A stretch of DNA of 64,000 bases from Barnesiella intestinihominis YIT 11860. GTDB taxonomy: Bacteria > Bacteroidota > Bacteroidia > Bacteroidales > Barnesiellaceae. Where the stretch lies: the NCBI RefSeq assembly GCF_000296465.1, contig NZ_JH815205.1, positions 325,109 to 389,108 of the forward strand. Reading direction: 5' to 3'. Made by a program: the position numbers and the translations under genes. How positions within the stretch are numbered: the first letter of the stretch is position 1; every line of letters begins with the position of its first letter. A model generated the notes under the pieces. That model worked only from the letters and a program-made list of their open reading frames with translations. It did not search any database and was not told where the DNA came from. Shown in pieces: positions 1 through 64,000 of this stretch.

Positions 1-1
1 G

Positions 2-652
2 ATAGCCCGACCGGATAGCCTATTCATAACAGATTTACAAGAAAAATTTCAAACAGCGGGAATAGAGGTCAAAAACTCCAATCTCGGTCAACTCCCGGAA
101 ACGACATGGTTTCACTATCCGTCCGACTATCTCGGAGATATAGTACACAGCCTGAATGTACGCAGCGACAACCTGTATGCCGAAAGCGTACTCCGACTCT
201 TGTCTCTGTCGGATCATGAGAAAGGGAGCGCAGAAAAAGGCATCGACATAATCCGTAAATACTGGCAAAATTACGAAGCCGACTCTCTCGAACTATTCAT
301 GTACGACGGTTCGGGATTGGCTCGCAACAATAAAGTTTCAGCCAAATATCTGAATTGCGTCCTCAAAGAAACAGCCCGAGACTCACTGATTGGAGAGTAT
401 TTCGTGCAAACGCTTCCTTTGGCGGGAAAAGAAGGCTCTGTCGCCACAATTATAAAGCATGGAGAACTGCCCGGCGAACTACGACTGAAAAGCGGAAGCA
501 TGAGCGATGTACACGCCTACGCCGGATATTACACGACTCCCCAAAACCGATATGCGATAGTCGTCATGATCAACAACTATACATGCACGAGGGCTCAACT
601 GAAACAAAAAATATCTACCCTGTTGACTCAGGTTCTTTCTAAAAAAGAGTAA
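2..652 (+). CDS. dacB: D-alanyl-D-alanine carboxypeptidase/endopeptidase, PBP4 (peptidase S13) type, C-terminal part
   Basis: Only the last 216 residues are in the window; the frame is open from base 2. The SxN motif (Ser-Asp-Asn, codons 164-172) inside RSDNLYAE and the KSG motif (codons 488-496) are the second and third active-site motifs of the S13 penicillin-binding family; YDGSGLARNN between them is also typical. The SxxK motif must lie upstream of the window. The enzyme trims or cleaves peptidoglycan peptides in the periplasm. The acidic-protein gene follows on the same strand after 80 bases. The family call is firm; whether it acts as carboxypeptidase, endopeptidase or both cannot be told from this part. 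Confidence 0.9.
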   Translation: MARPDSLFITDLQEKFQTAGIEVKNSNLGQLPETTWFHYPSDYLGDIVHSLNVRSDNLYAESVLRLLSLSDHEKGSAEKGIDIIRKYWQNYEADSLELFMYDGSGLARNNKVSAKYLNCVLKETARDSLIGEYFVQTLPLAGKEGSVATIIKHGELPGELRLKSGSMSDVHAYAGYYTTPQNRYAIVVMINNYTCTRAQLKQKISTLLTQVLSKKE

Positions 653-701
653 TACCGACTAAAAAACTTTCACACGATACACGCATCTATCATTTTATCA
701 T

Positions 702-709
702 TATTTTTG
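702..709 (+). promoter_or_regulatory. Possible -7 promoter element (TATTTTTG)
   Basis: The octamer fits the Bacteroidales TAnnTTTG consensus and lies 24 bases before the start of the acidic protein gene. No TTTG is seen at the expected distance upstream, so only half of the promoter pattern is present. Confidence 0.3.
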
Positions 710-732
710 TGAAATAACTAAATGCATATGTT

Positions 733-1632
733 ATGCTTCGAGATAGTCGTATCGTACACATCATAGACCTGTTAGGAGAGTTGAGGGAACTCTTGCTTGT
801 CATCGATCAAGCGGGAGATACGGCTCCTGCCATACTGTTGAAACTGGCAAAAGAAAAAGCCGAAGAAATTACACGATTGACCCGTGAACTTCGACAGCCT
901 GAATTTTGGGACGGAATACTTCGCTACGATCCCTTCACATCGGTCAAGACAACGACACACGAAGATGCGATTCCAAGCATGGAAAATCCCCTCGAAAAAG
1001 TCGGCGAACCCGTATCTTCTCACATCACCGACGAAAACATAATCCCCACAGAAAAGCAATCCGAAGAATCCGGTGAAGAGCTGGACACGGACAATAATAT
1101 CGCCGATACGGAAGATTATTCGGAAAGTCCGATTATAGAAAATAACGAACCCACCCACGAAAACGATACCGAAGAAAATGAAGAAGAAAACGACACGCTC
1201 TATCCGTGGGAAAAACTGAATGGGGAAGAACTATCGGCTGTACAAGACGAAAACGATGACGAGTACGAAGACTCCAACGAATTTGACGAAGACATAGAAG
1301 ACGACTATGAGGAGCCCGATTTATATGAGGAGGAAAATACGGAAGAAATCATCGAAGAAGAGGAACCTGCAACTCCCGTAACTCTCGAAGAAGCCCTTCA
1401 ACGTCAACAAGCCAAAGAGCTCCGTAAGGCATTAAGTTTGAACGACCGGTTCAGATTCCGTCGTGAACTCTTCGGTAACAGCGATATCCGTATGAACGAA
1501 ACGCTATCTCTGATAGATGCCATGCAGTCATACGAGGAAGCAGAAGATTACATTTTAAATGACTTGAATTGGGACGTAGAGAACCCCGACGTCGCCGAAT
1601 TCATGAAAATCGTACAAAAACATTTTTTATAG
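733..1632 (+). CDS. Acidic protein of unknown function
   Basis: Encodes 299 residues. Residues 1-60 are helical and leucine-rich, residues about 85-220 are a low-complexity stretch dominated by Glu, Asp and Asn with short runs such as EEENTEEIIEEEE, and the last 80 residues are a more ordered segment starting at TLEEALQRQQ and containing LNDRFRFRRELFGNS. No signal peptide or membrane segment is visible, so it is probably cytoplasmic. The stop lies 4 bases before the rsmI start, which suggests cotranscription. I recognise the layout (ordered ends, variable acidic centre) as one seen in conserved Bacteroidales hypothetical proteins, but I know no function for it. Confidence 0.8.
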   Translation: MLRDSRIVHIIDLLGELRELLLVIDQAGDTAPAILLKLAKEKAEEITRLTRELRQPEFWDGILRYDPFTSVKTTTHEDAIPSMENPLEKVGEPVSSHITDENIIPTEKQSEESGEELDTDNNIADTEDYSESPIIENNEPTHENDTEENEEENDTLYPWEKLNGEELSAVQDENDDEYEDSNEFDEDIEDDYEEPDLYEEENTEEIIEEEEPATPVTLEEALQRQQAKELRKALSLNDRFRFRRELFGNSDIRMNETLSLIDAMQSYEEAEDYILNDLNWDVENPDVAEFMKIVQKHFL

Positions 1633-1636
1633 CAGT

Positions 1637-2362
1637 ATGGCAAAACTGTATGTAGTACCCACCCCGGTGGGAAATCTCGAAGACATGACATTTAGGGCTA
1701 TCTCCGTTCTGCGAGAAGTAGATTGTATCTTGGCGGAAGACACCCGCACAAGCGGCATATTATTGAAACACTTCGACATACACACTCGCATGCAGTCCCA
1801 CCATAAATTCAACGAGCATCAAACCATCGAAGGAATCGTCTCCCGGATAGAAGGAGGAGAAAACATAGCTCTTATTTCGGATGCCGGTACTCCGGCCATC
1901 TCCGACCCCGGGTTCCTTTTGGTAAGAGAGTGCCGACGAAGAGATGTCACCGTCGAATGCCTGCCCGGAGCGACAGCCTTTGTGCCGGCATTGGTAGCAT
2001 CGGGGTTGCCGAATGAAAAATTTTGTTTCGAAGGATTCCTTCCCCAAAAGAAAGGCCGAGCTACACGACTGACCGAATTGGCGGAAGAACCACGCACAAT
2101 CGTTTTTTACGAGTCCCCGTTTCGTCTGCTCAAAACGCTCATTCAATTCAAAGAAACTTTCGGGGGAGAAAGAGCGGCATCGGTAAGTCGTGAAATTTCC
2201 AAAATACACGAAGAAACCGTACGGGGAACAATCGACGAATTGATAACTCATTTCTCGGAACACGAACCGAAAGGAGAAATCGTCGTTATTATAGCAGGAG
2301 CTCCCGACAAACCCAAAGAGAAAAAAAAGGAAAAGTACCCTAAAAGCGATACCTATCTATAA
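1637..2362 (+). CDS. rsmI: 16S rRNA (cytidine(1402)-2'-O)-methyltransferase RsmI
   Basis: Uses S-adenosylmethionine to methylate the ribose of C1402 in the decoding centre of 16S rRNA. The N-terminal PTPVGNLEDMT (residues 8-18), the SDAGTPAISDPG loop (81-92) and LPGATA (109-114) are the signature stretches of the tetrapyrrole-methylase-fold RsmI family. At 241 residues it is shorter than the E. coli enzyme because the C-terminal extension is missing, as is common in this phylum; it ends in a Lys-rich tail. The start lies 4 bases after the upstream stop, so the two genes are probably one operon. Confidence 0.95.
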   Translation: MAKLYVVPTPVGNLEDMTFRAISVLREVDCILAEDTRTSGILLKHFDIHTRMQSHHKFNEHQTIEGIVSRIEGGENIALISDAGTPAISDPGFLLVRECRRRDVTVECLPGATAFVPALVASGLPNEKFCFEGFLPQKKGRATRLTELAEEPRTIVFYESPFRLLKTLIQFKETFGGERAASVSREISKIHEETVRGTIDELITHFSEHEPKGEIVVIIAGAPDKPKEKKKEKYPKSDTYL

Positions 2363-2379
2363 ATTTAATTTTAACGATT

Positions 2380-3255
2380 ATGAAAAAGGCTATTACAGCT
2401 GCTATCGCAGCATCAGTTTTAATGATTGGCTGTACGAACCAATCGACCGAAGTAAGGAAACTTCAAGCAGAAAATGACTCTCTGCTCAGAGTCAACGCCC
2501 AAACGACTGCGGATTTCAACGAAATGATCCAGCTGATGAATGAAGTCGAAGATGGATTTCGGCAAATAAAAGAGGCCGAAAACTATTTGGTAACACAAAA
2601 AGATGCCAACGGAGAAGTATCCTTGACTACCCGGGAACAAATCAAAAACGATATGACACTGGTCGCCGAGACTTTGCAAAAAAACAAAGAACGTTTGGAT
2701 AAACTCCAAAAGCAGCTCAATCAAAACAAAAACCAATCGGCTGCCCTGCAAAAAACAGTGACTCGTCTCCAAAACGAAATCGAGGAAAAAACACAACTCA
2801 TAACCTCTTTACAAGAATCTTTGGCTAAACGCGACGTACGCATCGCCGAATTGGACGAGGCCGTAACGAATCTGACCGGTCAGGTAGAGCACCTCACTAC
2901 TGAAAACGAGCAGCAAAAAGAAGTGCTCATGACCCAAGACGAGGCTCTTAATACGGTATATTACGCATTGGGCACGAACAAAGAGTTGAAAGAACAAAAG
3001 ATTGTCGAAGGCGGAGGGCTGTTCTCCTCGAAAAAAGTAATGGAAGGAGAATTTAATAAAAACTACTTCACGGCAGTCGATATGCGCAAATTACACGACA
3101 TACCTTTCGACAGTAAAAAAGCAAAACTATTGACCAATCACCCCGAAGGCACATACGAACTTCAAAAAGATAACGAAGGTTATTTGACCTTAGTAATCAC
3201 CAACCCGGATAGCTTTTGGAGTCTGAGCCGCTATCTGGTTGTCGAGCTCAACTAA
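2380..3255 (+). CDS. Coiled-coil lipoprotein of unknown function
   Basis: 291 residues. The N-terminus is a lipoprotein signal: charged MKK, hydrophobic core, then a lipobox-like MIGC with Cys18. Residues about 25-190 are a long coiled coil (many Glu, Lys, Gln, Leu with heptad spacing). The C-terminal 100 residues form an ordered domain (KKVMEGEFNKNYFTAVDMRK and following), ending in a possible hydrophobic strand. It is probably anchored in an envelope membrane with the coiled coil projecting into the periplasm. It starts 17 bases after rsmI. A hairpin follows at 3277-3313. No function can be assigned. Confidence 0.85.
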   Translation: MKKAITAAIAASVLMIGCTNQSTEVRKLQAENDSLLRVNAQTTADFNEMIQLMNEVEDGFRQIKEAENYLVTQKDANGEVSLTTREQIKNDMTLVAETLQKNKERLDKLQKQLNQNKNQSAALQKTVTRLQNEIEEKTQLITSLQESLAKRDVRIAELDEAVTNLTGQVEHLTTENEQQKEVLMTQDEALNTVYYALGTNKELKEQKIVEGGGLFSSKKVMEGEFNKNYFTAVDMRKLHDIPFDSKKAKLLTNHPEGTYELQKDNEGYLTLVITNPDSFWSLSRYLVVELN

Positions 3256-3276
3256 TCGAATACGAATCCCATTCCC

Positions 3277-3313
3277 CCGACGAGGCCAGAGGTATCGCCT
3301 CCGGCCTCGTCGG
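3277..3313. terminator. GC-rich hairpin, possible terminator after the lipoprotein gene
   Basis: CCGACGAGGCC (3277-3287) and its exact reverse complement (3303-3313) form an 11-bp stem; the 15-base spacer contains a further short AGG/CCT pairing. It starts 22 bases after the stop. No clear T-run follows, so termination strength is uncertain. Confidence 0.5.
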
Positions 3314-3345
3314 TTGTCCTCACCTAAACACGCTATCCTATACCC

Positions 3346-3984
3346 ATGACCCGCTACCTGCCCGCCCTGCTGGCTCTGCTACTGTTCACCTCGTGCGACA
3401 GTTTTTTTGAAAAAGAATCGGTTTTACCGCACAACCCCGAGCGTCCCGAGTTGCCCCCGGCTCGCGACCGCCGCTTTGTCGTTGACAGTATCCAATACCA
3501 CTTCGACTATTGGAGCCGTAAGAGTACCCAACAGGCCGACGAGATATGTCTAACTATCTTTTCAAACTCCCTCGATTCGGAATGGCACTTCACTCCCACT
3601 CTGGAAGAGCCGCTTTACAACTACTCTTGCTTTTCCAGCGAAGACCCTGTATTTGCCCAGATTTACACCGACACCCTGCTGGTGAGAACTCCTTGTTATG
3701 TCGATGACGACAACCGCATCATACTGGGAGACTCGCTGTACAGTTTTCAGCAGATTACTCAACAGACTCTGGCCGAAATCGACCGGACGGGCGAAGAGAC
3801 CATCATTCCCCCACATACCGAAACCTACTTCTACGGCCGGTACAGCATCACCTACTACGATATAGCATACACCATCTGGCTCACCGAAATGACGAGTCAG
3901 ACCCCCATCACCATCGAAGGTATGTGGCAAGGTGGTATCATTAACGACGATCTCACGATACGCATCGAGTCGCACCCGTTGTAA
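3346..3984 (+). CDS. Lipoprotein of unknown function
   Basis: 212 residues with a lipoprotein signal: MTRYLPALLALLLFTSC puts the modified cysteine at position 17. The mature part is rich in aromatic residues, Thr, Asp and Ser and reads like a beta-rich periplasmic or surface domain. It is separated from the upstream lipoprotein gene by the hairpin at 3277-3313. The start ATG at 3346 is chosen because it gives the complete lipoprotein signal. I do not recognise a family. Confidence 0.75.
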   Translation: MTRYLPALLALLLFTSCDSFFEKESVLPHNPERPELPPARDRRFVVDSIQYHFDYWSRKSTQQADEICLTIFSNSLDSEWHFTPTLEEPLYNYSCFSSEDPVFAQIYTDTLLVRTPCYVDDDNRIILGDSLYSFQQITQQTLAEIDRTGEETIIPPHTETYFYGRYSITYYDIAYTIWLTEMTSQTPITIEGMWQGGIINDDLTIRIESHPL

Positions 3985-4134
3985 ATCGCCGGCCGGCACA
4001 GCAACCACTTCGGTATCAGTCTTAAAACAAAGATCCCTGCTCCGGTTCTTTCGATAAACCTCGGCGAAGATATGTAACCCAATAAATGGCAAACATAGAC
4101 ATGGATAAAAAACATTGTCTATAATAAATTTATT

Positions 4135-4152
4135 AGTAATAATATTATTACT
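4135..4152. promoter_or_regulatory. 18-bp perfect palindrome, operator-like
   Basis: AGTAATAATATTATTACT is its own reverse complement. It ends next to TATCTTTA (4153-4160), which is one base off the -7 consensus TAnnTTTG, and lies 28 bases before the start of the broken ATPase gene. The placement against the promoter core suggests a repressor site, but the AT-rich composition makes a chance palindrome less improbable. Confidence 0.4.
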
Positions 4153-4180
4153 TATCTTTACATCAAAATAATATGTGAAG

Positions 4181-5303
4181 ATGATGGAGAATAAGCCTTT
4201 TATATTTGGTGTTGCAACATCGGGCGATAATTTTACCGACCGAGAGAAAGAAACGGAACGTTTATTACTCAATTTCCGGCATGGTGTAAATACAGTGCTG
4301 ATTTCGCCTCGCCGTTGGGGTAAGACTTCATTGGTACAGAAAGCGTGTGGTTTGGCTCAATCCGATAAATTGAAAGTTGTGTATCTCGATATTTTCTCTT
4401 GTCGTAACGACAAGGATTTCTATACCGCATTTGCGGCTGCCATTCTCAAACAAACATCTTCGAAATTAGATGAATGGTTGGAAAATGCCAAGCTATTCCT
4501 TTCTCGTATCAGTCCTAAAATCTCAATAGGTACAGATCCGATGACAGATTTTTCCATTTCGCTCGAAATGAATCCCAAGAGCCACGATGTCGATGATATT
4601 TTACAACTTCCGGAAAGAATAGCACAGAAGAAAGGTTGTAATATTGTCGTGTGTATCGACGAGTTTCAGCAGATTGCCGAGTTCAAGGATTCTAAAACAT
4701 TTCAGAAACGGCTGCGCTCTGTATGGCAACTACAAAAGTCGGTATCCTATTGTCTGTTCGGCAGTAAAAAGCATTTGATGAATGAACTGTTCGAGAAAAA
4801 GAGCCTGCCGTTTTACAAGTTCGGCGATGCCATTTATTTACAGAAGATAGGTACAACAGATTGGATAGATTACATACGCAGGCGATTTGAAGTTACAGGC
4901 AAGCAGATTTCAAAAGAGTTGGCCGAAAAGGGTGGATAACCATTCGTCTTACGTACAGCAGTTAGCATGGTTGGTATGGATTCATACGGATAAAACTGCT
5001 ACCGAGCAGGATTTTGAGGCGGCATATCAGGATATCATCGACCAGAATACTCCATTGTTCGAAAAACAGACCGAAAGCCTTACTACTTATCAAATGAATT
5101 TCCTGCGAGCTGTCATAGACGGGGTTCATAGTGAGTTTACTACACAAGAGGTTCTACAAAAATATCAACTTGGTTCATCGGCAAATGTCAGTATCATAAA
5201 ACGAGCATTAGTAAAAAAAGAACTTATAGAAATCGAGAAACGTCAAGTTGTTATTCCCGACCCGGTGATGAAAGTGTGGCTAAAAAAGGAATTGGGAATA
5301 TAA
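4181..5303 (+). pseudogene. AAA family ATPase (archaeal-ATPase-like), frameshifted
   Basis: The first part (4181-4939) carries GVATSGDNFTDREKE near the N-terminus, a P-loop (SPRRWGKTSLVQ) and a Walker B strand (NIVVCIDEFQQI), then reaches TAA at 4937-4939 after ELAEKGG. The second part continues one frame later from about 4932 with VDNHSSYVQQLAWLVW and a winged-helix-like C-terminal domain up to 5303. Joined, the two give one ordinary member of the family (about 370 residues), so this is one gene broken by a small indel, with possible loss of a few codons at the junction. GTG 4175 would add two residues; ATG 4181 or 4184 is a better start. These ATPases are often found singly in accessory DNA; their substrates are unknown. 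Confidence 0.85.
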
Positions 5304-5312
5304 TATCACATA

Positions 5313-5340
5313 TTATAGGATTTCATCTAAAATCCTATAA
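5313..5340 (+). terminator. Hairpin after the ATPase pseudogene
   Basis: TTATAGGATTT (5313-5323) pairs exactly with AAATCCTATAA (5330-5340) across a 6-base loop, 10 bases after the stop. It has no T-run on the plus strand, so it may act with the stronger hairpin at 5358-5399. Confidence 0.4.
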
Positions 5341-5357
5341 ATACATCTAATCTTAAA

Positions 5358-5399
5358 AATAAAATTGGAAGCCATTTCATCATGACCTCCAATTTTATT
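5358..5399. terminator. Hairpin between the converging ATPase pseudogene and ribBA
   Basis: AATAAAATTGGA (5358-5369) pairs with TCCAATTTTATT (5388-5399). The AT-rich outer arms give U-rich tails in both directions, so it can serve as a bidirectional terminator; on the minus strand it lies 23 bases after the ribBA stop. Confidence 0.6.
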
Positions 5400-5421
5400 C
5401 CATTAGAAAAAGCTCTTTTTA

Positions 5422-6639
5422 CTATTCTTCCACATGCAACGTATGCCCCATGCGCTTCTCTTTGGTCAGCAGATAGCGACGGTTGTACTCGTTGGGTGTA
5501 ACTTCGATAGGCACGTTTTCGACAATTTCCAGTCCGTATGCCTCTAAACCGATTCTCTTTACCGGGTTATTCGTCATCAATCGTAACTTACGGACACCTA
5601 TATCCCTTAAAATACTCGCCCCGACACCATAATCCCGTTCATCGGCTTTAAATCCAAGATGCAAATTGGCATCCACTGTATCGAGACCGCCCTCTTGCAA
5701 ACGATAGGCTCGGATTTTATTCATCAACCCTATACCCCGGCCTTCTTGATTCATATAAACAATGACACCTTTTCCTTCGGATTCGACCGCCTGCATGGCT
5801 TTATGCAACTGCTCCCCGCAATCGCAACGCATCGACCCGAAAATATCACCCGTCATACACGAGGAATGAACCCGAACCAATATCGGTTCATCGGGTTCCC
5901 AAGATCCCTTTATCAAAGCGATATGTTCCAACCCATTGGAAAGCTGACGGAACGGAATCAACCGGAAATGTCCGTACTCCGTAGGCATATCCACCTCGTC
6001 TCCACGTTCTACCATCGACTCTTGTTTCAGGCGATAAGCGATCAAATCACGTATGGCGATAATCTTTATACCAAACTTTTCGGCTACCTTAGCCAACTGT
6101 GGCAATCGAGCCATTGTACCGTCTTCATTCAAAATTTCGATCAATGCGGCTGCGGGATATAAGCCGGCCAAACGTGCCAAATCGACCGCAGCCTCCGTAT
6201 GTCCGGCTCTTTTCAAAACTCCTTTATCTTGGGCATAAAGAGGATTTATATGTCCGGGACGCCCGAATGTCTCGGGCGTCGAAGAAGGATCGGCCAAAGC
6301 CCGTATCGTAGCCGCCCTGTCGTGGCTCGAAACACCTGTCGTACAGCCCTCCAATTTATCGATGGTTACTGTAAAAGGTGTACCCAGCATAGAGGTATTG
6401 TGATTCACCTGACGGTATAAATTCAATTCTTCACAACGCTGCATGGTAATGGGAGCACACAAAACTCCTCGGCCGTTAGCCAACATAAAATTTACCTTCT
6501 CTGGGGTAATGGCTTCTGCGGCGATGATAAAATCGCCTTCATTCTCACGATCCTCATCATCGACCACAATCAAAAATTTACCCTGTCTGAAATCTTCGAC
6601 AGCATCTTCTATCGAACTTAAAATCGTATCTTTACTCAT
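5422..6639 (-). CDS. ribBA: Bifunctional 3,4-dihydroxy-2-butanone-4-phosphate synthase / GTP cyclohydrolase II
   Basis: Makes both starting blocks of riboflavin: the four-carbon unit from ribulose 5-phosphate and the pyrimidine from GTP. The N-terminal RibB domain shows the acidic metal loop [11 protein letters not shown] (from residue 27) and [15 protein letters not shown]; the C-terminal RibA domain (from about 205) shows the zinc cysteines in [16 protein letters not shown] and the NQEGRGIGL loop. 405 residues is the usual length of the fusion. The gene starts 2 bases after the stop of the upstream LptF/G-type permease gene, so the two are cotranscribed. No FMN riboswitch is visible ahead of it. 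Confidence 0.97.
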
Positions 6640-6641
6640 AT

Positions 6642-8585
6642 CTATACAGTTTTATTTTCTTCAATTCTATCGCTCTCCTCTTTCTCCAACTGTACGCACA
6701 ACTCTTCATTCGTGTGAACGATAGCTTCCACTTCATTCCGCAACAGTCGTTGCTGCCGTGAACCTATCCAATACAACAACAAGCCTATCGGGAAAAGAGC
6801 CGCCAATACATAACCCCATTTCACCGATGGAGCCGGACGATAAACCCACAAGTTACGCAAAACAGGATAATCCATCAGCTTACTAATCACCATCTGACTA
6901 TGGCTGTTCGAGACGTAATCGACCAGTTCGTTAATTTGGTTTCCCAATGCAATTATATCCGATTTGTTATATCCGTACAGACAATATTTCCAATAAGACT
7001 GACGCTTCCGTCCCACCTTATCAAGGAACCGCTGACAAGAATCAGACAAACAATGAGCCCTTTCAATGGCTTCCATCGGATTCATATCCTCGATAATCAC
7101 CTCTTTCAAAACAACCTTACGCAATTCTTGGCGACCGATCAATTTTCTGAAAAAATTGATATACACGTCGGGGTTAAACACGGCCGAATCTTTCACCGCC
7201 TTATAGGTCAAAAATATACCCAATGGTAGAAGCACCGCAGAACTGAGCCACATACCTTCCCACACTTCCCAACGTCCGTCCCTTGCCAACTTATAACCGC
7301 TGTTATCGATAATATAATAAAAGATAAACATAAATACCGACACCACCACCGGCATTCCCAATCCCCCTTTGCGGATAATAGCTCCTAACGGAGCCCCTAT
7401 GAAAAAGAAAATGATACAGGCAAACGAAAGCGTAAACTTTTTGTACATCTCGATCTGGTGACGCCTGATGACTTTATTTTCATCGCCCATCGTATAGCTG
7501 CGAAATTCATAATCCGATTTATATCGTCCGGCTCTTGCCACGGCACGATCCAAATACAACTGCTTGCGTTGGAGGCTACCGCCGTCGAACAAACTATCGA
7601 GATTCAACTCCGCAGCCTCGGCGACAGCCTTCTGCTCGCGTATCGAATCCTCTTTCGAAACATGCATGCCCGGACGGTCGTATAAAGCAAAATAACCCGA
7701 TACTTTCAAGCTATTGGCATAATTATTTCCGATACTATCTACCCGATAAGTCATCGAGTCGATAGAAGATTGCAATGCCGCCAAGTCTTTTCCTATGTAT
7801 TGGTTCTGCATGATACCATCGTCCATTCGGTTGAAATTGGCATCGAATGCAATCATAATCTCCTTCAACGAGAAGGTCTCCCGTCGATAGGGAATATTGC
7901 TGGTGCTCGTCCTTTGGTCCCTGAGATTTTCAAAAGATTCCCCGCTATATAACGTTAAGAAAAGATGTTCCTTATCATCGGTCATTTTCAATTTCCCGGA
8001 ATCGGCTAAAATAATCATGGCATTATCGAATCCGGCCGACATATCATAAATCATGACATCATAGAGCATACCCGTTTTATGATCTTTCTTTTTCACATAA
8101 AGGTTATACCCGCTAATCTGATCATAAAATACACCCTCGGGAATATCGAGTTCGGGAGATTTTTGCCGCATGGAATAAAGCAATGTCCACATCTTTACCT
8201 GAGATTTCGGCAAAACATTATTCTGGAAAAAGAAAGCCCCGATAGCGACAAATATAAGAAAAATAACCAACGGCCGCATGATTTGGAGCAAAGAAATACC
8301 CGCCGCCTTTATCGCTAATAATTCCAATCGTTCTCCCAAATTACCGAAAGTCATCAACGACGCTAACAAAATAGCCAACGGCAAAGCCATAGGAACCATT
8401 GTCACAGCGGCATAGAAAAACAACTCGGCCAATACGGACATTTCCAATCCCTTCCCCACCATCTCATCGACATACCTCCACAGGAATTGCATCAACACGA
8501 TGAAAAGGCAGATGAAGAATGTCATCAGAAACAGGGGCAAGAAACTTTTCAGAATAAACCTGTATAGTCGTTTGATATAGAACAT
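6642..8585 (-). CDS. LptF/LptG family (YjgP/YjgQ) lipopolysaccharide export permease
   Basis: Membrane subunit of the Lpt ABC exporter that extracts lipopolysaccharide from the inner membrane. From ATG 8585 it is 647 residues: [19 protein letters not shown] opens the first membrane helix, followed by helices around residues 50-130, a large periplasmic domain (about 140-370), a second group of helices (about 380-475) and a C-terminal extension with one more helix ([12 protein letters not shown]). This long form is usual in Bacteroidota, where one gene can stand for the F/G pair. The longer frame from 8621 would add 12 residues that do not fit the family start. Whether it is LptF or LptG cannot be told from sequence alone. 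Confidence 0.88.
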
Positions 8586-8705
8586 TCTTTCGCCGGTTAT
8601 CAGAATGCAAAAGTAGCGCAAAAAAATGAATTTCCGAACAGCCGATAACGATTATTGCGGAAGAACGCTAAATTAAAACTTCCCCTTCAACTTCTTCAAG
8701 AAAAG

Positions 8706-9089
8706 TCATACACCCAATTTACGACGGAGTGTCTCTATCTGGTGGTCCCATAAACCACGGCTGTCCGCCATCTCGTCGGGATATGCGAAATCGGTAATAA
8801 CCAGCATAGTCGCCCCGGTTAATTCCGAAGAAGATATGCGAAGTTCAAAAAAACTTTTCTCATCTTCATCGTCCGACCAATGAAACCGAATATAACTCCC
8901 GCTACGCACAGCTATCTGATGAGCCTGCTGAGAAGACTTATTCCAAAAAAAAGTAAATAATTTCTCTTCGTTTTGCACATCGTCGGCAAACCAATCGGCC
9001 AATCCATTCTTCGTTCCTATATACGACCACAACAAAGTTGGAGAAACACTTTTTAAATCATACTCTACAATAAACTTTTCCTTATTCAT
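8706..9089 (-). CDS. START-like (SRPBCC fold) domain protein
   Basis: 127 residues, single domain. The run from EYDLKSVSPTLLWSYI through GLADWFADDV and the C-terminal helix (GLWDHQIETLRRKLGV) fits the small START/AHSA1-like proteins conserved in Bacteroidales. Such folds enclose a hydrophobic ligand pocket; no ligand is known for this one. It is the first of three minus-strand genes (this gene, the LptF/G permease 120 bases on, ribBA), which may form one transcript. Confidence 0.7.
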   Translation of the reverse strand: MNKEKFIVEYDLKSVSPTLLWSYIGTKNGLADWFADDVQNEEKLFTFFWNKSSQQAHQIAVRSGSYIRFHWSDDEDEKSFFELRISSSELTGATMLVITDFAYPDEMADSRGLWDHQIETLRRKLGV

Positions 9090-9256
9090 AAATCTCTCAA
9101 TATTATAGTATTTCCCGCTTAATTTCGATTAAAGTTCTTTCTTTTTCGGGGCTAATATATAGATATTATTTTTATCTTACATAGCAAAACAAGAAAAAAT
9201 AAATATAAAAAGAAAATTCGGGATATTTTTATATAATATTTACCCTAAATTGCAAT

Positions 9257-9285
9257 CTTGATATTACATTTTATTACTACATTTG
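9257..9285 (+). promoter_or_regulatory. Candidate promoter of pta-ackA
   Basis: TACATTTG (9278-9285) matches TAnnTTTG exactly; CTTG (9257-9260) is a 3-of-4 match to the -33 TTTG but the 17-base spacer is slightly short. It would start transcription about 30 bases before pta. Confidence 0.5.
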
Positions 9286-9318
9286 CAATGTCTAAATAAC
9301 ACATAAACCAATCCGACT

Positions 9319-10326
9319 ATGAATTTAATGGAACGAATGGTAGAACAAGCCCGAGCAAACAAACAGCGTATTGTTTTACCCGAAGGAACGGAAGAACGTA
9401 CTTTACAAGCAGCCGACCGAATATTGGCCGACAACATCGCCGATATTATACTCATCGGGGAACCGTCTGAAATTATGGAACTTGCCGATCGGTACAAGCT
9501 AAAACACATCGACAAGGCGACTCTGGTAAATCCTGCAAACCACGAAAAAAAAGAAACATATACTCAACTTCTATATGAACTAAGAAAAGCCAAAGGCGTA
9601 ACCCTCGAAAAAGCAGAAAAGATGGTCGAAGACCCTCTTTTCCTCGGTTGCCTCATGATTAAAAACGGAGATGCCGACGGCGAAGTTGCCGGAGCTCGTA
9701 ACACGACAGGTAATGTGTTACGGTCGGCTTTTCAAATTATCAAAACCGCTCCCGGCGTAAAGGTCGTTTCGGGAGCATTCCTCATGTTTGTCCCCGATCG
9801 TTCATACGGAGAAGACGGATTGATGGTTTTCGCCGATTGTGCCGTATTACCCAACCCGACAGCTTCGGAACTCGCCCAAATAGCTGTATCCACTGCAAAA
9901 ACAGCCCGAGATATCGCTAACATCGATCCACGTATCGCCATGTTGAGTTTCTCGTCAAAAGGCAGTGCCAGCCATGAAATGGTCGATAAAGTAGTGGAGG
10001 CTACCCGACTGGCCAAAGAGATGGAACCTTCTCTAAAAATCGATGGAGAGTTGCAAACCGACGCAGCGATTGTTCCTGCCGTAGGAGCAAGCAAAGCTCC
10101 GGGTAGCGAGATTGCCGGACATGCGAATGTACTGGTATTTCCTTCGCTCGAAGTAGGCAACATCGCTTATAAACTGGTTCAAAGGTTGGCTCATGCCGAA
10201 GCCGTGGGTCCTATTCTTCAAGGAATCGCCGCACCGGTCAACGATCTTTCCAGAGGTTGTTCGGTCGATGATATCTATAAAATGATAGCCATTACTTGTA
10301 ATCAAGCCATCAGTTTGAAAAAATAA
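9319..10326 (+). CDS. pta: Phosphate acetyltransferase
   Basis: Converts acetyl-CoA and phosphate to acetyl phosphate and CoA. At 335 residues it is the short form holding only the catalytic PTA_PTB domain, without the N-terminal regulatory domain of E. coli Pta. RIVLPEGTEERTLQAAD near the N-terminus, GEVAGARNTTGNVLRSAFQ in the centre and GELQTDAAIVPAVGASKAPG are characteristic. ATG 9319 is used; ATG 9328 is also possible. ackA begins 16 bases downstream, so the two form the acetate-forming, ATP-yielding operon. Confidence 0.96.
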   Translation: MNLMERMVEQARANKQRIVLPEGTEERTLQAADRILADNIADIILIGEPSEIMELADRYKLKHIDKATLVNPANHEKKETYTQLLYELRKAKGVTLEKAEKMVEDPLFLGCLMIKNGDADGEVAGARNTTGNVLRSAFQIIKTAPGVKVVSGAFLMFVPDRSYGEDGLMVFADCAVLPNPTASELAQIAVSTAKTARDIANIDPRIAMLSFSSKGSASHEMVDKVVEATRLAKEMEPSLKIDGELQTDAAIVPAVGASKAPGSEIAGHANVLVFPSLEVGNIAYKLVQRLAHAEAVGPILQGIAAPVNDLSRGCSVDDIYKMIAITCNQAISLKK

Positions 10327-10342
10327 CCTTAATGCATGCCTT

Positions 10343-11551
10343 ATGAAAATATTAGTATTAAATTGCGGTAGCTCGTCGGTAAAATACAAATTATTCGACA
10401 TCGACTCCAAGTCCGTATTGGCACAAGGAGGAGCAGAAAAAATAGGATTGGAAGATTCTTTCTTGAAACTAACTTTGCCCAACGGAGAAAAAGTAATTTT
10501 AAAAACCAGTATGCCGGAACACCATTCGGCTATCCAAAACATACTGAATGTACTCACCGGTAAAGAATATGGGTGTATCGAGTCGTTCGATGAAATCGAT
10601 GCTGTTGGCCATCGGGTCGTGCACGGTGGAGAAAAATTCAACAAAAGCGTGCTCATCACAGACGAAGTTATCGAAAAAATAAAAGAATGTTACGATATAG
10701 CGCCGTTGCACAATCCTGTCAACATGGCGGGTATCGAAGCAATATCCAAATTGATGCCTACGGTTCCGCAAGTAGGAGTATTCGATACGGCATTCCACCA
10801 AACCATGCCCGCGCATGCCTACATGTATGCCCTTCCCTACGATTTATATAAAAAATACGGGATACGCCGATATGGATTCCACGGAACAAGTCATCGCTAC
10901 GTATCGAAACGAGCTTGCGAGTTTTTAGGAGTGCCCTACGAGAAACAACGCATAATTACCTGCCACATCGGAAACGGAGGTTCCATTACGGCGATTAAAG
11001 ACGGGAAGTCTGTCGACACCTCTATGGGTATGACTCCGGTTGAAGGATTAATGATGGGAACTCGGTCGGGCGATGTCGATGCAGGAGTCCTCACCTATTT
11101 AATGGACAAAGAACACCTCGATTCTGCCGGAGTAGCAAATTTGGTGAATAAAAAAAGCGGAGTGGCTGGTATATCGGGATTATCTTCCGACATGAGAGAC
11201 ATAGAAGCCGGAGTCGCCGCAAAAAACGAACGGGCTATTTTGGCGTTACAAATGTATGAATACCGAATCACCAAATATATAGGAGCCTATGCCGCGGCGT
11301 TAGGCGGAGTAGATATCATCGTCTTTACCGGAGGTGTAGGCGAAAATCAAACCATAACGCGCGAAGCCGTATGTAAACCGTTGGCTTTTATGGGAGTAGA
11401 AATCGATCCCGAAATAAATAAACAGATTCATGGAACGGAATGTGTGATAAGCACCCCGGCATCAAAGGTAAAAGTTGTCGTCATTCCCACAGACGAAGAA
11501 TACATGATTGCTTCGGATACAAAAGCCGTTCTATCCGGCAAAATGCAATAA
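10343..11551 (+). CDS. ackA: Acetate kinase
   Basis: Transfers phosphate from acetyl phosphate to ADP, making acetate and ATP. 402 residues, the normal length. NCGSSSVKYKLF at the N-terminus, GFHGTSHRYVSKRA, the glycine-rich GNGGSITAIKDGKSVDTSMG and FTGGVGENQ are the ASKHA-fold acetokinase signatures; the catalytic arginine and the adenine loop are all present. It is the second gene of pta-ackA and is closed by a strong terminator at 11571-11599. Confidence 0.97.
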   Translation: MKILVLNCGSSSVKYKLFDIDSKSVLAQGGAEKIGLEDSFLKLTLPNGEKVILKTSMPEHHSAIQNILNVLTGKEYGCIESFDEIDAVGHRVVHGGEKFNKSVLITDEVIEKIKECYDIAPLHNPVNMAGIEAISKLMPTVPQVGVFDTAFHQTMPAHAYMYALPYDLYKKYGIRRYGFHGTSHRYVSKRACEFLGVPYEKQRIITCHIGNGGSITAIKDGKSVDTSMGMTPVEGLMMGTRSGDVDAGVLTYLMDKEHLDSAGVANLVNKKSGVAGISGLSSDMRDIEAGVAAKNERAILALQMYEYRITKYIGAYAAALGGVDIIVFTGGVGENQTITREAVCKPLAFMGVEIDPEINKQIHGTECVISTPASKVKVVVIPTDEEYMIASDTKAVLSGKMQ

Positions 11552-11570
11552 AACTTTATACATATTGAGA

Positions 11571-11599
11571 AAGGGCGTACGTACTGTACGCCTTTTTTA
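11571..11599 (+). terminator. Intrinsic terminator of pta-ackA
   Basis: GGCGTAC (11574-11580) and GTACGCC (11586-11592) form a 7-bp stem extended by AAG/TTT pairing, with a 5-base loop and six T after the stem. It begins 20 bases after the ackA stop. Confidence 0.85.
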
Positions 11600-11727
11600 T
11601 TTTTCCTGATTCAAGATTAATCTGGGAGTTTTAATTGAGAAACGGGTTCTCCATCATTACTTTCGCTATCTCAACAATCGTCAGATTACCTAACCGGTCT
11701 ATACGTACTTATAATTTTATAAACAAA

Positions 11728-11758
11728 CCGGCGGAGGTAAATTTTATACCTCCGCCGG
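11728..11758 (-). terminator. Hairpin terminator downstream of the alkyl-sulfatase gene
   Basis: A perfect 12-bp stem (CCGGCGGAGGTA with its complement at 11747-11758) around a 7-base loop. On the minus strand it is followed by TTTGTTTATAA. It lies 25 bases past the TAA at 11783, which is the expected original end of the sulfatase frame, rather than just past the earlier stop at 11861. Confidence 0.65.
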
Positions 11759-11782
11759 GAACTACTATATCACGTCCAATTT

Positions 11783-11860
11783 TTAAGGCAGTACGATTTT
11801 GAAGTTTGAATCGGCAGCTTCAAAACAACAGCGAAGCATTTCAATAGCCTTCTCATCTCC
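11783..11860 (-). pseudogene. Untranslated tail of the alkyl-sulfatase gene beyond an in-frame stop
   Basis: Past the TAA at 11861-11863 the same frame stays open for 25 more codons and reads GDEKAIEMLRCCFEAADSN then FKIVLP before TAA at 11783. The alkyl-sulfatase C-terminal domain normally runs through KMEGD to this kind of ending, and the stop replaces the expected Glu codon (GAA to TAA, one base). These codons are therefore the lost C-terminus of the SCP2-like domain. Confidence 0.8.
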
Positions 11861-13726
11861 TTACATCTTAATCTTGCCGGCATTACGTAAGGCTTCGGTA
11901 TCGGTACGTCCGAAGAACAGCTTTACGAAATCCATTTTGGCGATACTCAACGTAAGGTCTGCCTCCTTCTCCTGTCGATTCAAGCGATGGTTCAAAACAC
12001 CATTATTCAATATAAGCACAACTTTGTCGTTCGTATCTGTGAAGTCTATATTGATGACGGCCTCTTTGTCTGCGGCTTTTTCTCCATTCAACTGAATCGC
12101 ACAATAATCGAGTAACATTCCCATATCCATCTGCGCCAACACACCATCGTTGATGAGCTGTGAAGTATAAGGGACATCGCTTTTCAGCAGGTCACGAGCG
12201 CCGGTCAGATAGAAGTTGCGCCACGGACCGCTCTCGGCCTGATACCCCAGTTGTGTGTAGGTATCAGCCAACAGACGACGAGCCTCCATATTCTGCGGCT
12301 CTGCAAATACAAGGTGGTCAAGCAGAGTTGCAACCCAACGATAATCACCCTTATCATAAGAAGCCCGGGCCACTTCAAGAACCTTTTCCGCACCTCCGAT
12401 TGCCTCGACATACTTAGTTCCGAGTTCCGTAGGGGGCAGCGGATTCAAGTGTGCAGGGTTTCCGTCGAACCAACCGAAATAAAGATCATACTGAGACTTT
12501 ACGTTATGACTCAATGTGCCATAATAACCCCGACAATGGAACTGCGAAGCGAGAGAAGCAGGCAATTGCATCTCTTCGGCAATTTCATTCGGAGTCAGAC
12601 CTCGATTGGCCATGTGCAAGGTTTGGTCATGCAAATACCGGTATAAATCGCGTTGTGCCTCCCAATAATCTACGATGCGTTCATTTCCCCATGTCGGCCA
12701 GTGATGTGTGGCAAACGAAACCTCCACTTCATCGCCATAACGTTCGATAGCCGTATCCACTGCTTTGCTCCACAACAAACCGTTACGGACCTTTGCACCG
12801 CGCAAAGTTTGCAGATTGTGCATATTATGCGTCATATCCTCGGCTGTACAGAATGCTTTCATTTGAGGAAACCACACCATAATTTCTACCGGAGCTTCCG
12901 TATCAAGTACATAGACGAATTCCATCTCTACTCCATCAATCGTATGTTTCTCACCGGTGGTTTCGATCTCGATTGTCGGGCGTGCAATACCTTTATTTCC
13001 GGTAGACATAGCCTGTCCTAAGCCACAGCCGAGATTACCCGTAACACTCGGCTCCAATTGCAGGCCGTACATATAAGTAGCCCGACGAGTCATTGCCACA
13101 CCGGCTAGCACATTTTCGTTTTGAGCCGATGCCATGAACCCTTTGGGCGCAATGATTTCGAAATCTTTCTTCGATGACCCCTCGCGAATAGCTGCAATAC
13201 CTCCATAATGGTCGCCGTGCGGGTGGGTAAAGATAACCCCTTCAACCGGCAGATCGGCCACGTGTTTCTTAATGAGGTCATAACCAGCTTTTGCAGCTGC
13301 ATTGGTCGTTGTTACATCAATAATAATCCAACCATGATCAGAACGAATAAAGGTCATATTGGCGATATCGAAACCACGAACCTGATAGAGTTTATCTGGA
13401 ATGACCTCAAAAAGACCGTTGAAGCGATTGAGCTGCGACTGTCGCCAAAGACTCGGATTCGCAGTTTCGGGAACATCGTTTTTCAAGAAATCCCAACCTT
13501 CGAGCGAATAGGACTCCTTCCCATCTTCGGTCATGATGGCCGAAGTGTTAACTGTCGCAATGAATCCCCGACTGGCATCCTCGAAATCCTGACGGTCATT
13601 GAAATCCAACTCTGTTTTTACAGCCTCGTTAGCACGTATCGTATGCTCTGTCGCTGCTGTCTGCGCCATAATTGCCGACGGTACAACTACCAAACCAAAC
13701 GCAATACTCAAAATTTTTCGTTTCAT
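11861..13726 (-). CDS. Alkyl/aryl-sulfatase (SdsA/BDS1-like, metallo-beta-lactamase fold), truncated by an in-frame stop
   Basis: Family members hydrolyse alkyl sulfate esters such as dodecyl sulfate. A signal peptide (MKRKILSIAFGLVVVPSAIMAQ) points to export. The binuclear zinc motif HxHxDH is in FTHPHGDHYGGI (His168, His170, Asp172, His173); the second metal site lies in AEDMTHNMHNLQTLRG and ATHHWPTWGN. A central helical dimerisation region and a C-terminal SCP2-like domain follow. The frame ends at TAA 11861, 26 codons short of the expected end (see 11783-11860), so 621 instead of about 646 residues are made. The catalytic domain is intact; whether the shortened C-terminal domain folds is open. 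The divergent AraC gene at 13854 may regulate it. Confidence 0.9.
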   Translation of the reverse strand: MKRKILSIAFGLVVVPSAIMAQTAATEHTIRANEAVKTELDFNDRQDFEDASRGFIATVNTSAIMTEDGKESYSLEGWDFLKNDVPETANPSLWRQSQLNRFNGLFEVIPDKLYQVRGFDIANMTFIRSDHGWIIIDVTTTNAAAKAGYDLIKKHVADLPVEGVIFTHPHGDHYGGIAAIREGSSKKDFEIIAPKGFMASAQNENVLAGVAMTRRATYMYGLQLEPSVTGNLGCGLGQAMSTGNKGIARPTIEIETTGEKHTIDGVEMEFVYVLDTEAPVEIMVWFPQMKAFCTAEDMTHNMHNLQTLRGAKVRNGLLWSKAVDTAIERYGDEVEVSFATHHWPTWGNERIVDYWEAQRDLYRYLHDQTLHMANRGLTPNEIAEEMQLPASLASQFHCRGYYGTLSHNVKSQYDLYFGWFDGNPAHLNPLPPTELGTKYVEAIGGAEKVLEVARASYDKGDYRWVATLLDHLVFAEPQNMEARRLLADTYTQLGYQAESGPWRNFYLTGARDLLKSDVPYTSQLINDGVLAQMDMGMLLDYCAIQLNGEKAADKEAVINIDFTDTNDKVVLILNNGVLNHRLNRQEKEADLTLSIAKMDFVKLFFGRTDTEALRNAGKIKM

Positions 13727-13853
13727 TATTCTCTAAATTTGATTACACGACAAAGTAACGGAGATATGCTGGATCCGGCAATGTATTATTCTGCTTATAT
13801 TTTGTATTTTTGTACGATTATCCTATATAATTCCTTATATATATTAAGAAATA

Positions 13854-14735
13854 ATGTCTTTTTGTATGCAAGACCAGATTTTTACATTTGAAACTCTATT
13901 AAGGCGTATGCAACTCGACGATGGAGAGAGACCCTTCGTAATATGGCGTGAAAAGGATTTGTTTGGCGCACATGCCTATCCGGTCAAAATCGATGTTCCA
14001 TGTCTCTTTTTATGTTGGAATGGGGAAATGGAAATAGAAATCAATTTACAAACCTATCATTTCGATAAGGAGCATTTACTATGCTTCACTGTTCCATGTG
14101 CCTGTCGCATTGTAAAACGGAGTCCCGATTTTCTATGCGTCGGACTGCTATTATCCAAATCCTTTTGGAGGCAATTACTCTTTACAGAACGAACATTAAG
14201 CTCAATTGCCGCGCGCGATGCTTTCATCGTCGTTACGGAAGAGGAACGAAATCGGCTTGCTCGTTTTCATGAACTGCTTTGCCTTTGTGCCGATACTACC
14301 GAACATGATCCGATAGGGACTTTATATCCCCTCATCGTCGGTCTATTTTTTCAAATACGCAATATCTGCCAAAACCGGGAAGCAACCGCAGCACCTGCCT
14401 CGCACAGCAAAAAGATTCTCTATGATTTCTTAGATTCACTGCACACCAATTACCGACAGCATCGGCGTGTTTCATTCTATGCCGATGCTCTGTCTCTGAC
14501 TCCACGACACCTGACAACTGTTATCCGACAAGCAAGCGGTCGCAGTGCCTCACAATGGATCGAGGAATATACCGTACTCGAAGCTCAAATTCTTCTACGC
14601 AACTCCCCTATGTCAATTAAAGAAATCGCCTATGAATTGGGTTTCAACGACCAATCTCTATTCTCAAAATATTTTAGTAGAGTGGCAGGCATATCACCCG
14701 AAAGATACCGCAAAATTTCTATGAGCAACACATGA
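13854..14735 (+). CDS. AraC family transcriptional regulator
   Basis: 293 residues. The N-terminal part is a cupin-like sensor domain (DVPCLFLCWNGEMEIEIN and the following strands). The last 100 residues hold the two helix-turn-helix motifs of AraC: VSFYADALSLTPRHLTTVIR for the first and MSIKEIAYELGFNDQSLFSK followed by YFSRVAGISPERYR for the second, which is the AraC signature. It is divergent from the alkyl-sulfatase gene with 127 bases between the starts, so control of that gene is likely. ATG 13854 or ATG 13866 could start it. A TATTTTTG at 13805-13812 may be its -7 element. Confidence 0.9.
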   Translation: MSFCMQDQIFTFETLLRRMQLDDGERPFVIWREKDLFGAHAYPVKIDVPCLFLCWNGEMEIEINLQTYHFDKEHLLCFTVPCACRIVKRSPDFLCVGLLLSKSFWRQLLFTERTLSSIAARDAFIVVTEEERNRLARFHELLCLCADTTEHDPIGTLYPLIVGLFFQIRNICQNREATAAPASHSKKILYDFLDSLHTNYRQHRRVSFYADALSLTPRHLTTVIRQASGRSASQWIEEYTVLEAQILLRNSPMSIKEIAYELGFNDQSLFSKYFSRVAGISPERYRKISMSNT

Positions 14736-14771
14736 TAGTCGCTAATATTCGCTACCTGTACTGACTTCATA

Positions 14772-14811
14772 CAAAAAAAATTAGACAGATAGCTGTCTGC
14801 CATCTGTCTAA
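14772..14811 (-). terminator. Intrinsic terminator at the end of the nuo-atp block
   Basis: TTAGACAGAT (14781-14790) pairs exactly with ATCTGTCTAA (14802-14811). On the minus strand the stem is followed by at least eight T (the A-run 14773-14780). It lies 38 bases after the nuoN stop; on the plus strand it also faces the end of the AraC gene. Confidence 0.85.
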
Positions 14812-14848
14812 CATGATACAAGGAATTATTTTGCTCTTTATTCTATCA

Positions 14849-16282
14849 TTAAGCTCCTATCAAGCTGAGATCTGTGAAGTAGGTATAGACACAACTTACG
14901 ATTCCCAACAGTAAAATACCGGCGACACAAACAATCAGGCTGACACGGGAAGCGTTATCGCTACGGAACGGAGCTATGGCACAATCGTTCTCGTTGTTGA
15001 TGAACATAGCTTTTACCACCAACAAATAGTAATAAAGCGAAATAATGGTATTCAACAAGGCGATAAGTACTAAAATATAGAATCCTGAATGGATAGCCGA
15101 AGCAAAAATGAAGAATTTGCTGAAAAATCCGGCAAAGGGAGGAATTCCCGCCAAAGAGAACATCGCCAACATCATAACGACACTCAACTTGGGATTGGTT
15201 TTGTACAGACCGTTATAGTCGTCCATTCCTACCTTTCCACTACTACGCTCAACAGACGATATCACACCGAATGCAGCCAAGTTGGAGAATATGTACACCA
15301 GCACATAGTAAACCAACGCAGCCATACCCTGTGCCGAACCTGCTATAATACCCAACATAATATATCCTGCCTGAGAGATAGAAGAGAAAGCCAAAAAGCG
15401 TTTCAGATTCTTCTGACGAATAGCGAACAAGTTACCCACTGTAATGGTCAACACGATCAAAGCCCACATGATACCTTGCCAGATGACAGGATCGAGGAAG
15501 AAGACTTTGTAAAGGATCAACATCAATGCAAAAGCAGCAGCCCCTTTCGATATAACCGACAAATAAGAAGTCACCTGAGTGGGAGCTCCTTGATAAACAT
15601 CGGCTGTCCACAAATGGAACGGAACCAACGAAAGTTTGAATCCCATACCGGCCAGTACAAAAACGAGCGTGGCAATCAACAGTGGCGTGTGATTAGATGC
15701 AATCGCTACGGCTATATCGCCGAAATAGAGAGAGCCCGATACTCCATAGAGGAACGAAAGCCCTAACAGGAAGACAGCCGAAGAGAAAACCGCCGTAAAG
15801 AGGTATTTGGCCCCCGCCTCATACGATTCCGTATCTTTCTTATTGATAGCTATCAAAGCGGCCATCGGTAACGATGCGGTTTCGAGTCCGATAAAGAACA
15901 GCAAGAAGTGTCCCGACGAAACCATTAAATACATACCGAACAAGGTAACCAATAACAATTCGTAAAACTCTCCTCGGCGCAATTTGACATCGGGGGTATC
16001 GGACCACGAAATGGATTGTAACAAAACAATCAATGTGCCTATATTGAGTACGGTTTTAACCATCGAAGCTATGGGAGAAGTCTGATACATACCCCCGAAC
16101 GCCGTAGCAGAATCGACCGGTATTATATTCCAAACCGTATGCAGGGCGAATAAAACGCATGCCGTAATGGATAATCCTTTGAGGCTCTTTTTCCCTCCAA
16201 AGGTGTCAAAAAGAAATATCAGCAAAAACACAAGCAGCAGCGATATTTCTCCGCGCATAATTAAAAACTGTGAATAGTCCAT
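14849..16282 (-). CDS. nuoN: NADH-quinone oxidoreductase subunit N
   Basis: Antiporter-like proton-pumping subunit of respiratory complex I in the inner membrane. 477 residues with about 14 hydrophobic segments. The proton_antipo_M core is visible in [20 protein letters not shown] (the loop with the conserved Lys and Trp) and [17 protein letters not shown]. It is the last gene of the block, 11 bases after nuoM, and is followed by the terminator at 14772-14811. Confidence 0.95.
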
Positions 16283-16293
16283 ATACTGTTTTA

Positions 16294-17784
16294 TTAAAGA
16301 GCTTGAGACAACAAATTAGTTATAGGTTCCACACCTTGACGAATCAAATCGGAAATCCAATTCGGAAAACAACCGATAGCGGCCACGCATACGATCAAGG
16401 TAATGGCCGACAGACGTTCCCACCATTCGGCATCGGTCAACTCCCGGTGATGTTCGTTCTGAACAGCGCCGAACAAAAGTTTGCCGACAACCCGCAAAAT
16501 ATAAACCGCTGTAATCACAATCGAAGTACAAGCTACGATGGTAAACACTCGGTGGAACGTATCTGTATGCTCGAACGAACCGACAAATATAGTCATTTCG
16601 GCAACGAAGCCGCTCAATCCCGGGAGACCCAACGAAGCCAAACCGGCAATCACGTAACAAACCGAAAGGAACGGCATGATTTGCATCAAACCTCCCATCT
16701 CCCGAATATCACGGGTGTGTGTACGTCCATAAATCATACCGATGAGGGCAAAGAAAAGAGCGGTCATCAAACCGTGAGAAAGCATCTGCATCACGGCTCC
16801 GGTCATAGCCGTCGTGTTCAACATCAATATGGCGAACAAAACCAAACCGCAGTGACTCACCGAAGAGTAAGCGTTGATGTATTTGAGGTCGGTCTGAACA
16901 CAAGCGCTGAACGCTCCGTAAACTACACTGATACCGGTAAGTATTAAGAATATCCAAGCCAGTTCGGTCGCAGCCTGAGGCATCAGATAAATGGCTACAC
17001 GGAAACAACCGTATCCTCCTAATTTCATCAATACGCCGGCATGCAACATAGACACTGCCGTAGGAGCCGAAGCGTGACCATCGGGCGACCATGTGTGGAA
17101 CGGGAACATAGCCCCCAACACGCCGAATCCCACGAAAGTCATCGGGAACAAGAAGTATTGCCAGTTCATGGGGATATTACCGTGCTCGGCAATTTCGACT
17201 ACATTCATCGAATGGAGCCCCGATTGATAATAGATACCCAAGATACCGATCATCAACAAAGCAGAACCACCCATCAACATCAAGGTCAGTTTCATTGCCG
17301 AATAGTTCTTTCTGCCGCTTCCCCAAACACCTATCAACAAGTACATGGGAATAAGCGCCACTTCGTAGAACATGAACATGGTAAAAAGGTCCACCGAAAT
17401 AAAGAAACCGAATACACCGGTAGACAACAACATGAACCACAAGAAATATTCTTTGGGAAGAGGATTTATCTTCCAAGAAGCGAACACTCCGGCAAATACA
17501 ATAATAGAAGAAAGCAATAGCATGGCCACCGACACTCCGTCCACACCCACAGCATAGTGAATATTTAACGGAGCATACCACATTCTGCTATCGGTAAACA
17601 GCATTGTAGCCGTATTTCCGGCAGCGCGTTCGGCCAAAAACTCAACGAGAGTATATACAGACAACGCCAACAAAATGGTCGAACCGATAACCGCTACCGT
17701 TCGTATCTGTTTCATATCTCTTGCGATCCAAAGACCCAGCATCATCAAGAGAGGGATAAGCACAAATAATGATAGAAAATTCAT
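16294..17784 (-). CDS. nuoM: NADH-quinone oxidoreductase subunit M
   Basis: Second antiporter-like subunit of complex I. 496 residues with about 14 membrane helices. [18 protein letters not shown] carries the conserved membrane Glu, [19 protein letters not shown] the pumping-channel loop, and [16 protein letters not shown] the second half of the family signature. The gene sits between nuoL (35 bases upstream) and nuoN (11 bases downstream). Confidence 0.96.
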
Positions 17785-17819
17785 AGTGTTTCTTTAATAT
17801 TTTATCGTTCAACCATCAG

Positions 17820-19727
17820 TTAAAAACACATGGCCAATACGGCGATTAACAATGCACCCATAATGAATACCCATACATACCACTGGATATATCCCGACTG
17901 CAACTTGCGTATGCCGTAGGAAACCCCGTTGGTAACGGTCGCCAACATATTCATCGTGCCATCGACGATATGACGATCGAACCATGCGATAGGCCGACAA
18001 ATTCGCTGGAATATCACTTTATGAGTCACCCACATATAGAGCTCGTCCATATAGAATCGATGATAAGCCGCCGTATGCAAAGCACGGAACTTATCGGCAA
18101 GAGCTTTGGGTTTGGTATTTTCCGAGAGGTACATCCATGTAGCCAAAGCGATAGCGGCCACTGCGACTATAATACTTGTAGTCGCTACCGACCAGTCGAG
18201 ATGTATATGATAGGCTTCGCCGTTTACCGATACGAATTCTCCGAAAGGAATGAATCCGGCAACACACGTAACCAACGCGAGAAATACCAAAGGCAAATAC
18301 ATGGCCGCAGGAGCCTCGTGCGGAGTATGATGTTCGTAAGAAGGTTTGCTCCACCAGAAGATGCGGTAATACAAACGGAACATGTAAAAAGCTGTCAGAC
18401 CGGCGACAGCCGTCATCCAAACGCCCCAGAACGCACTCTTTTCGAATGCGGCGGTTAAGATTTCGTCTTTACTGAAAAATCCCGAGAACGGAGGAATACC
18501 GGCAATAGCCAAACATGCGATAAGGAATGTGATATGAGTCACAGGCATATATTTGCGAAGGTTTCCCATCTCGGACATTTCGTTGGAGTGAACGGCATGG
18601 ATAATACAACCCGCACCCAAGAAAAGCAGCGCTTTAAACATGGCGTGCGTGAACAAGTGGAACATGGAAGCCATGTAACCGAGTCCGGTGTGCAAATCGA
18701 CATCGGAGGCAACTCCCAACGCTACCATCATGAAAGCGATCTGAGAAATGGTCGAGAAAGCGAGCACCCGTTTAATATCGGTCTGCACGCACGCAACGAC
18801 AGCAGCATAAAGAGCGGTAATGGCTCCTACCCATGTAATCAGTTCGAGCACTTCGGGCACGGCACAATACATAGGGAACAACCGGGCTACTAAATAAACA
18901 CCGGCTACAACCATCGTAGCGGCATGGATAAGCGCCGATACAGGAGTAGGACCTTCCATCGCATCGGGCAACCATATATGCAACGGGAACATAGCCGACT
19001 TACCTGCACCTCCCATAAAGATAAGAGCCATAGCCCAAGCGGCTACCGAACAGCCCATAAAGGTCATGCCGGCCGTTTCGCTCACCAATGCCGAAGGATT
19101 GGACATCAATGTAGCAAAATCGAAAGTCTCGGTAAAGAACGAGAGGATAAGAATACCGATCAAAAAGCCCAAGTCGGCGAAACGGGTAACGATAAAGGCC
19201 TTTTTAGAAGCAGATACAGCCGCCGGCTTAGTATAATAAAATCCGATGAGCAAATAGGAAGAAACACCTACCAACTCCCAGAAAATATACATTTGGAAAA
19301 TGTTCGTCGCTACCACCAACCCCAACATGGAGAAGCTGAACAACGACAAAAACGCATAATAACGCTGGAACCCTTTTTCTCCATGCATATAGCCCATACT
19401 ATAAATATGAACCATCAACGACACGGTTGTGATAACAACCAGCATCATCACGGAAATAGGGTCTAATAAAATGCCCAAGTCAATATGTAAATGTTCTGTA
19501 AAACGCAACCATTCGAAATTGATCGGCTGCAAGGTGTCGAAAACGCCTTCTGCATTGCGGGGCATGGTAAAATAGTTGAACGCCACTACATAAGCCAAAA
19601 CGGCAGCTACCGACAATCCGATTGTTCCCAATATCCCGGCAACACGTTCGCTCAACTTATGCCCCACAAGTCCCAAAAACAGGAACATGCAAAGCGGAAG
19701 TAAAAGTATTATAACTGAATATTCCAT
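17820..19727 (-). CDS. nuoL: NADH-quinone oxidoreductase subunit L
   Basis: Largest antiporter-like pumping subunit of complex I, with the long lateral helix at its C-terminus. From ATG 19727 it is 635 residues. MYIFWELVGVSSYLLIGFYY with the conserved Glu, KSAMFPLHIWLPDAMEGPTP and RVLAFSTISQIAFMMVALG are diagnostic. The frame is open to a TTG at 19736, but ATG 19727, 5 bases after the nuoK stop, is the better start. Confidence 0.96.
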   Translation of the reverse strand: MEYSVIILLLPLCMFLFLGLVGHKLSERVAGILGTIGLSVAAVLAYVVAFNYFTMPRNAEGVFDTLQPINFEWLRFTEHLHIDLGILLDPISVMMLVVITTVSLMVHIYSMGYMHGEKGFQRYYAFLSLFSFSMLGLVVATNIFQMYIFWELVGVSSYLLIGFYYTKPAAVSASKKAFIVTRFADLGFLIGILILSFFTETFDFATLMSNPSALVSETAGMTFMGCSVAAWAMALIFMGGAGKSAMFPLHIWLPDAMEGPTPVSALIHAATMVVAGVYLVARLFPMYCAVPEVLELITWVGAITALYAAVVACVQTDIKRVLAFSTISQIAFMMVALGVASDVDLHTGLGYMASMFHLFTHAMFKALLFLGAGCIIHAVHSNEMSEMGNLRKYMPVTHITFLIACLAIAGIPPFSGFFSKDEILTAAFEKSAFWGVWMTAVAGLTAFYMFRLYYRIFWWSKPSYEHHTPHEAPAAMYLPLVFLALVTCVAGFIPFGEFVSVNGEAYHIHLDWSVATTSIIVAVAAIALATWMYLSENTKPKALADKFRALHTAAYHRFYMDELYMWVTHKVIFQRICRPIAWFDRHIVDGTMNMLATVTNGVSYGIRKLQSGYIQWYVWVFIMGALLIAVLAMCF

Positions 19728-19732
19728 ATCGA

Positions 19733-20044
19733 TCAATATTTCATTTTATCAAGGTTACGCACTTCAACATTCCGTATATGACGGAAAATATTGATAATGA
19801 TCGCAATGGCAAGCGCTGTCTCGGCAGCGGCGATGCCTATTGCAAAGAGGGTGAAAAAGAATCCCTCCAATGCCTCGGGATAAAGGTAACGGTTAAACAC
19901 CACAAAATTGATATCCACCGCATTCAGCATCAATTCAAGGGAAATGAGCATAGCCAGCATATTTTTACGTGTGACGAACCCGTAAACTCCGGCAAAAAAC
20001 ATGATGGTACTTACCACCAAATAGGCAATCATTGGTATTTCCAT
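19733..20044 (-). CDS. nuoK: NADH-quinone oxidoreductase subunit K
   Basis: Small membrane subunit of complex I (103 residues, three helices). SLELMLNAVDINFV in the second helix carries the first conserved membrane glutamate of the quinone-to-pump axis, and AAETALAIAIIINIFR in the third helix carries the second. It begins 6 bases after nuoJ and ends 5 bases before nuoL. Confidence 0.95.
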   Translation of the reverse strand: MEIPMIAYLVVSTIMFFAGVYGFVTRKNMLAMLISLELMLNAVDINFVVFNRYLYPEALEGFFFTLFAIGIAAAETALAIAIIINIFRHIRNVEVRNLDKMKY

Positions 20045-20050
20045 AGTCTC

Positions 20051-20569
20051 TTATCTTTTACGGGCAATCATAATGCCACCGATGATACAAGCCAATAACA
20101 ACACACTGACAGCTTCGAAAGGCAACAGATACTGAAACTTATCCATACCCATAAGAGCATGCCCTATTTCTTTCATATCTACCTCTCCGGTAATTACGCT
20201 GGTAAGCGGTTTCGTGAAAAACGGATAAGTAAATAATGTATATCCGCACACGATTGCACCGAATATCGAAGCAATAAGACCTACTACACGTTTTTTAGGT
20301 GTCAACAATTCCGATTTGTCTCCCGGGTGACTCGTCAACAAGATAGAGAAGACGAACAAGACTACGATACCACCGGCATAAACGGCCAATTGCACGGCTC
20401 CTAAAAATGTATAGTCAAGCTGGAAATAGATACCCGCCGTCGCAAAAAGCACAAACAGAAGGTAAGTAGCCGCCCGCAATATGCGCCGCGTGGTTACCGT
20501 AAGAATCGAACAAACCACGATGACCAATGCAAGCAAGCCGAAGATAACTTGATTTGCTATTTGTTCCAT
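20051..20569 (-). CDS. nuoJ: NADH-quinone oxidoreductase subunit J
   Basis: Membrane subunit of complex I, 172 residues with five predicted helices. LDYTFLGAVQLAVYAGGIVVL is the third helix with the conserved Tyr and the pi-bulge region of ND6-type subunits. ATG 20569 lies 8 bases after the nuoI stop; the open frame extends to a TTG at 20581 that would overlap nuoI and is less likely. Confidence 0.93.
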   Translation of the reverse strand: MEQIANQVIFGLLALVIVVCSILTVTTRRILRAATYLLFVLFATAGIYFQLDYTFLGAVQLAVYAGGIVVLFVFSILLTSHPGDKSELLTPKKRVVGLIASIFGAIVCGYTLFTYPFFTKPLTSVITGEVDMKEIGHALMGMDKFQYLLPFEAVSVLLLACIIGGIMIARKR

Positions 20570-20577
20570 AATGTTAA

Positions 20578-21045
20578 TCAATTATTTTCTGTTGGGTTAT
20601 CGGTACGATTCAGTTGTTTCACCAACTTCTCACGCGTATAAACGGCATGCTCAAACTCGTTTGTAAATTTGATGGCATGGTGAGGACATGTAGTCACACA
20701 CAATTGACAAAAGGTACAACTACCCAAATCATACACATATTTATCTAACACTCGTTTCGTCTTACCATCTTCGGTGGTAATTTTCGAAGCCTCGATTTTG
20801 ATTGTCCCATTCGGGCAATTCATCTGACAAATACCGCACGCAATGCACTTGTGCTGTCCGTTTTCGTCATAAATCAAAGTTAACGTACCTCTGAAACGCT
20901 CGGGGATTTTCAATGTAGCCCTATTCTCAGGGTACTGTTCGGTAACTTTCCGGCTGAAAAAATACTTACCGGTAACCCCCATTCCTTTAAGAAGGCTCAG
21001 TAATCCTTTCCAGAAAGATGTGATGTAATTTTTAAAACTTCCCAT
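20578..21045 (-). CDS. nuoI: NADH-quinone oxidoreductase subunit I (two [4Fe-4S] clusters)
   Basis: Ferredoxin-like subunit that passes electrons to NuoB. 155 residues. Two eight-iron-ferredoxin motifs are present: CIACGICQMNCPNG and CTFCQLCVTTCPHH. The N-terminal amphipathic segment with WKGLLSLLKGMGVTGKYFF is typical of NuoI. In most genomes nuoI follows nuoH directly; here the eight atp genes lie between them. The start is 93 bases after the atpG stop, and a short hairpin with a T-run lies in that gap. Confidence 0.95.
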   Translation of the reverse strand: MGSFKNYITSFWKGLLSLLKGMGVTGKYFFSRKVTEQYPENRATLKIPERFRGTLTLIYDENGQHKCIACGICQMNCPNGTIKIEASKITTEDGKTKRVLDKYVYDLGSCTFCQLCVTTCPHHAIKFTNEFEHAVYTREKLVKQLNRTDNPTENN

Positions 21046-21105
21046 AAATTTCTTTATAGAACTCTTCTATTTTTATTAGTTAACACTATGGTTTATTTCG
21101 TTCAT

Positions 21106-21129
21106 AAAAAAGAGCTTGGTTCTTCAAGC
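21106..21129 (-). terminator. Short hairpin with T-run between atpG and nuoI
   Basis: GCTTG/CAAGC (21114-21118 with 21125-21129) with a 6-base loop, followed on the minus strand by TC and six T. The stem is only 5-6 bp, so it could at most be a partial terminator that lowers transcription of nuoIJKLMN relative to the atp genes. Confidence 0.4.
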
Positions 21130-21138
21130 CCCTTGATT

Positions 21139-22023
21139 TCAATCTACTTTTCCTCCGATAATATCCAACAATTCGGACGTAATACTCTGCTGACGCAGTT
21201 TATTATATTCCAATTGCAGTTCGTCCAACAATTCTTTCGCATTATCGTTCGCCGACTGCATGGCCATCACCCGAGCCGCCTGTTCTGACACCCGATTGGA
21301 ACAGATAGCCTCCTGCATACTCGACAGAACATAAAGCGGTAATACCTCATTATAGATCGTATTCACATCGGGCTCGAACAAATAAGGTTTATTACGCTCG
21401 ACTTTTTCACCCGTCGCCAAATCATCGGCGGCAATCGGCAATAATTGACGAGTCGCTAAAATCTGTTTGCTCGCGCTTTTATAATGAGTATATACAACTT
21501 CCACGCAATCGACTTTTCCGGCAATAAACTCCCGCGTCAATTCTCCGGTAAAACGGGCGATATCCTCGACAGAGCTTTTAGCGGTCATCTCATCGGCAGT
21601 AACAATCTCGACATTATCTCCCACAAGTTTTTGAGCGAATTTAGAGGCTTTCTTTCCAATCGGATAAACAACAAACATGACTGGATTTTCGGTCTCTGCC
21701 ATTCGTGCCTGATTGATAATTTCGAGCGTGCGTTTAAAAAGATTCATATTAAATGCGCCACACAATCCCTCGTCCGAGCTGAGCAAAACAATCGCCCTCC
21801 GCTTTACGGGACGAATCTCGGTAAGCGGAGAACTATATTCAGCATCAGCCGAAATAAGGTGATCGATGGTGTTTTGAATCTGATCCCTGAAAGGCCGTAC
21901 ACGACGCAAAGCCGACTCGGCCTTATGCATCTTGGCCGATGAAATCATCTTCATCGCACCGGTTATTTTTTCGGAAGAAGCGACCGAACCGATTCTTCCT
22001 TTTAAGTCGCGCATTGATGCCAT
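21139..22023 (-). CDS. atpG: F1Fo ATP synthase gamma subunit
   Basis: Central rotating shaft of F1. 294 residues. The N-terminal helix begins MASMRDLKGRIGSVASSEKITGAMKMIS (family pattern LK.RI.S...T.KIT.AMKMV) and the C-terminal helix contains ARVMAMQSANDNAKELL and the LNKLRQ-like NKLRQQSITSELLDI ending. It starts 3 bases after the atpA stop and is the last atp gene of the block. Confidence 0.96.
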   Translation of the reverse strand: MASMRDLKGRIGSVASSEKITGAMKMISSAKMHKAESALRRVRPFRDQIQNTIDHLISADAEYSSPLTEIRPVKRRAIVLLSSDEGLCGAFNMNLFKRTLEIINQARMAETENPVMFVVYPIGKKASKFAQKLVGDNVEIVTADEMTAKSSVEDIARFTGELTREFIAGKVDCVEVVYTHYKSASKQILATRQLLPIAADDLATGEKVERNKPYLFEPDVNTIYNEVLPLYVLSSMQEAICSNRVSEQAARVMAMQSANDNAKELLDELQLEYNKLRQQSITSELLDIIGGKVD

Positions 22024-22026
22024 AGT

Positions 22027-23604
22027 TTATGCCTTAAATCGATTAGCAACCTCTTCGGCAACTTCGGTCATGAGAGCAGCAATCTTGTCGTCAAGATGTC
22101 CTGCACGCAATTCGTCCATCACTTCGTGGCTATATTTTGATTTCAATATTTGCAAATACAATTTTTCAAACTCGGCTACCTTGTCCATCGGGACATTGTG
22201 CAACAATCCCTGTGTACCGCAATATATAATAGCGATTTCCTCTTCCACGGGAACCGGCGAATACTGAGGCTGTATAAGAATACGTTCGTTCTTACGCCCT
22301 TTATCGATTGTCATGGCCGTCACAGGATCGACATCGCCACCGAATTTCGTAAACGATTCGAGCTCACGGAACTGAGCTTGATCTATTTTCAATGTACCGG
22401 CAATCTTCTTCATGGCTTTTACCTGAGCGTTACCTCCTACACGGGAAACAGAGATACCCACGTTGATAGCCGGACGTACCCCTTGGTTAAACAATGCCGT
22501 TTCCAAGAATATCTGTCCGTCGGTAATCGAAATCACGTTCGTAGGGATATAAGCCGAAACGTCTCCGGCCTGTGTCTCGATAATAGGCAAAGCCGTCAAA
22601 GATCCGCCACCTTTCACCATCGGTTTCATCACCTCGGGCAAATCGTTCATCGAAGAAGCAACCTCGTCATTATTGATAATCTTAGCAGCCCTTTCGAGCA
22701 AACGGGAGTGCAAATAGAATATATCGCCCGGATAGGCCTCACGACCGGAAGGACGACGAAGAATCAACGAAATTTCACGATAGGAAACCGCCTGCTTCGA
22801 TAAGTCGTCATAAATTACCAATGCATGACGCCCGCTATCCCGGAAGTACTCCCCGATAGCAGCCCCCGCAAAAGGCGCATAATAACGCATAGCAGCCGAA
22901 TCGGAAGCGTTCGCTGCCAAAACGACCGTATAATCGAGCGCTCCGTGCTCTTTCAATGTATTCACCAACGCAGCCACAGAAGAAGCCTTCTGACCGATAG
23001 CTACGTAAATACAATACAAGGGGTTACCGTTTTTATAATTATCTCGTTGATTGATAATCGTATCGATGGCGATAGCCGTTTTCCCGATTTGACGGTCGCC
23101 GATGATCAACTCTCTCTGTCCACGGCCGATAGGAACCATAGAGTCTATCGCCTTGATACCGGTCTGCAAAGGCTCGTTCACCGGCTGACGGAAAATAACA
23201 CCCGGAGCCTTACGTTCAAGAGGCAATCGAATCAAATCACCCTGAATGGGACCGGCCCCGTCAATGGGTTCACCCAACGTATTGATGACCCGCCCTAGCA
23301 ATCCTTCGCCAACAGGAAGAGAGGCGATCTCTCCCGTACGACGAGCCGTCATATTTTCGGTAACCTTATCGACATTATCGAGCAAAATGACACCCACATT
23401 GCTCTCTTCGAGGTTCATCGCAACTCCGTGCACTCCATTCTCAAACTCGATAAGTTCGCTTGACCGCACATTTTCGAGTCCATAGACATGAGCCACCCCA
23501 TCACCCACTTCGAGAACAGTACCCACTTCCTCGAAATTGATTTTGGAATCGACTTCATCGAGTTGCTTTTTTAAAATATCCGATATTTCACTGGGTTTAA
23601 TCAT
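22027..23604 (-). CDS. atpA: F1Fo ATP synthase alpha subunit
   Basis: Non-catalytic nucleotide-binding subunit of F1. 525 residues. The P-loop is [13 protein letters not shown], and the [14 protein letters not shown] signature (ATPase alpha/beta family) with the arginine finger is present. It starts 1 base after atpH and ends 3 bases before atpG. Confidence 0.97.
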
Positions 23605-23605
23605 A

Positions 23606-24148
23606 TCATTTGCTGTTTAGCAATTTCAAACGCAATTTCTTTAATTCACTATTTACCGAAGCATCTAATTGCATCGAATCCACCCGTAAAATAAATCCGC
23701 CGATGATAGAAGGATCTATTTCATAAACGAATTCCAACGTCTTATCCGTTTGCTTTTTCATGAGATCACCTATACGGTCGAGAACTTCCTTATCCAAAGC
23801 AACAGCAGTTGTTATCGTAACACGAGCTATATGATTAGCTCGCCGGTAAATATCCTGATAAGCCAAAGCAATGGCTCTTGCAAACGTTTCGCGACGGTTC
23901 CTAATCACTAACTGAACAAAACGGAGAAGATAATCGTCGGGCTTTTCACCGAAAGCCGATGACAATACCCGCACCTTATCCGCAGCAGAGAGAGCCGGGT
24001 TACTCAGTGCCTTAGACAACTCGGTATGAGTTGCAAAAGCTGCATCAAGCCGTTTCATCTCTTCGTAAATAGGAGCGGCCACATGATGCTCCTGAGCATA
24101 TTTATAAAGAGCTTTCGCATATCGGCTCGGTATTAACCCTTCGTTCAT
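23606..24148 (-). CDS. atpH: F1Fo ATP synthase delta subunit
   Basis: Peripheral-stalk subunit (OSCP homologue) that joins F1 to the b subunits. 180 residues. The N-terminal [14 protein letters not shown] and the C-terminal strand [20 protein letters not shown] are the family marks. It lies 6 bases after atpF and 1 base before atpA. Confidence 0.93.
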
Positions 24149-24154
24149 ATCCTA

Positions 24155-24652
24155 TTAGTTTTGATTCTCAATTTCATTCAACAGTTTGTCGATCATTTCG
24201 ACCTGCGTTTTGTCATCAGAAAGTTGCTTACGCATCATTTTTTCTGCAATTTGCAGGGCAAACTCGCTTACCTCGCGGCGGAATTGAAGTTCCGACTCTT
24301 TTCGAGCTTGCTCGATCGACACGGCCGCAGCGTCCATTACTTTCTTCGCCTCTACCGATGCTGCCTGACGAGCCTCCTCTATGATATGAGTTTTCATCTG
24401 GGCAGCTTCGTGCAGAATCTCCATCTGTTGTTTCTGCGCTTCGACCAAAAGAGCTTTGGCATCCGCTTGTGCGTTGTCTAATTGCGCTTTTGCCTCTTGT
24501 GCATACTCAACCCCCTTATCGATAAGCTCGGCACGTTCGTCGAGACTGCGGATAATATAGGGCCAAGCAAACTTCGCAAGAATGGCAAAAAGGATGACGA
24601 AGACAACGAACATCCAAAATACCAAGCCGAATTCGGGCGTGAACAGTTCCAT
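24155..24652 (-). CDS. atpF: F1Fo ATP synthase b subunit
   Basis: Peripheral stalk. 165 residues: one N-terminal membrane helix (FGLVFWMFVVFVILFAIL), then a long, Ala-, Glu- and Lys-rich dimerising helix with right-handed coiled-coil composition. Only one b-type gene is present, so the stalk is a homodimer. It starts 3 bases after atpE. Confidence 0.94.
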   Translation of the reverse strand: MELFTPEFGLVFWMFVVFVILFAILAKFAWPYIIRSLDERAELIDKGVEYAQEAKAQLDNAQADAKALLVEAQKQQMEILHEAAQMKTHIIEEARQAASVEAKKVMDAAAVSIEQARKESELQFRREVSEFALQIAEKMMRKQLSDDKTQVEMIDKLLNEIENQN

Positions 24653-24655
24653 ATC

Positions 24656-24922
<267 letters not shown>

Positions 24923-24936
24923 TTAGAGATTATACA

Positions 24937-26016
24937 TTATTTTATTTCTTCCACTTTTCCTTCATGATGCCCATCGACTTGTGCCAAAGCTATGAACAGA
25001 GTCGAAAGCATGGTAAACACATAGGCTTGAATAAACGATACCAACGTATCTATAAGCAACATAAACAAAGAGAACAACACCGATACGACTGTCGTTGCCC
25101 CTATAACAACCGCTCCGAATGCTCCAAAAATGAAAATGAGCGATATAAGCGACAATATAATCATATGCCCGCCCATCATATTGGCAAACAAACGCACCAT
25201 CAAAGCCGCCGGTTTGGTAAATATTCCGAACACCTCGATCAAGGGCATGATAGGTAACGGAAACTTCAACCACAACGGTACATCGGGCCAAAATATTTCT
25301 TTCCAATATTCTTTTGTTCCACGCACATTTACTACGATAAATGTACACAAAGCAAGAACCATAGTAACGGCTATATTACCCGTCAAATTAGCGCCCCCGG
25401 GGAAAATTACGATCAGCCCTAACAGGTTCATCAAAAGGATAAAGAAAAATACGGTCAATAAATAAGGGGCAAAACGAGGTGCTTTATCGCCCAATGTGCT
25501 TTTTATCACGCCCGTATAAACGAACTCGATAAGAAATTCTATGGCTCCTACACCTTTTTTAGGGGCTTTAAAACGTTTCTTTCTATACCAATGAGCCACC
25601 GAAAGCACACACCACCCGCAAATGAAAGCCGCTATAATCAACGCCAACACATTTTTGGTAATCGACAAATCGAGCGGACGATAACGATTTCCCCGATCAT
25701 CGACACTCTCGACCTTTCCTTTATTCGGGCCGTCCTGAGCGACATAAAAACCTTCATAAGTCTGCCCGTGTTCAAGCCGATGCGACCCGAATATTTTCCA
25801 ATCGCCCTTATAATCCCGCACGATAACCGGAAGTGGGATTTTATGCTCATGCGAGAAAGGTAATTCCCAACCATAGCCATCGAGCAGGTGCTCAAAAATT
25901 GTCTCTTTCGGGTCAAAGGCCTTTTCTCCTTCATCATCGGCCTTCTCCTGTGCCGACAGCGGGAACGAAAATACCGTTAACAAAAAAGCGACTATGTATG
26001 CGATTTGTTTTCTCAT
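24937..26016 (-). CDS. atpB: F1Fo ATP synthase a subunit
   Basis: Stator channel subunit of Fo. From ATG 26016 it is 359 residues. It begins with a signal peptide (MRKQIAYIVAFLLTVFSFPLSAQ) and a periplasmic extension of about 100 residues before the first core helix, a form usual in Bacteroidota. The essential channel arginine is in LMVRLFANMMGGHMI. The open frame runs on to 26043 but that would overlap atpC. It lies 16 bases after atpC and 26 bases before atpE. Confidence 0.94.
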   Translation of the reverse strand: MRKQIAYIVAFLLTVFSFPLSAQEKADDEGEKAFDPKETIFEHLLDGYGWELPFSHEHKIPLPVIVRDYKGDWKIFGSHRLEHGQTYEGFYVAQDGPNKGKVESVDDRGNRYRPLDLSITKNVLALIIAAFICGWCVLSVAHWYRKKRFKAPKKGVGAIEFLIEFVYTGVIKSTLGDKAPRFAPYLLTVFFFILLMNLLGLIVIFPGGANLTGNIAVTMVLALCTFIVVNVRGTKEYWKEIFWPDVPLWLKFPLPIMPLIEVFGIFTKPAALMVRLFANMMGGHMIILSLISLIFIFGAFGAVVIGATTVVSVLFSLFMLLIDTLVSFIQAYVFTMLSTLFIALAQVDGHHEGKVEEIK

Positions 26017-26032
26017 CTCTTTTTTACTCCAA

Positions 26033-26266
26033 TTACCGTACACAAACTGCTACACGATTATTATCCACATCGACAAACCCGCCACCGACGGATACCGAGT
26101 GCCGCTCACCGGCCGTTACATACTCAATGGTACCGGCATCGAGCGTAGAAATCAACGATGCATGATTTTCAAGAACTGTAAACGAACCTTTTGCTCCCGG
26201 CAGGGTAACCGATTCGACTTCTCCTTTAAAAAGGATTTGTTCCGAAGATATAATTTCAAGTACCAT
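26033..26266 (-). CDS. atpC: F1Fo ATP synthase epsilon subunit, short form
   Basis: 77 residues forming only the N-terminal beta-sandwich (MVLEIISSEQILFKGEVESV ... HASLISTLDAGTIEYV). The two C-terminal helices that inhibit ATP hydrolysis in E. coli epsilon (about 139 residues) are absent. No second reading frame follows that could code for them, as atpB starts 16 bases after the stop. It follows atpD by 14 bases. Short epsilons are common in this phylum. Confidence 0.93.
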   Translation of the reverse strand: MVLEIISSEQILFKGEVESVTLPGAKGSFTVLENHASLISTLDAGTIEYVTAGERHSVSVGGGFVDVDNNRVAVCVR

Positions 26267-26280
26267 AATTCTCGTTTTTA

Positions 26281-27822
<1,542 letters not shown>

Positions 27823-27830
27823 TTAATTCA

Positions 27831-28907
27831 TTAAAAGTGCAATCCGTAAATCACAATAAGCACCATAATAAAGAGATTAATCAAGTTCAAAGGTAATAAA
27901 TATTTCCATTCGAGCCGCAATAATTGGTCTATTCTCAAACGGGGGAATGTCCACTTGAACCAAATAATCACAAACGAAACAAGTATCGCTTTTCCAAAGA
28001 ACCAAATCACAGACGGAATATAATCCATAATATGGTTAAAACCTTCCCAACCCGGTATGTGGAATGGCATCCAACCTCCCAAGAAAAGCAATGTAGCCAT
28101 ACCCGACACAATAAACAGATTCAAATACTCAGCCAAGTAGAAAAATCCGAAATGAATACCCGAATATTCTGTGTGGTATCCGGCTGTCAACTCGCTCTCG
28201 GCTTCGGGCAAGTCGAACGGACCACGATTGGTCTCGGCCGTACCGGCAACCAAATAAATCAAAAATGAGACTATCGCCGGGATATGACCTGTAAACAAGA
28301 ACCAACCGTTAGTCTGAGCTTCTACTATACCGGTTATCGACATTGTTCCAGCAAAGACGACCATCGTCAATACAGACAACCCAATCGAAAGTTCGTAACT
28401 CACCATTTGAGCACCGCTTCGAATAGCACCGATAAGTGTAAATTTATTGTTACTGGACCAACCGGCCAACAAAATACCCAACACTCCTATGGACGAAACG
28501 GCGATCAGGAAGAACACGCCGATATTAAAATCGATAACTTGTAATCCTCTTCCAAAAGGCAAACAACCAAAGGCCAACATGGAAGCGACGATTACCAAAT
28601 AAGGAGCTAAATTAAATAAGAACTTATCGATATGATTCAAAGTAATCAACTCCTTAATCAATATCTTGAACATATCGGCAACACTCTGAATAATACCATA
28701 AGGACCTACACGATTCGGACCCAAACGGCATTGGAAAAAGGCACATACCTTACGCTCAAAATATATATAGAACAATGCCAAAACTGCATACAACAGCAGC
28801 AACGCAACGCCTACCAATACAAATTCAACAAGTAAAGCTCCCCAACCGGGCATTACACTTCTCAACAAATTATCAATCCAGTGGGTAACTATCGAAAAGT
28901 CGAACAT
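27831..28907 (-). CDS. nuoH: NADH-quinone oxidoreductase subunit H
   Basis: Membrane subunit that forms the quinone channel of complex I. 358 residues with eight to nine helices. [21 protein letters not shown] is the conserved first cytoplasmic loop and [20 protein letters not shown] the strongly conserved Glu-rich loop near the quinone site. It lies 33 bases after nuoCD; atpD follows, not nuoI. Confidence 0.96.
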
Positions 28908-28940
28908 AACTTATTCTTTAATTTATTTTTTATTACTAAA

Positions 28941-30563
28941 TTATCTGTCCATATCGGGGATTACATAGTCAAGCGACCCTCCGATAGCAATCAAATCGGC
29001 GATCTTTCCATTGCGACACATTGGATCGAGACCAGCGACCAGCGGCAAGCATGCCGAATTTATCTTCAAACGATAGGGATTCTTATCTCCATGACTTTCG
29101 ATAAAAATACCCAACGGACCACGACTGGCCTCTACTTGGCGGAAATAACGGCCTTCGGGCAGCTTGATAATAGGCTTCATCTTAACGGCATAATCACCCT
29201 CGGGGATATTGTCGATCAATTGCTCTATGATATGTATAGATTCCAATATTTCATCTAAGCGTACCATGTAACGGGCAAAAACATCTCCCTCCGTACGGAT
29301 AACCTGATTAAATTCCACCTTGTCATACATTGCATACGGGTGATTCTTACGCACGTCGCAAGCCCAACCCGAAGCACGCCCCGACGGTCCCGCAATTCCA
29401 TACGAAATAGCATCCTCGCGAGAAAGAACTCCCACTCCTTTCATACGTTGTTGGGCAATGACATTACCGGTAAACAACGTGTGGTACTCTTTCAACTTAG
29501 CCGGCATATAGGCACAAAACTCTTTGACCTTACGCTGGAAATCGGGGTGTAAATCGGCCATCAAACCTCCAATCGTATAGTAATTGAAAGTCATACGCGC
29601 ACCACACGTTTCCTCAAATATATCGAGAATCTTCTCTCTATCGCGGAAACCATAGAAGAATGCTGTCGTTCCTCCCAAGTCCATACAGAATGTAGACCAG
29701 AATAACAAGTGCGAAGAAATACGCATCAACTCGTCCATGATCGTACGTATATACTGTGCACGTGCGGGCACTTCTACTTGCAAGGCATCTTCTATACAAA
29801 GACAGACTGCATGCCGGTTCTGCTGAGCGGATAAATAATCGAGACGATCGGCGAAGTGAAGAGTCTGAGGATAGGTAAGAGACTCACATAGTTTCTCTAT
29901 TCCCCTATGTACATAACCGCAATACACATCGATTTTTTTAACCGTCTCGCCATCGAGAGAGGTACGTAAACGCAACACACCATGAGTCGCAGGATGTTGA
30001 GGACCGATATTTACCACGAATTCCTGAGGAGAAAATATCGTATTCGTCCGTTCTTCGAGCTTTCCATCTTCCGTTTCGACAACGGAGTGTGTGACATCAT
30101 CGACAGACTCATGCTCCAATCGGATAGGATTCAATTCAGGGTCTGCATTATAATCTTTTCGGAAAGGATACCCCACCCAGTCGTTTCGCAAAAACAGCCG
30201 GCGCATATCGGGGTGGTTGATGAAACGGATTCCAAAAAAATCATAGACTTCACGTTCGTATAAATTCGCGGATTTCCAAATATCCGAAACAGAATGAAGC
30301 AGAGGATTCTCTCTATCTGCGGTCTCTATTTTAACCGAAACTTGTGAATTATCGACGGTAGAAGTCAAATAGTAGACACAACCCACGGTCTCACCCCAGT
30401 CCATGCCCACAATAGAAACCAAATAATCAAAGTGCAGTTGATTATGCAAATAAAGCGCTAAATCATGCCACTTGGCATCAGGAACCGACACTTCCAAAAT
30501 AGTCCCTTCCACGAAGGTAGCCTCCGGCAGAAAACTACTTATTTCTTGCTGTATGTTTGCCAT
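28941..30563 (-). CDS. nuoCD: NADH-quinone oxidoreductase, fused subunits C and D
   Basis: 540 residues. Residues 1-150 are the 30-kDa NuoC domain (NLYEREVYDFFGIRFINHPDMRRLFL); residues about 185-540 are the 49-kDa NuoD domain with NIGPQHPATHGVLRL, the quinone-site His and Tyr region, and the C-terminal ASRGPLGIFIESHGD and DPMCRNGKIADLIAIGGSLD. The C-D fusion is common in Bacteroidota. It begins 14 bases after nuoB. Confidence 0.96.
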   Translation of the reverse strand: MANIQQEISSFLPEATFVEGTILEVSVPDAKWHDLALYLHNQLHFDYLVSIVGMDWGETVGCVYYLTSTVDNSQVSVKIETADRENPLLHSVSDIWKSANLYEREVYDFFGIRFINHPDMRRLFLRNDWVGYPFRKDYNADPELNPIRLEHESVDDVTHSVVETEDGKLEERTNTIFSPQEFVVNIGPQHPATHGVLRLRTSLDGETVKKIDVYCGYVHRGIEKLCESLTYPQTLHFADRLDYLSAQQNRHAVCLCIEDALQVEVPARAQYIRTIMDELMRISSHLLFWSTFCMDLGGTTAFFYGFRDREKILDIFEETCGARMTFNYYTIGGLMADLHPDFQRKVKEFCAYMPAKLKEYHTLFTGNVIAQQRMKGVGVLSREDAISYGIAGPSGRASGWACDVRKNHPYAMYDKVEFNQVIRTEGDVFARYMVRLDEILESIHIIEQLIDNIPEGDYAVKMKPIIKLPEGRYFRQVEASRGPLGIFIESHGDKNPYRLKINSACLPLVAGLDPMCRNGKIADLIAIGGSLDYVIPDMDR

Positions 30564-30577
30564 ATAGGTAACTTATA

Positions 30578-31162
30578 TTATTTTCCGAATACTTTCTCTC
30601 GCTTTTCTTGACGATTGACTCCGCCAAAGAATTTCTCGACTTTTACCTTACGTTGTAATTGCATCAAACCGTAAAACATAGCCTCGGGACGAGGAGGACA
30701 CCCCGGTATATACACATCGACCGGAAGAATCTCATCTACACCTTTCAACACGTGATACGAATTTTTAAACGGTCCGCCCGAAACGGCACATCCACCGACA
30801 GCTACCACATATTTCGGTTCGGCCAACTGGTCATACAAACGTTTAAGAACGGGAGCCATACGATGTACAATCGTACCGGCTACCATTACAAAATCGGCCT
30901 GACGCGGACTGGCACGGGCTACTTCAAACCCGAAACGGGCCATATCGTACCGCGCTGCGCCGAGCGACATGAACTCGATACCACAGCAACTTGTCGCAAA
31001 GGTAAGCGGCCACAAAGAGTTAGACCGCCCCCAGTTAATAAGTTCGTCCAAGCATCCCACCACCACATTGGTATGAGAGGCTTTGAGCTCATCAACAAGA
31101 TGTTCAATATATTCATTGTCTTTGAAGTCTTCATACTTCATCGATTTAATTTTCACTTCCAT
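30578..31162 (-). CDS. nuoB: NADH-quinone oxidoreductase subunit B ([4Fe-4S] N2)
   Basis: Carries the terminal cluster that reduces quinone. From ATG 31162 it is 194 residues. The cluster cysteines are in [22 protein letters not shown] and [11 protein letters not shown]. An AAGGAG lies 7 bases before ATG 31162, which decides this start over 31183 and over ATG 31141. The start overlaps the end of nuoA by 10 bases. Confidence 0.95.
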
Positions 31163-31503
31163 TCGAGTGCTCCTTTCTTCCATGCATATACCAGTCCTAA
31201 AACAAGTATAACCATGAAAAATAAAATATTAAATAATCCGGCTACACCTAAATCTTTCAATATAACCGCCCACGGGAACAAGAATACCGTTTCTACGTCG
31301 AACATCAAATACAGAATGGCAAACAAGTAGTAACCTACTTTGAACTGCATCCAAGATTCGCCGCGCGATGGGATACCACACTCATAAGCCTCACCTTTCT
31401 GTGGGTTGAACGAGCGAGGCGAAATAAGCCCTGCAATCAACAAAGCCGCGCCCACCAACGCTAATCCGGTAATCAATACAACTACAAATAGTGCAGAATT
31501 CAT
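31153..31503 (-). CDS. nuoA: NADH-quinone oxidoreductase subunit A
   Basis: Small membrane subunit of complex I, 116 residues with three helices. [24 protein letters not shown] is the conserved loop with the Cys that borders the quinone cavity, and [14 protein letters not shown] is the conserved third element. It is the first gene of the block; no nuoE, nuoF or nuoG is found in the window, so this is the 11-subunit type that lacks the NADH module. Confidence 0.95.
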
Positions 31504-31552
31504 ACGTTAATTTAGTTTGTATTTATTTTTATTCTTTTCTCCAAATGACAAA

Positions 31553-31583
31553 GCCCTATATTGCTAAAACAACAATACAAGGC
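31553..31583 (-). promoter_or_regulatory. Hairpin in the leader of the nuo-atp block
   Basis: On the minus strand GCCTTGTATTG and CAATATAGGGC pair over 11 positions (two G-U) around a 9-base loop, 50 bases before nuoA. It is followed by TTTGTCATTTGG, not a clean T-run, so I call it a leader structure rather than a terminator. Confidence 0.35.
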
Positions 31584-31695
31584 CCGATCGTCTATAAATA
31601 AAAAATCTTTCTCTTTTTATAAGAAAAAGAAATACGACATCGCTCCATTCCGGTATTAGTCTCGCGATCTGATATTGTCTTATTCCATATAGAAC

Positions 31696-31728
31696 CAAAC
31701 ATACGATTTCTTTTCTTTCTTAGTCAAG
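31696..31728 (-). promoter_or_regulatory. Candidate promoter of the nuo-atp block
   Basis: The minus strand reads TATGTTTG (31703 to 31696), an exact TAnnTTTG, preceded at 21 bases by CTTG (31728 to 31725). A second exact -7 match, TATATTTG, is at 31831-31824 with TTTG 16 bases further up. Both lie in the 484-base gap between the TPR gene and nuoA, which holds no convincing reading frame. Confidence 0.4.
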
Positions 31729-31926
31729 GATTTATACAACGGACAATTTATTTTCCGAACGATGAATATCACCCCAAAATCCTTTGTTTCACTGCAAATT
31801 ATTCTTCGAAAAATTTTGTCGCACAAATATACAAATTTTATTTCCAACAAAAGCCTCACGTTAGACTCTTTTTTATTTTTAATCTGCAATTCCGGACAAA
31901 TTATTCTGCTTTTGGAACACCTTCTC

Positions 31927-31964
31927 AAAAAAAATTGCGCGACAAAAATAGTTTGTCGCGCAAT
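31927..31964 (-). terminator. Intrinsic terminator after the TPR gene
   Basis: A perfect 13-bp stem (ATTGCGCGACAAA, 31934-31946, with 31952-31964) and a 5-base loop, followed on the minus strand by eight T. It lies 23 bases past the stop of the TPR gene. Confidence 0.9.
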
Positions 31965-31987
31965 GAATACATTCAAAAAAATTCCTA

Positions 31988-33661
31988 TTACAACGAATCG
32001 AGAGTTTTAAGAGCTTCGAGAATCTCTGTATTACCCGGATCCAATTCCAGCATCTTGTTCCAATAATCTTTTGTAGCCGCGATAGCCTCGTTTTTCTTGG
32101 CCGGATTGGTGGTTTGCAGATAATTATAATATCCCAAATATTTATAAGCCTCGATATAAACACGTTTTGTAGCAGCTTTCTCCTTATTGGAAGGATCTTG
32201 ATCCAAAACAGTCAAAGTCTCTTCATACAAAGGTTTGGCCAACCCTTCTTTCAATTCAGGGTCACGCACTGCGGCCGCACGGGAGCGCCACAAATATCCC
32301 CGATAATCCGTCGAAGAACGCTCTACCACAACTTGGAACATAGTATCTGCTTTCAACAAATACATATTCATCAACTCCACGCTATCTTGTGCAGCTTGGC
32401 CTGCACTATAACAAATTTGACCGAGCAAATAATAGTCCATGACACGTTGATTATTCACCGTATCGGCATTCATATACTTCTCATAAGTATCGATTGCCTT
32501 TACATAATCTTTATTACGCTCATAGGTGTCGCTCAAAACTTTAAGAATATCCGTACGGGTATTATCCAGTTCATAAGCTTTTTCATATTGAGCAACGGCT
32601 TCTCCATACTTCTTTTGTTTAGATAAAATATCGCCATACGTCATGTAATCGCGCGCCGTAAACACATTGTCACCCGGATTCATTCCCAAGAACTCGATTG
32701 CAGCCTGTTCTGCGGCCTCAAAATTCCCCAATTCATAATTATCGTACATAACGATACGACGAATAACAAAGTTTTGAGGATCATGAGATAAAATATCTTT
32801 TGCAAGTTCCAACGACTCATCAAAACGTTTGCCATAGAACAACAGAGTAGCCAACCGGGGACGGTCTGTTTGGAAATGGTTGGGGTTCTGCATATACTTC
32901 TCATAAGCCTCGGCAGCCTTTGTATATTGAGAATTCTTATAATACGCTTCGGCCATCTCACGTTGTGCAATAGCAGAATTAGGAGCGATAGTTTGTAACT
33001 CTTCCAACTTTTGAATGGCCAATGTCGGATTTATATCGAAATAAATATGCGAGTATTTCACATACGCTTCGATACAATTAGGGTCGAAATAAATCGCATT
33101 TTCATACCGTCCACAAGCATCACCATACTGCTGTTGGTTTACCAAGACATCGCCCTCAAACATAAAATAATCGGGAAACTTCTTGTCTGCTTTATAAGAC
33201 TTCTTCATATACTCCTCATAACCCGGAGTCCCAGTCTCATAATATGCTTTGGCAATTGCCAAATTAAGACCGGCATCCTTCTTATTTTTTCCTTTAAGCG
33301 CTTCTTTGAAATATTTTTCAGCCACTTTTTCAGCTTGTTCCTTATCTGCACTTCCATTCAATGCGAGCTTACCTTGACCGACGAGATTATAAGCGAACAA
33401 AGGATCGGCTTCAAGACCTTTCTTATAGTACTCTGCGGCAGCCGTATAGTCCTTGTTGACAAACGCTATCTCTCCCAAATAGTAATAAGATTCTGCTTTA
33501 TTCGTTCCTGCATCATCAAGGGTGCGTTCAAGCAAAATTTTTGCCCGATCGGGTTGACCCGCTTTAAAATACTCTATTCCATCAGTATAGCTGGCAGCAA
33601 AAGCAGTGAAACTGCCGGCAGCAAGAAACAGTGAAAAAAATAATTTAAGACTTGATTTCAT
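31988..33661 (-). CDS. Exported tetratricopeptide-repeat protein
   Basis: 557 residues. A signal peptide (MKSSLKLFFSLFLAAGSFTAFA) is followed by about 13 TPR units; typical ones are AESYYYLGEIAFVNKDYTAA, YMTYGDILSKQKKYGEAVAQ and TDILKVLSDTYERNKDYVKA. Such superhelices hold proteins together, here in the periplasm. The gene is the last of a minus-strand cluster with exbB, two exbD, tonB, a small membrane protein and a PstS-like lipoprotein, 31 bases after the latter. The context suggests a scaffold or accessory for the TonB energy-transfer machinery, which is inference. Confidence 0.85.
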   Translation of the reverse strand: MKSSLKLFFSLFLAAGSFTAFAASYTDGIEYFKAGQPDRAKILLERTLDDAGTNKAESYYYLGEIAFVNKDYTAAAEYYKKGLEADPLFAYNLVGQGKLALNGSADKEQAEKVAEKYFKEALKGKNKKDAGLNLAIAKAYYETGTPGYEEYMKKSYKADKKFPDYFMFEGDVLVNQQQYGDACGRYENAIYFDPNCIEAYVKYSHIYFDINPTLAIQKLEELQTIAPNSAIAQREMAEAYYKNSQYTKAAEAYEKYMQNPNHFQTDRPRLATLLFYGKRFDESLELAKDILSHDPQNFVIRRIVMYDNYELGNFEAAEQAAIEFLGMNPGDNVFTARDYMTYGDILSKQKKYGEAVAQYEKAYELDNTRTDILKVLSDTYERNKDYVKAIDTYEKYMNADTVNNQRVMDYYLLGQICYSAGQAAQDSVELMNMYLLKADTMFQVVVERSSTDYRGYLWRSRAAAVRDPELKEGLAKPLYEETLTVLDQDPSNKEKAATKRVYIEAYKYLGYYNYLQTTNPAKKNEAIAATKDYWNKMLELDPGNTEILEALKTLDSL

Positions 33662-33692
33662 TGATATATTTTTAAATTAATAATTTTCTTAC

Positions 33693-34658
33693 TTAAAAAG
33701 CATCGGTAATGCTTACATCTCTTTTTAACGCAATATTAGTTTGCCACGGTACAATACCGGTCTTAAAAATTATTAACTGCCCTCTTTGAGAAGACACAAA
33801 CTTAATAAAGCCGGTAGGCAATCCATTCCGAGGATCCGTTGTAATCATGTAAATAGGCCGAGTCAACGGATAATCTCCCGACGCTATATAATATTGATAG
33901 GGTTTATAGGGTTTAAATCCCGGAGCTTTACGCACAGCCATTACTTTTACGACATCGGTAAACGAAGTATTGGTCGAGTCTGCTTTATTCCCAATCCAGC
34001 TTGCTCCTATTACCCCTATCGCATTAGGTGTTTGAGCCACATAATCGATCACAGCCTGATTGGATTTTTGGGCAAACAAACCTTTATACAGAGGTTTTCC
34101 CTCGCAAAGAGAATCTATGGCATAACGCATAGAACTGGAACCTTGATTGTCGAATACAAAATGAAGGTCTCCCAACGTAGATCCCGGATAAATCTGGCTC
34201 CATTTCGTGACCTCTCCTGTTACGATCTTTCGCAAATCATCTACCGAAATTATATCATTCTTGTTAGATTTATTCACAATAAAAGCAATGCCGTCTAAGG
34301 CGATTTGCACGGTGCGCACCTTTAACCGGCGGGATTTAAAAGAATCTTCTTCTTTCGGGGATAACGGACGGGTGGCAATAGCCAACCGCACACTATCTTG
34401 CAAAAGCATATTCAAGGCTTCCGATTCACTTACATAATAAGGAATAATCGAAGCCTTCGGGTAAGCTGCTTCAAATACCATGATTTCTTGCTCCATAATC
34501 GGCTCGAAGCTTTCGTCACAGCTGATATCTATCACACCCGACGTGATGGTCTCCTTAACCTTTTGTCCCTCTTTTTCCTCATTCTGGCAAGATGAACACG
34601 AAGACAAAGCAGACGCGGCTACAAAAATTGCGACTGGAAGTAATATTAGCTTATTCAT
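33693..34658 (-). CDS. PstS-like phosphate-type substrate-binding lipoprotein
   Basis: 321 residues. The signal ends in ALSSCSSC, so it is a lipoprotein. GVIDISCDESFEPIMEQEI at the mature N-terminus, the LAIATRPLSPKE strand and FVFDNQGSSSMRYAID are those of the PBP_like family of phosphate/oxoanion-binding proteins. No pstCAB transporter genes are near; instead it sits between a TonB cluster and a TPR protein, so a role other than ABC import is possible. It is 8 bases from the small membrane protein gene. Confidence 0.8.
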   Translation of the reverse strand: MNKLILLPVAIFVAASALSSCSSCQNEEKEGQKVKETITSGVIDISCDESFEPIMEQEIMVFEAAYPKASIIPYYVSESEALNMLLQDSVRLAIATRPLSPKEEDSFKSRRLKVRTVQIALDGIAFIVNKSNKNDIISVDDLRKIVTGEVTKWSQIYPGSTLGDLHFVFDNQGSSSMRYAIDSLCEGKPLYKGLFAQKSNQAVIDYVAQTPNAIGVIGASWIGNKADSTNTSFTDVVKVMAVRKAPGFKPYKPYQYYIASGDYPLTRPIYMITTDPRNGLPTGFIKFVSSQRGQLIIFKTGIVPWQTNIALKRDVSITDAF

Positions 34659-34666
34659 AATTCGTT

Positions 34667-34897
34667 TTATTTCATTCCAACAAACAATCTATATCCTCTG
34701 AATACTCCATATACGGCAAATACACCGCCCATAATATAGCGTACTATATCGTATAAATTGGAAAACAATGAAGTAAATAACAGCAAATAGGCCATACCTA
34801 AATAAATAGCTATCATAATCATGCCGAAAACGACATTCATACCCAAGCGGTTCTTCTTTTCCGTATCATCGTTGTAATGGCCATACTTTTCTTCCAT
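34667..34897 (-). CDS. Small membrane protein of the ton cluster
   Basis: 76 residues with two hydrophobic helices (MNVVFGMIMIAIYLGMAYLL and YIMGGVFAVYGVFRGYRLF) behind a polar N-terminus. It lies between tonB (93 bases upstream) and the PstS-like gene (8 bases downstream). I know no function; its place in the cluster suggests a membrane accessory. Confidence 0.7.
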   Translation of the reverse strand: MEEKYGHYNDDTEKKNRLGMNVVFGMIMIAIYLGMAYLLLFTSLFSNLYDIVRYIMGGVFAVYGVFRGYRLFVGMK

Positions 34898-34990
34898 AAT
34901 CGAACTTTTTAAAATACCCGCAACCTAAAATCTATGATAATAGGCTGCGAGTACTATATTTCACGAATCTCTTCTTAAACAAACAAGAGA

Positions 34991-35809
34991 TTACAAAAGT
35001 TTAAATACAACAGGCAGTGTAAAATAAACTGGCACATTATTACCGTTTTGTTTACCCGGAATCCATTTAGGCATACTCTTCACTACTCGAATAGCCTCCT
35101 TATCACAAGTAGGATCCAAACTACGCAAAACCGTAACATTATCAATCGTTCCTGTCTTCGAAACAACGAAACGCAAAATAACACGACCCTGAATACCGTT
35201 TTCCTGAGCTATAACCGGATATTTGAGGTTATCACGAATAAACTTCATCAACTCGGTCTCTCCACCCGGGAAAGTAGGCATCTGTTCTACTGCCTCGTAG
35301 GGCTTTTCTTCCTCTACGACAGGCTCGGCGATTACTTCACGGAAATCAGCGATATCCTGTCCGTGTTCTTCGTCATTACCTTTCACATCGGCAATAGAAA
35401 TATTCACTTTGGATTGTGTCAATTCATCTTGCGATTTCAATTCTTCTTCATCAGACACTTCCTCGTCTTTCTTAATGACAGGTGCAGTAAACTTAATGGA
35501 GCTCTTCAACGGAGGGGGTGGAGGAGTTTCAACCAACGGTTGAACTTCTTGTTTCTCTACCTCGGCCTCTGGCAATTGTGTCATCTCCACAACTACTGTT
35601 GTCTCTTCTTCAACTTCTCCGAACTTAAATGACTCGACAATATAGGGAAGTACGAAAGCAAATGCAACCACACAGATTACGCCAACGGTAGCCCATGTAT
35701 ATCGCTTCGGCGAGTTAACCCGTAAAAGATACCCTCCAAATGCTTTGTTTTTTCCCTCAAAAACTAAATCGCACCATTCTTTCGAAGTTAAATCTACGTT
35801 CTTTGACAT
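34991..35809 (-). CDS. tonB: TonB family energy transducer
   Basis: 272 residues. One membrane helix (TWATVGVICVVAFAFVLPYI) follows an N-terminal cytoplasmic segment of about 35 residues, as in Bacteroidota TonB proteins; then an acidic, proline-containing spacer with TPPPPPLK; and the TonB C-terminal domain from FPGGETELMKFIRDNLKYP to PVYFTLPVVFKLL. It carries energy from the ExbBD motor to outer-membrane receptors. It starts 25 bases after the second exbD. Confidence 0.95.
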   Translation of the reverse strand: MSKNVDLTSKEWCDLVFEGKNKAFGGYLLRVNSPKRYTWATVGVICVVAFAFVLPYIVESFKFGEVEEETTVVVEMTQLPEAEVEKQEVQPLVETPPPPPLKSSIKFTAPVIKKDEEVSDEEELKSQDELTQSKVNISIADVKGNDEEHGQDIADFREVIAEPVVEEEKPYEAVEQMPTFPGGETELMKFIRDNLKYPVIAQENGIQGRVILRFVVSKTGTIDNVTVLRSLDPTCDKEAIRVVKSMPKWIPGKQNGNNVPVYFTLPVVFKLL

Positions 35810-35834
35810 TTCTCTTCTTTTTTAATGTGTACTA

Positions 35835-36518
35835 TTAGTTCTTTTTACTGGTGTCTATCTGATCGGAAAGAGCACCCTTCTTCTCATAATTCTCCATCAG
35901 GAACAAATCGCCCTCTGTGATGTCAACGATAGCATACTTACCGATACTGCAAATGATCATCTCATCAAGAGCATCGATCAAATTGCGGTAAGTCGCGCCG
36001 TTCTTTCCTTCTTCATCGGGCAATTTCGCTTTAATCATGACCACCGGAGCACCTTTGGCTTTTTTGGCATCTACGACCAACGAGTCAAAAACTTCTTCAC
36101 TGATCTCCTCGCGTTTTTTACGTTCCTTCAAATCTTTCACCTTGGCAACAACTTCTTTGTTACGATCAAGGAGCAAGGCTCTGATACCATCGGCATTATA
36201 AGATGTCTCGATCAACGAAGTGTAATCTTCATACTGGGGCTCACCCAAATAATAGAATACCCTGTCATTATCGCCCAAGAGGATTGTGATAGCCTCCGAA
36301 GCCTTCACCTTATTCTGCTCTTCTTCTGTTACCTTATCGTTGGTAGGCATACTGATTTCCATCGTCTGCGGTTTACTCAACGTAGTACAAAACATGAAGA
36401 AGGTTATCAAAAGCATGTTCATATCAACCATGGGGGTAAAGTCCACATGGATTTTCATTTTCTTCTGTTGACCTTTCTTTCCGCCTTTACCCGAGTCTTT
36501 TACTTCTACTTCTGCCAT
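35835..36518 (-). CDS. exbD: ExbD-type biopolymer transporter, second copy
   Basis: 227 residues: a basic cytoplasmic tail, one membrane helix with the conserved motor Asp (VDFTPMVDMNMLLITFFM), then a periplasmic domain extended compared with E. coli ExbD (141 residues). It lies between the first exbD (26 bases upstream) and tonB. Paired ExbD genes are usual in this phylum and may form a mixed dimer inside the ExbB pentamer. Confidence 0.92.
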   Translation of the reverse strand: MAEVEVKDSGKGGKKGQQKKMKIHVDFTPMVDMNMLLITFFMFCTTLSKPQTMEISMPTNDKVTEEEQNKVKASEAITILLGDNDRVFYYLGEPQYEDYTSLIETSYNADGIRALLLDRNKEVVAKVKDLKERKKREEISEEVFDSLVVDAKKAKGAPVVMIKAKLPDEEGKNGATYRNLIDALDEMIICSIGKYAIVDITEGDLFLMENYEKKGALSDQIDTSKKN

Positions 36519-36544
36519 AATTTTTCTTTCCTTTCATGACTTGG

Positions 36545-37159
36545 TTATTGTTCTTCTTCTGCGGGTAAAGTCTTCAACGATGTAAGCAGATTGTAACGGT
36601 TTTCTTTGATATCCTGCAACGAAGACATCACGTTTTTGATTTTGTCATACGGTGTAGCCTGGTCGGCTTTGATGGCAATCTTCAAATCGCGATTTGCTTT
36701 TCGTGCAGCACGCACCCATTCTTTAAACTCGTTATTGGCGCTATCGCACGGGATACCATAATTTTTCAAAGTTTGATCCTGAATATCGGATTTCAAATCC
36801 AAGAATCCCGGCATTTGTTTGATAGGCACACCAAACGAATTTGCCAATCTGAACTTATTTATTTGCTCTGGAGTAAACGGTACTCCGTACATACTACTCA
36901 TTGCGTTCAATACATTCACCCTATCCTCTTGTTTGTCGAGGCTGATAAAGATTTTCCCGGACGGTTCAACCAACACCTGCAGAACATTAATTTCTGGGAT
37001 TTTGATTTCAGATACCGAAGATGGGGTACTCACTTGCACAGGCTCTTTCTGAACGAAGGTCGATGTCAGCATGAAGAAAGTAAGCAGAAGCACGGTAACG
37101 TCACTCATCGCTGTCATGTCGATGAGCGTACTCTTCCTTTTTACTTTTACTTTAGCCAT
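36545..37159 (-). CDS. exbD: ExbD-type biopolymer transporter, first copy
   Basis: 204 residues. The membrane helix with the proton-path Asp is IDMTAMSDVTVLLLTFFM; the periplasmic domain follows. It shares the plan of the second copy but the two differ strongly outside the helix, so this is an old paralogue pair rather than a recent duplication. It starts 27 bases after exbB. Confidence 0.92.
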   Translation of the reverse strand: MAKVKVKRKSTLIDMTAMSDVTVLLLTFFMLTSTFVQKEPVQVSTPSSVSEIKIPEINVLQVLVEPSGKIFISLDKQEDRVNVLNAMSSMYGVPFTPEQINKFRLANSFGVPIKQMPGFLDLKSDIQDQTLKNYGIPCDSANNEFKEWVRAARKANRDLKIAIKADQATPYDKIKNVMSSLQDIKENRYNLLTSLKTLPAEEEQ

Positions 37160-37186
37160 ATAATGGTCCTTTCGATTTTATGCCGA

Positions 37187-37996
37187 TTACTTGTGAGTAG
37201 CAGCGAACGTGTTAACAATACAGAAACCTACCTCATCGATAGCGTAGGTAACATTATCAATTTTGTTAGAGAAATAGTTATATGAAATAACAGCCAAAGC
37301 ACCGGTTGCAATACCGAAAGCAGTGTTCACAAGTGCCTCCGAAATACCTGTCGACAAAGCCACAGAGTCAGGAGCACCGGCGGTAGCCAAAGCTTGGAAC
37401 GATTTGATCATACCCAACACAGTACCAAGAAGTCCGACCAAAGTACCCAGCGTCGTCATAGTCGCTACGATAGGCAAATTCTGTTGCATGGAAGGCATTT
37501 CAAGAGCAGCGGCTTCTTCCAATTGTTTTTTGATAGCCTCGATTTTTTGTTCTTTCGACAAAGTATCGTCTTTTTCAACTTCGCTATATTTAATCAAAGC
37601 CGAAGAAACAACACTTGCAACGGTTCCACGTTGTTTGTCGCAAAGAGCCTGAGCACCGGCGATGTCGCCTTTTTCCAAAGCAGCTTTCACGGCAGCGATA
37701 AACTTATTGGTATTTCCTTTTCCTTTTACGCTAAGCATAGCGATGAAACGTTCTACCGAAAGAACAATCACAGTCAATAACAAAGTTTGAAGAATAGGTA
37801 CGATAAAACCTCCTTTATAAATTGTACCTAACAAGTTCAGAGGATGTCCTCCGGCAGGATCTCCACCTTCAAAGTTTTCAGGAGCACCAAGTACTTGGGT
37901 AAATACTACCAAAGCAACGATAAAACAGATAATAATTACAATAAACGCGTTTTTAATACCGCGCACTTTGTTTTTTTTAGCCTTTTTAGCTTCCAT
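37187..37996 (-). CDS. exbB: ExbB/TolQ/MotA family proton channel subunit
   Basis: 269 residues with three main membrane helices. The family core is in LPIVATMTTLGTLVGLLGTV and the last helix with ISEALVNTAFGIATGALAVI. It forms the pentamer that uses the proton gradient to move TonB. First gene of the cluster exbB-exbD-exbD-tonB. A -7-like TACATTTG lies 209 bases upstream. Confidence 0.95.
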   Translation of the reverse strand: MEAKKAKKNKVRGIKNAFIVIIICFIVALVVFTQVLGAPENFEGGDPAGGHPLNLLGTIYKGGFIVPILQTLLLTVIVLSVERFIAMLSVKGKGNTNKFIAAVKAALEKGDIAGAQALCDKQRGTVASVVSSALIKYSEVEKDDTLSKEQKIEAIKKQLEEAAALEMPSMQQNLPIVATMTTLGTLVGLLGTVLGMIKSFQALATAGAPDSVALSTGISEALVNTAFGIATGALAVISYNYFSNKIDNVTYAIDEVGFCIVNTFAATHK

Positions 37997-38204
37997 AATT
38001 AAATAAAATCTAAGTGTTTGTATTAGTTATTTTAAAATTAGTATCCAATCCTTTGTAACTTCCTATATCAGTATCTCCACTCATTGTGTTTCCACCCTCT
38101 ATAAGAAACGCATCTATTTTCACAATATTATATGCAAAGAAACAAGTATAAAAATTTAGCACTTTACATGCACCTTTCCTTTCTCTTTCTTCGCATTCGT
38201 GCGT

Positions 38205-38232
38205 CAAATGTAGCACATTATTTCCATACAAA
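38205..38232 (-). promoter_or_regulatory. Candidate promoter of the exbB-tonB cluster
   Basis: The minus strand has TACATTTG (38212 to 38205) and TTTG (38232 to 38229) with a 16-base spacer, a little short of the usual 19-21. It leaves a leader of about 200 bases. The rest of the gap 37997-38575 between exbB and nqrA has no supported gene. Confidence 0.4.
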
Positions 38233-38537
38233 AAAAATAATTCGCTTTTTTTTACGAACGCAACACCCCGTCCAAACAGGCCTGACGGCCTACCCCTTCA
38301 CACGTTATAAAATATAAATTTCACTCATATCCTTTTATTTTATACTATAATAGTAAAAGAGAAAGCCAATAGACTTTGCTCCTCAAACAGAAAAAACACA
38401 CGAGTTTTTAATTTTAAAATAACATTATTTAATCCATTTACAGGGATTCCAGCAGAACAAAAAAGATAAAATTCAATTAGTACGAGCTCTCAGAAAAAAA
38501 TGAGGCAAAGATTCTATCAACGAATCGAAAAGAATTG

Positions 38538-38545
38538 TAATTTTG
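38538..38545 (+). promoter_or_regulatory. -7 element ahead of nqrA
   Basis: TAATTTTG matches TAnnTTTG and lies 30 bases before the nqrA start; no TTTG is found 19-21 bases further up. Confidence 0.4.
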
Positions 38546-38575
38546 CGACAAAATTCATTTTCTACAAATATCAAT

Positions 38576-39925
38576 ATGGATCATGTAGTCAAAATAAAGA
38601 AAGGACTTGATATTCAATTAGAAGGAATTCCAAGCCCTAAAATATCTAATACACCGGATAGTCAGCTATACGCCATTATTCCCGACGATTTTGTAGGTTT
38701 GACTCCCAAAGTAATTGTTAAACCCGGAGAAAAAGTCTTAACCGGTTCTCCGGTCATACACGATAAAACGCACCCGAATATCGTCGTAACCTCGCCTGTC
38801 AGTGGTGAAATTGTAACAATAGAGCGAGGAGAAAGGCGAAAAGTCATAAAAATAACCATTAAGCCGGATGCCTCTCAACAAGCCTTAGAGTTCGGAAGGT
38901 TCGATCTCGAAAACATGGACAGCTCCGAAATCAAAGATTTATTGTTGAAATCGGGTATTTTCGCTTTTATAAAACAACGGCCTTACGATATCGTAGCAAA
39001 TCCCGATACCACTCCTCGCGACATATTCGTTACGGCATTCGACTCCGCTCCTTTGGCTCCCGATTATGCCTTCATTCTCAAAGAAGAAAAGCAACACTTC
39101 GAAACCGGATTAAAAGCGTTAAATAAACTCACAAGCGGAAAAGTTTACGTAGGCATATCACAAAGACAACCCATAGACGTAAAAAATGCTACGTCTGTTA
39201 TATTCGACGGACCGCATCCTGCTGGAAACGTAGGTATACAAATCAATCATATCGCTCCAATCGATAAAGGAGACACAGTATGGACGATGAGCGCTCTCGA
39301 CGTACTCTTCATAGGAAGACTATTCGACAAAGGCATCGCCGACTTTTCTCGCATAGTCGCCGTTACAGGCTCAGAAATAGACGACCCGCACTACGTACGC
39401 ACCCGTATAGGTGCATCCATCGCTTCCATCACACAAGGTATGGTAAAAGCGGTCGAATACGAACAACGCTATATCAGCGGAAATGTATTGACGGGGGTTA
39501 AAACCGATGCAGACGGTTACATCGGAGCTACCCATTCTCAAATAACGGTAATCCCCGAAGGAAACAATTACGACGAATTTTTAGGTTGGGCTTCTCTCAA
39601 TCCCCATAAATATAGCACGAGTCACTCTTATTTTTCTTGGCTATTGGGGAAAAAGAAAAAATACACCATCGATGCCAGAATAAGGGGCGGAGAACGAGCC
39701 ATTATCATGTCGGACGAATACGACCGGGTTTTCCCGATGGACATCTACCCGGAGTATCTTATCAAAGCCATTTTAGCATTCGATATCGATAAAATGGAAA
39801 ACTTGGGTATCTACGAAGTCGCCCCGGAAGATTTTGCGCTTTGCGAATTTGTCGATACGTCGAAGCTCGAATTACAAAAAATCGTGCGCGACGGTCTCGA
39901 CAGACTTATGAAGGAAATGAACTAA
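38576..39925 (+). CDS. nqrA: Na+-translocating NADH:quinone reductase subunit A
   Basis: Peripheral quinone-site subunit of Na+-NQR. From ATG 38576 (MDHVVKIKKGLDIQLEG) it is 449 residues, normal for the family. KGLDIQLEGIP, PKVIVKPGEKVLTGSPVIHDK and the DARIRGGERA segment are family marks. The frame is open to a TTG at 38543 but that would add residues not seen in the family and would overlap the -7 element. nqrBCDEF follow in order. Confidence 0.95.
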   Translation: MDHVVKIKKGLDIQLEGIPSPKISNTPDSQLYAIIPDDFVGLTPKVIVKPGEKVLTGSPVIHDKTHPNIVVTSPVSGEIVTIERGERRKVIKITIKPDASQQALEFGRFDLENMDSSEIKDLLLKSGIFAFIKQRPYDIVANPDTTPRDIFVTAFDSAPLAPDYAFILKEEKQHFETGLKALNKLTSGKVYVGISQRQPIDVKNATSVIFDGPHPAGNVGIQINHIAPIDKGDTVWTMSALDVLFIGRLFDKGIADFSRIVAVTGSEIDDPHYVRTRIGASIASITQGMVKAVEYEQRYISGNVLTGVKTDADGYIGATHSQITVIPEGNNYDEFLGWASLNPHKYSTSHSYFSWLLGKKKKYTIDARIRGGERAIIMSDEYDRVFPMDIYPEYLIKAILAFDIDKMENLGIYEVAPEDFALCEFVDTSKLELQKIVRDGLDRLMKEMN

Positions 39926-39954
39926 TTCAGTAACAACATTAATACAAAACAACC

Positions 39955-41172
39955 TTGAAAGCTTTAAAGAATTATATAGACAAAATCAAGCCTCATTTTG
40001 AACCGGGAGGAAAATTGTCTATGTTCCAATCTGTGTTCGAAGGGTTTGAATCATTCCTTTTTGTTCCCAACACCACATCACGATCCGGTGTTCACATTCA
40101 TGACAGTATAGACTCTAAACGAACGATGATTGTCGTTATCATCGCTTTATTGCCTGCAATGCTATTCGGCATGTATAACGTAGGCTATCAACATTACTTG
40201 TCGATAGGAGAATTGGCTAGCACCTCATTCTGGTCAATATTCTTCTTCGGCTTTTTGGCAGTTTTACCCAAAATCGTCGTAGCATACGTAGTTGGATTGG
40301 GAATAGAGTTTACCGCCGCCCAAATACGGCATCATGAAATACAAGAAGGATTCCTCGTTTCGGGCATGCTCATTCCCATGATCGTACCAGTAGATACACC
40401 CTTGTGGATGATCGCCGTCGCGACTGCCTTTGCCGTAATCTTCGCAAAAGAGGTATTCGGAGGTACGGGAATGAATATTTTCAATATAGCGTTGGTAACA
40501 AGGGCATTCCTCTTCTTCGCTTATCCATCAAAAATGTCCGGTGACGAAGTCTTTATCCGCACGAGCGATACATTCGGATTAGGAGCCGGTCAAATAGTAG
40601 AAGGTTTTTCGGGGGCTACCCCTCTCGGACAAGCCGCTACCCATTCAGGAGGGCCACTCCAACTAACCGATATATTGGGAAATCCCCTTTCCTTGAATGA
40701 CATGTTCCTCGGATTTATACCCGGTTCCATAGGAGAGACTTCAACATTAGCCATACTCATCGGTGGAGCCATACTGCTAATTACCGGGATAGCCAGTTGG
40801 AGAGTCATGCTCTCTGTTTTTGCAGGAGGCATTTTCATGAGCTACATTTGTAACTGGTTCGCCAACCCCGACATTTATCCGGCAGCACAGCTTTCGCCGG
40901 CCTGTCAAATATGTTTGGGAGGATTTGCATTCGCCGCCGTATTCATGGCTACCGACCCCGTAACCGGGTCAAGGACTAATACAGGGAAATATATATTCGG
41001 ATTTTTAGTCGGCGTATTAGCGATTTTAATCCGGGTATTCAATACCGGATACCCCGAAGGCGCCATGCTGGCAGTCCTGCTCATGAACGCTTTTGCTCCT
41101 CTCATAGATTACTTCGTAGTCGAAGCCAACATTCGCCACAGACTCAAACGAGCAAAAAACTTGACAAAATAA
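39955..41172 (+). CDS. nqrB: Na+-NQR subunit B
   Basis: Membrane subunit with a covalently bound FMN. 405 residues, about ten helices. The flavin attachment threonine is in GFSGATPLGQ (S-G-A-T motif). The start is a TTG: MKALKNYIDKIKPHFEPGGK is the family N-terminus and the next ATG, at 40021, would remove it. 29 bases separate it from nqrA. Confidence 0.95.
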   Translation: MKALKNYIDKIKPHFEPGGKLSMFQSVFEGFESFLFVPNTTSRSGVHIHDSIDSKRTMIVVIIALLPAMLFGMYNVGYQHYLSIGELASTSFWSIFFFGFLAVLPKIVVAYVVGLGIEFTAAQIRHHEIQEGFLVSGMLIPMIVPVDTPLWMIAVATAFAVIFAKEVFGGTGMNIFNIALVTRAFLFFAYPSKMSGDEVFIRTSDTFGLGAGQIVEGFSGATPLGQAATHSGGPLQLTDILGNPLSLNDMFLGFIPGSIGETSTLAILIGGAILLITGIASWRVMLSVFAGGIFMSYICNWFANPDIYPAAQLSPACQICLGGFAFAAVFMATDPVTGSRTNTGKYIFGFLVGVLAILIRVFNTGYPEGAMLAVLLMNAFAPLIDYFVVEANIRHRLKRAKNLTK

Positions 41173-41180
41173 AAACAGCT

Positions 41181-41891
41181 ATGAATAAACAAGGTAATAC
41201 ATACACAATTATTTATACCTCGGTCATGGTTATTGCCGTAGCTTTTATTTTGGCCTTTGCAGCGATAGGACTAAAACCTGCACAGGAACGAAACATCGCT
41301 ATTGACAAGATGAGCCAAATACTCAACTCCGTAAACATCGCATCGACACCCGAGAACGCTCAGGAGTTATACGGAAAATATATCGACGATTCTTTTATAA
41401 TCAATTCGAAAGGCGAATTGGCAAAAGGGGAATCTTTCTCGATAAACATTGCAGATCAACTGAAACTGCCTGAAAATCGACAAACCTTGCCCGTATTCAT
41501 CTACACCGACAATAACGAGTCTCCCAAATACATTATCCCTCTTTCCGGTAGCGGGCTATGGGGACCCATTTGGGGATACATATCGGTAGAAAACGATGGC
41601 AATACGGTTTATGGTGCTTATTTCGCTCATCAAGGCGAAACCCCGGGTCTCGGAGCCGAAATAGAAAAACCTCAGTTTCAAGAACAGTTTCAAGGGAAAC
41701 ACTTTTTCATAGACGGCAATTTTACCTCCATCGCTGTTGAAAAAGCAGGACAAAAGCCCCAAAACGGAGCCGACTATGTCGATGCTGTTTCAGGAGGGAC
41801 AATCACAAGTAAAGGAGTACAAACCATGCTTCAAAAATGTGTAAAGCCTTATGCCAAATTTTTAGAATCGCTTAATTCAAAGAATATATAA
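41181..41891 (+). CDS. nqrC: Na+-NQR subunit C
   Basis: 236 residues with one N-terminal membrane helix and a periplasmic FMN domain. The attachment motif S-G-G-T is in [24 protein letters not shown] and [12 protein letters not shown] are further family marks. It starts 8 bases after nqrB. Confidence 0.95.
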
Positions 41892-41893
41892 CC

Positions 41894-42514
41894 ATGTTGT
41901 CAAAAAAGAACAAAGAGATTCTCTTAGGCCCCCTTTCCAAGAATAACCCGGTTATCGTACAAATATTAGGTATTTGCTCGGCATTAGCCGTCACGGCTAA
42001 ACTCGAACCGGCTCTTGTTATGGCAGTATCGGTTACCGCCGTGGTCGCATTTGCCAACGTCATCATCTCGTTACTGCGAAACACGATACCCAACAGTATC
42101 CGCATCATCGTTCAATTAGTCGTCGTCGCCGCACTGGTAATTATCGTAGACCAAATTCTCAAAGCCTATATGTACCAAGTGAGCAAACAGCTCTCGGTGT
42201 TCGTGGGACTTATCATTACCAACTGCATCCTCATGGGTCGTCTCGAAGCCTTCGCTCTGAGTCATAAACCGTGGGAGTCGTTCTTAGACGGTATAGGAAA
42301 TGGAATAGGATACGGAATCATATTAGTCATAGTCGCCTTTTTCAGAGAACTGCTAGGTTCGGGTACGCTATTCGGATATCCGGTCATACCTCAACAATTA
42401 TACGATTGGGGCTATCAGAACAACGGTTTAATGATACTTCCGCCTATGGCCCTTATTACCGTAGCTTGTATCATTTGGGTACACCGTTCTCGAAATAAAG
42501 ATTTGCAACAATAA
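41894..42514 (+). CDS. nqrD: Na+-NQR subunit D
   Basis: 206 residues, six helices. [20 protein letters not shown] at the N-terminus, [19 protein letters not shown] and [19 protein letters not shown] define the NqrD/RnfE family; the conserved cysteines for the intramembrane iron centre are present in GICSAL and TNCILMG. It starts 2 bases after nqrC. Confidence 0.95.
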
Positions 42515-42538
42515 GAAACAGAGATAAGATAACTATAT

Positions 42539-43153
42539 ATGGAAAATTTAAATCTGTTCGTCAAGTCTATTTTTATAGACAATATGATATTTGCCTACTT
42601 CCTCGGTATGTGTTCCTATTTGGCCGTATCGAAGAATGTAAAAACAGCCTTTGGACTGGGTATCGCCGTGACCTTTGTACTAGCAATTACTTTGCCGGTC
42701 AATTATCTGTTAGAGACCTATGTTTTGAAAGCTGGCGCTTTGAAATGGTTAGGAGCCGAATACGCTCAACTCGATTTGAGCTTCCTGAGCCTAATCATGT
42801 TTATCGCTATTATTGCCTCGATGGTACAATTGGTCGAAATGTTCGTAGAAAAATATTCACCCTCCCTATACGCCTCCTTAGGAATATTCCTGCCGCTGAT
42901 TGCTGTAAACTGCGCCATATTGGGAGGCTCGCTATTCATGCAACAACGCAACTTCCCCTCTGTTACGAGCGCGACCGTTTACGGGATAGGTTCTGGAATA
43001 GGCTGGATGCTCGCCATCGTATGCTTAGCGGCCATTCGAGAAAAATTAAGTTATTCAAACATACCGGCTCCATTGCGAGGTATAGGTATCACATTTATCA
43101 TTACAGGACTAATGGGTATCGCCTTTATGAGCTTTTTAGGAATTAAACTTTAA
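42539..43153 (+). CDS. nqrE: Na+-NQR subunit E
   Basis: 204 residues, six helices, topologically inverted partner of Nqr[21 protein letters not shown] and [18 protein letters not shown] carry the iron-binding cysteines. 24 bases after nqrD and 4 before nqrF. Confidence 0.95.
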
Positions 43154-43157
43154 AACG

Positions 43158-44447
43158 ATGTTATTAGAAATAAGTTCAATGACAAGTACTATCATATCGA
43201 GTATCGTTTTATTCTTGGGTGTATCGATACTTTTAGTCGTGATACTGCTCGTTGCAAAAAAATATCTTGTCCCGTCGGGGAAAGCGACAATCACCATCAA
43301 TAACGACAAGCAAATCGAAGTCGAAACAGGGAGCAGTTTACTAAGCACGCTATCTAATGAAAAAATATTCCTGCCGTCGGCGTGCGGAGGCGGAGGCTCA
43401 TGTGCCCAATGCCGTTGTCAGGTATTGGAAGGCGGGGGAGAAATTTTACCGACAGAACAAGTACACTTCTCCCGGAAACAACAACTGAACCATTGGCGGC
43501 TGGGCTGTCAGGTGAAAGTGAAAAACGACATGAAAATAATCGTTCCCGAATCGGTATTAGGTGTAAAAGAATGGGAATGTGAAGTGATTTCAAATAAAAA
43601 CGTAGCGACTTTCATCAAGGAATTTATCGTTGCCCTGCCACCCGGAGAACACATGAATTTTATTCCGGGCTCTTATGCTCAAATCAAAATTCCCGCCTAC
43701 ACGATGGACTATGACAAAGATATCGATAAAAGCCTCATCGGAGATGAATACTTGCCTTCATGGGAAAAATTCGGGTTATTCGGATTGAAATGTAAAAACA
43801 CGGAACCTACGATTCGCGCCTATTCTATGGCAAACTATCCGGCAGAAGGAGATCGAATCATGTTGACGGTGCGTATCGCCACACCACCGTTCAAACCGAA
43901 ACCGCAGGTGGGCTTCCAAGATGTGATGCCGGGTATCGCCTCGTCATATATCTTTACGCTGAAACCGGGAGACAAAGTTATCATGAGCGGCCCTTACGGC
44001 GATTTCCACCCCATATTCGACTCCAAAAACGAAATGATGTGGATAGGCGGAGGTGCAGGTATGGCTCCATTGCGGTCACAAATCATGCACATGACCAAGA
44101 CGCTTCATACGACCGACCGGAAGATGTCTTATTTCTACGGAGCCCGAGCATTAAACGAAGTATTCTACCTACAAGATTTCTTGGATCTGGAAAAAGAGTT
44201 CCCCAACTTCTCTTTCCATTTGGCACTCGACCGCCCCGATCCCGCAGCCGATGCGGCAGGAGTTAAATACACGCCGGGATTCGTTCATCAAGTTATATAC
44301 AATACCTATCTGAAAGACCATGAGGCCCCGGAAGATATAGAATATTACATGTGTGGCCCCGGCCCGATGTCCAAAGCCGTAGAAAAAATGCTATGGGATT
44401 TGGGTGTACCGGAAGAAAATCTGATGTACGACAACTTCGGAGGGTAA
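43158..44447 (+). CDS. nqrF: Na+-NQR subunit F (FAD and [2Fe-2S], NADH entry)
   Basis: 429 residues: an N-terminal membrane helix, a ferredoxin domain with the [2Fe-2S] cysteines in ACGGGGSCAQCRCQV and LGCQV, an FAD domain with IRAYSMANYP, and an NAD-binding domain with WIGGGAGMAPLRSQIMH and the C-terminal DNFGG. It is the electron entry point of the complex and closes the operon before the terminator at 44469. Confidence 0.96.
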   Translation: MLLEISSMTSTIISSIVLFLGVSILLVVILLVAKKYLVPSGKATITINNDKQIEVETGSSLLSTLSNEKIFLPSACGGGGSCAQCRCQVLEGGGEILPTEQVHFSRKQQLNHWRLGCQVKVKNDMKIIVPESVLGVKEWECEVISNKNVATFIKEFIVALPPGEHMNFIPGSYAQIKIPAYTMDYDKDIDKSLIGDEYLPSWEKFGLFGLKCKNTEPTIRAYSMANYPAEGDRIMLTVRIATPPFKPKPQVGFQDVMPGIASSYIFTLKPGDKVIMSGPYGDFHPIFDSKNEMMWIGGGAGMAPLRSQIMHMTKTLHTTDRKMSYFYGARALNEVFYLQDFLDLEKEFPNFSFHLALDRPDPAADAAGVKYTPGFVHQVIYNTYLKDHEAPEDIEYYMCGPGPMSKAVEKMLWDLGVPEENLMYDNFGG

Positions 44448-44468
44448 TAAATCACCCGACAGATATTG

Positions 44469-44512
44469 AAAAGCAGGCAGGAAAATCGATTGATTTTCCT
44501 GCCTGCTTTTTA
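44469..44512. terminator. Intrinsic terminator after nqrF
   Basis: An 18-19-bp stem, AAAAGCAGGCAGGAAAATC against its complement ending in TTTT, around a GATT loop; T-run on the plus strand at 44507-44511. Its A-rich left arm lets it also end the converging PAP2 transcript. Confidence 0.9.
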
Positions 44513-44624
44513 TCGTATAATCACCAGATAGACACATAAACGACCGACTCCCACCTTCTGCACGGCTGGCATGAAAAACGAAGTCGGTAACAAAAAGGGA
44601 ATTTACCCCCTACACCCCGATCAA

Positions 44625-45188
44625 TCAAAATGTCATGGAAGCATACACCCCGAAAGAATTCCCATCGGTAAGAGGCGATATAACCAACCTATGGTTTTGA
44701 GCGAACGGACGAGTATAAATATATGCACAACCGGCTCCTATAACAGCTCCCGCCGCCACATCCCACCAATCGTGCTTCCGTCCATACACACGACTCCAAC
44801 CCACATACGAAGCTAACACATAGGCGGGAGCACCCCATTTCCAACCATATCTGCGTTGAACAAAAGCAGCATTGGCAAACAGAAGAGAAGTATGGGCCGA
44901 AGGAAAAGAATATCGATTGCTATGATCGGGACGATCCTTCTTTACCGTAAATTTCAGCAAATAAGAAACACCGAGTGTCGTCACACCCGTAAAAAGCCCC
45001 TGCTTGGCCCCGGTCCAGTCCTTCATAGCCAAAACAGTGGCAACCGTAGCCACGGGCATAGCAGCCAACAATACATCGCCCGACACCTTAACAGCTTTTC
45101 GTTCCCGACTCAAACCCTCTGCCCCGGCAGGAAACACAAATAAAAGGAGCGAACATATATACACGACAATTCGACGAAACATACTCAA
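44625..45188 (-). CDS. PAP2 family membrane phosphatase
   Basis: 187 residues with about five hydrophobic stretches. The three PAP2 motifs are visible: KKDRPDHSN, then SFPSAHTSLLFA, then SRVYGRKHDWWDVAAG. Such enzymes remove phosphate from phosphatidic acid, phosphatidylglycerol phosphate or undecaprenyl diphosphate. Its start overlaps the stop of the DgkA-type kinase by 4 bases, so the two are translationally coupled; a lipid kinase and a lipid phosphatase encoded together suggests control of one lipid carrier pool, perhaps undecaprenyl. Confidence 0.88.
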   Translation of the reverse strand: MSMFRRIVVYICSLLLFVFPAGAEGLSRERKAVKVSGDVLLAAMPVATVATVLAMKDWTGAKQGLFTGVTTLGVSYLLKFTVKKDRPDHSNRYSFPSAHTSLLFANAAFVQRRYGWKWGAPAYVLASYVGWSRVYGRKHDWWDVAAGAVIGAGCAYIYTRPFAQNHRLVISPLTDGNSFGVYASMTF

Positions 45189-45565
45189 TGAAAGAGAGAT
45201 AATACCTTAGGAACAAAAATCAACAAACCTACAATCACCGACATGACAGCCAATATCAACACGGCCCCCGCCGCCAAGTCCTTCGTATGCTTGATAGCTT
45301 CGTCGTACTCGGGCGACACTTTATCGCATAATGCCTCGATAGCCGAATTGACACCCTCGGCTGCCAGCACGGCTCCGATACATAGAATTACAGCGATCCA
45401 CTCGAAAGTTGAAAGCCCCAATAGCCCCCCGGCTACAATCACACACACGGTCACCGCACAGTGTATCCATGCATTATGTTCCCTGCTGACAAGCCGAACT
45501 ACGCCCCGCCCCGCATACTTGAAACTATAAATCCTATCCTTGATACTGAATCTTTTATTTTCCAT
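45185..45565 (-). CDS. DgkA-type diacylglycerol/undecaprenol kinase
   Basis: 126 residues, three membrane helices. AEGVNSAIEALCDKVSPEYD then AIKHTKDLAAGAVLI is the DgkA signature with the catalytic Glu and the Asp of the metal site. The Gram-negative enzyme acts on diacylglycerol and the Gram-positive one on undecaprenol; the sequence does not decide between them. It is the first gene of a two-gene operon with the PAP2 phosphatase. A TACCTTTG -7-like element lies on the minus strand at 45617-45610. Confidence 0.9.
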   Translation of the reverse strand: MENKRFSIKDRIYSFKYAGRGVVRLVSREHNAWIHCAVTVCVIVAGGLLGLSTFEWIAVILCIGAVLAAEGVNSAIEALCDKVSPEYDEAIKHTKDLAAGAVLILAVMSVIVGLLIFVPKVLSLFH

Positions 45566-45909
45566 CGAATCACACCATTACATGTACAGACTATTGTCAT
45601 ACCTGAATACAAAGGTAAAACAAGTCTTTTATGTTTTAAACAGCAATAAATGAAAATGAATTAACTCAATGTGGGAAATTTGCAATAGGTTTAATATCCA
45701 TTTTACAATCTAAGTCCTCTATTACCTTTACGCTCAACAAAGATAATTATTTATAGAAAAAATAGGAAGCAAGAACAATCAAATACCAAACGGAGACAAT
45801 CTGAACTGAGTACTTGATGAGGGGATAATAAAAAACTTTTCTGTAAGAAAATGCGGTCATTACAACGAAAACTGACCATAAATAAAAAAGGAGCAAAGGA
45901 AGATAATTC

Positions 45910-45940
45910 TTTGTCAATCGGATAAATATGACTAAATTTG
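45910..45940 (+). promoter_or_regulatory. Consensus promoter upstream of the 46059-46126 structure
   Basis: TTTG (45910-45913), 19 bases, TAAATTTG (45933-45940): an exact match to the Bacteroidales pattern. It would give a leader of about 260 bases before the gene at 46209. Confidence 0.65.
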
Positions 45941-46058
45941 CAATGCGTATCCCAAAAGAGATACTATATCTTTACATATTTTAGCTCAATCGCTATCTGA
46001 ATCACCACCTCGGAAATGTAACGAGCTATAATAATCAAATTGAGAATTGTGCCATATG

Positions 46059-46126
46059 GCGCAGACTTTCTCATATTTGATTATGGCTTGTGGTGAGCCA
46101 AGATAGCATATGGCGAAAGTCTGCGC
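46059..46126. repeat. Inverted repeat GCGCAGACTTT
   Basis: GCGCAGACTTT (46059-46069) and its exact reverse complement (46116-46126) are 46 bases apart; between them GGCT/AGCC (46085-46088, 46096-46099) gives an inner stem. Both arms are adjacent to a copy of CATATGGCG. Confidence 0.6.
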
Positions 46127-46208
46127 TTTTGTCTTATATGCGAGTGTGCAGACCAAGTCAAAACGACATACGGCAATATTGCACAACAACCAATAAAACC
46201 ACAAGCAC

Positions 46209-46748
46209 ATGGAAAAAATCAAATGGTGGAAAAGTACAATATCAAGTGTATTGATAGTAGCACTGATATCATGTTTTCCGTTAGAATCGGTGGCACAATC
46301 GGCTGCCAACCGAAGTAAATTATTAGAAAATGGGACACAGTTAGTGCTCCGCATAAATGAGACATTTAAGGCGAACAACACAGCTGATACTGGCACCATA
46401 TCTTCAATCGTAGAAACAGACGTTTACTCAGCCGATGGGGCGCAAGTGCTAATAAAAGCCGGAACTCCTGCCTTCATAGAGTTTACAGCAGATCCGAACG
46501 GTTCATGGGGTAAAGCTGGGAAAATCTGCTTAACCCATGCAACTACTAAAACTATTGATAACAAAAGAGTGTCTCTTCGCCTCAGTAGTTGTAAAAATGG
46601 GAGCAGTAAACTTGGTGGCGTAATCATTCTTTCTGTCTTATTTTTTCCTATTGGACTTATTAGCGGATGCATGAAAGGCAGCATGCCTAAAATTCAACAA
46701 GGAACAACACTTAATGCATCTACTATGCAAGATGTGATGGTAGAATAA
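46209..46748 (+). CDS. Small exported or membrane-anchored protein of unknown function
   Basis: 179 residues. A signal peptide or anchor (STISSVLIVALISCFPLESVAQ) is followed by a domain with a barrel-like pattern: NGTQLVLRINETF, ADGAQVLIKAGTPAFIEF, and KRVSLRLSSC, then a hydrophobic hairpin (LGGVIILSVLFFPIGLISGC) and a final strand with GTTLNAST. This order resembles proteins with TrbI/SAF-like barrels but I cannot name a family. It is flanked by a long leader and by a 14-bp hairpin at 46771, so it is a single-gene unit. It may belong to the mobile region or to the host. Confidence 0.65.
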   Translation: MEKIKWWKSTISSVLIVALISCFPLESVAQSAANRSKLLENGTQLVLRINETFKANNTADTGTISSIVETDVYSADGAQVLIKAGTPAFIEFTADPNGSWGKAGKICLTHATTKTIDNKRVSLRLSSCKNGSSKLGGVIILSVLFFPIGLISGCMKGSMPKIQQGTTLNASTMQDVMVE

Positions 46749-46770
46749 ATATGTAGCACATGAGCCGATA

Positions 46771-46810
46771 AAGGGGCTATGTCGCAGTCATTAATACGAC
46801 ATAGCCCCTT
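46771..46810 (+). terminator. Hairpin after the 46209 gene
   Basis: A perfect 14-bp stem (AAGGGGCTATGTCG, 46771-46784, with 46797-46810) and 12-base loop, 22 bases after the stop. It lacks a T-run on the plus strand. Confidence 0.55.
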
Positions 46811-47067
46811 ATACATAATGCTAAAAAATACACCCATATCGGGACTCGGCAAAAATTTAGTGGGAATTGTCTTTTAACTCTTGCATTCGCAGGTAAGGAG
46901 GGAAAAGAATAAATACATATAATCAAAGAGAAATGAAAGGATAATATTTCTACAAAATACGAATGTATTTAATTGTATATCTGCTTATTATATAAACCAG
47001 TTCATTTTCTTATACATTCTTGTAAAAGTCCATTTATACCCTTATTTGAATTATTTTTGTTACTTGT

Positions 47068-47102
47068 TTTGATACTTATATCAAAGCTATTTTCTATCTT
47101 TG
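47068..47102 (+). promoter_or_regulatory. Promoter with operator-like inverted repeat before the first recombinase
   Basis: TATCTTTG (47095-47102) is an exact -7 element, with TTTG at 47068-47071 (23-base spacer, long). TTTGATA (47068-47074) and TATCAAA (47079-47085) form an inverted repeat around CTTA that covers the -33 element and the spacer, a place where a repressor or the recombinase itself could block transcription. Confidence 0.5.
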
Positions 47103-47129
47103 CATCAGGATATAAATAACTGAAGCATA

Positions 47130-48263
47130 ATGGGTAGAAGAAAGCAGTCAAAAGTAGATAAAAGTCCGTTCAAGTTGCGTAGAAGAAAACTCTCGGACGG
47201 TCGTGAATCCCTTTTTATAGACCGTACTGTTGACGGCAAGCACGAATACGAGTTCCTTAAACTGTATCTTGTGCCGGAAACATCCGTCAAGGCGAAACGT
47301 GAGAACGCGAAGACACTCCGTCAGGCGGAGGAGATTATTCTCGCCAAGACCGAAGACATGGTTGATGACAAGGCGCGGGAGGAAGCGGCCAAAGACAAAT
47401 CCAAAATGCCGCTGTCCGATTTTATAGACTTGCTGATGGAGGAATACAAGCAACGGGGGCAGCCTTCATATCGGCATTTAAGGGCATCACGTACCAAGTT
47501 CGAGAAGTTCTATCCCGGTGCAAGGCTTTGTGACATGGACAAGAAATTCTGTACCGATTATGCCGAGTGGCTGAAATCCGAGCCTCTCACTCCGCAGGGA
47601 AAGCCGCTTGCCCAAGCCACAGCCTGTTCCTGTTTCTGGATTCTCGGCATCATCCTGTCTGCGGCATGGCAGAGAGGATATATAAAGAACAATCCCTGGA
47701 AGTTGTTGAGTTTCCAAGAAAAGATAGCGAGACCGGAGAGCAAACGTGAGTTTCTGACCCTTGATGAAGTCCGCAAGCTGGAGAATACCCCTTATGTAAA
47801 GGAGAATATACGCATGGCATTCCTGTTTGCCTGCTATTGCGGGTTGCGTGTAGGTGACGTTACGAATTTGTGCTGGAAAGACATATCGGTCAACGGCGGA
47901 CGGCACTTTGTATCGGTAGTAATGCAAAAAAACTCCAAACCCATATCGCTTCCGCTTCCTGCCAAAGCATTGTCGTGGCTTCCTGAGCGCAGAGAACCGG
48001 AGTCTTCCGTATTCTCGCTTCCGTCACATAGCGTCCTACGGAAGCATTTACAGAAATGGGCGGAACAGGCCGGACTGGGCAAACATCTTCATTTCCACCT
48101 GAGCCGCCATACCTATGGCACGATGCTGATAACCGCAGGGGTTGACCTTTATACCGCAAGCAAGATGATGGGACATGCCGATGTACGTCCCACACAAATC
48201 TACGCCAAAATCATAGACAAGAAAAAAGAGGAAGCGGTTTCATTGATAGATAAAGCATTTTAG
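47130..48263 (+). CDS. Tyrosine recombinase/integrase, first of a tandem pair
   Basis: 377 residues: an N-terminal arm-binding region, a SAM-like core-binding domain (about 105-195) and a C-terminal catalytic domain. Catalytic residues: Arg in CGLRVGDVTNLCWKDI, His-x-x-Arg in HLSRHTYGTML, His in MGHADVRPTQIYAKI and the nucleophile Tyr in the same stretch. The second recombinase begins 3 bases after its stop. Arginine is coded mostly by AGA, CGT and CGC, while the host genes around use CGA often, which fits transfer. Likely integrates and excises the element. Confidence 0.93.
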   Translation: MGRRKQSKVDKSPFKLRRRKLSDGRESLFIDRTVDGKHEYEFLKLYLVPETSVKAKRENAKTLRQAEEIILAKTEDMVDDKAREEAAKDKSKMPLSDFIDLLMEEYKQRGQPSYRHLRASRTKFEKFYPGARLCDMDKKFCTDYAEWLKSEPLTPQGKPLAQATACSCFWILGIILSAAWQRGYIKNNPWKLLSFQEKIARPESKREFLTLDEVRKLENTPYVKENIRMAFLFACYCGLRVGDVTNLCWKDISVNGGRHFVSVVMQKNSKPISLPLPAKALSWLPERREPESSVFSLPSHSVLRKHLQKWAEQAGLGKHLHFHLSRHTYGTMLITAGVDLYTASKMMGHADVRPTQIYAKIIDKKKEEAVSLIDKAF

Positions 48264-48265
48264 AT

Positions 48266-49432
48266 ATGACAGCAAACAAGAAATCAAGCAAACTGAAAGA
48301 GCCTGTAAGAGTGCGCACCAAGAAACTTGCTGACGGCTCTGAATCGTACTACCTTGACATCTATGTCAACGGCAAACGGAGTTATGAGTTTCTGAAAATG
48401 TACCACTTGCCGGAAGTAAACGCAAGGGTCAGGGAGCAGAACCGCGCCACCCGTGAAGCAGTCGAGGCCATCAAGTCTCAACGTATCATCGAGATTACAA
48501 ACTCCAAAGCCGGAATCAAGAGCAAATCAGCGTGGCAGAAACTCACGCTGGCGGACTGGCTGGAAAAATTCTATGCCATTCAGGAGCGCAAAGGAATCAA
48601 GCGTGTCGAGAAACTGGGAAGCATCATAAAAATCATCAACCAATATGGCAAAAGCACAAGGATGGGTGACATTGACAAGAAATGGGTACTCGGCTTCATT
48701 GACTGGATCCAGCACACTTATACAGGCAGGCATGGTAAACCACTTGAACAGGGAACTGTCGTGTCTTACATTTCCCAACTCTCCATAGCCCTGAACGCCG
48801 CAGTCAGGGCAGAGTGGCTGGACGAGAATCCGTTCATGTTGTTGTCCGCTTCGGAGCGGGTCAAGAAGCCGGAGTCGAAACGCCAGTTCCTTACCATTGA
48901 GGAAGTGAAACTTCTTATCGCTACGGAATGCCGCAACAAGACTGTCAAGCAAGCCTACCTGTTCTCATGCTACTGCGGGCTGCGCCTGAGCGACATGGAA
49001 ACTCTTTGCTGGAAAGATATTATTTGCAATGACGGCAGGTATATGATTGCCACCGTGCAGCAGAAGACATCTACGCCCATTTATACGCCGCTCTCGCAAA
49101 ATGCCGTCAAGTGGCTGCCTGAACGAAAGCCTGATAATAATGATGAAACACTTGTGTTTGCAGAACTGCCATCACGACCCACAACCAACAAGATACTCAA
49201 ACAATGGGTGGAAAAGGCGGGCATTGACAAGAAAATCACCTACCACACAAGCCGTCATACCTTCGGAACGATGATGATGACCGTTGGAGCCGACCTTTAT
49301 ACCACCTGCAAGCTGATGGGTCATGCCGATGTGCGCACAACGCAGATTTACGCCAAAATTGTCGACAGCAAGAAGATTGAAGCGGTGGATATGGTGGACA
49401 GGATGTTTGAGCGGGAAGAAGCCACAGATTAG
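48266..49432 (+). CDS. Tyrosine recombinase/integrase, second of a tandem pair
   Basis: 388 residues with the same plan as the preceding gene: Arg in CGLRLSDMETLCWKDI, His-x-x-Arg in HTSRHTFGTMM, and MGHADVRTTQIYAKI with the nucleophile Tyr. The first 60 residues also match the first recombinase in pattern (RVRTKKLADGSESYYLDIYV against the equivalent segment), so the pair arose by duplication, but they have diverged well beyond a recent copy. Two tandem recombinases often act together on one element. Confidence 0.93.
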   Translation: MTANKKSSKLKEPVRVRTKKLADGSESYYLDIYVNGKRSYEFLKMYHLPEVNARVREQNRATREAVEAIKSQRIIEITNSKAGIKSKSAWQKLTLADWLEKFYAIQERKGIKRVEKLGSIIKIINQYGKSTRMGDIDKKWVLGFIDWIQHTYTGRHGKPLEQGTVVSYISQLSIALNAAVRAEWLDENPFMLLSASERVKKPESKRQFLTIEEVKLLIATECRNKTVKQAYLFSCYCGLRLSDMETLCWKDIICNDGRYMIATVQQKTSTPIYTPLSQNAVKWLPERKPDNNDETLVFAELPSRPTTNKILKQWVEKAGIDKKITYHTSRHTFGTMMMTVGADLYTTCKLMGHADVRTTQIYAKIVDSKKIEAVDMVDRMFEREEATD

Positions 49433-49461
49433 AACAAGAGAATCTTGGATTCATCTAAAAA

Positions 49462-49563
49462 TGAGATTGCTGTATTATTGTGTAATATAAATTTTGAGAT
49501 TTATGCGTTGCGTCTAAACAAATTGAGATTAGTGTTATTTTTAACTGAATATATTTTGAGATT
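49462..49563 (+). repeat. Four direct repeats of TGAGATTNNTG
   Basis: TGAGATT occurs at 49462, 49495, 49524 and 49557, each followed by two variable bases and TG. Start-to-start distances are 33, 29 and 33, close to three helical turns. The fourth copy lies on the -33 element of the promoter of the ATPase/DUF4143 gene. Confidence 0.75.
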
Positions 49564-49585
49564 CGTGCAGCGCATATTATCTTTG
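49555..49585 (+). promoter_or_regulatory. Consensus promoter of the ATPase/DUF4143 operon
   Basis: TTTG (49555-49558), 19 bases, TATCTTTG (49578-49585), an exact match to the Bacteroidales pattern, 20 bases before the start codon. The leader is therefore very short. Confidence 0.7.
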
Positions 49586-49605
49586 CCATCAATAAAAGTC
49601 AATCT

Positions 49606-50937
49606 ATGATATTCAAAAGGAAAATTTACGATGAACTTCTGCGATGGAAGCGGACAGATGAGGGCAGAACAGCCGTGCTGATACAGGGTGCAAGGCGTGT
49701 CGGGAAGTCCACCGTTGCTGAAGAATTTGCGACAAACGAATACGACACCCATATATTGGTGGATTTTGCCGCATGTTCCTCCGAAATCCGCGACTTGTTC
49801 AATGATGTATCTGACCTTAACCGTATTTTCATGCGGCTGCAACTGGAGTACGGTATAGAATTGAAAGAACGCAAGTCCGCCATAATCTTCGATGAAGTCC
49901 AACTTGCGCCTAAAGCAAGGCAGGCAATCAAATATCTTGTAAAAGACGGAAGATATGATTACATAGAAACAGGTTCGCTGATTTCAATCCGCAAGAACGT
50001 CAAGGATATTCTTATTCCAAGCGAGGAAGTCAAAGTCCATATGTTTCCGATGGACTATGAAGAGTTCAAGTGGGCGTTGGGAGATACCGCAACGATAAAG
50101 TTGCTCCAAAGTTGTTTCCACAACAGGACTTCTTTGGGTGATGCCACGAACCGTAAGTTGATGCGTGATTTCCGCTTGTATATGCTTATCGGCGGTATGC
50201 CGCAGGCTGTGGCCTCCTATCTTGACACCAACAATCTTGAAAAGGTAGACAGTGTGAAACGTTCCATCATAACATTGTATGAAGACGATTTCAATAAAAT
50301 TGATCCGACCGGCAATGCTTCCAAGATGTTCCATCAGATTCCGGCACAGCTGACAAGCAACGCCAACAGGTATCTGGCATGGAGCGCAACAGATGGCAAA
50401 CGTAATTCCGAACTGGCTGAAATCATTTCAGAAATCAAGGAATCAATGGTGGTCAACATGGCTTATCATGCCAATGATCCGGGTGCGGGGATGGCATTAC
50501 ATCAAGCTCCGGACAAATACAAGATGTTCGTTGGCGACACTGGTTTGTTCGTCACTCTTGCATTTTGGGATAAGAAGTTCACCGACAACACGATTTATCA
50601 TAAGCTTCTCAGTGACAAACTGAGCGCGGATTTAGGGTATGTCTATGAGAATGTCATCGCCCAGATGTTGAAAGCCACCGGACATGAGTTGTACTATTAC
50701 ACATTTCCCACAGAAAGCGGAAAGCATAACTACGAAGTGGATTTTCTGATAGCCGAAGTCGACAAGGTAAGTCCCATCGAGGTGAAATCATCCGGCTATA
50801 AGGCACATGCTTCCTTGGATGCCTTTTGCAGAAAATTCTCGGCACGGATAAAAAACAAATATCTGGTTTATACGAAAGATATGCGTAAGGAAGAAGACAT
50901 ACTGTATCTTCCGGCATATATGACAATGTTTCTATGA
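49606..50937 (+). CDS. ATPase with C-terminal DUF4143 (nuclease-fold) domain
   Basis: 443 residues. An AAA domain with P-loop QGARRVGKST (about residue 27) and Walker B AIIFDEVQLA comes first; a winged-helix region follows; the C-terminal DUF4143 domain contains EVDFLIAEVDKVSPIEVKSS, which has the spacing of the PD-(D/E)xK nuclease core. Family members are common in prokaryotic accessory DNA and their role is not settled. It has its own promoter and repeats, and its stop overlaps the next start by 4 bases, making it the lead gene of a three-gene unit. Confidence 0.85.
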   Translation: MIFKRKIYDELLRWKRTDEGRTAVLIQGARRVGKSTVAEEFATNEYDTHILVDFAACSSEIRDLFNDVSDLNRIFMRLQLEYGIELKERKSAIIFDEVQLAPKARQAIKYLVKDGRYDYIETGSLISIRKNVKDILIPSEEVKVHMFPMDYEEFKWALGDTATIKLLQSCFHNRTSLGDATNRKLMRDFRLYMLIGGMPQAVASYLDTNNLEKVDSVKRSIITLYEDDFNKIDPTGNASKMFHQIPAQLTSNANRYLAWSATDGKRNSELAEIISEIKESMVVNMAYHANDPGAGMALHQAPDKYKMFVGDTGLFVTLAFWDKKFTDNTIYHKLLSDKLSADLGYVYENVIAQMLKATGHELYYYTFPTESGKHNYEVDFLIAEVDKVSPIEVKSSGYKAHASLDAFCRKFSARIKNKYLVYTKDMRKEEDILYLPAYMTMFL

Positions 50938-51566
50938 TTATGAGTGGTACGCTATCAAATATTTCACAACGGTTGCACGAAGTGAACATGCTTCTCTCCA
51001 CTTGCGAGCAAGGTTCACTTTCTTTTGGCCAAGCCCTATTGTTATCCCTGTTTTACCGGGACTTCAGCGAGACGAACACGGTTGTAGAAGAAGCGGAATC
51101 ATTGGCGGAAAAGGACGCGGATCAGCTTCTGAAATTTTCATCCTCCCTTTTTTCGGAGAGTGGAACATACCTGTCCCTTGACAGGAAGCCATTGCAGGCT
51201 GTGGACTTTGAAACCCTTTTTGAAGAATACCTGAAACCGTTTGAACTCCGCTATGAGGAAGCGAAAGCCGCCGCCACTGAACTCTGGCGCAAATATTCGG
51301 CACTGAGCAACCGTCTGGATTTCCTGCCGTTGGATTCGGAGGAATACATGAAGCTGTCCGATGAATGCGATGCCAAGAAAGCGGAGTACGACACGGCTCA
51401 CGCACAAACCGACCATTTATATAACGAGTGGCAGCAGGAGCGCGACAGGTATTTCTGCGTATATTGTTTCAAGCCGATGTTTCTTGACGTGCTGGTGGAA
51501 CGCCTGCATGGTATCGCCGGAAGCATCCTGTCTGACATCAACCGGATGAAGGAGGGCAAGCCATGA
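50934..51566 (+). CDS. Unknown protein, second gene of the ATPase unit
   Basis: 210 residues, no signal or membrane segment. Mostly helical, with a long charged helix about residues 95-165 (FELRYEEAKAAATELWRKYS and on). A pair of cysteines sits in RYFCVYCFKPMF. The ATG overlaps the ATPase stop (ATGA); an ATG two codons on (50940) is an alternative. Its end overlaps the following gene in the same way. I recognise no family. Confidence 0.7.
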   Translation: MIMSGTLSNISQRLHEVNMLLSTCEQGSLSFGQALLLSLFYRDFSETNTVVEEAESLAEKDADQLLKFSSSLFSESGTYLSLDRKPLQAVDFETLFEEYLKPFELRYEEAKAAATELWRKYSALSNRLDFLPLDSEEYMKLSDECDAKKAEYDTAHAQTDHLYNEWQQERDRYFCVYCFKPMFLDVLVERLHGIAGSILSDINRMKEGKP

Positions 51567-51976
51567 GCCGTGCAAGTCTGTTGCAGGAAACGGCCTTATG
51601 GATGGACACCGTTAACCTTGCCCTGTGCCTGTTCATCTACGAAGTATGCAATGACTGCCAATTTGAGTTTGCATCGGGAAGCGACTTCGTTAATTTCATG
51701 AACCTGAAGCCGACCTCACGCCCCGTTACCGTCCGTCCGAAAGAAAACCTGCGTGTCTGCTACATGGTGTTCTCCGTGTCACAGGCCATCAGGCCGCGTG
51801 AACGCGGCAGACTTTGGGCGGAAGGGTTCCTGAAGCATTGCGGCATATCCAAGTCCTACTATGACAAACACCGCAGCGATGTCTGCGGCAAAGGGGCGAC
51901 AGAAGAGAACCGGAATTTCCGTAAAGCCATCGACAAGGCCATCGAAAATGCAAGACGGCTGAATAACACCCCATAG
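51563..51976 (+). CDS. Unknown protein, third gene of the ATPase unit
   Basis: 137 residues, basic C-terminus. LALCLFIYEVCNDCQFEFAS and the following segment recall, weakly, the C-terminal part of RteC-like regulators of Bacteroides conjugative elements; I do not assert that relation. Its start overlaps the upstream stop by 4 bases and it is followed by a terminator at 52023. Confidence 0.65.
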   Translation: MSRASLLQETALWMDTVNLALCLFIYEVCNDCQFEFASGSDFVNFMNLKPTSRPVTVRPKENLRVCYMVFSVSQAIRPRERGRLWAEGFLKHCGISKSYYDKHRSDVCGKGATEENRNFRKAIDKAIENARRLNNTP

Positions 51977-52022
51977 CTGCCCGCCGTTTCCCCATTCGAC
52001 AAAATATATTTTCATTATACCC

Positions 52023-52068
52023 ATGCGCTATACCGCTCACACACAACGGTATGGCGCATTTCCTTTTT
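52023..52068 (+). terminator. Intrinsic terminator of the ATPase unit
   Basis: ATGCGCTATACCG (52023-52035) pairs with CGGTATGGCGCAT (52047-52059), 12 of 13 positions plus one mismatch or wobble, followed by TTCCTTTTT. Confidence 0.75.
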
Positions 52069-52092
52069 GTACACTTTCCCCATTTGTTCCCC

Positions 52093-52123
52093 ATTGGGCC
52101 ACTTCGGGTCAAACTTAACTTTG
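52093..52123 (+). promoter_or_regulatory. Promoter of the excisionase-like gene
   Basis: ATTG (52093-52096), 19 bases, TAACTTTG (52116-52123); one base off in the -33 element. It leaves a leader of about 75 bases. Confidence 0.6.
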
Positions 52124-52204
52124 CATCGGAAACAGAAGAAAACTATAGGCTGACAAACAGCAGGTTCCGGTTTCCCAATGGTACAAGTAACAATTATAAA
52201 ACGA

Positions 52205-52453
52205 ATGAATATGGAAAGTGAACGCAATTTAATGACCACCACCGAAGCAGCCCGGTACCTCGGACTGAAACCCAGTTATCTCTACAAGATGATGATGCGC
52301 CGTGCAATCCCTTACTATAAGCCGGGAGGAAAACTTTGCTTCTTCGCCAAGGAAGACCTTGACGCTTGGATGAAACGGGTACGGGTGAAGTCGCAGGAGG
52401 AAATCGACAGCGAGGCTGCACGCTATCTGGCTGCTCATGAGAAAAACAAATGA
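52205..52453 (+). CDS. Helix-turn-helix (HTH_17, excisionase-type) DNA-binding protein
   Basis: 82 residues from ATG 52205. MTTTEAARYLGLKPSYLYKM is the winged-helix MerR/Xis-like recognition motif, and AIPYYKPGGKLCFFAKEDLDAWM is the wing. Such small proteins bend DNA to help a recombinase excise an element, or act as local regulators. The open frame reaches back to 52178 but MNMESERN is a more natural start. The next gene's frame overlaps its end by 17 bases but probably begins 29 bases further on. Confidence 0.85.
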   Translation: MNMESERNLMTTTEAARYLGLKPSYLYKMMMRRAIPYYKPGGKLCFFAKEDLDAWMKRVRVKSQEEIDSEAARYLAAHEKNK

Positions 52454-52481
52454 TTTACCAATCTTTTATAAAACAACCGTT

Positions 52482-52955
52482 ATGGACAATTTTAAAAACA
52501 TGGAGCCGGGTATCAAGGATACTGCGGCTTTTGATTCCGCGAACAAGGAATCCAAGAAGAAGGAAAGCAGACCCGTTATCAGCGCAAAGGCACAGACCAT
52601 CTTGGAGTTCTTGCGCAACTGCACCCCTTATGAAGCCGATTCCATCCGTGGAATGGTTGGCTACGGCACGGGAAAAGGTGACATCGGCACGATTGAAGCA
52701 ACCGATATGCTGGCAGTCAACCGTTTCCTCAATCACGGGCTTACCAAAGAAAATGGTACGAGCAGCGAGGCTGTCATGAAACACCGTCAAGAACGTGCCC
52801 AAAAGTTGATGGAGGCGGTCAAGGGATTTGTGGATATAAGCCAGCTTTGCCGCATCAGTGTCGCGCTGATGAAAATCTCTTCCGACTTCAAGGCTGTGGA
52901 GGATGCGCGAGGGCACCTGCAATCGCAATCCGTCGCTAATGTAAACCGAAACTGA
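52482..52955 (+). CDS. Unknown mobile-element protein
   Basis: 157 residues from ATG 52482; an ATG at 52437 would add 15. The N-terminal 35 residues are polar and disordered; KAQTILEFLRNCTPYEADSI to FLNHGLTKENG is a helical domain, ending in a helix with LCRISVALMKISSDFKAVED. It follows the excisionase-like gene and is cotranscribed with it. Such a partner is usual next to Xis in Bacteroides elements, but I know no function. Confidence 0.65.
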   Translation: MDNFKNMEPGIKDTAAFDSANKESKKKESRPVISAKAQTILEFLRNCTPYEADSIRGMVGYGTGKGDIGTIEATDMLAVNRFLNHGLTKENGTSSEAVMKHRQERAQKLMEAVKGFVDISQLCRISVALMKISSDFKAVEDARGHLQSQSVANVNRN

Positions 52956-52964
52956 TGTCAAACT

Positions 52965-53059
52965 GGAACGGGATATCGGATAACACAGGAACGGACAAGT
53001 TAAACTTTCACGCATGGGATGTCTGGAAACGGCCATAGGACTTTCCGATATTCCGTTCC
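52965..53059 (+). repeat. 16-bp inverted repeat spanning the gap before the 53078 gene
   Basis: GGAACGGGATATCGGA (52965-52980) pairs with TCCGATATTCCGTTCC (53044-53059) over 16 positions with one G-U, around a 63-base loop. GGAACGG is repeated directly inside the loop. The structure fills nearly the whole 122-base gap, ending 18 bases before the next start. Confidence 0.7.
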
Positions 53060-53077
53060 CATAACTTTTATCAAACG

Positions 53078-53572
53078 ATGCAAGAAAATACAAAGGACAA
53101 GGAAAAATACAATTTCTTGCGCCCGACAGGGATTGAAACATTTGCGTTCATATTCTCCGCAGGTGCATTGCAATGGCTGCACGGAACAACAACCGATGAT
53201 GACGGCAGGGAAATCGGCAACTTCACTTTGTTTGGCGACCTCTTGGCAAGGATGGCTCTTGCGGACGGCACGTCCAAAGGTTTCCACCGACCGCTTATGC
53301 TTTCAGTCGGTCAGGCGCAGTATTCCGAAGAACAGCTTTCAACCCATTGGAACATGGGCAGGAAGCACATACGCCGCCTGTTGGACGGACTTGAAAGGCT
53401 GGAACTCATAGACACCTGCCGTTCAAGGGTAGCGTCAGTTATGACATTTCCATGCCTGTTGCAATGGATGGCAAAGGATGGCAGCGTGGTTTCCAACCCA
53501 TTCATCCACAAACAAAGGGAAAAGAATATTCGTAGTGACATTTTAATCCTCCTCCCTTCCCGTGTCCCATAG
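53078..53572 (+). CDS. Unknown mobile-element protein
   Basis: 164 residues. No signal or membrane segment. FTLFGDLLARMALADGTSKG and QYSEEQLSTHWNMGRKHIRRL then LDGLERLELID look like a winged helix-turn-helix region, so DNA binding is possible. The last 20 residues (from HKQREKNIRSD) may reflect a decayed or truncated end. No other gene follows on the element. Confidence 0.6.
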   Translation: MQENTKDKEKYNFLRPTGIETFAFIFSAGALQWLHGTTTDDDGREIGNFTLFGDLLARMALADGTSKGFHRPLMLSVGQAQYSEEQLSTHWNMGRKHIRRLLDGLERLELIDTCRSRVASVMTFPCLLQWMAKDGSVVSNPFIHKQREKNIRSDILILLPSRVP

Positions 53573-53941
53573 CATTACGGGGTGTTTCAATTCTCACTAT
53601 CGGAGATATTTTAAAACTCCTCCTCTGTGTTTTGCACAGCAAAATATAGGGGAGGTGTCCGCAAGGACGGAGGGGTTAACCCTTACAATCAAAAATCCTA
53701 TCCTATCTTTTCAACCCCTCTCCTCAAAAACTACCGTTTCGTCGGTATCTCACTTATTACTAACGCAACACAAGGGAGAAACAGAAATATAATCCATCGC
53801 ATTCGTTAAAATTCAAATTTATCCCCCACGAATTTTCTACTGAACCGTACCCCACACGTTACAGGGTCATCTCTCCCTCATATAAAAAACTGTGCCCCGA
53901 TTTGACAACCGGGGCACAAACATATAATTGAAAAAAATCAA
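53573..53941. other. 369-base gap at the right edge of the accessory region
   Basis: No protein gene is supported. The stretch 53600-53720 is structured: GTCC-GCAA-GGAC is a hairpin with a GCAA tetraloop (53657-53668), and GAGGGGTT (53670-53677) is matched by AACCCCTC (53713-53720). The host sequence resumes with the rpmE terminator at 53885. The right end of the mobile element should lie between. Confidence 0.55.
53885..53918 (-). terminator. Intrinsic terminator of rpmE
   Basis: TGTGCCCCG (53891-53899) pairs with CGGGGCACA (53910-53918). On the minus strand the stem is followed by GTTTTTTATA. It starts 23 bases after the rpmE stop. Confidence 0.85.
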
Positions 53942-54193
53942 TTACTTCTTACGATTACCATAACGGCTCATGAACTTATCTACACGACCGGCCGTATCCA
54001 CCAATTTCTGTTTACCGGTGAAGAACGGGTGTGAAGAACTGGTAATTTCAAGTTTTACCAAAGGATAAGTAACACCATCAATTTCGATAGTCTCTTTGGC
54101 TGCTACGGTTGAACGAGTGATAAAGATTTCTTCGTTCGACATGTCTTTGAAAACTACGGGACGGTAGTTATCAGGATGGATTCCTTTTTTCAT
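53942..54193 (-). CDS. rpmE2: Ribosomal protein bL31, type B
   Basis: 83 residues, a protein of the large ribosomal subunit that bridges to the small subunit. [20 protein letters not shown] and [23 protein letters not shown] are the family core. It lacks the Cys pairs of the zinc-binding type, so it is the zinc-independent form. Monocistronic, with the terminator at 53885 and a -7-like TACATTTG on the minus strand at 54268-54261, 68 bases upstream. Confidence 0.96.
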
Positions 54194-54312
54194 TGTTATA
54201 TCGTCTTTTTAATTATTATCAAATGTTCACGTTGGTAGCGTGATTTTTCGTAATGGCTTGCAAATGTAGGGATAACTTTTCATTTAGAAAAATATTTATT
54301 CCACTTTTTCAT

Positions 54313-54348
54313 AAAAAAGCCGGTCGGCGACAAAGATGCGCCGACCGG
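54313..54348 (-). terminator. Intrinsic terminator after the carboxyltransferase gene
   Basis: CCGGTCGGCG (54320-54329) pairs with CGCCGACCGG (54339-54348) around a 9-base loop; the minus strand then reads CTTTTTTATG. It starts 28 bases after the stop. Confidence 0.9.
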
Positions 54349-54376
54349 ACTATGTTTTAATTCTGCAATCTGCCGA

Positions 54377-56239
54377 TTATTCGAACTCGATCAACGGTTC
54401 GTTAGTACCCACTACATCGTTTTCTTTTACCAGAATACGTTTCACGGTTCCTTCAAGGGTGGAGAGTATATCGTTCTCCATCTTCATGGCCTCGTACACC
54501 AGCACGACATCGTCTTTTTTCACTTTGTCTCCAACCTTCACTTTTATCTCGACAACCTTCCCTCCCATAGGAGCATCGATAGTCGGGCCCGTTATAGGTT
54601 CTACGGGAGCTGCTTCCTCTGCGGCCTCTTTCACTTCCTCGACAGCCGGTTTCTTAGCCTCATACTCAGCTGCACGCACACCCTTCAAATAAGTGGTGGC
54701 AACGTTGGGGAAAAGTTCTAGCAACAAATACTCCTGTTCGTTTTCGGCCAATTTCACATTGCCATACTCCGGCAACACAGGATTTTCGGGAGCCTTGTAA
54801 GAGTTCGTATCATACGGAGTCTCAATCGGACTACCGGTAATCTTTTCACGGAATTTAGGATCGACAGGGACCGGAGTCTTGCCATATTCTCCCTTCACCA
54901 ATGCCTTGAACTGGTTGGAAACCGTCGTATATTCCGGATTCCCTTTCAATTTATCCAAAGCACAGCTTACGGCTTGGCTTCCTACAATCTGGCTGGTAGG
55001 CGTAACCAAAGGAACCAATCCTGCATCAGAACGAACCTTCGGAATCAATCGCATGGCATCATCGAGCACATGCTCGGCTTTAAGCTGCTTCAACTGAGCC
55101 ACCATATTGGAATACATACCGCCGGGAACCTCCGCAGCCTTCACCAACTCATTCGGTTTCGGGAATCCGAAATAATCTTCGATGGCATGACAAGCATCCA
55201 GCAAAGCGGCTTCGTTATTCTGACGCGCGGCTTCGATAGCCGTATCGAACAACTTGTCGATATGATCGGGCAACTTATCGATCAACGGATCGAACGCAAT
55301 GGGGAACGAGTCTTTCTTCAAGTCGTATGCAGCCAGCTCGCGACGAATACCGAGCAACTCGGCACGTATTTTACTTACAGCTGCCATATTGACTTCCATC
55401 TCTACGCCCAATTTATTACAGAAAATATAGAGCAATTCTATGGCCGGAGCCGCCGAACCTCCGCCAAAATACCAAATATTAGTATCCAAAATATCCACAC
55501 CGTGTATAACAGCCATCAACGACGATGCGAGGCCATACCCCGGTGTACAATGGGTATGAAAATCGACCGGCACTTTCAAAGCCTGTTTCAATTTAGGCAT
55601 CAAAGAAGCGATTCGAGAAGGATTCACCAATCCGGCCATATCTTTGAGAGTAACCATCTTTGCACCCAACTTTTCAAAACCGAGTGCTTTTTCCACAAAA
55701 TATTCATCGGTAAAGATAGGTTTCGGCAATTTTTTACCGAACAACGCCTTTACTCGATCCATAAACGTTATGGTATAATGCGGATCTACCGTGTAACATA
55801 CGGCTCCATCGGAAATCGCCCCGACAGCATTTATCTTTTCCACAGAAGATTTTACATTGTTCAAATCGTTGAGTGCATCGAATATACGCATGATACCCAA
55901 CCCGTTTGCCACGGCCTCGCGATAAAATCCGTCAAGAACCGTATCGGGATAAGGCGCATACCCGAACAAATTACGGCCACGAGAAAGTGCCGTTAAATAA
56001 GATGCCCCCCCAATAGCTTCACTGATTGTTTTAAGACGAGTCCACGGACTCTCGTTCAAATAACGCATCACCGAATCGGGCACAGCACCACCCCAAACTT
56101 CCATCGCAAAGAAACCGGCATCCTTGTAATAAGGTAAAACGCGGTTTATCTGTTCTTGGGTAAGACGAGTCGCAAACAAAGACTGTTGCCCGTCACGAAG
56201 AGTAAGATCTCGGATTTTCAATTTTCTTGACATAGCCAT
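54377..56239 (-). CDS. Biotin-dependent carboxyltransferase (pyruvate carboxylase subunit B / oxaloacetate decarboxylase alpha type)
   Basis: 620 residues. The N-terminal HMG-CoA-lyase-like barrel begins KIRDLTLRDGQQSLFATR and contains the metal-site region (FHTHCTPGYG) and carboxylated-lysine region (MVTLKDMAGL). The middle is the conserved carboxylase domain; an Ala-, Pro-, Glu-rich linker (about 520-550) leads to a biotinyl domain with EAMKMEN, where the biotin Lys is at about 586. No biotin carboxylase subunit or membrane decarboxylase subunit is near, so pyruvate carboxylation and sodium-pumping decarboxylation cannot be told apart here. ATG 56239 or 56233 may be the start. Confidence 0.9.
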   Translation of the reverse strand: MAMSRKLKIRDLTLRDGQQSLFATRLTQEQINRVLPYYKDAGFFAMEVWGGAVPDSVMRYLNESPWTRLKTISEAIGGASYLTALSRGRNLFGYAPYPDTVLDGFYREAVANGLGIMRIFDALNDLNNVKSSVEKINAVGAISDGAVCYTVDPHYTITFMDRVKALFGKKLPKPIFTDEYFVEKALGFEKLGAKMVTLKDMAGLVNPSRIASLMPKLKQALKVPVDFHTHCTPGYGLASSLMAVIHGVDILDTNIWYFGGGSAAPAIELLYIFCNKLGVEMEVNMAAVSKIRAELLGIRRELAAYDLKKDSFPIAFDPLIDKLPDHIDKLFDTAIEAARQNNEAALLDACHAIEDYFGFPKPNELVKAAEVPGGMYSNMVAQLKQLKAEHVLDDAMRLIPKVRSDAGLVPLVTPTSQIVGSQAVSCALDKLKGNPEYTTVSNQFKALVKGEYGKTPVPVDPKFREKITGSPIETPYDTNSYKAPENPVLPEYGNVKLAENEQEYLLLELFPNVATTYLKGVRAAEYEAKKPAVEEVKEAAEEAAPVEPITGPTIDAPMGGKVVEIKVKVGDKVKKDDVVLVYEAMKMENDILSTLEGTVKRILVKENDVVGTNEPLIEFE

Positions 56240-56288
56240 TTGATTTTATAGGTGTTACATCTATTCACATTACATGAATTTAAGAATA

Positions 56289-56319
56289 CAAAAATAATAT
56301 TCTTTAACTTATTATCAAA
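56289..56319 (-). promoter_or_regulatory. Consensus promoter of the carboxyltransferase gene
   Basis: On the minus strand TTTG (56319 to 56316), 19 bases, TATTTTTG (56296 to 56289), an exact match. Leader about 45 bases. Confidence 0.65.
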
Positions 56320-56369
56320 GGAAAAAGCGTACTTTTGTATCACAAATAAAATCTTTACGCCATTCAGAT

Positions 56370-57098
56370 ATGTTTAATTTCTTAAAAAAGAAAAACAATA
56401 CTCCCAAACTACCCTATACGACAGAGGTTCACTGCCATGTATTACCGGGTATCGACGACGGGTCTCCCGATGTAGAACACTCCCTCGCCCTCATTCATCA
56501 AATGAAAGAATGGGGACTTGAACGAATCATAGCTACGCCTCATGTGACCGAGGCTTCATTCGAAAACACTCCACAAACCATCGGGTCGGCATACTCCCGG
56601 CTTTGCCAAGAGACCAATTTGGACGAACTGGGAATTAAACTCTGCTACTCCGCAGAATACCGAATGGACGATAACTTTTTGGGCATACTGCAAAGAGAAG
56701 AAATCATACCCATGCCCGGCAACCATATCCTTATCGAAAACTCTTTTCTACAACCGTTCTGGAACATCAAAAGTCTCGTCTTCGATTTGCAGATTAAAGG
56801 ACTTTCCCCCATTCTAGCCCACCCCGAACGATATGCTTATTATTACGATGACAAAAAAATCTACAAAGAACTGCATGAACAAGGGTGTGAATTTCAAGTC
56901 AATCTGCTTTCCCTCGCAGGGTATTACAACAAAAGAGCGAAAGAGGTGGCCGAATGGCTGATTTCCAAACAGATGGTAGACTATCTGGGAAGCGATTTGC
57001 ACAACAGTTCCCATGTCCTGCACATCAACAAATATTTATCCGGGAAAGAATATCCCAAGCACATGAGAAATATCCACATAAAAAACAACCACTTGTAA
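56370..57098 (+). CDS. CpsB/CapC-like tyrosine phosphatase (PHP domain)
   Basis: 242 residues. The PHP metal-binding motifs are EVHCHVLPGIDDGSPD, IIATPHVTE, LAHPERYAYY and YLGSDLHNSSH. Relatives dephosphorylate the tyrosine kinases that control capsule or exopolysaccharide chain length. No kinase or polysaccharide genes are in the window, so the partner must lie elsewhere. A TACTTTTG at 56330-56337 is its likely -7 element. Confidence 0.88.
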   Translation: MFNFLKKKNNTPKLPYTTEVHCHVLPGIDDGSPDVEHSLALIHQMKEWGLERIIATPHVTEASFENTPQTIGSAYSRLCQETNLDELGIKLCYSAEYRMDDNFLGILQREEIIPMPGNHILIENSFLQPFWNIKSLVFDLQIKGLSPILAHPERYAYYYDDKKIYKELHEQGCEFQVNLLSLAGYYNKRAKEVAEWLISKQMVDYLGSDLHNSSHVLHINKYLSGKEYPKHMRNIHIKNNHL

Positions 57099-57124
57099 AA
57101 TAAAATTATTTCAATTTCAACGGC

Positions 57125-57412
57125 ATGTTCGGTGTAATGATAGTCATGTTATCCGGTGTTCTGATCGGATATATATTACGGAATATTCGAGCCATACCCG
57201 CCCTCGTTTCCAAAATCAACATTTACATTATTTTCTTGTTACTTTTCGTGATGGGTCTATCGGTAGGTAGCAACCCGCAAGTTATACAAGGGCTGGGAAC
57301 CCTCGGCCTCTTAGGTATCGCAATCTCCGTTGTATCCATCGCAGGAAGCGTATTTTTATCGTGGATCGTTTACCGTCACCTATTCAAAAAAGAAGATGAC
57401 CAACGATCATGA
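57125..57412 (+). CDS. LysO family lysine exporter, N-terminal half
   Basis: 95 residues with three helices: FGVMIVMLSGVLIGYILR, INIYIIFLLLFVMGLSVGSN and a third to the C-terminus. This is the first part of LysO (YbjE, one chain of about 300 residues in E. coli). The start lies 26 bases after the CpsB-like gene. Its stop overlaps the start of the second half by 4 bases. Confidence 0.85.
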   Translation: MFGVMIVMLSGVLIGYILRNIRAIPALVSKINIYIIFLLLFVMGLSVGSNPQVIQGLGTLGLLGIAISVVSIAGSVFLSWIVYRHLFKKEDDQRS

Positions 57413-58002
57413 AAAATAGTCTCATCATTCTGTTATGTTTTGCGGCGGGAGTACTCTGTTCCTACTGGGGCATAATTCCCGAGTGCGACGACTCCCTCAG
57501 CCTCTATATCCTGTACGTCATGATGTTCTTGGTGGGAATAGGACTCGGCAGTGATTTAACCGCACTATCCGCTCCCATCAAAAAATATAAATTCCAGATT
57601 TTGTTGATACCGTTATCCACGATCGTCGGGACAATCGCCGCTTGTTGTCTGTTCTCGCTATTCTGTCCCGTTCCGTTACGGGAAACCGTTGCCATCGGTT
57701 GCGGATTCGGATATTACAGTCTATCGGCAATTTTACTGAACGAGCTTGCAGGAGCCGACATCGGTACTACCGCTCTTATTTGTAATCTGAGCAGAGAGCT
57801 TTTGACACTTCTTACAATTCCGCTACTTGCCCGTTATTGCGGGAAATTAGCCCCGATTACAGCCGCAGGAGCAACCTCCATCGACACGACTCTACCTCTC
57901 ATCAGCGCCACCCTCGGAGAAAAATACGTCATCTTCGCCATCTTCCACGGCATCATCGTCGATATTTCGGTTCCCGTCCTCATCTGGCTATTATACCTGT
58001 GA
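57409..58002 (+). CDS. LysO family lysine exporter, C-terminal half
   Basis: 197 residues, five to six helices, with YVMMFLVGIGLGSDLTAL, GCGFGYYSLSAILLNELAG and a long final hydrophobic region. Together with the preceding 95-residue protein it covers the whole LysO sequence in order, and the ATGA overlap ensures both are made. The two-chain form is known in Bacteroidota annotations; the pair is not a frameshift because each half has proper start and stop signals. Confidence 0.87.
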   Translation: MKNSLIILLCFAAGVLCSYWGIIPECDDSLSLYILYVMMFLVGIGLGSDLTALSAPIKKYKFQILLIPLSTIVGTIAACCLFSLFCPVPLRETVAIGCGFGYYSLSAILLNELAGADIGTTALICNLSRELLTLLTIPLLARYCGKLAPITAAGATSIDTTLPLISATLGEKYVIFAIFHGIIVDISVPVLIWLLYL

Positions 58003-58062
58003 TTGCCCCCGACATACAGAACCTCACAGGTATCTGTCAAAACGACCCAAACGATGCAAAAA

Positions 58063-60426
58063 TCAATCGAATATCCCCTCTATGCTCTCCACGGGAGCTG
58101 TAACGGATTCTTCGATATATGAACTTCCGCCACAAGGATCGGAATACTCCTCAGGAATCTCGAAGTCGCTATCTTGTGAGTAACCCAGACTTTGATCCCC
58201 ATAAACTTTCTGCATATAAAGACCATAAATAGGCAATGCCATACTGGCTCCCTGCCCATCGGCCATACCATCGAAGTGAATCGAGCGATCCTCGCCTCCT
58301 ACCCATACACCGGAAACTAAATCGGGAGTAAATCCCATAAACCAACCGTCCGAATTATTATTGGTCGTCCCTGTTTTACCTCCCATAGGAGCAGTAATAC
58401 CATAACGGAAACGAACACGACCGCCCGTTCCGTGATCTATCACATCTTTCAACATCGGCAAAATGCGATAATAAGCCTGTTCACTGAAAACCTCGGTCAT
58501 CGAAGGCGTGAACTCGGCTATTACATTCCCTAAATTATCCTCTATACGAGATACATACAAAGGGTCTACACGCACGCCTTTGTTCGAAAAGGCTGTATAA
58601 GCCGTCACCATTTCCTCGACCGAGACCTCGACCGGACCTAAACAAAGAGAGATGACTTCATCTATCTTATTTTTAATCCCGAACGAATGCATCAATCTCG
58701 CCAATGACGAGGGCGACAACTTATCCATCAATCGGGCAGAAATCCAATTATTCGAATTTGCCAACCCCCAACGCAAAGAAACCATCTCGCCCACACGCGC
58801 TTTCGAAGAATTCCGAGGAGACCAGGGCTTCCCGTCTTCTGTAATCAATGTAGGCTGTTCATTTAAAAACATATCGCAAGGAGTGAATCCCTCCTCCATC
58901 GCTAACGTATATAAGAACGGTTTCACGGTCGATCCTATCTGGCGCCGTCCCACCGAAGCCATATCATATTGAAAATGCGTAAAATCAGGACCGCCCACAT
59001 AAGCCTTCACATGACCTGTATTCGGATCCATAGACATAAATCCCACTCGCAAGAAAGACTTCTGATAACGGATAGAATCCAATGGAGACATAATCGTGTC
59101 GATCGAACCTTGATACGAAAAGACCTGCATCTCGACAGGAGTAATAAATGCCTTTCGAATCTGCTCGTCGCTCGCACCCGACGCTTTCATCGCCCGATAA
59201 CGATCCGACTGCTTCATCGCCCTATCCAAGATTGACTCCCGCTCTTCCCGAGTTATGCTTCGGGAGAACGGTGCATAACTCCGTCCTTTTTTCTCGGCGA
59301 AGAAGCGAGGTTGTAAATACCCGCCCAAATGTTTTTCCACAGCCTCCTCGGCATACCGTTGCATCTGCGCATCAAGCGTCGTATAGATTTTCAACCCATC
59401 GGTATAAATATTATACTTGGTTCCGTCAGCCTTCACATTTTTCTCGCACCAACCATACAACGGATTATTCGCCCAAGCAATGGAATCGTCTATAAATTTT
59501 TGAGCTTCCCACCCCCGATATTCCGATTTCACAGGCTTTTTTGCCGTCATCATCAATCTCAATTGCTCTCTGAAATAAGGAGCCAACCCCTCTTTATGAT
59601 CCACCCGGGTATATTTCAGCTCCAAAGGCAAAGCTTGTAAAGAGTCAAGTTCCGCCTTTGTAATATACTTGGCCTTATACATTTGGTTCAAAACCGTGTT
59701 ACGACGCCCCCTCGTGCGTTCGTTAAACCTGCGGGGATTATAATACGAGGGATTCTTGCACATACCCACCAACGTCGCAGCCTCCTCTATTTTCAACTTA
59801 TCGGGAGCCGTATGAAAATAAATGTATGCCGCCGATTGTATCCCGACTGCATTATTCAGGAAATCGAAATGATTCAGATACATATTCACGATTTCCTCTT
59901 TGGTATAAAAACGTTCGAGCTGTACAGCTATAACCCATTCCTGCGGCTTCTGGAACAACCGTTCCACCACATTATCGGCATTAGGAGAATAAAGGAGTTT
60001 GGCCAACTGTTGGGTAATCGTACTTCCTCCCCCCGCACTCTTTTGAAATAATAGCCCTCGTTTGATAAAAGCCCGGAACAAAGCCTTCACATCTATGCCG
60101 GAATGGTCCTTGAAACGAATGTCCTCCGTAGCGATAAGAGCATTGACCAAATAAGGAGAAATTTCATCATAATGTACATACACCCGGTTACTCTTGCTTT
60201 GATAAAACCGGCCTATTACTTCCATATCGGAAGAATAAATCTCCGAGGCGAATTTATCTTTCGGATTTTCCATATCCTCTATCGGCGGCATATATCCTAT
60301 CCACCCCCATGCAATCATCGCAAAGGCCGCAACGACAAGAACAACGATTCCCCCAAAGGCATACCACATATACCGCACAATACGCGATGTATCCCCGATA
60401 GATTTTTTCAACTTACCCACTTTCAT
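58063..60426 (-). CDS. Penicillin-binding protein 1A, bifunctional glycosyltransferase/transpeptidase
   Basis: 787 residues, class A PBP. After one N-terminal membrane helix (GGIVVLVVAAFAMIAWGWIG) comes the glycosyltransferase domain with EDIRFKDHSGIDVKALFRA, GGSTITQQLAKLL and the third motif region. The transpeptidase domain contains SxxK in GSTVKPFLYT, SxN in LANSNNWIS and KTGT in GGKTGTTNNNSDGWFM. It polymerises and cross-links peptidoglycan. Minus strand; no neighbour in the same direction. TACCTTTG and TATATTTG on the minus strand at 60503 and 60512 are candidate -7 elements. Confidence 0.95.
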   Translation of the reverse strand: MKVGKLKKSIGDTSRIVRYMWYAFGGIVVLVVAAFAMIAWGWIGYMPPIEDMENPKDKFASEIYSSDMEVIGRFYQSKSNRVYVHYDEISPYLVNALIATEDIRFKDHSGIDVKALFRAFIKRGLLFQKSAGGGSTITQQLAKLLYSPNADNVVERLFQKPQEWVIAVQLERFYTKEEIVNMYLNHFDFLNNAVGIQSAAYIYFHTAPDKLKIEEAATLVGMCKNPSYYNPRRFNERTRGRRNTVLNQMYKAKYITKAELDSLQALPLELKYTRVDHKEGLAPYFREQLRLMMTAKKPVKSEYRGWEAQKFIDDSIAWANNPLYGWCEKNVKADGTKYNIYTDGLKIYTTLDAQMQRYAEEAVEKHLGGYLQPRFFAEKKGRSYAPFSRSITREERESILDRAMKQSDRYRAMKASGASDEQIRKAFITPVEMQVFSYQGSIDTIMSPLDSIRYQKSFLRVGFMSMDPNTGHVKAYVGGPDFTHFQYDMASVGRRQIGSTVKPFLYTLAMEEGFTPCDMFLNEQPTLITEDGKPWSPRNSSKARVGEMVSLRWGLANSNNWISARLMDKLSPSSLARLMHSFGIKNKIDEVISLCLGPVEVSVEEMVTAYTAFSNKGVRVDPLYVSRIEDNLGNVIAEFTPSMTEVFSEQAYYRILPMLKDVIDHGTGGRVRFRYGITAPMGGKTGTTNNNSDGWFMGFTPDLVSGVWVGGEDRSIHFDGMADGQGASMALPIYGLYMQKVYGDQSLGYSQDSDFEIPEEYSDPCGGSSYIEESVTAPVESIEGIFD

Positions 60427-60566
60427 CTCTCCATCTATGCATTTATTAACAAAGTCTTAAAAGCCATTCGCTCTATCCGCAGCCAATTGTTAAAGCAAAG
60501 GTAACAAATATATTTTATCCGAATACATTTTGTAGATTTATAAAGAATATTTTTTATGTCTGAACA

Positions 60567-60597
60567 CTTGGCTTTCGGTCTTTTTTTACTATCTTTG
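60567..60597 (+). promoter_or_regulatory. Promoter of the pyrB-glyA operon
   Basis: CTTG (60567-60570), 19 bases, TATCTTTG (60590-60597). Transcription should begin near 60602 and leave a leader of about 175 bases before pyrB. Confidence 0.65.
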
Positions 60598-60606
60598 CTT
60601 AGTGAA

Positions 60607-60711
60607 ATGAGTGGGCAAGAACAAACATATAATCCATTACGGCACAGGCATTTTTATAATAGCCAAGAAATATATTCTCTTGAAGAGAAACAAAATAAAA
60701 GGCCAATATGA
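60607..60711 (+). CDS. Possible leader peptide of the pyrB attenuator (34 codons)
   Basis: ATG 60607 opens a 34-codon frame beginning MSGQEQTYNPLR and ending EKQNKRPI with TGA at 60709-60711, inside the left arm of the terminator hairpin. A ribosome at its end would cover the left arm and stop the hairpin from forming, like the E. coli pyrBI leader (44 codons). No ribosome-binding site is visible and the start is only about 5 bases past the predicted transcription start, so translation is unproved. Confidence 0.4.
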   Translation: MSGQEQTYNPLRHRHFYNSQEIYSLEEKQNKRPI

Positions 60712-60736
60712 CTTTTATAGTCGTGTTGGCTTTTTT
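60702..60736 (+). terminator. Intrinsic terminator in the pyrB leader (attenuator)
   Basis: GCCAATATGACT (60702-60713) pairs with AGTCGTGTTGGC (60719-60730): 12 pairs with two G-U, 5-base loop, then six T. It ends 40 bases before the pyrB start. AGCCAA at 60661-60666 can pair with TTGGCT of the right arm, an alternative fold. Confidence 0.75.
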
Positions 60737-60776
60737 GTTAACGAGCATTGTAATATAAAAACAAATCATACCGACG

Positions 60777-61691
60777 ATGAAACGTGAGAGTTTAGTATCT
60801 ATTACCGATTTTTCAAAAGAAGAAATTCTGGATCTTCTCGAAAAAGCGCGTCGATTCGAAGAAAATCCCAATCGAAAAATTCTGGAAGGTAAAGTCGTGG
60901 CGACTCTGTTCTTCGAGCCTTCTACCCGCACTCGACTCAGCTTTGAAACCGCAGTCAACCGATTAGGCGGAAAAGTCATTGGATTTTCAGACGCCAGCAC
61001 GACCAGCTCCTCAAAAGGAGAAACACTGAAAGACACCATCATGATGGTAAGCAACTATGTCGACTTAATCATCATGCGCCACCATCTCGAAGGTGCGGCC
61101 CGTTATGCCTCTGAAATTTCTTCCGTTCCCGTTATCAATGCAGGAGATGGTGCAAATCAGCACCCCTCGCAAACCATGCTCGATTTATATTCCATCTACA
61201 AGACACAAGGCTCCCTATCGAACCTGAACATCACTATGGTGGGAGACTTAAAATACGGACGCACCGTACACTCCCTGCTGATGGCTATGTCTCATTTCAA
61301 TCCCACATTCCATTTCGTCGCACCCGATGAACTGAAAATGCCTATCGAGTATAAACTCTTCTGTGAACAAAATCATATTCCCTACTTCGAACACTCCGAA
61401 TTTTCCGAAGAGGTAATCAATCAAGCGGATATTCTATACATGACCCGGGTTCAACGCGAACGATTCACCGACCTCATGGAATACGAAAAGGTTAAAAACG
61501 TATATACGCTGCACAACAATATGCTCGAGCACAGCAAAGACAATCTGAGAATCCTACACCCGCTCCCCCGGGTTAATGAAATTTCTTACGATGTCGACAG
61601 CAATCCCAAAGCCTATTATTTCCAACAAGCCAAAAACGGGCTATTCGCTCGGCAAGCCATTATCTGTAAAGTTTTAGGAATTGAAGTTTAA
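60777..61691 (+). CDS. pyrB: Aspartate carbamoyltransferase catalytic subunit
   Basis: Joins carbamoyl phosphate to aspartate in the first committed step of pyrimidine synthesis. 304 residues. The carbamoyl-phosphate site is [25 protein letters not shown] and [10 protein letters not shown] are the other family marks, and the conserved Arg and Glu of the aspartate site are present. pyrI follows 21 bases downstream, so the holoenzyme is of the regulated E. coli type. The leader carries a terminator. Confidence 0.97.
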
Positions 61692-61712
61692 CCCCTTTTA
61701 TTTTCGGTAATC

Positions 61713-62174
61713 ATGAACGACGAAAAAAAAGAACTAAAAGTAGCGGCTCTCGAAAACGGAACCGTTATCGACCATATACCTTCGAGCCAGTTATTCAAGG
61801 TAGTATCTATCTTAGGACTTGAAAACTGCACGAACAGCATTACCATCGGCAACAACTTAGCCAGTAAAAAAATAGGGAAAAAAGGGATCATCAAAGTCGC
61901 CGACCGTTTCTTCAAAGAAGAAGACTTGAACAAGATCGCATTGGTAGCCCCGGCTGCACAAATCAATATTATCCGCGATTACCAAGTCATCGAAAAACGG
62001 AAAGTATCTCTACCGGACATCGTGCATGGTATTATCCGCTGCGGGAATCCCAAATGCATCACGAACAACGAACCGATGGAAACCATATTTCATGTAACCG
62101 ACAAAATCGATGTCCAAGTAAGATGCCATTATTGCGAACGGTCGGTAACCAAAGAAGAAATAGAAATCTGTTAA
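61713..62174 (+). CDS. pyrI: Aspartate carbamoyltransferase regulatory subunit
   Basis: 153 residues. The N-terminal allosteric domain ([20 protein letters not shown]) binds CTP, UTP or ATP; the C-terminal domain binds one zinc through CGNPKC and CHYC (four cysteines), the surface that contacts PyrB. It is in the same operon, 12 bases before the flavin reductase gene. Confidence 0.97.
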
Positions 62175-62186
62175 TTCTTCCGATAT

Positions 62187-62753
62187 ATGAAACAAAGTTG
62201 GAAACCCGGGACTACCATCTACCCGTTGCCGGCCGTTCTGGTCAGTTGCGGCAATACGCCCGAAGAGTATAACCTCATTACGGTAAGTTGGGTCGGCACG
62301 CTCTGCACCAATCCCCCCATGTGCTACATATCCGTTCGACCGGAAAGACATTCCTACGAGATTCTAAGAAAAAACATGGAGTTCGTAATCAATCTCACGA
62401 CCGTTCAAATGGCAAAAGCAACCGATTGGTGCGGCGTTTCCTCCGGAAAGAATTATAACAAATTCGAAAAAACAGGACTCACTCCGAAAACCGCTCAAAT
62501 CGTAAAAGCCCCCTACGTCGAGGAATCTCCCCTCTGTATAGAATGTAAGGTAAGAGAAATCATCAGCCTCGGATCCCACGACATGTTCATATCCGACGTA
62601 GTAAACATATTGGCCGATGATAAATATATAAATCCCAAGACAGGCGCGTTCGATATGCAAAAGGCCGATCTATTGGTCTATTCCCACGGGCATTACTATG
62701 AAACAGGAAAAGAAATAGGGAAATTCGGTTGGTCTGTCCAAAAGAAAAAATAA
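62187..62753 (+). CDS. Flavin reductase-like FMN-binding protein
   Basis: 188 residues forming one split-barrel domain: TIYPLPAVLVSCGNTPEEYN, SVRPERHSYEILRKN and PLCIECKVREIISLGSHDMF are typical of the flavoredoxin/flavin reductase family. It starts 12 bases after pyrI, within the pyr operon; a similar neighbour is often seen next to pyrI in Bacteroidota. Its redox partner is unknown. Confidence 0.87.
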   Translation: MKQSWKPGTTIYPLPAVLVSCGNTPEEYNLITVSWVGTLCTNPPMCYISVRPERHSYEILRKNMEFVINLTTVQMAKATDWCGVSSGKNYNKFEKTGLTPKTAQIVKAPYVEESPLCIECKVREIISLGSHDMFISDVVNILADDKYINPKTGAFDMQKADLLVYSHGHYYETGKEIGKFGWSVQKKK

Positions 62754-62763
62754 ATAGACAGGT

Positions 62764-63453
62764 ATGAAGAGAATCACTACGGTTATCTGCATGGCACTCT
62801 TATGGATTCTTACAGTTCAAGCTCAAATACAAGAATTGAACGTAAGCAAACGATTCAATTGGGGAATCCGCTTGGGAGTCAATGCGCCGTTAGTCGACAT
62901 AAGACATTTAACCTTGAACGGGAACAAAGTCAACGAATCCGATTCCGAATCGAGGCTGGGATTATCCGGTTCTTTTATAGGAAGATACAATTTCAAGAGG
63001 AATTACATACAACTCGAAGTGGGCATGCATCAGTTCCATACCCGGCTATATAATCCCGACTACGAATTACGTAAAATCAATACTTCGGCTTATACCCTCG
63101 ATGTTCCCATACTATATGGCTATAACATCACCAAACATGGCCCATACCTCATGAATCTTTTTGCTGGTCCCCGGGTTTCCTACATCTTTAACGAAACAAG
63201 CGGAGTAAGCACCACAGGTCGCTCACTCCGCAATCTAATCTACGATAACTCTCCAAACAGTTTTTCATTCTATTTGATCGGCGGATTGAGCACCACCATA
63301 GGACACCTATACATCGACTTCCGGTATGCCTATTGTGTAGGAAATTCCAAAGATCTATCTTTCAAAGTCGACCTCGACGAAACCCAAACCAGTCAGGTAA
63401 AACTGTCCAGAGCCGTCAACGAATTGAGCATTTCAATAGGATATCTATGGTAA
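62764..63453 (+). CDS. Outer-membrane beta-barrel protein (PorT-like)
   Basis: 229 residues. A signal peptide ([20 protein letters not shown]) is followed by alternating strands with aromatic girdles ([40 protein letters not shown]) and a C-terminal strand ending in ISIGYLW. This fits the small eight-strand barrels of the PorT/OMP_b-brl type. Function unknown. 10 bases after the flavin reductase gene and 23 before glyA. Confidence 0.78.
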
Positions 63454-63476
63454 AAACTTTTAATACACAACACAAT

Positions 63477-64000
63477 ATGAAAAGAGACGACATTATTTTC
63501 GACATCATTGAAAAAGAGAATCAACGACAACGAAAAGGTATTGAATTGATTGCCTCGGAAAACTTTGTCAGCGATCAGGTCATGCAGGCAATGGGTTCTT
63601 GCCTGACCAACAAATACGCCGAAGGGTATCCTGGGAAACGCTACTACGGAGGTTGCGAAGTGGTAGACCAAAGCGAACAAGTCGCTATCGACCGTATCAA
63701 GAAACTGTTCAATGCCGAATGGGCGAATGTTCAACCGCATTCGGGAGCACAAGCAAACATGGCCGTATTCATGGCCGTATTGAACCCCGGTGACAAATTC
63801 TTGGGGCTGAACCTTTCACATGGAGGCCACCTTTCGCACGGAAGCCCCGTAAATTTCTCCGGACTCATGTTCCACCCATTGGAATACAGCGTGAAAGAAG
63901 ATACCGGATACGTCGATTATGACATGATGGAAGAGGTAGCCTTGCGCGAACGTCCGAAACTGATTATCGGCGGAGCCTCGGCTTACTCTCGCGAATGGGA
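63477..64000 (+). CDS. glyA: Serine hydroxymethyltransferase, N-terminal part
   Basis: Makes glycine and a one-carbon unit from serine and tetrahydrofolate, using pyridoxal phosphate. ATG 63477 opens [55 protein letters not shown] and [13 protein letters not shown] are diagnostic, with [17 protein letters not shown] for cofactor binding. About 174 of the usual 425 residues are in the window; the frame runs off the end. Confidence 0.97.

Follow-up and report, generated by a model that had tools for sequence, protein, structure and literature searches.

In a 64,000-nt stretch of the Barnesiella intestinihominis YIT 11860 genome (contig NZ_JH815205.1, positions 325,109 to 389,108; this whole stretch is called the window and its own numbering is used below), three overlapping genes lie between a pair of integrase genes and an excisionase-like gene, which raises the question of whether they work together and what they are for. 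The initial annotation described an ATPase with a nuclease-like fold followed by two unrelated proteins, joined by ATGA overlaps and sharing one promoter and one terminator, and proposed a single unit for element-borne defence, maintenance or regulation. The arrangement it described was confirmed by our inspection of the sequence. Three ORFs are present on the + strand at 49606-50937 (443 aa), 50934-51566 (210 aa, orf2) and 51563-51976 (137 aa, orf3), and both junctions (50934-50937 and 51563-51566) overlap as ATGA. A presumed promoter at 49554-49585 was read by eye as TTTTGAGATT (49554-49563) and TATCTTTG (49578-49585), the latter of the Bacteroidota -7 type with consensus TAnnTTTG. A presumed intrinsic terminator at 52023-52069 (+), also read by eye, consists of ATGCGCTATACCG, an 11-nt loop, CGGTATGGCGCAT and then TTCCTTTTTG; it was not listed by a pattern search limited to loops of 3-8 nt. 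The interpretation as one unit was only partly supported: the ATPase, its nuclease-like domain, its location in a mobile element and its membership of a defence-candidate family hold, whereas the grouping of the three genes into one system is not supported.

The surrounding element appears to be bounded by 13-bp direct repeats, AGGGAAAAGAATA, at 46899-46911 (presumed att site) and 53516-53528, which the initial annotation had not noticed. Among related loci collected from public genomes, phages, plasmids and viral contigs (designated L followed by a number), the locus L003 carries a 99.6% identical element that diverges at the left repeat. Two tyrosine recombinase genes, intA (47130-48263, +; Pfam Phage_integrase, 1.7e-24) and intB (48266-49432, +), precede the three genes. 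Downstream lie an xis-like HTH_17/excise-family gene (52178-52453, +), a backbone gene encoding a 172-aa protein of unknown function conserved in related elements (52437-52955, +) and a backbone gene with a weak DnaD-like match (53078-53572, +) whose 3' end runs over the right end of the element. Integrase, xis-like gene and element ends are thus present as in an integrative mobilizable element. On its right side, the L003 element continues into NikA-like (48.7 against a cut-off of 27 bits) and relaxase (26.3 against 24.6 bits) genes, for which no match was found anywhere in the 64-kb window, so that the window copy seems to have been cut short inside the 164-aa gene.

The first gene product exceeds the curated cut-offs for both AAA_14 (77.3 versus 27 bits) and DUF4143 (47.5 versus 28.1 bits), domains of the COG1373 family, and matches a PADLOC model of the candidate defence family PDC-S01 over residues 3-443 (PDLC04792, E 2.1e-96). 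The Walker A/B and PD-(D/E)XK residues (E377, D379, E392 and K394 for the latter) are invariant in 10 aligned sequences. An AF2 model (mean pLDDT 80) shows an AAA+ core, a winged-helix-like region, poorly modelled at residues 252-266, and a C-terminal nuclease domain. The best VIA matches of this model are the archaeal STAND-like ATPases (Z 16.1, rmsd 4.7, 266 residues aligned to 2qen over model residues 1-320; Z 15.2, rmsd 4.9, 266 aligned), followed by CED-4 and plant resistosomes (Z of about 14-15 for CED-4 and NLRs), RdrA and Avs5, whereas the top two rows of Foldseek are Orc1/Cdc6 bound to DNA. These results identify the protein as a STAND-like NTPase with an NBD-helical-winged-helix core, residues 252-266 being of low confidence. 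A sequence search of solved structures with the ATPase returned a single chance row (E 0.2). In comparison with STAND NTPases such as SSO1545, PABY2304, CED-4, plant NLRs and Avs, the protein has no long sensor region, is compact with a C-terminal nuclease domain and has a repeat array upstream of its gene.

To explore whether the three genes belong together, the region between the last integrase and orf2 was compared in 32 loci; L062 was set aside as decayed, leaving 31 with a readable slot, window included. The backbone of these loci is int(-int), slot, orf2, orf3, an xis-like gene and further genes. A DUF4143 ATPase fills the slot in 11 loci, a DUF1016 nuclease (PDC-S02 type) in 11, a PDC-S27-type ATPase in 5, a DUF3307 pair in 1, a HEPN-like protein in 1 and nothing in 2 (L066 and the truncated L018). 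In this tally L059 shows only the last 50 residues of the slot gene, L018 is a truncated relative with a 55-residue match, and near-identical elements (window/L003, L069-L072, L011/L013) were each counted. PDC-S27 and PDC-S02 were scored with PADLOC for L004, L006 and L055 only, the other loci being assigned by similarity to L006 and L055, and L065 also by Pfam. L006 is named by PDC-S27, its DUF234 match being below cut-off (0.036); the HEPN label rests on a match below cut-off (E 0.0077), and in the pair called SatD-like only the DUF3307 domain of the neighbour was confirmed. Pairs of loci with similar flanks and different cargo place the borders of the slot: L006 and L007 (flanks 88.0% and 85.3% identical), L002 and L011 (89.9% over a 158-nt left piece and 94.2% over 4.8 kb on the right) and, in a second element family, L055 and L058 (93.7% and 92.0%), the last cut at the int stop codon and at the start of a fused orf2/orf3 gene. 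The left border is the 3' end of intB and the right border lies within about the first 8-11 codons of orf2; in the first family about the first 8 codons go with the cargo, so that the cargo brings its own junction with orf2. A fixed place with changing defence-like genes is also a feature of the defence hotspots of phages and satellites, but here the slot lies inside the int-xis region and its cargo overlaps or abuts a backbone gene.

The orf2 and orf3 products match no family above cut-off; no Pfam hit was obtained at E≤1 except DUF4407 at 0.064. Distant relatives are single proteins of 339-351 aa that hold both halves, indicating that orf2 and orf3 are the N- and C-terminal halves of a split backbone protein of about 345 aa. 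With the fused family as query, 10 of 393 Bacteroidales genomes match at E≤1e-40 and 17 at 1e-3, including the split pairs of the window's genome and of one other genome (G683). An xis-like gene follows in 25 of the 29 loci with at least 600 nt of downstream sequence and was not found in L007, L008, L018 and L062. The initial annotation had set as a refuting condition that these two proteins prove to be ordinary transfer or RteC-type regulators found mostly without the ATPase, and this condition is largely fulfilled as to occurrence, orf2 and orf3 standing beside other cargo or none in 20 of the 31 loci. By sequence, however, they are not RteC: the RteC domain (PF09357) was not found, and hhalign against 7 RteC proteins gave probabilities of 0.1 and 0.8, orf3 in particular being rejected as RteC by the absence of a Pfam hit and a probability of 0.1. 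RteC of CTnDOT, likewise an element-borne protein, controls excision and transfer genes (PMC1976400); RteC-family genes stand before HTH_17 genes in L026 and L028, and the window's genome has a true RteC elsewhere; orf2 and orf3 only occupy a comparable place before an xis-like gene. The fused relative of L031 was modelled (pLDDT 83, pTM 0.51) as an all-helical protein, for which the best Foldseek E was 0.038 and the best VIA Z 10.9 (rmsd 6.5, 153 aligned), both helical bundles from which no inference was drawn. We take the pair as element regulators or excision factors by position only.

The ATPase was also found outside this context. Close matches (E≤1e-60) were present in 14 of 247 Bacteroidales genomes, the window's own included, and the 22 matched places other than the window (40-65% identity) show no convincing orf2 or orf3 in the flanks compared, of about 1.5 kb or less; a weak orf2 match on a minus-strand frame of L082 was judged to be chance. 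DUF4143 domains occur in 55 of 60 genomes at E≤0.001 (49 over the family cut-off), with up to 29 per genome.

An unexpected feature, also not noticed in the initial annotation, lies upstream of the ATPase gene. Its leader (49456-49571, +) holds four direct repeats with core TGAGATT at 49462, 49495, 49524 and 49557, hence spaced by 33, 29 and 33 nt, the last copy lying on the -33 region of the presumed promoter. The exact pattern TTTGAGATTNRTG, the only form tried, occurs twice in the 3.44-Mb genome, both times in this leader. Taken alone, the window's array is within chance (10% of shuffles reach its score, as for L007, against 47% for L008), and it rests on the family and on the spacing shared with L002 and, where legible, L007 and L008. 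In the family, the best self-match lag among lags 12-60 was 32-34 in 26 of 28 ATPase genes with starts set by alignment. With crude ORF starts, 20 of 28 reach a score of 10 at that lag, against 5 of 301 control ORFs, of which one is antisense to an ATPase leader and one is itself a distant DUF4143 gene, and 3 of 85 in a second, partly overlapping control set. Wider samples gave 9 of 27 (three near-identical genes, L110-L112, counted among the 9), 26 of 43, and 10 of 13 plasmid-borne homologues, hand-picked for variety from 59 records and coming from Bacteroidota, Bacillota, Actinomycetota, Pseudomonadota, Fusobacteriota and Chlamydiota, down to 25% identity; the best lag was 33 or 34 in 6 of 6 viral contigs, two of them alike and one at score 9.5. 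In a set of 95 genes, from which three duplicates had been removed, the array was found for 47 of 53 proteins of 425 aa or more, 7 of 12 of 400-424 aa, 1 of 14 of 379-399 aa and 7 of 16 shorter ones; the slot homologues L008 and L061 are among the six long proteins without an array at the threshold. Start codons are estimates in these analyses, and the list of spacings is partly by construction, as arrays were chosen by a first lag of 31-34. Upstream of slot genes of other kinds (4 PDC-S27-type, 7 PDC-S02-type, 1 HEPN-like and 1 SatD-like) no 32-34 period was detected, the SatD-like gene having a 28-nt period (score 16.5).

The samples of 27 and 43 genes had left out 3 of 30 and 17 of 60 genes, respectively, through a narrow Walker A pattern. 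None of 4 of these assayed with crude starts has a lag of 32-34, and with a wider motif 17 of the 20 could be analyzed (all but L096, L181 and L185): none has the 33-nt period, and the 15 whose Walker A ends in CGKT have a best lag of 23 (14 at score 10 or more; L156 at 7.5). Of 125 DUF4143 genes in total, 69 have a period of 31-34, 14 a period of 23, 12 another best lag and 30 none, so that 42 have neither period. By Walker A type, 14 of 15 CGKT genes have the 23-nt period, and 65 of 87 GAR-type and 4 of 21 GPRQ-type genes that of 31-34. On a FastTree tree the three states require 18 changes against 34-44 in 200 shuffles, and among the 83 genes with an array the two periods require a single change. 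The step is thus a heritable property that goes with the protein; 23 and 33 nt differ by about one helical turn (10.5 bp per turn).

The TAnnTTTG box was found within 90 nt of the start in 53 of 62 repeat-positive genes, where 4.4 were expected: 1-23 nt after the last matched copy in 30, at its end in 2, 14-68 nt before that end in 16 and 36-89 nt beyond in 5, so that simple blocking at -33 does not fit all cases. In the 23-nt class 12 of 15 show the box. The repeat sequence differs from locus to locus and tends to follow the protein (1 of 1000 label permutations reaches the observed value), but the correlation is weak overall (Spearman 0.12) and clear only at 50-70% protein identity, where repeat cores resemble each other (6.3-6.6 against 4.2-4.4 shuffled); below 50% they barely do.

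The simplest account of these results, to which we give a probability of about 0.6, is that a captured, self-regulating ATPase-nuclease gene has been placed in a cargo slot of a small mobilizable element. The sequence itself establishes the slot between the last integrase and orf2/orf3 and its refilling with unrelated genes while the flanks stay similar, the correspondence of orf2/orf3 to the halves of one larger backbone protein in front of an xis-like gene, the nuclease motif, and the four phased repeats that the ATPase gene brings with its presumed promoter, with their place at that promoter and, across the family, their period by subfamily. Everything beyond this, namely binding, repression, trigger, cleavage and defence, is inferred: the ATPase would bind its own repeats side by side, cover the promoter and keep its amount low, until a phage or a competing element upsets this balance, the protein changes state or is released, and its PD-(D/E)XK domain cuts nucleic acid. 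Since orf2 starts inside the last codons of the cargo gene, the backbone genes are, in this view, probably read from the cargo promoter, so that the cargo could also set their level. Proteins with related folds bind DNA: the STAND-type regulator IniR has an SSO1545-like AAA+ domain and binds a promoter (PMC5760070), although it activates another operon and has a separate C-terminal DNA-binding domain, no nuclease domain being described, and the NLR Rx1 binds and bends DNA. The defence role remains circumstantial, as PDC families were named by association. In the literature searched on this family (DUF4143, AAA_14, COG1373, PF13635, PF13173), on PADLOC PDC-S01, PDC-S27 and PDC-S02, on repeats and operators and on SSO1545, PABY2304 and COG1672, in which most subscription papers were not represented, no phased repeat array or slot exchange was described for PDC-S01.

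Among the alternatives, the best surviving, though unlikely, is that the array is read by another factor, such as a host nucleoid protein or repressor, or serves as a recombination site for cargo exchange. The presumed promoter sits inside or beside the array and a host protein could repress foreign genes, but the locus-specific sequence, the period that follows the ATPase subfamily, the presence of the array at solo ATPases outside such elements and the lack of the 32-34 period at the 13 other slot genes argue against it. The single three-gene system of the initial annotation is still less likely: the genes overlap and the 10 slot homologues of at least 75% identity (window, L002, L003, L007, L008, L012 and L069-L072) lie next to orf2, but against this stand the 20 of 31 loci without the ATPase, the 22 homologues without detected orf2/orf3 in their flanks, and an N-terminal half of orf2 that, past its first codons, is near-identical in L002 and L011, which carry different cargo. 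An initiator with its iterons, opening DNA for replication or excision of the element, is suggested by the Orc1/Cdc6 rows but is very doubtful, as related elements lack the ATPase yet keep their backbone and 22 homologues stand outside such elements as far as their short, unannotated flanks show. Equally doubtful is a repeat RNA that neutralises the nuclease as in type III toxin-antitoxin systems, despite a layout resembling that of ToxIN with repeats directly upstream of a nuclease gene, since in 30 of 53 genes the presumed -7 box lies 1-23 nt after the matched copies, so that most of the array would not be transcribed, the protein is an AAA_14-DUF4143, predicted STAND-like ATPase with a PD-(D/E)XK motif and not a ToxN-like toxin, and an Rfam search of 46800-54000 gave two matches, both below their gathering scores.

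A more far-reaching and unlikely possibility is that DUF4143 ATPases and their private arrays form a two-part, protein-plus-DNA immune device. The STAND-like NTPase would be parked as an ordered oligomer on its own phased sites, with a step of 23 or about 33 nt (roughly two or three helical turns) set by its subfamily, and foreign DNA or a phage protein that unseats it would both switch on the gene and free an active nuclease. The array would then be the sensor of one of the most common defence-candidate families.

PDC-S01, described as an ATPase fused to PD-(D/E)XK, is reported as the fourth most common defence across prokaryotes, with roughly 39,000 PDC-S01 genes and with experimental validation pending for most PDC candidates (PMC12988326). 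The slot explains why such genes look like fixed operons in mobile elements when they are exchangeable cargo. For a very common and mechanistically open family, an upstream array with a step that goes with the protein subfamily and a sequence that partly follows the protein gives a ready DNA ligand, a reporter and a mutational test for the many members that have it, as well as a genomic rule for pairing proteins with sites.

The right end of the element, which appears to be bounded by direct repeats at 46899-46911 and 53516-53528 of the window, lies inside the 164-aa gene, where the sister element in locus L003 has the similar internal sequence GGGAAAGGATA. This copy may have excised or integrated at an internal pseudo-site and lost its mobilization genes. 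In a related locus, L058, the slot of an element otherwise like that of L055 was occupied by a 141-aa HEPN-like protein with RNRIIHS (L058:5527-5952, in the reverse-complemented locus).

In L128, a very long 33-nt array (score 130.5) was found in front of a 413-aa DUF4143 ATPase. An RteC gene stands beside a distant DUF4143 ATPase (376 aa) that also has a 33-nt repeat, in the window's genome at C3:76071-77706 and in two congeners (loci L022, L023, L024 and L027). In four other loci (L106, L117, L204 and L208), the repeat units are themselves palindromes, as in the case of TTTTTGCGATTGTAATCGCAAAAA in L117, suggesting that some subfamilies may bind as dimers per unit. Furthermore, the slot of L009 with the DUF3307 pair (L009:6384-7990) has its own upstream repeats, with a 28-nt period (score 16.5), so that phased leader repeats may not be limited to DUF4143 genes.
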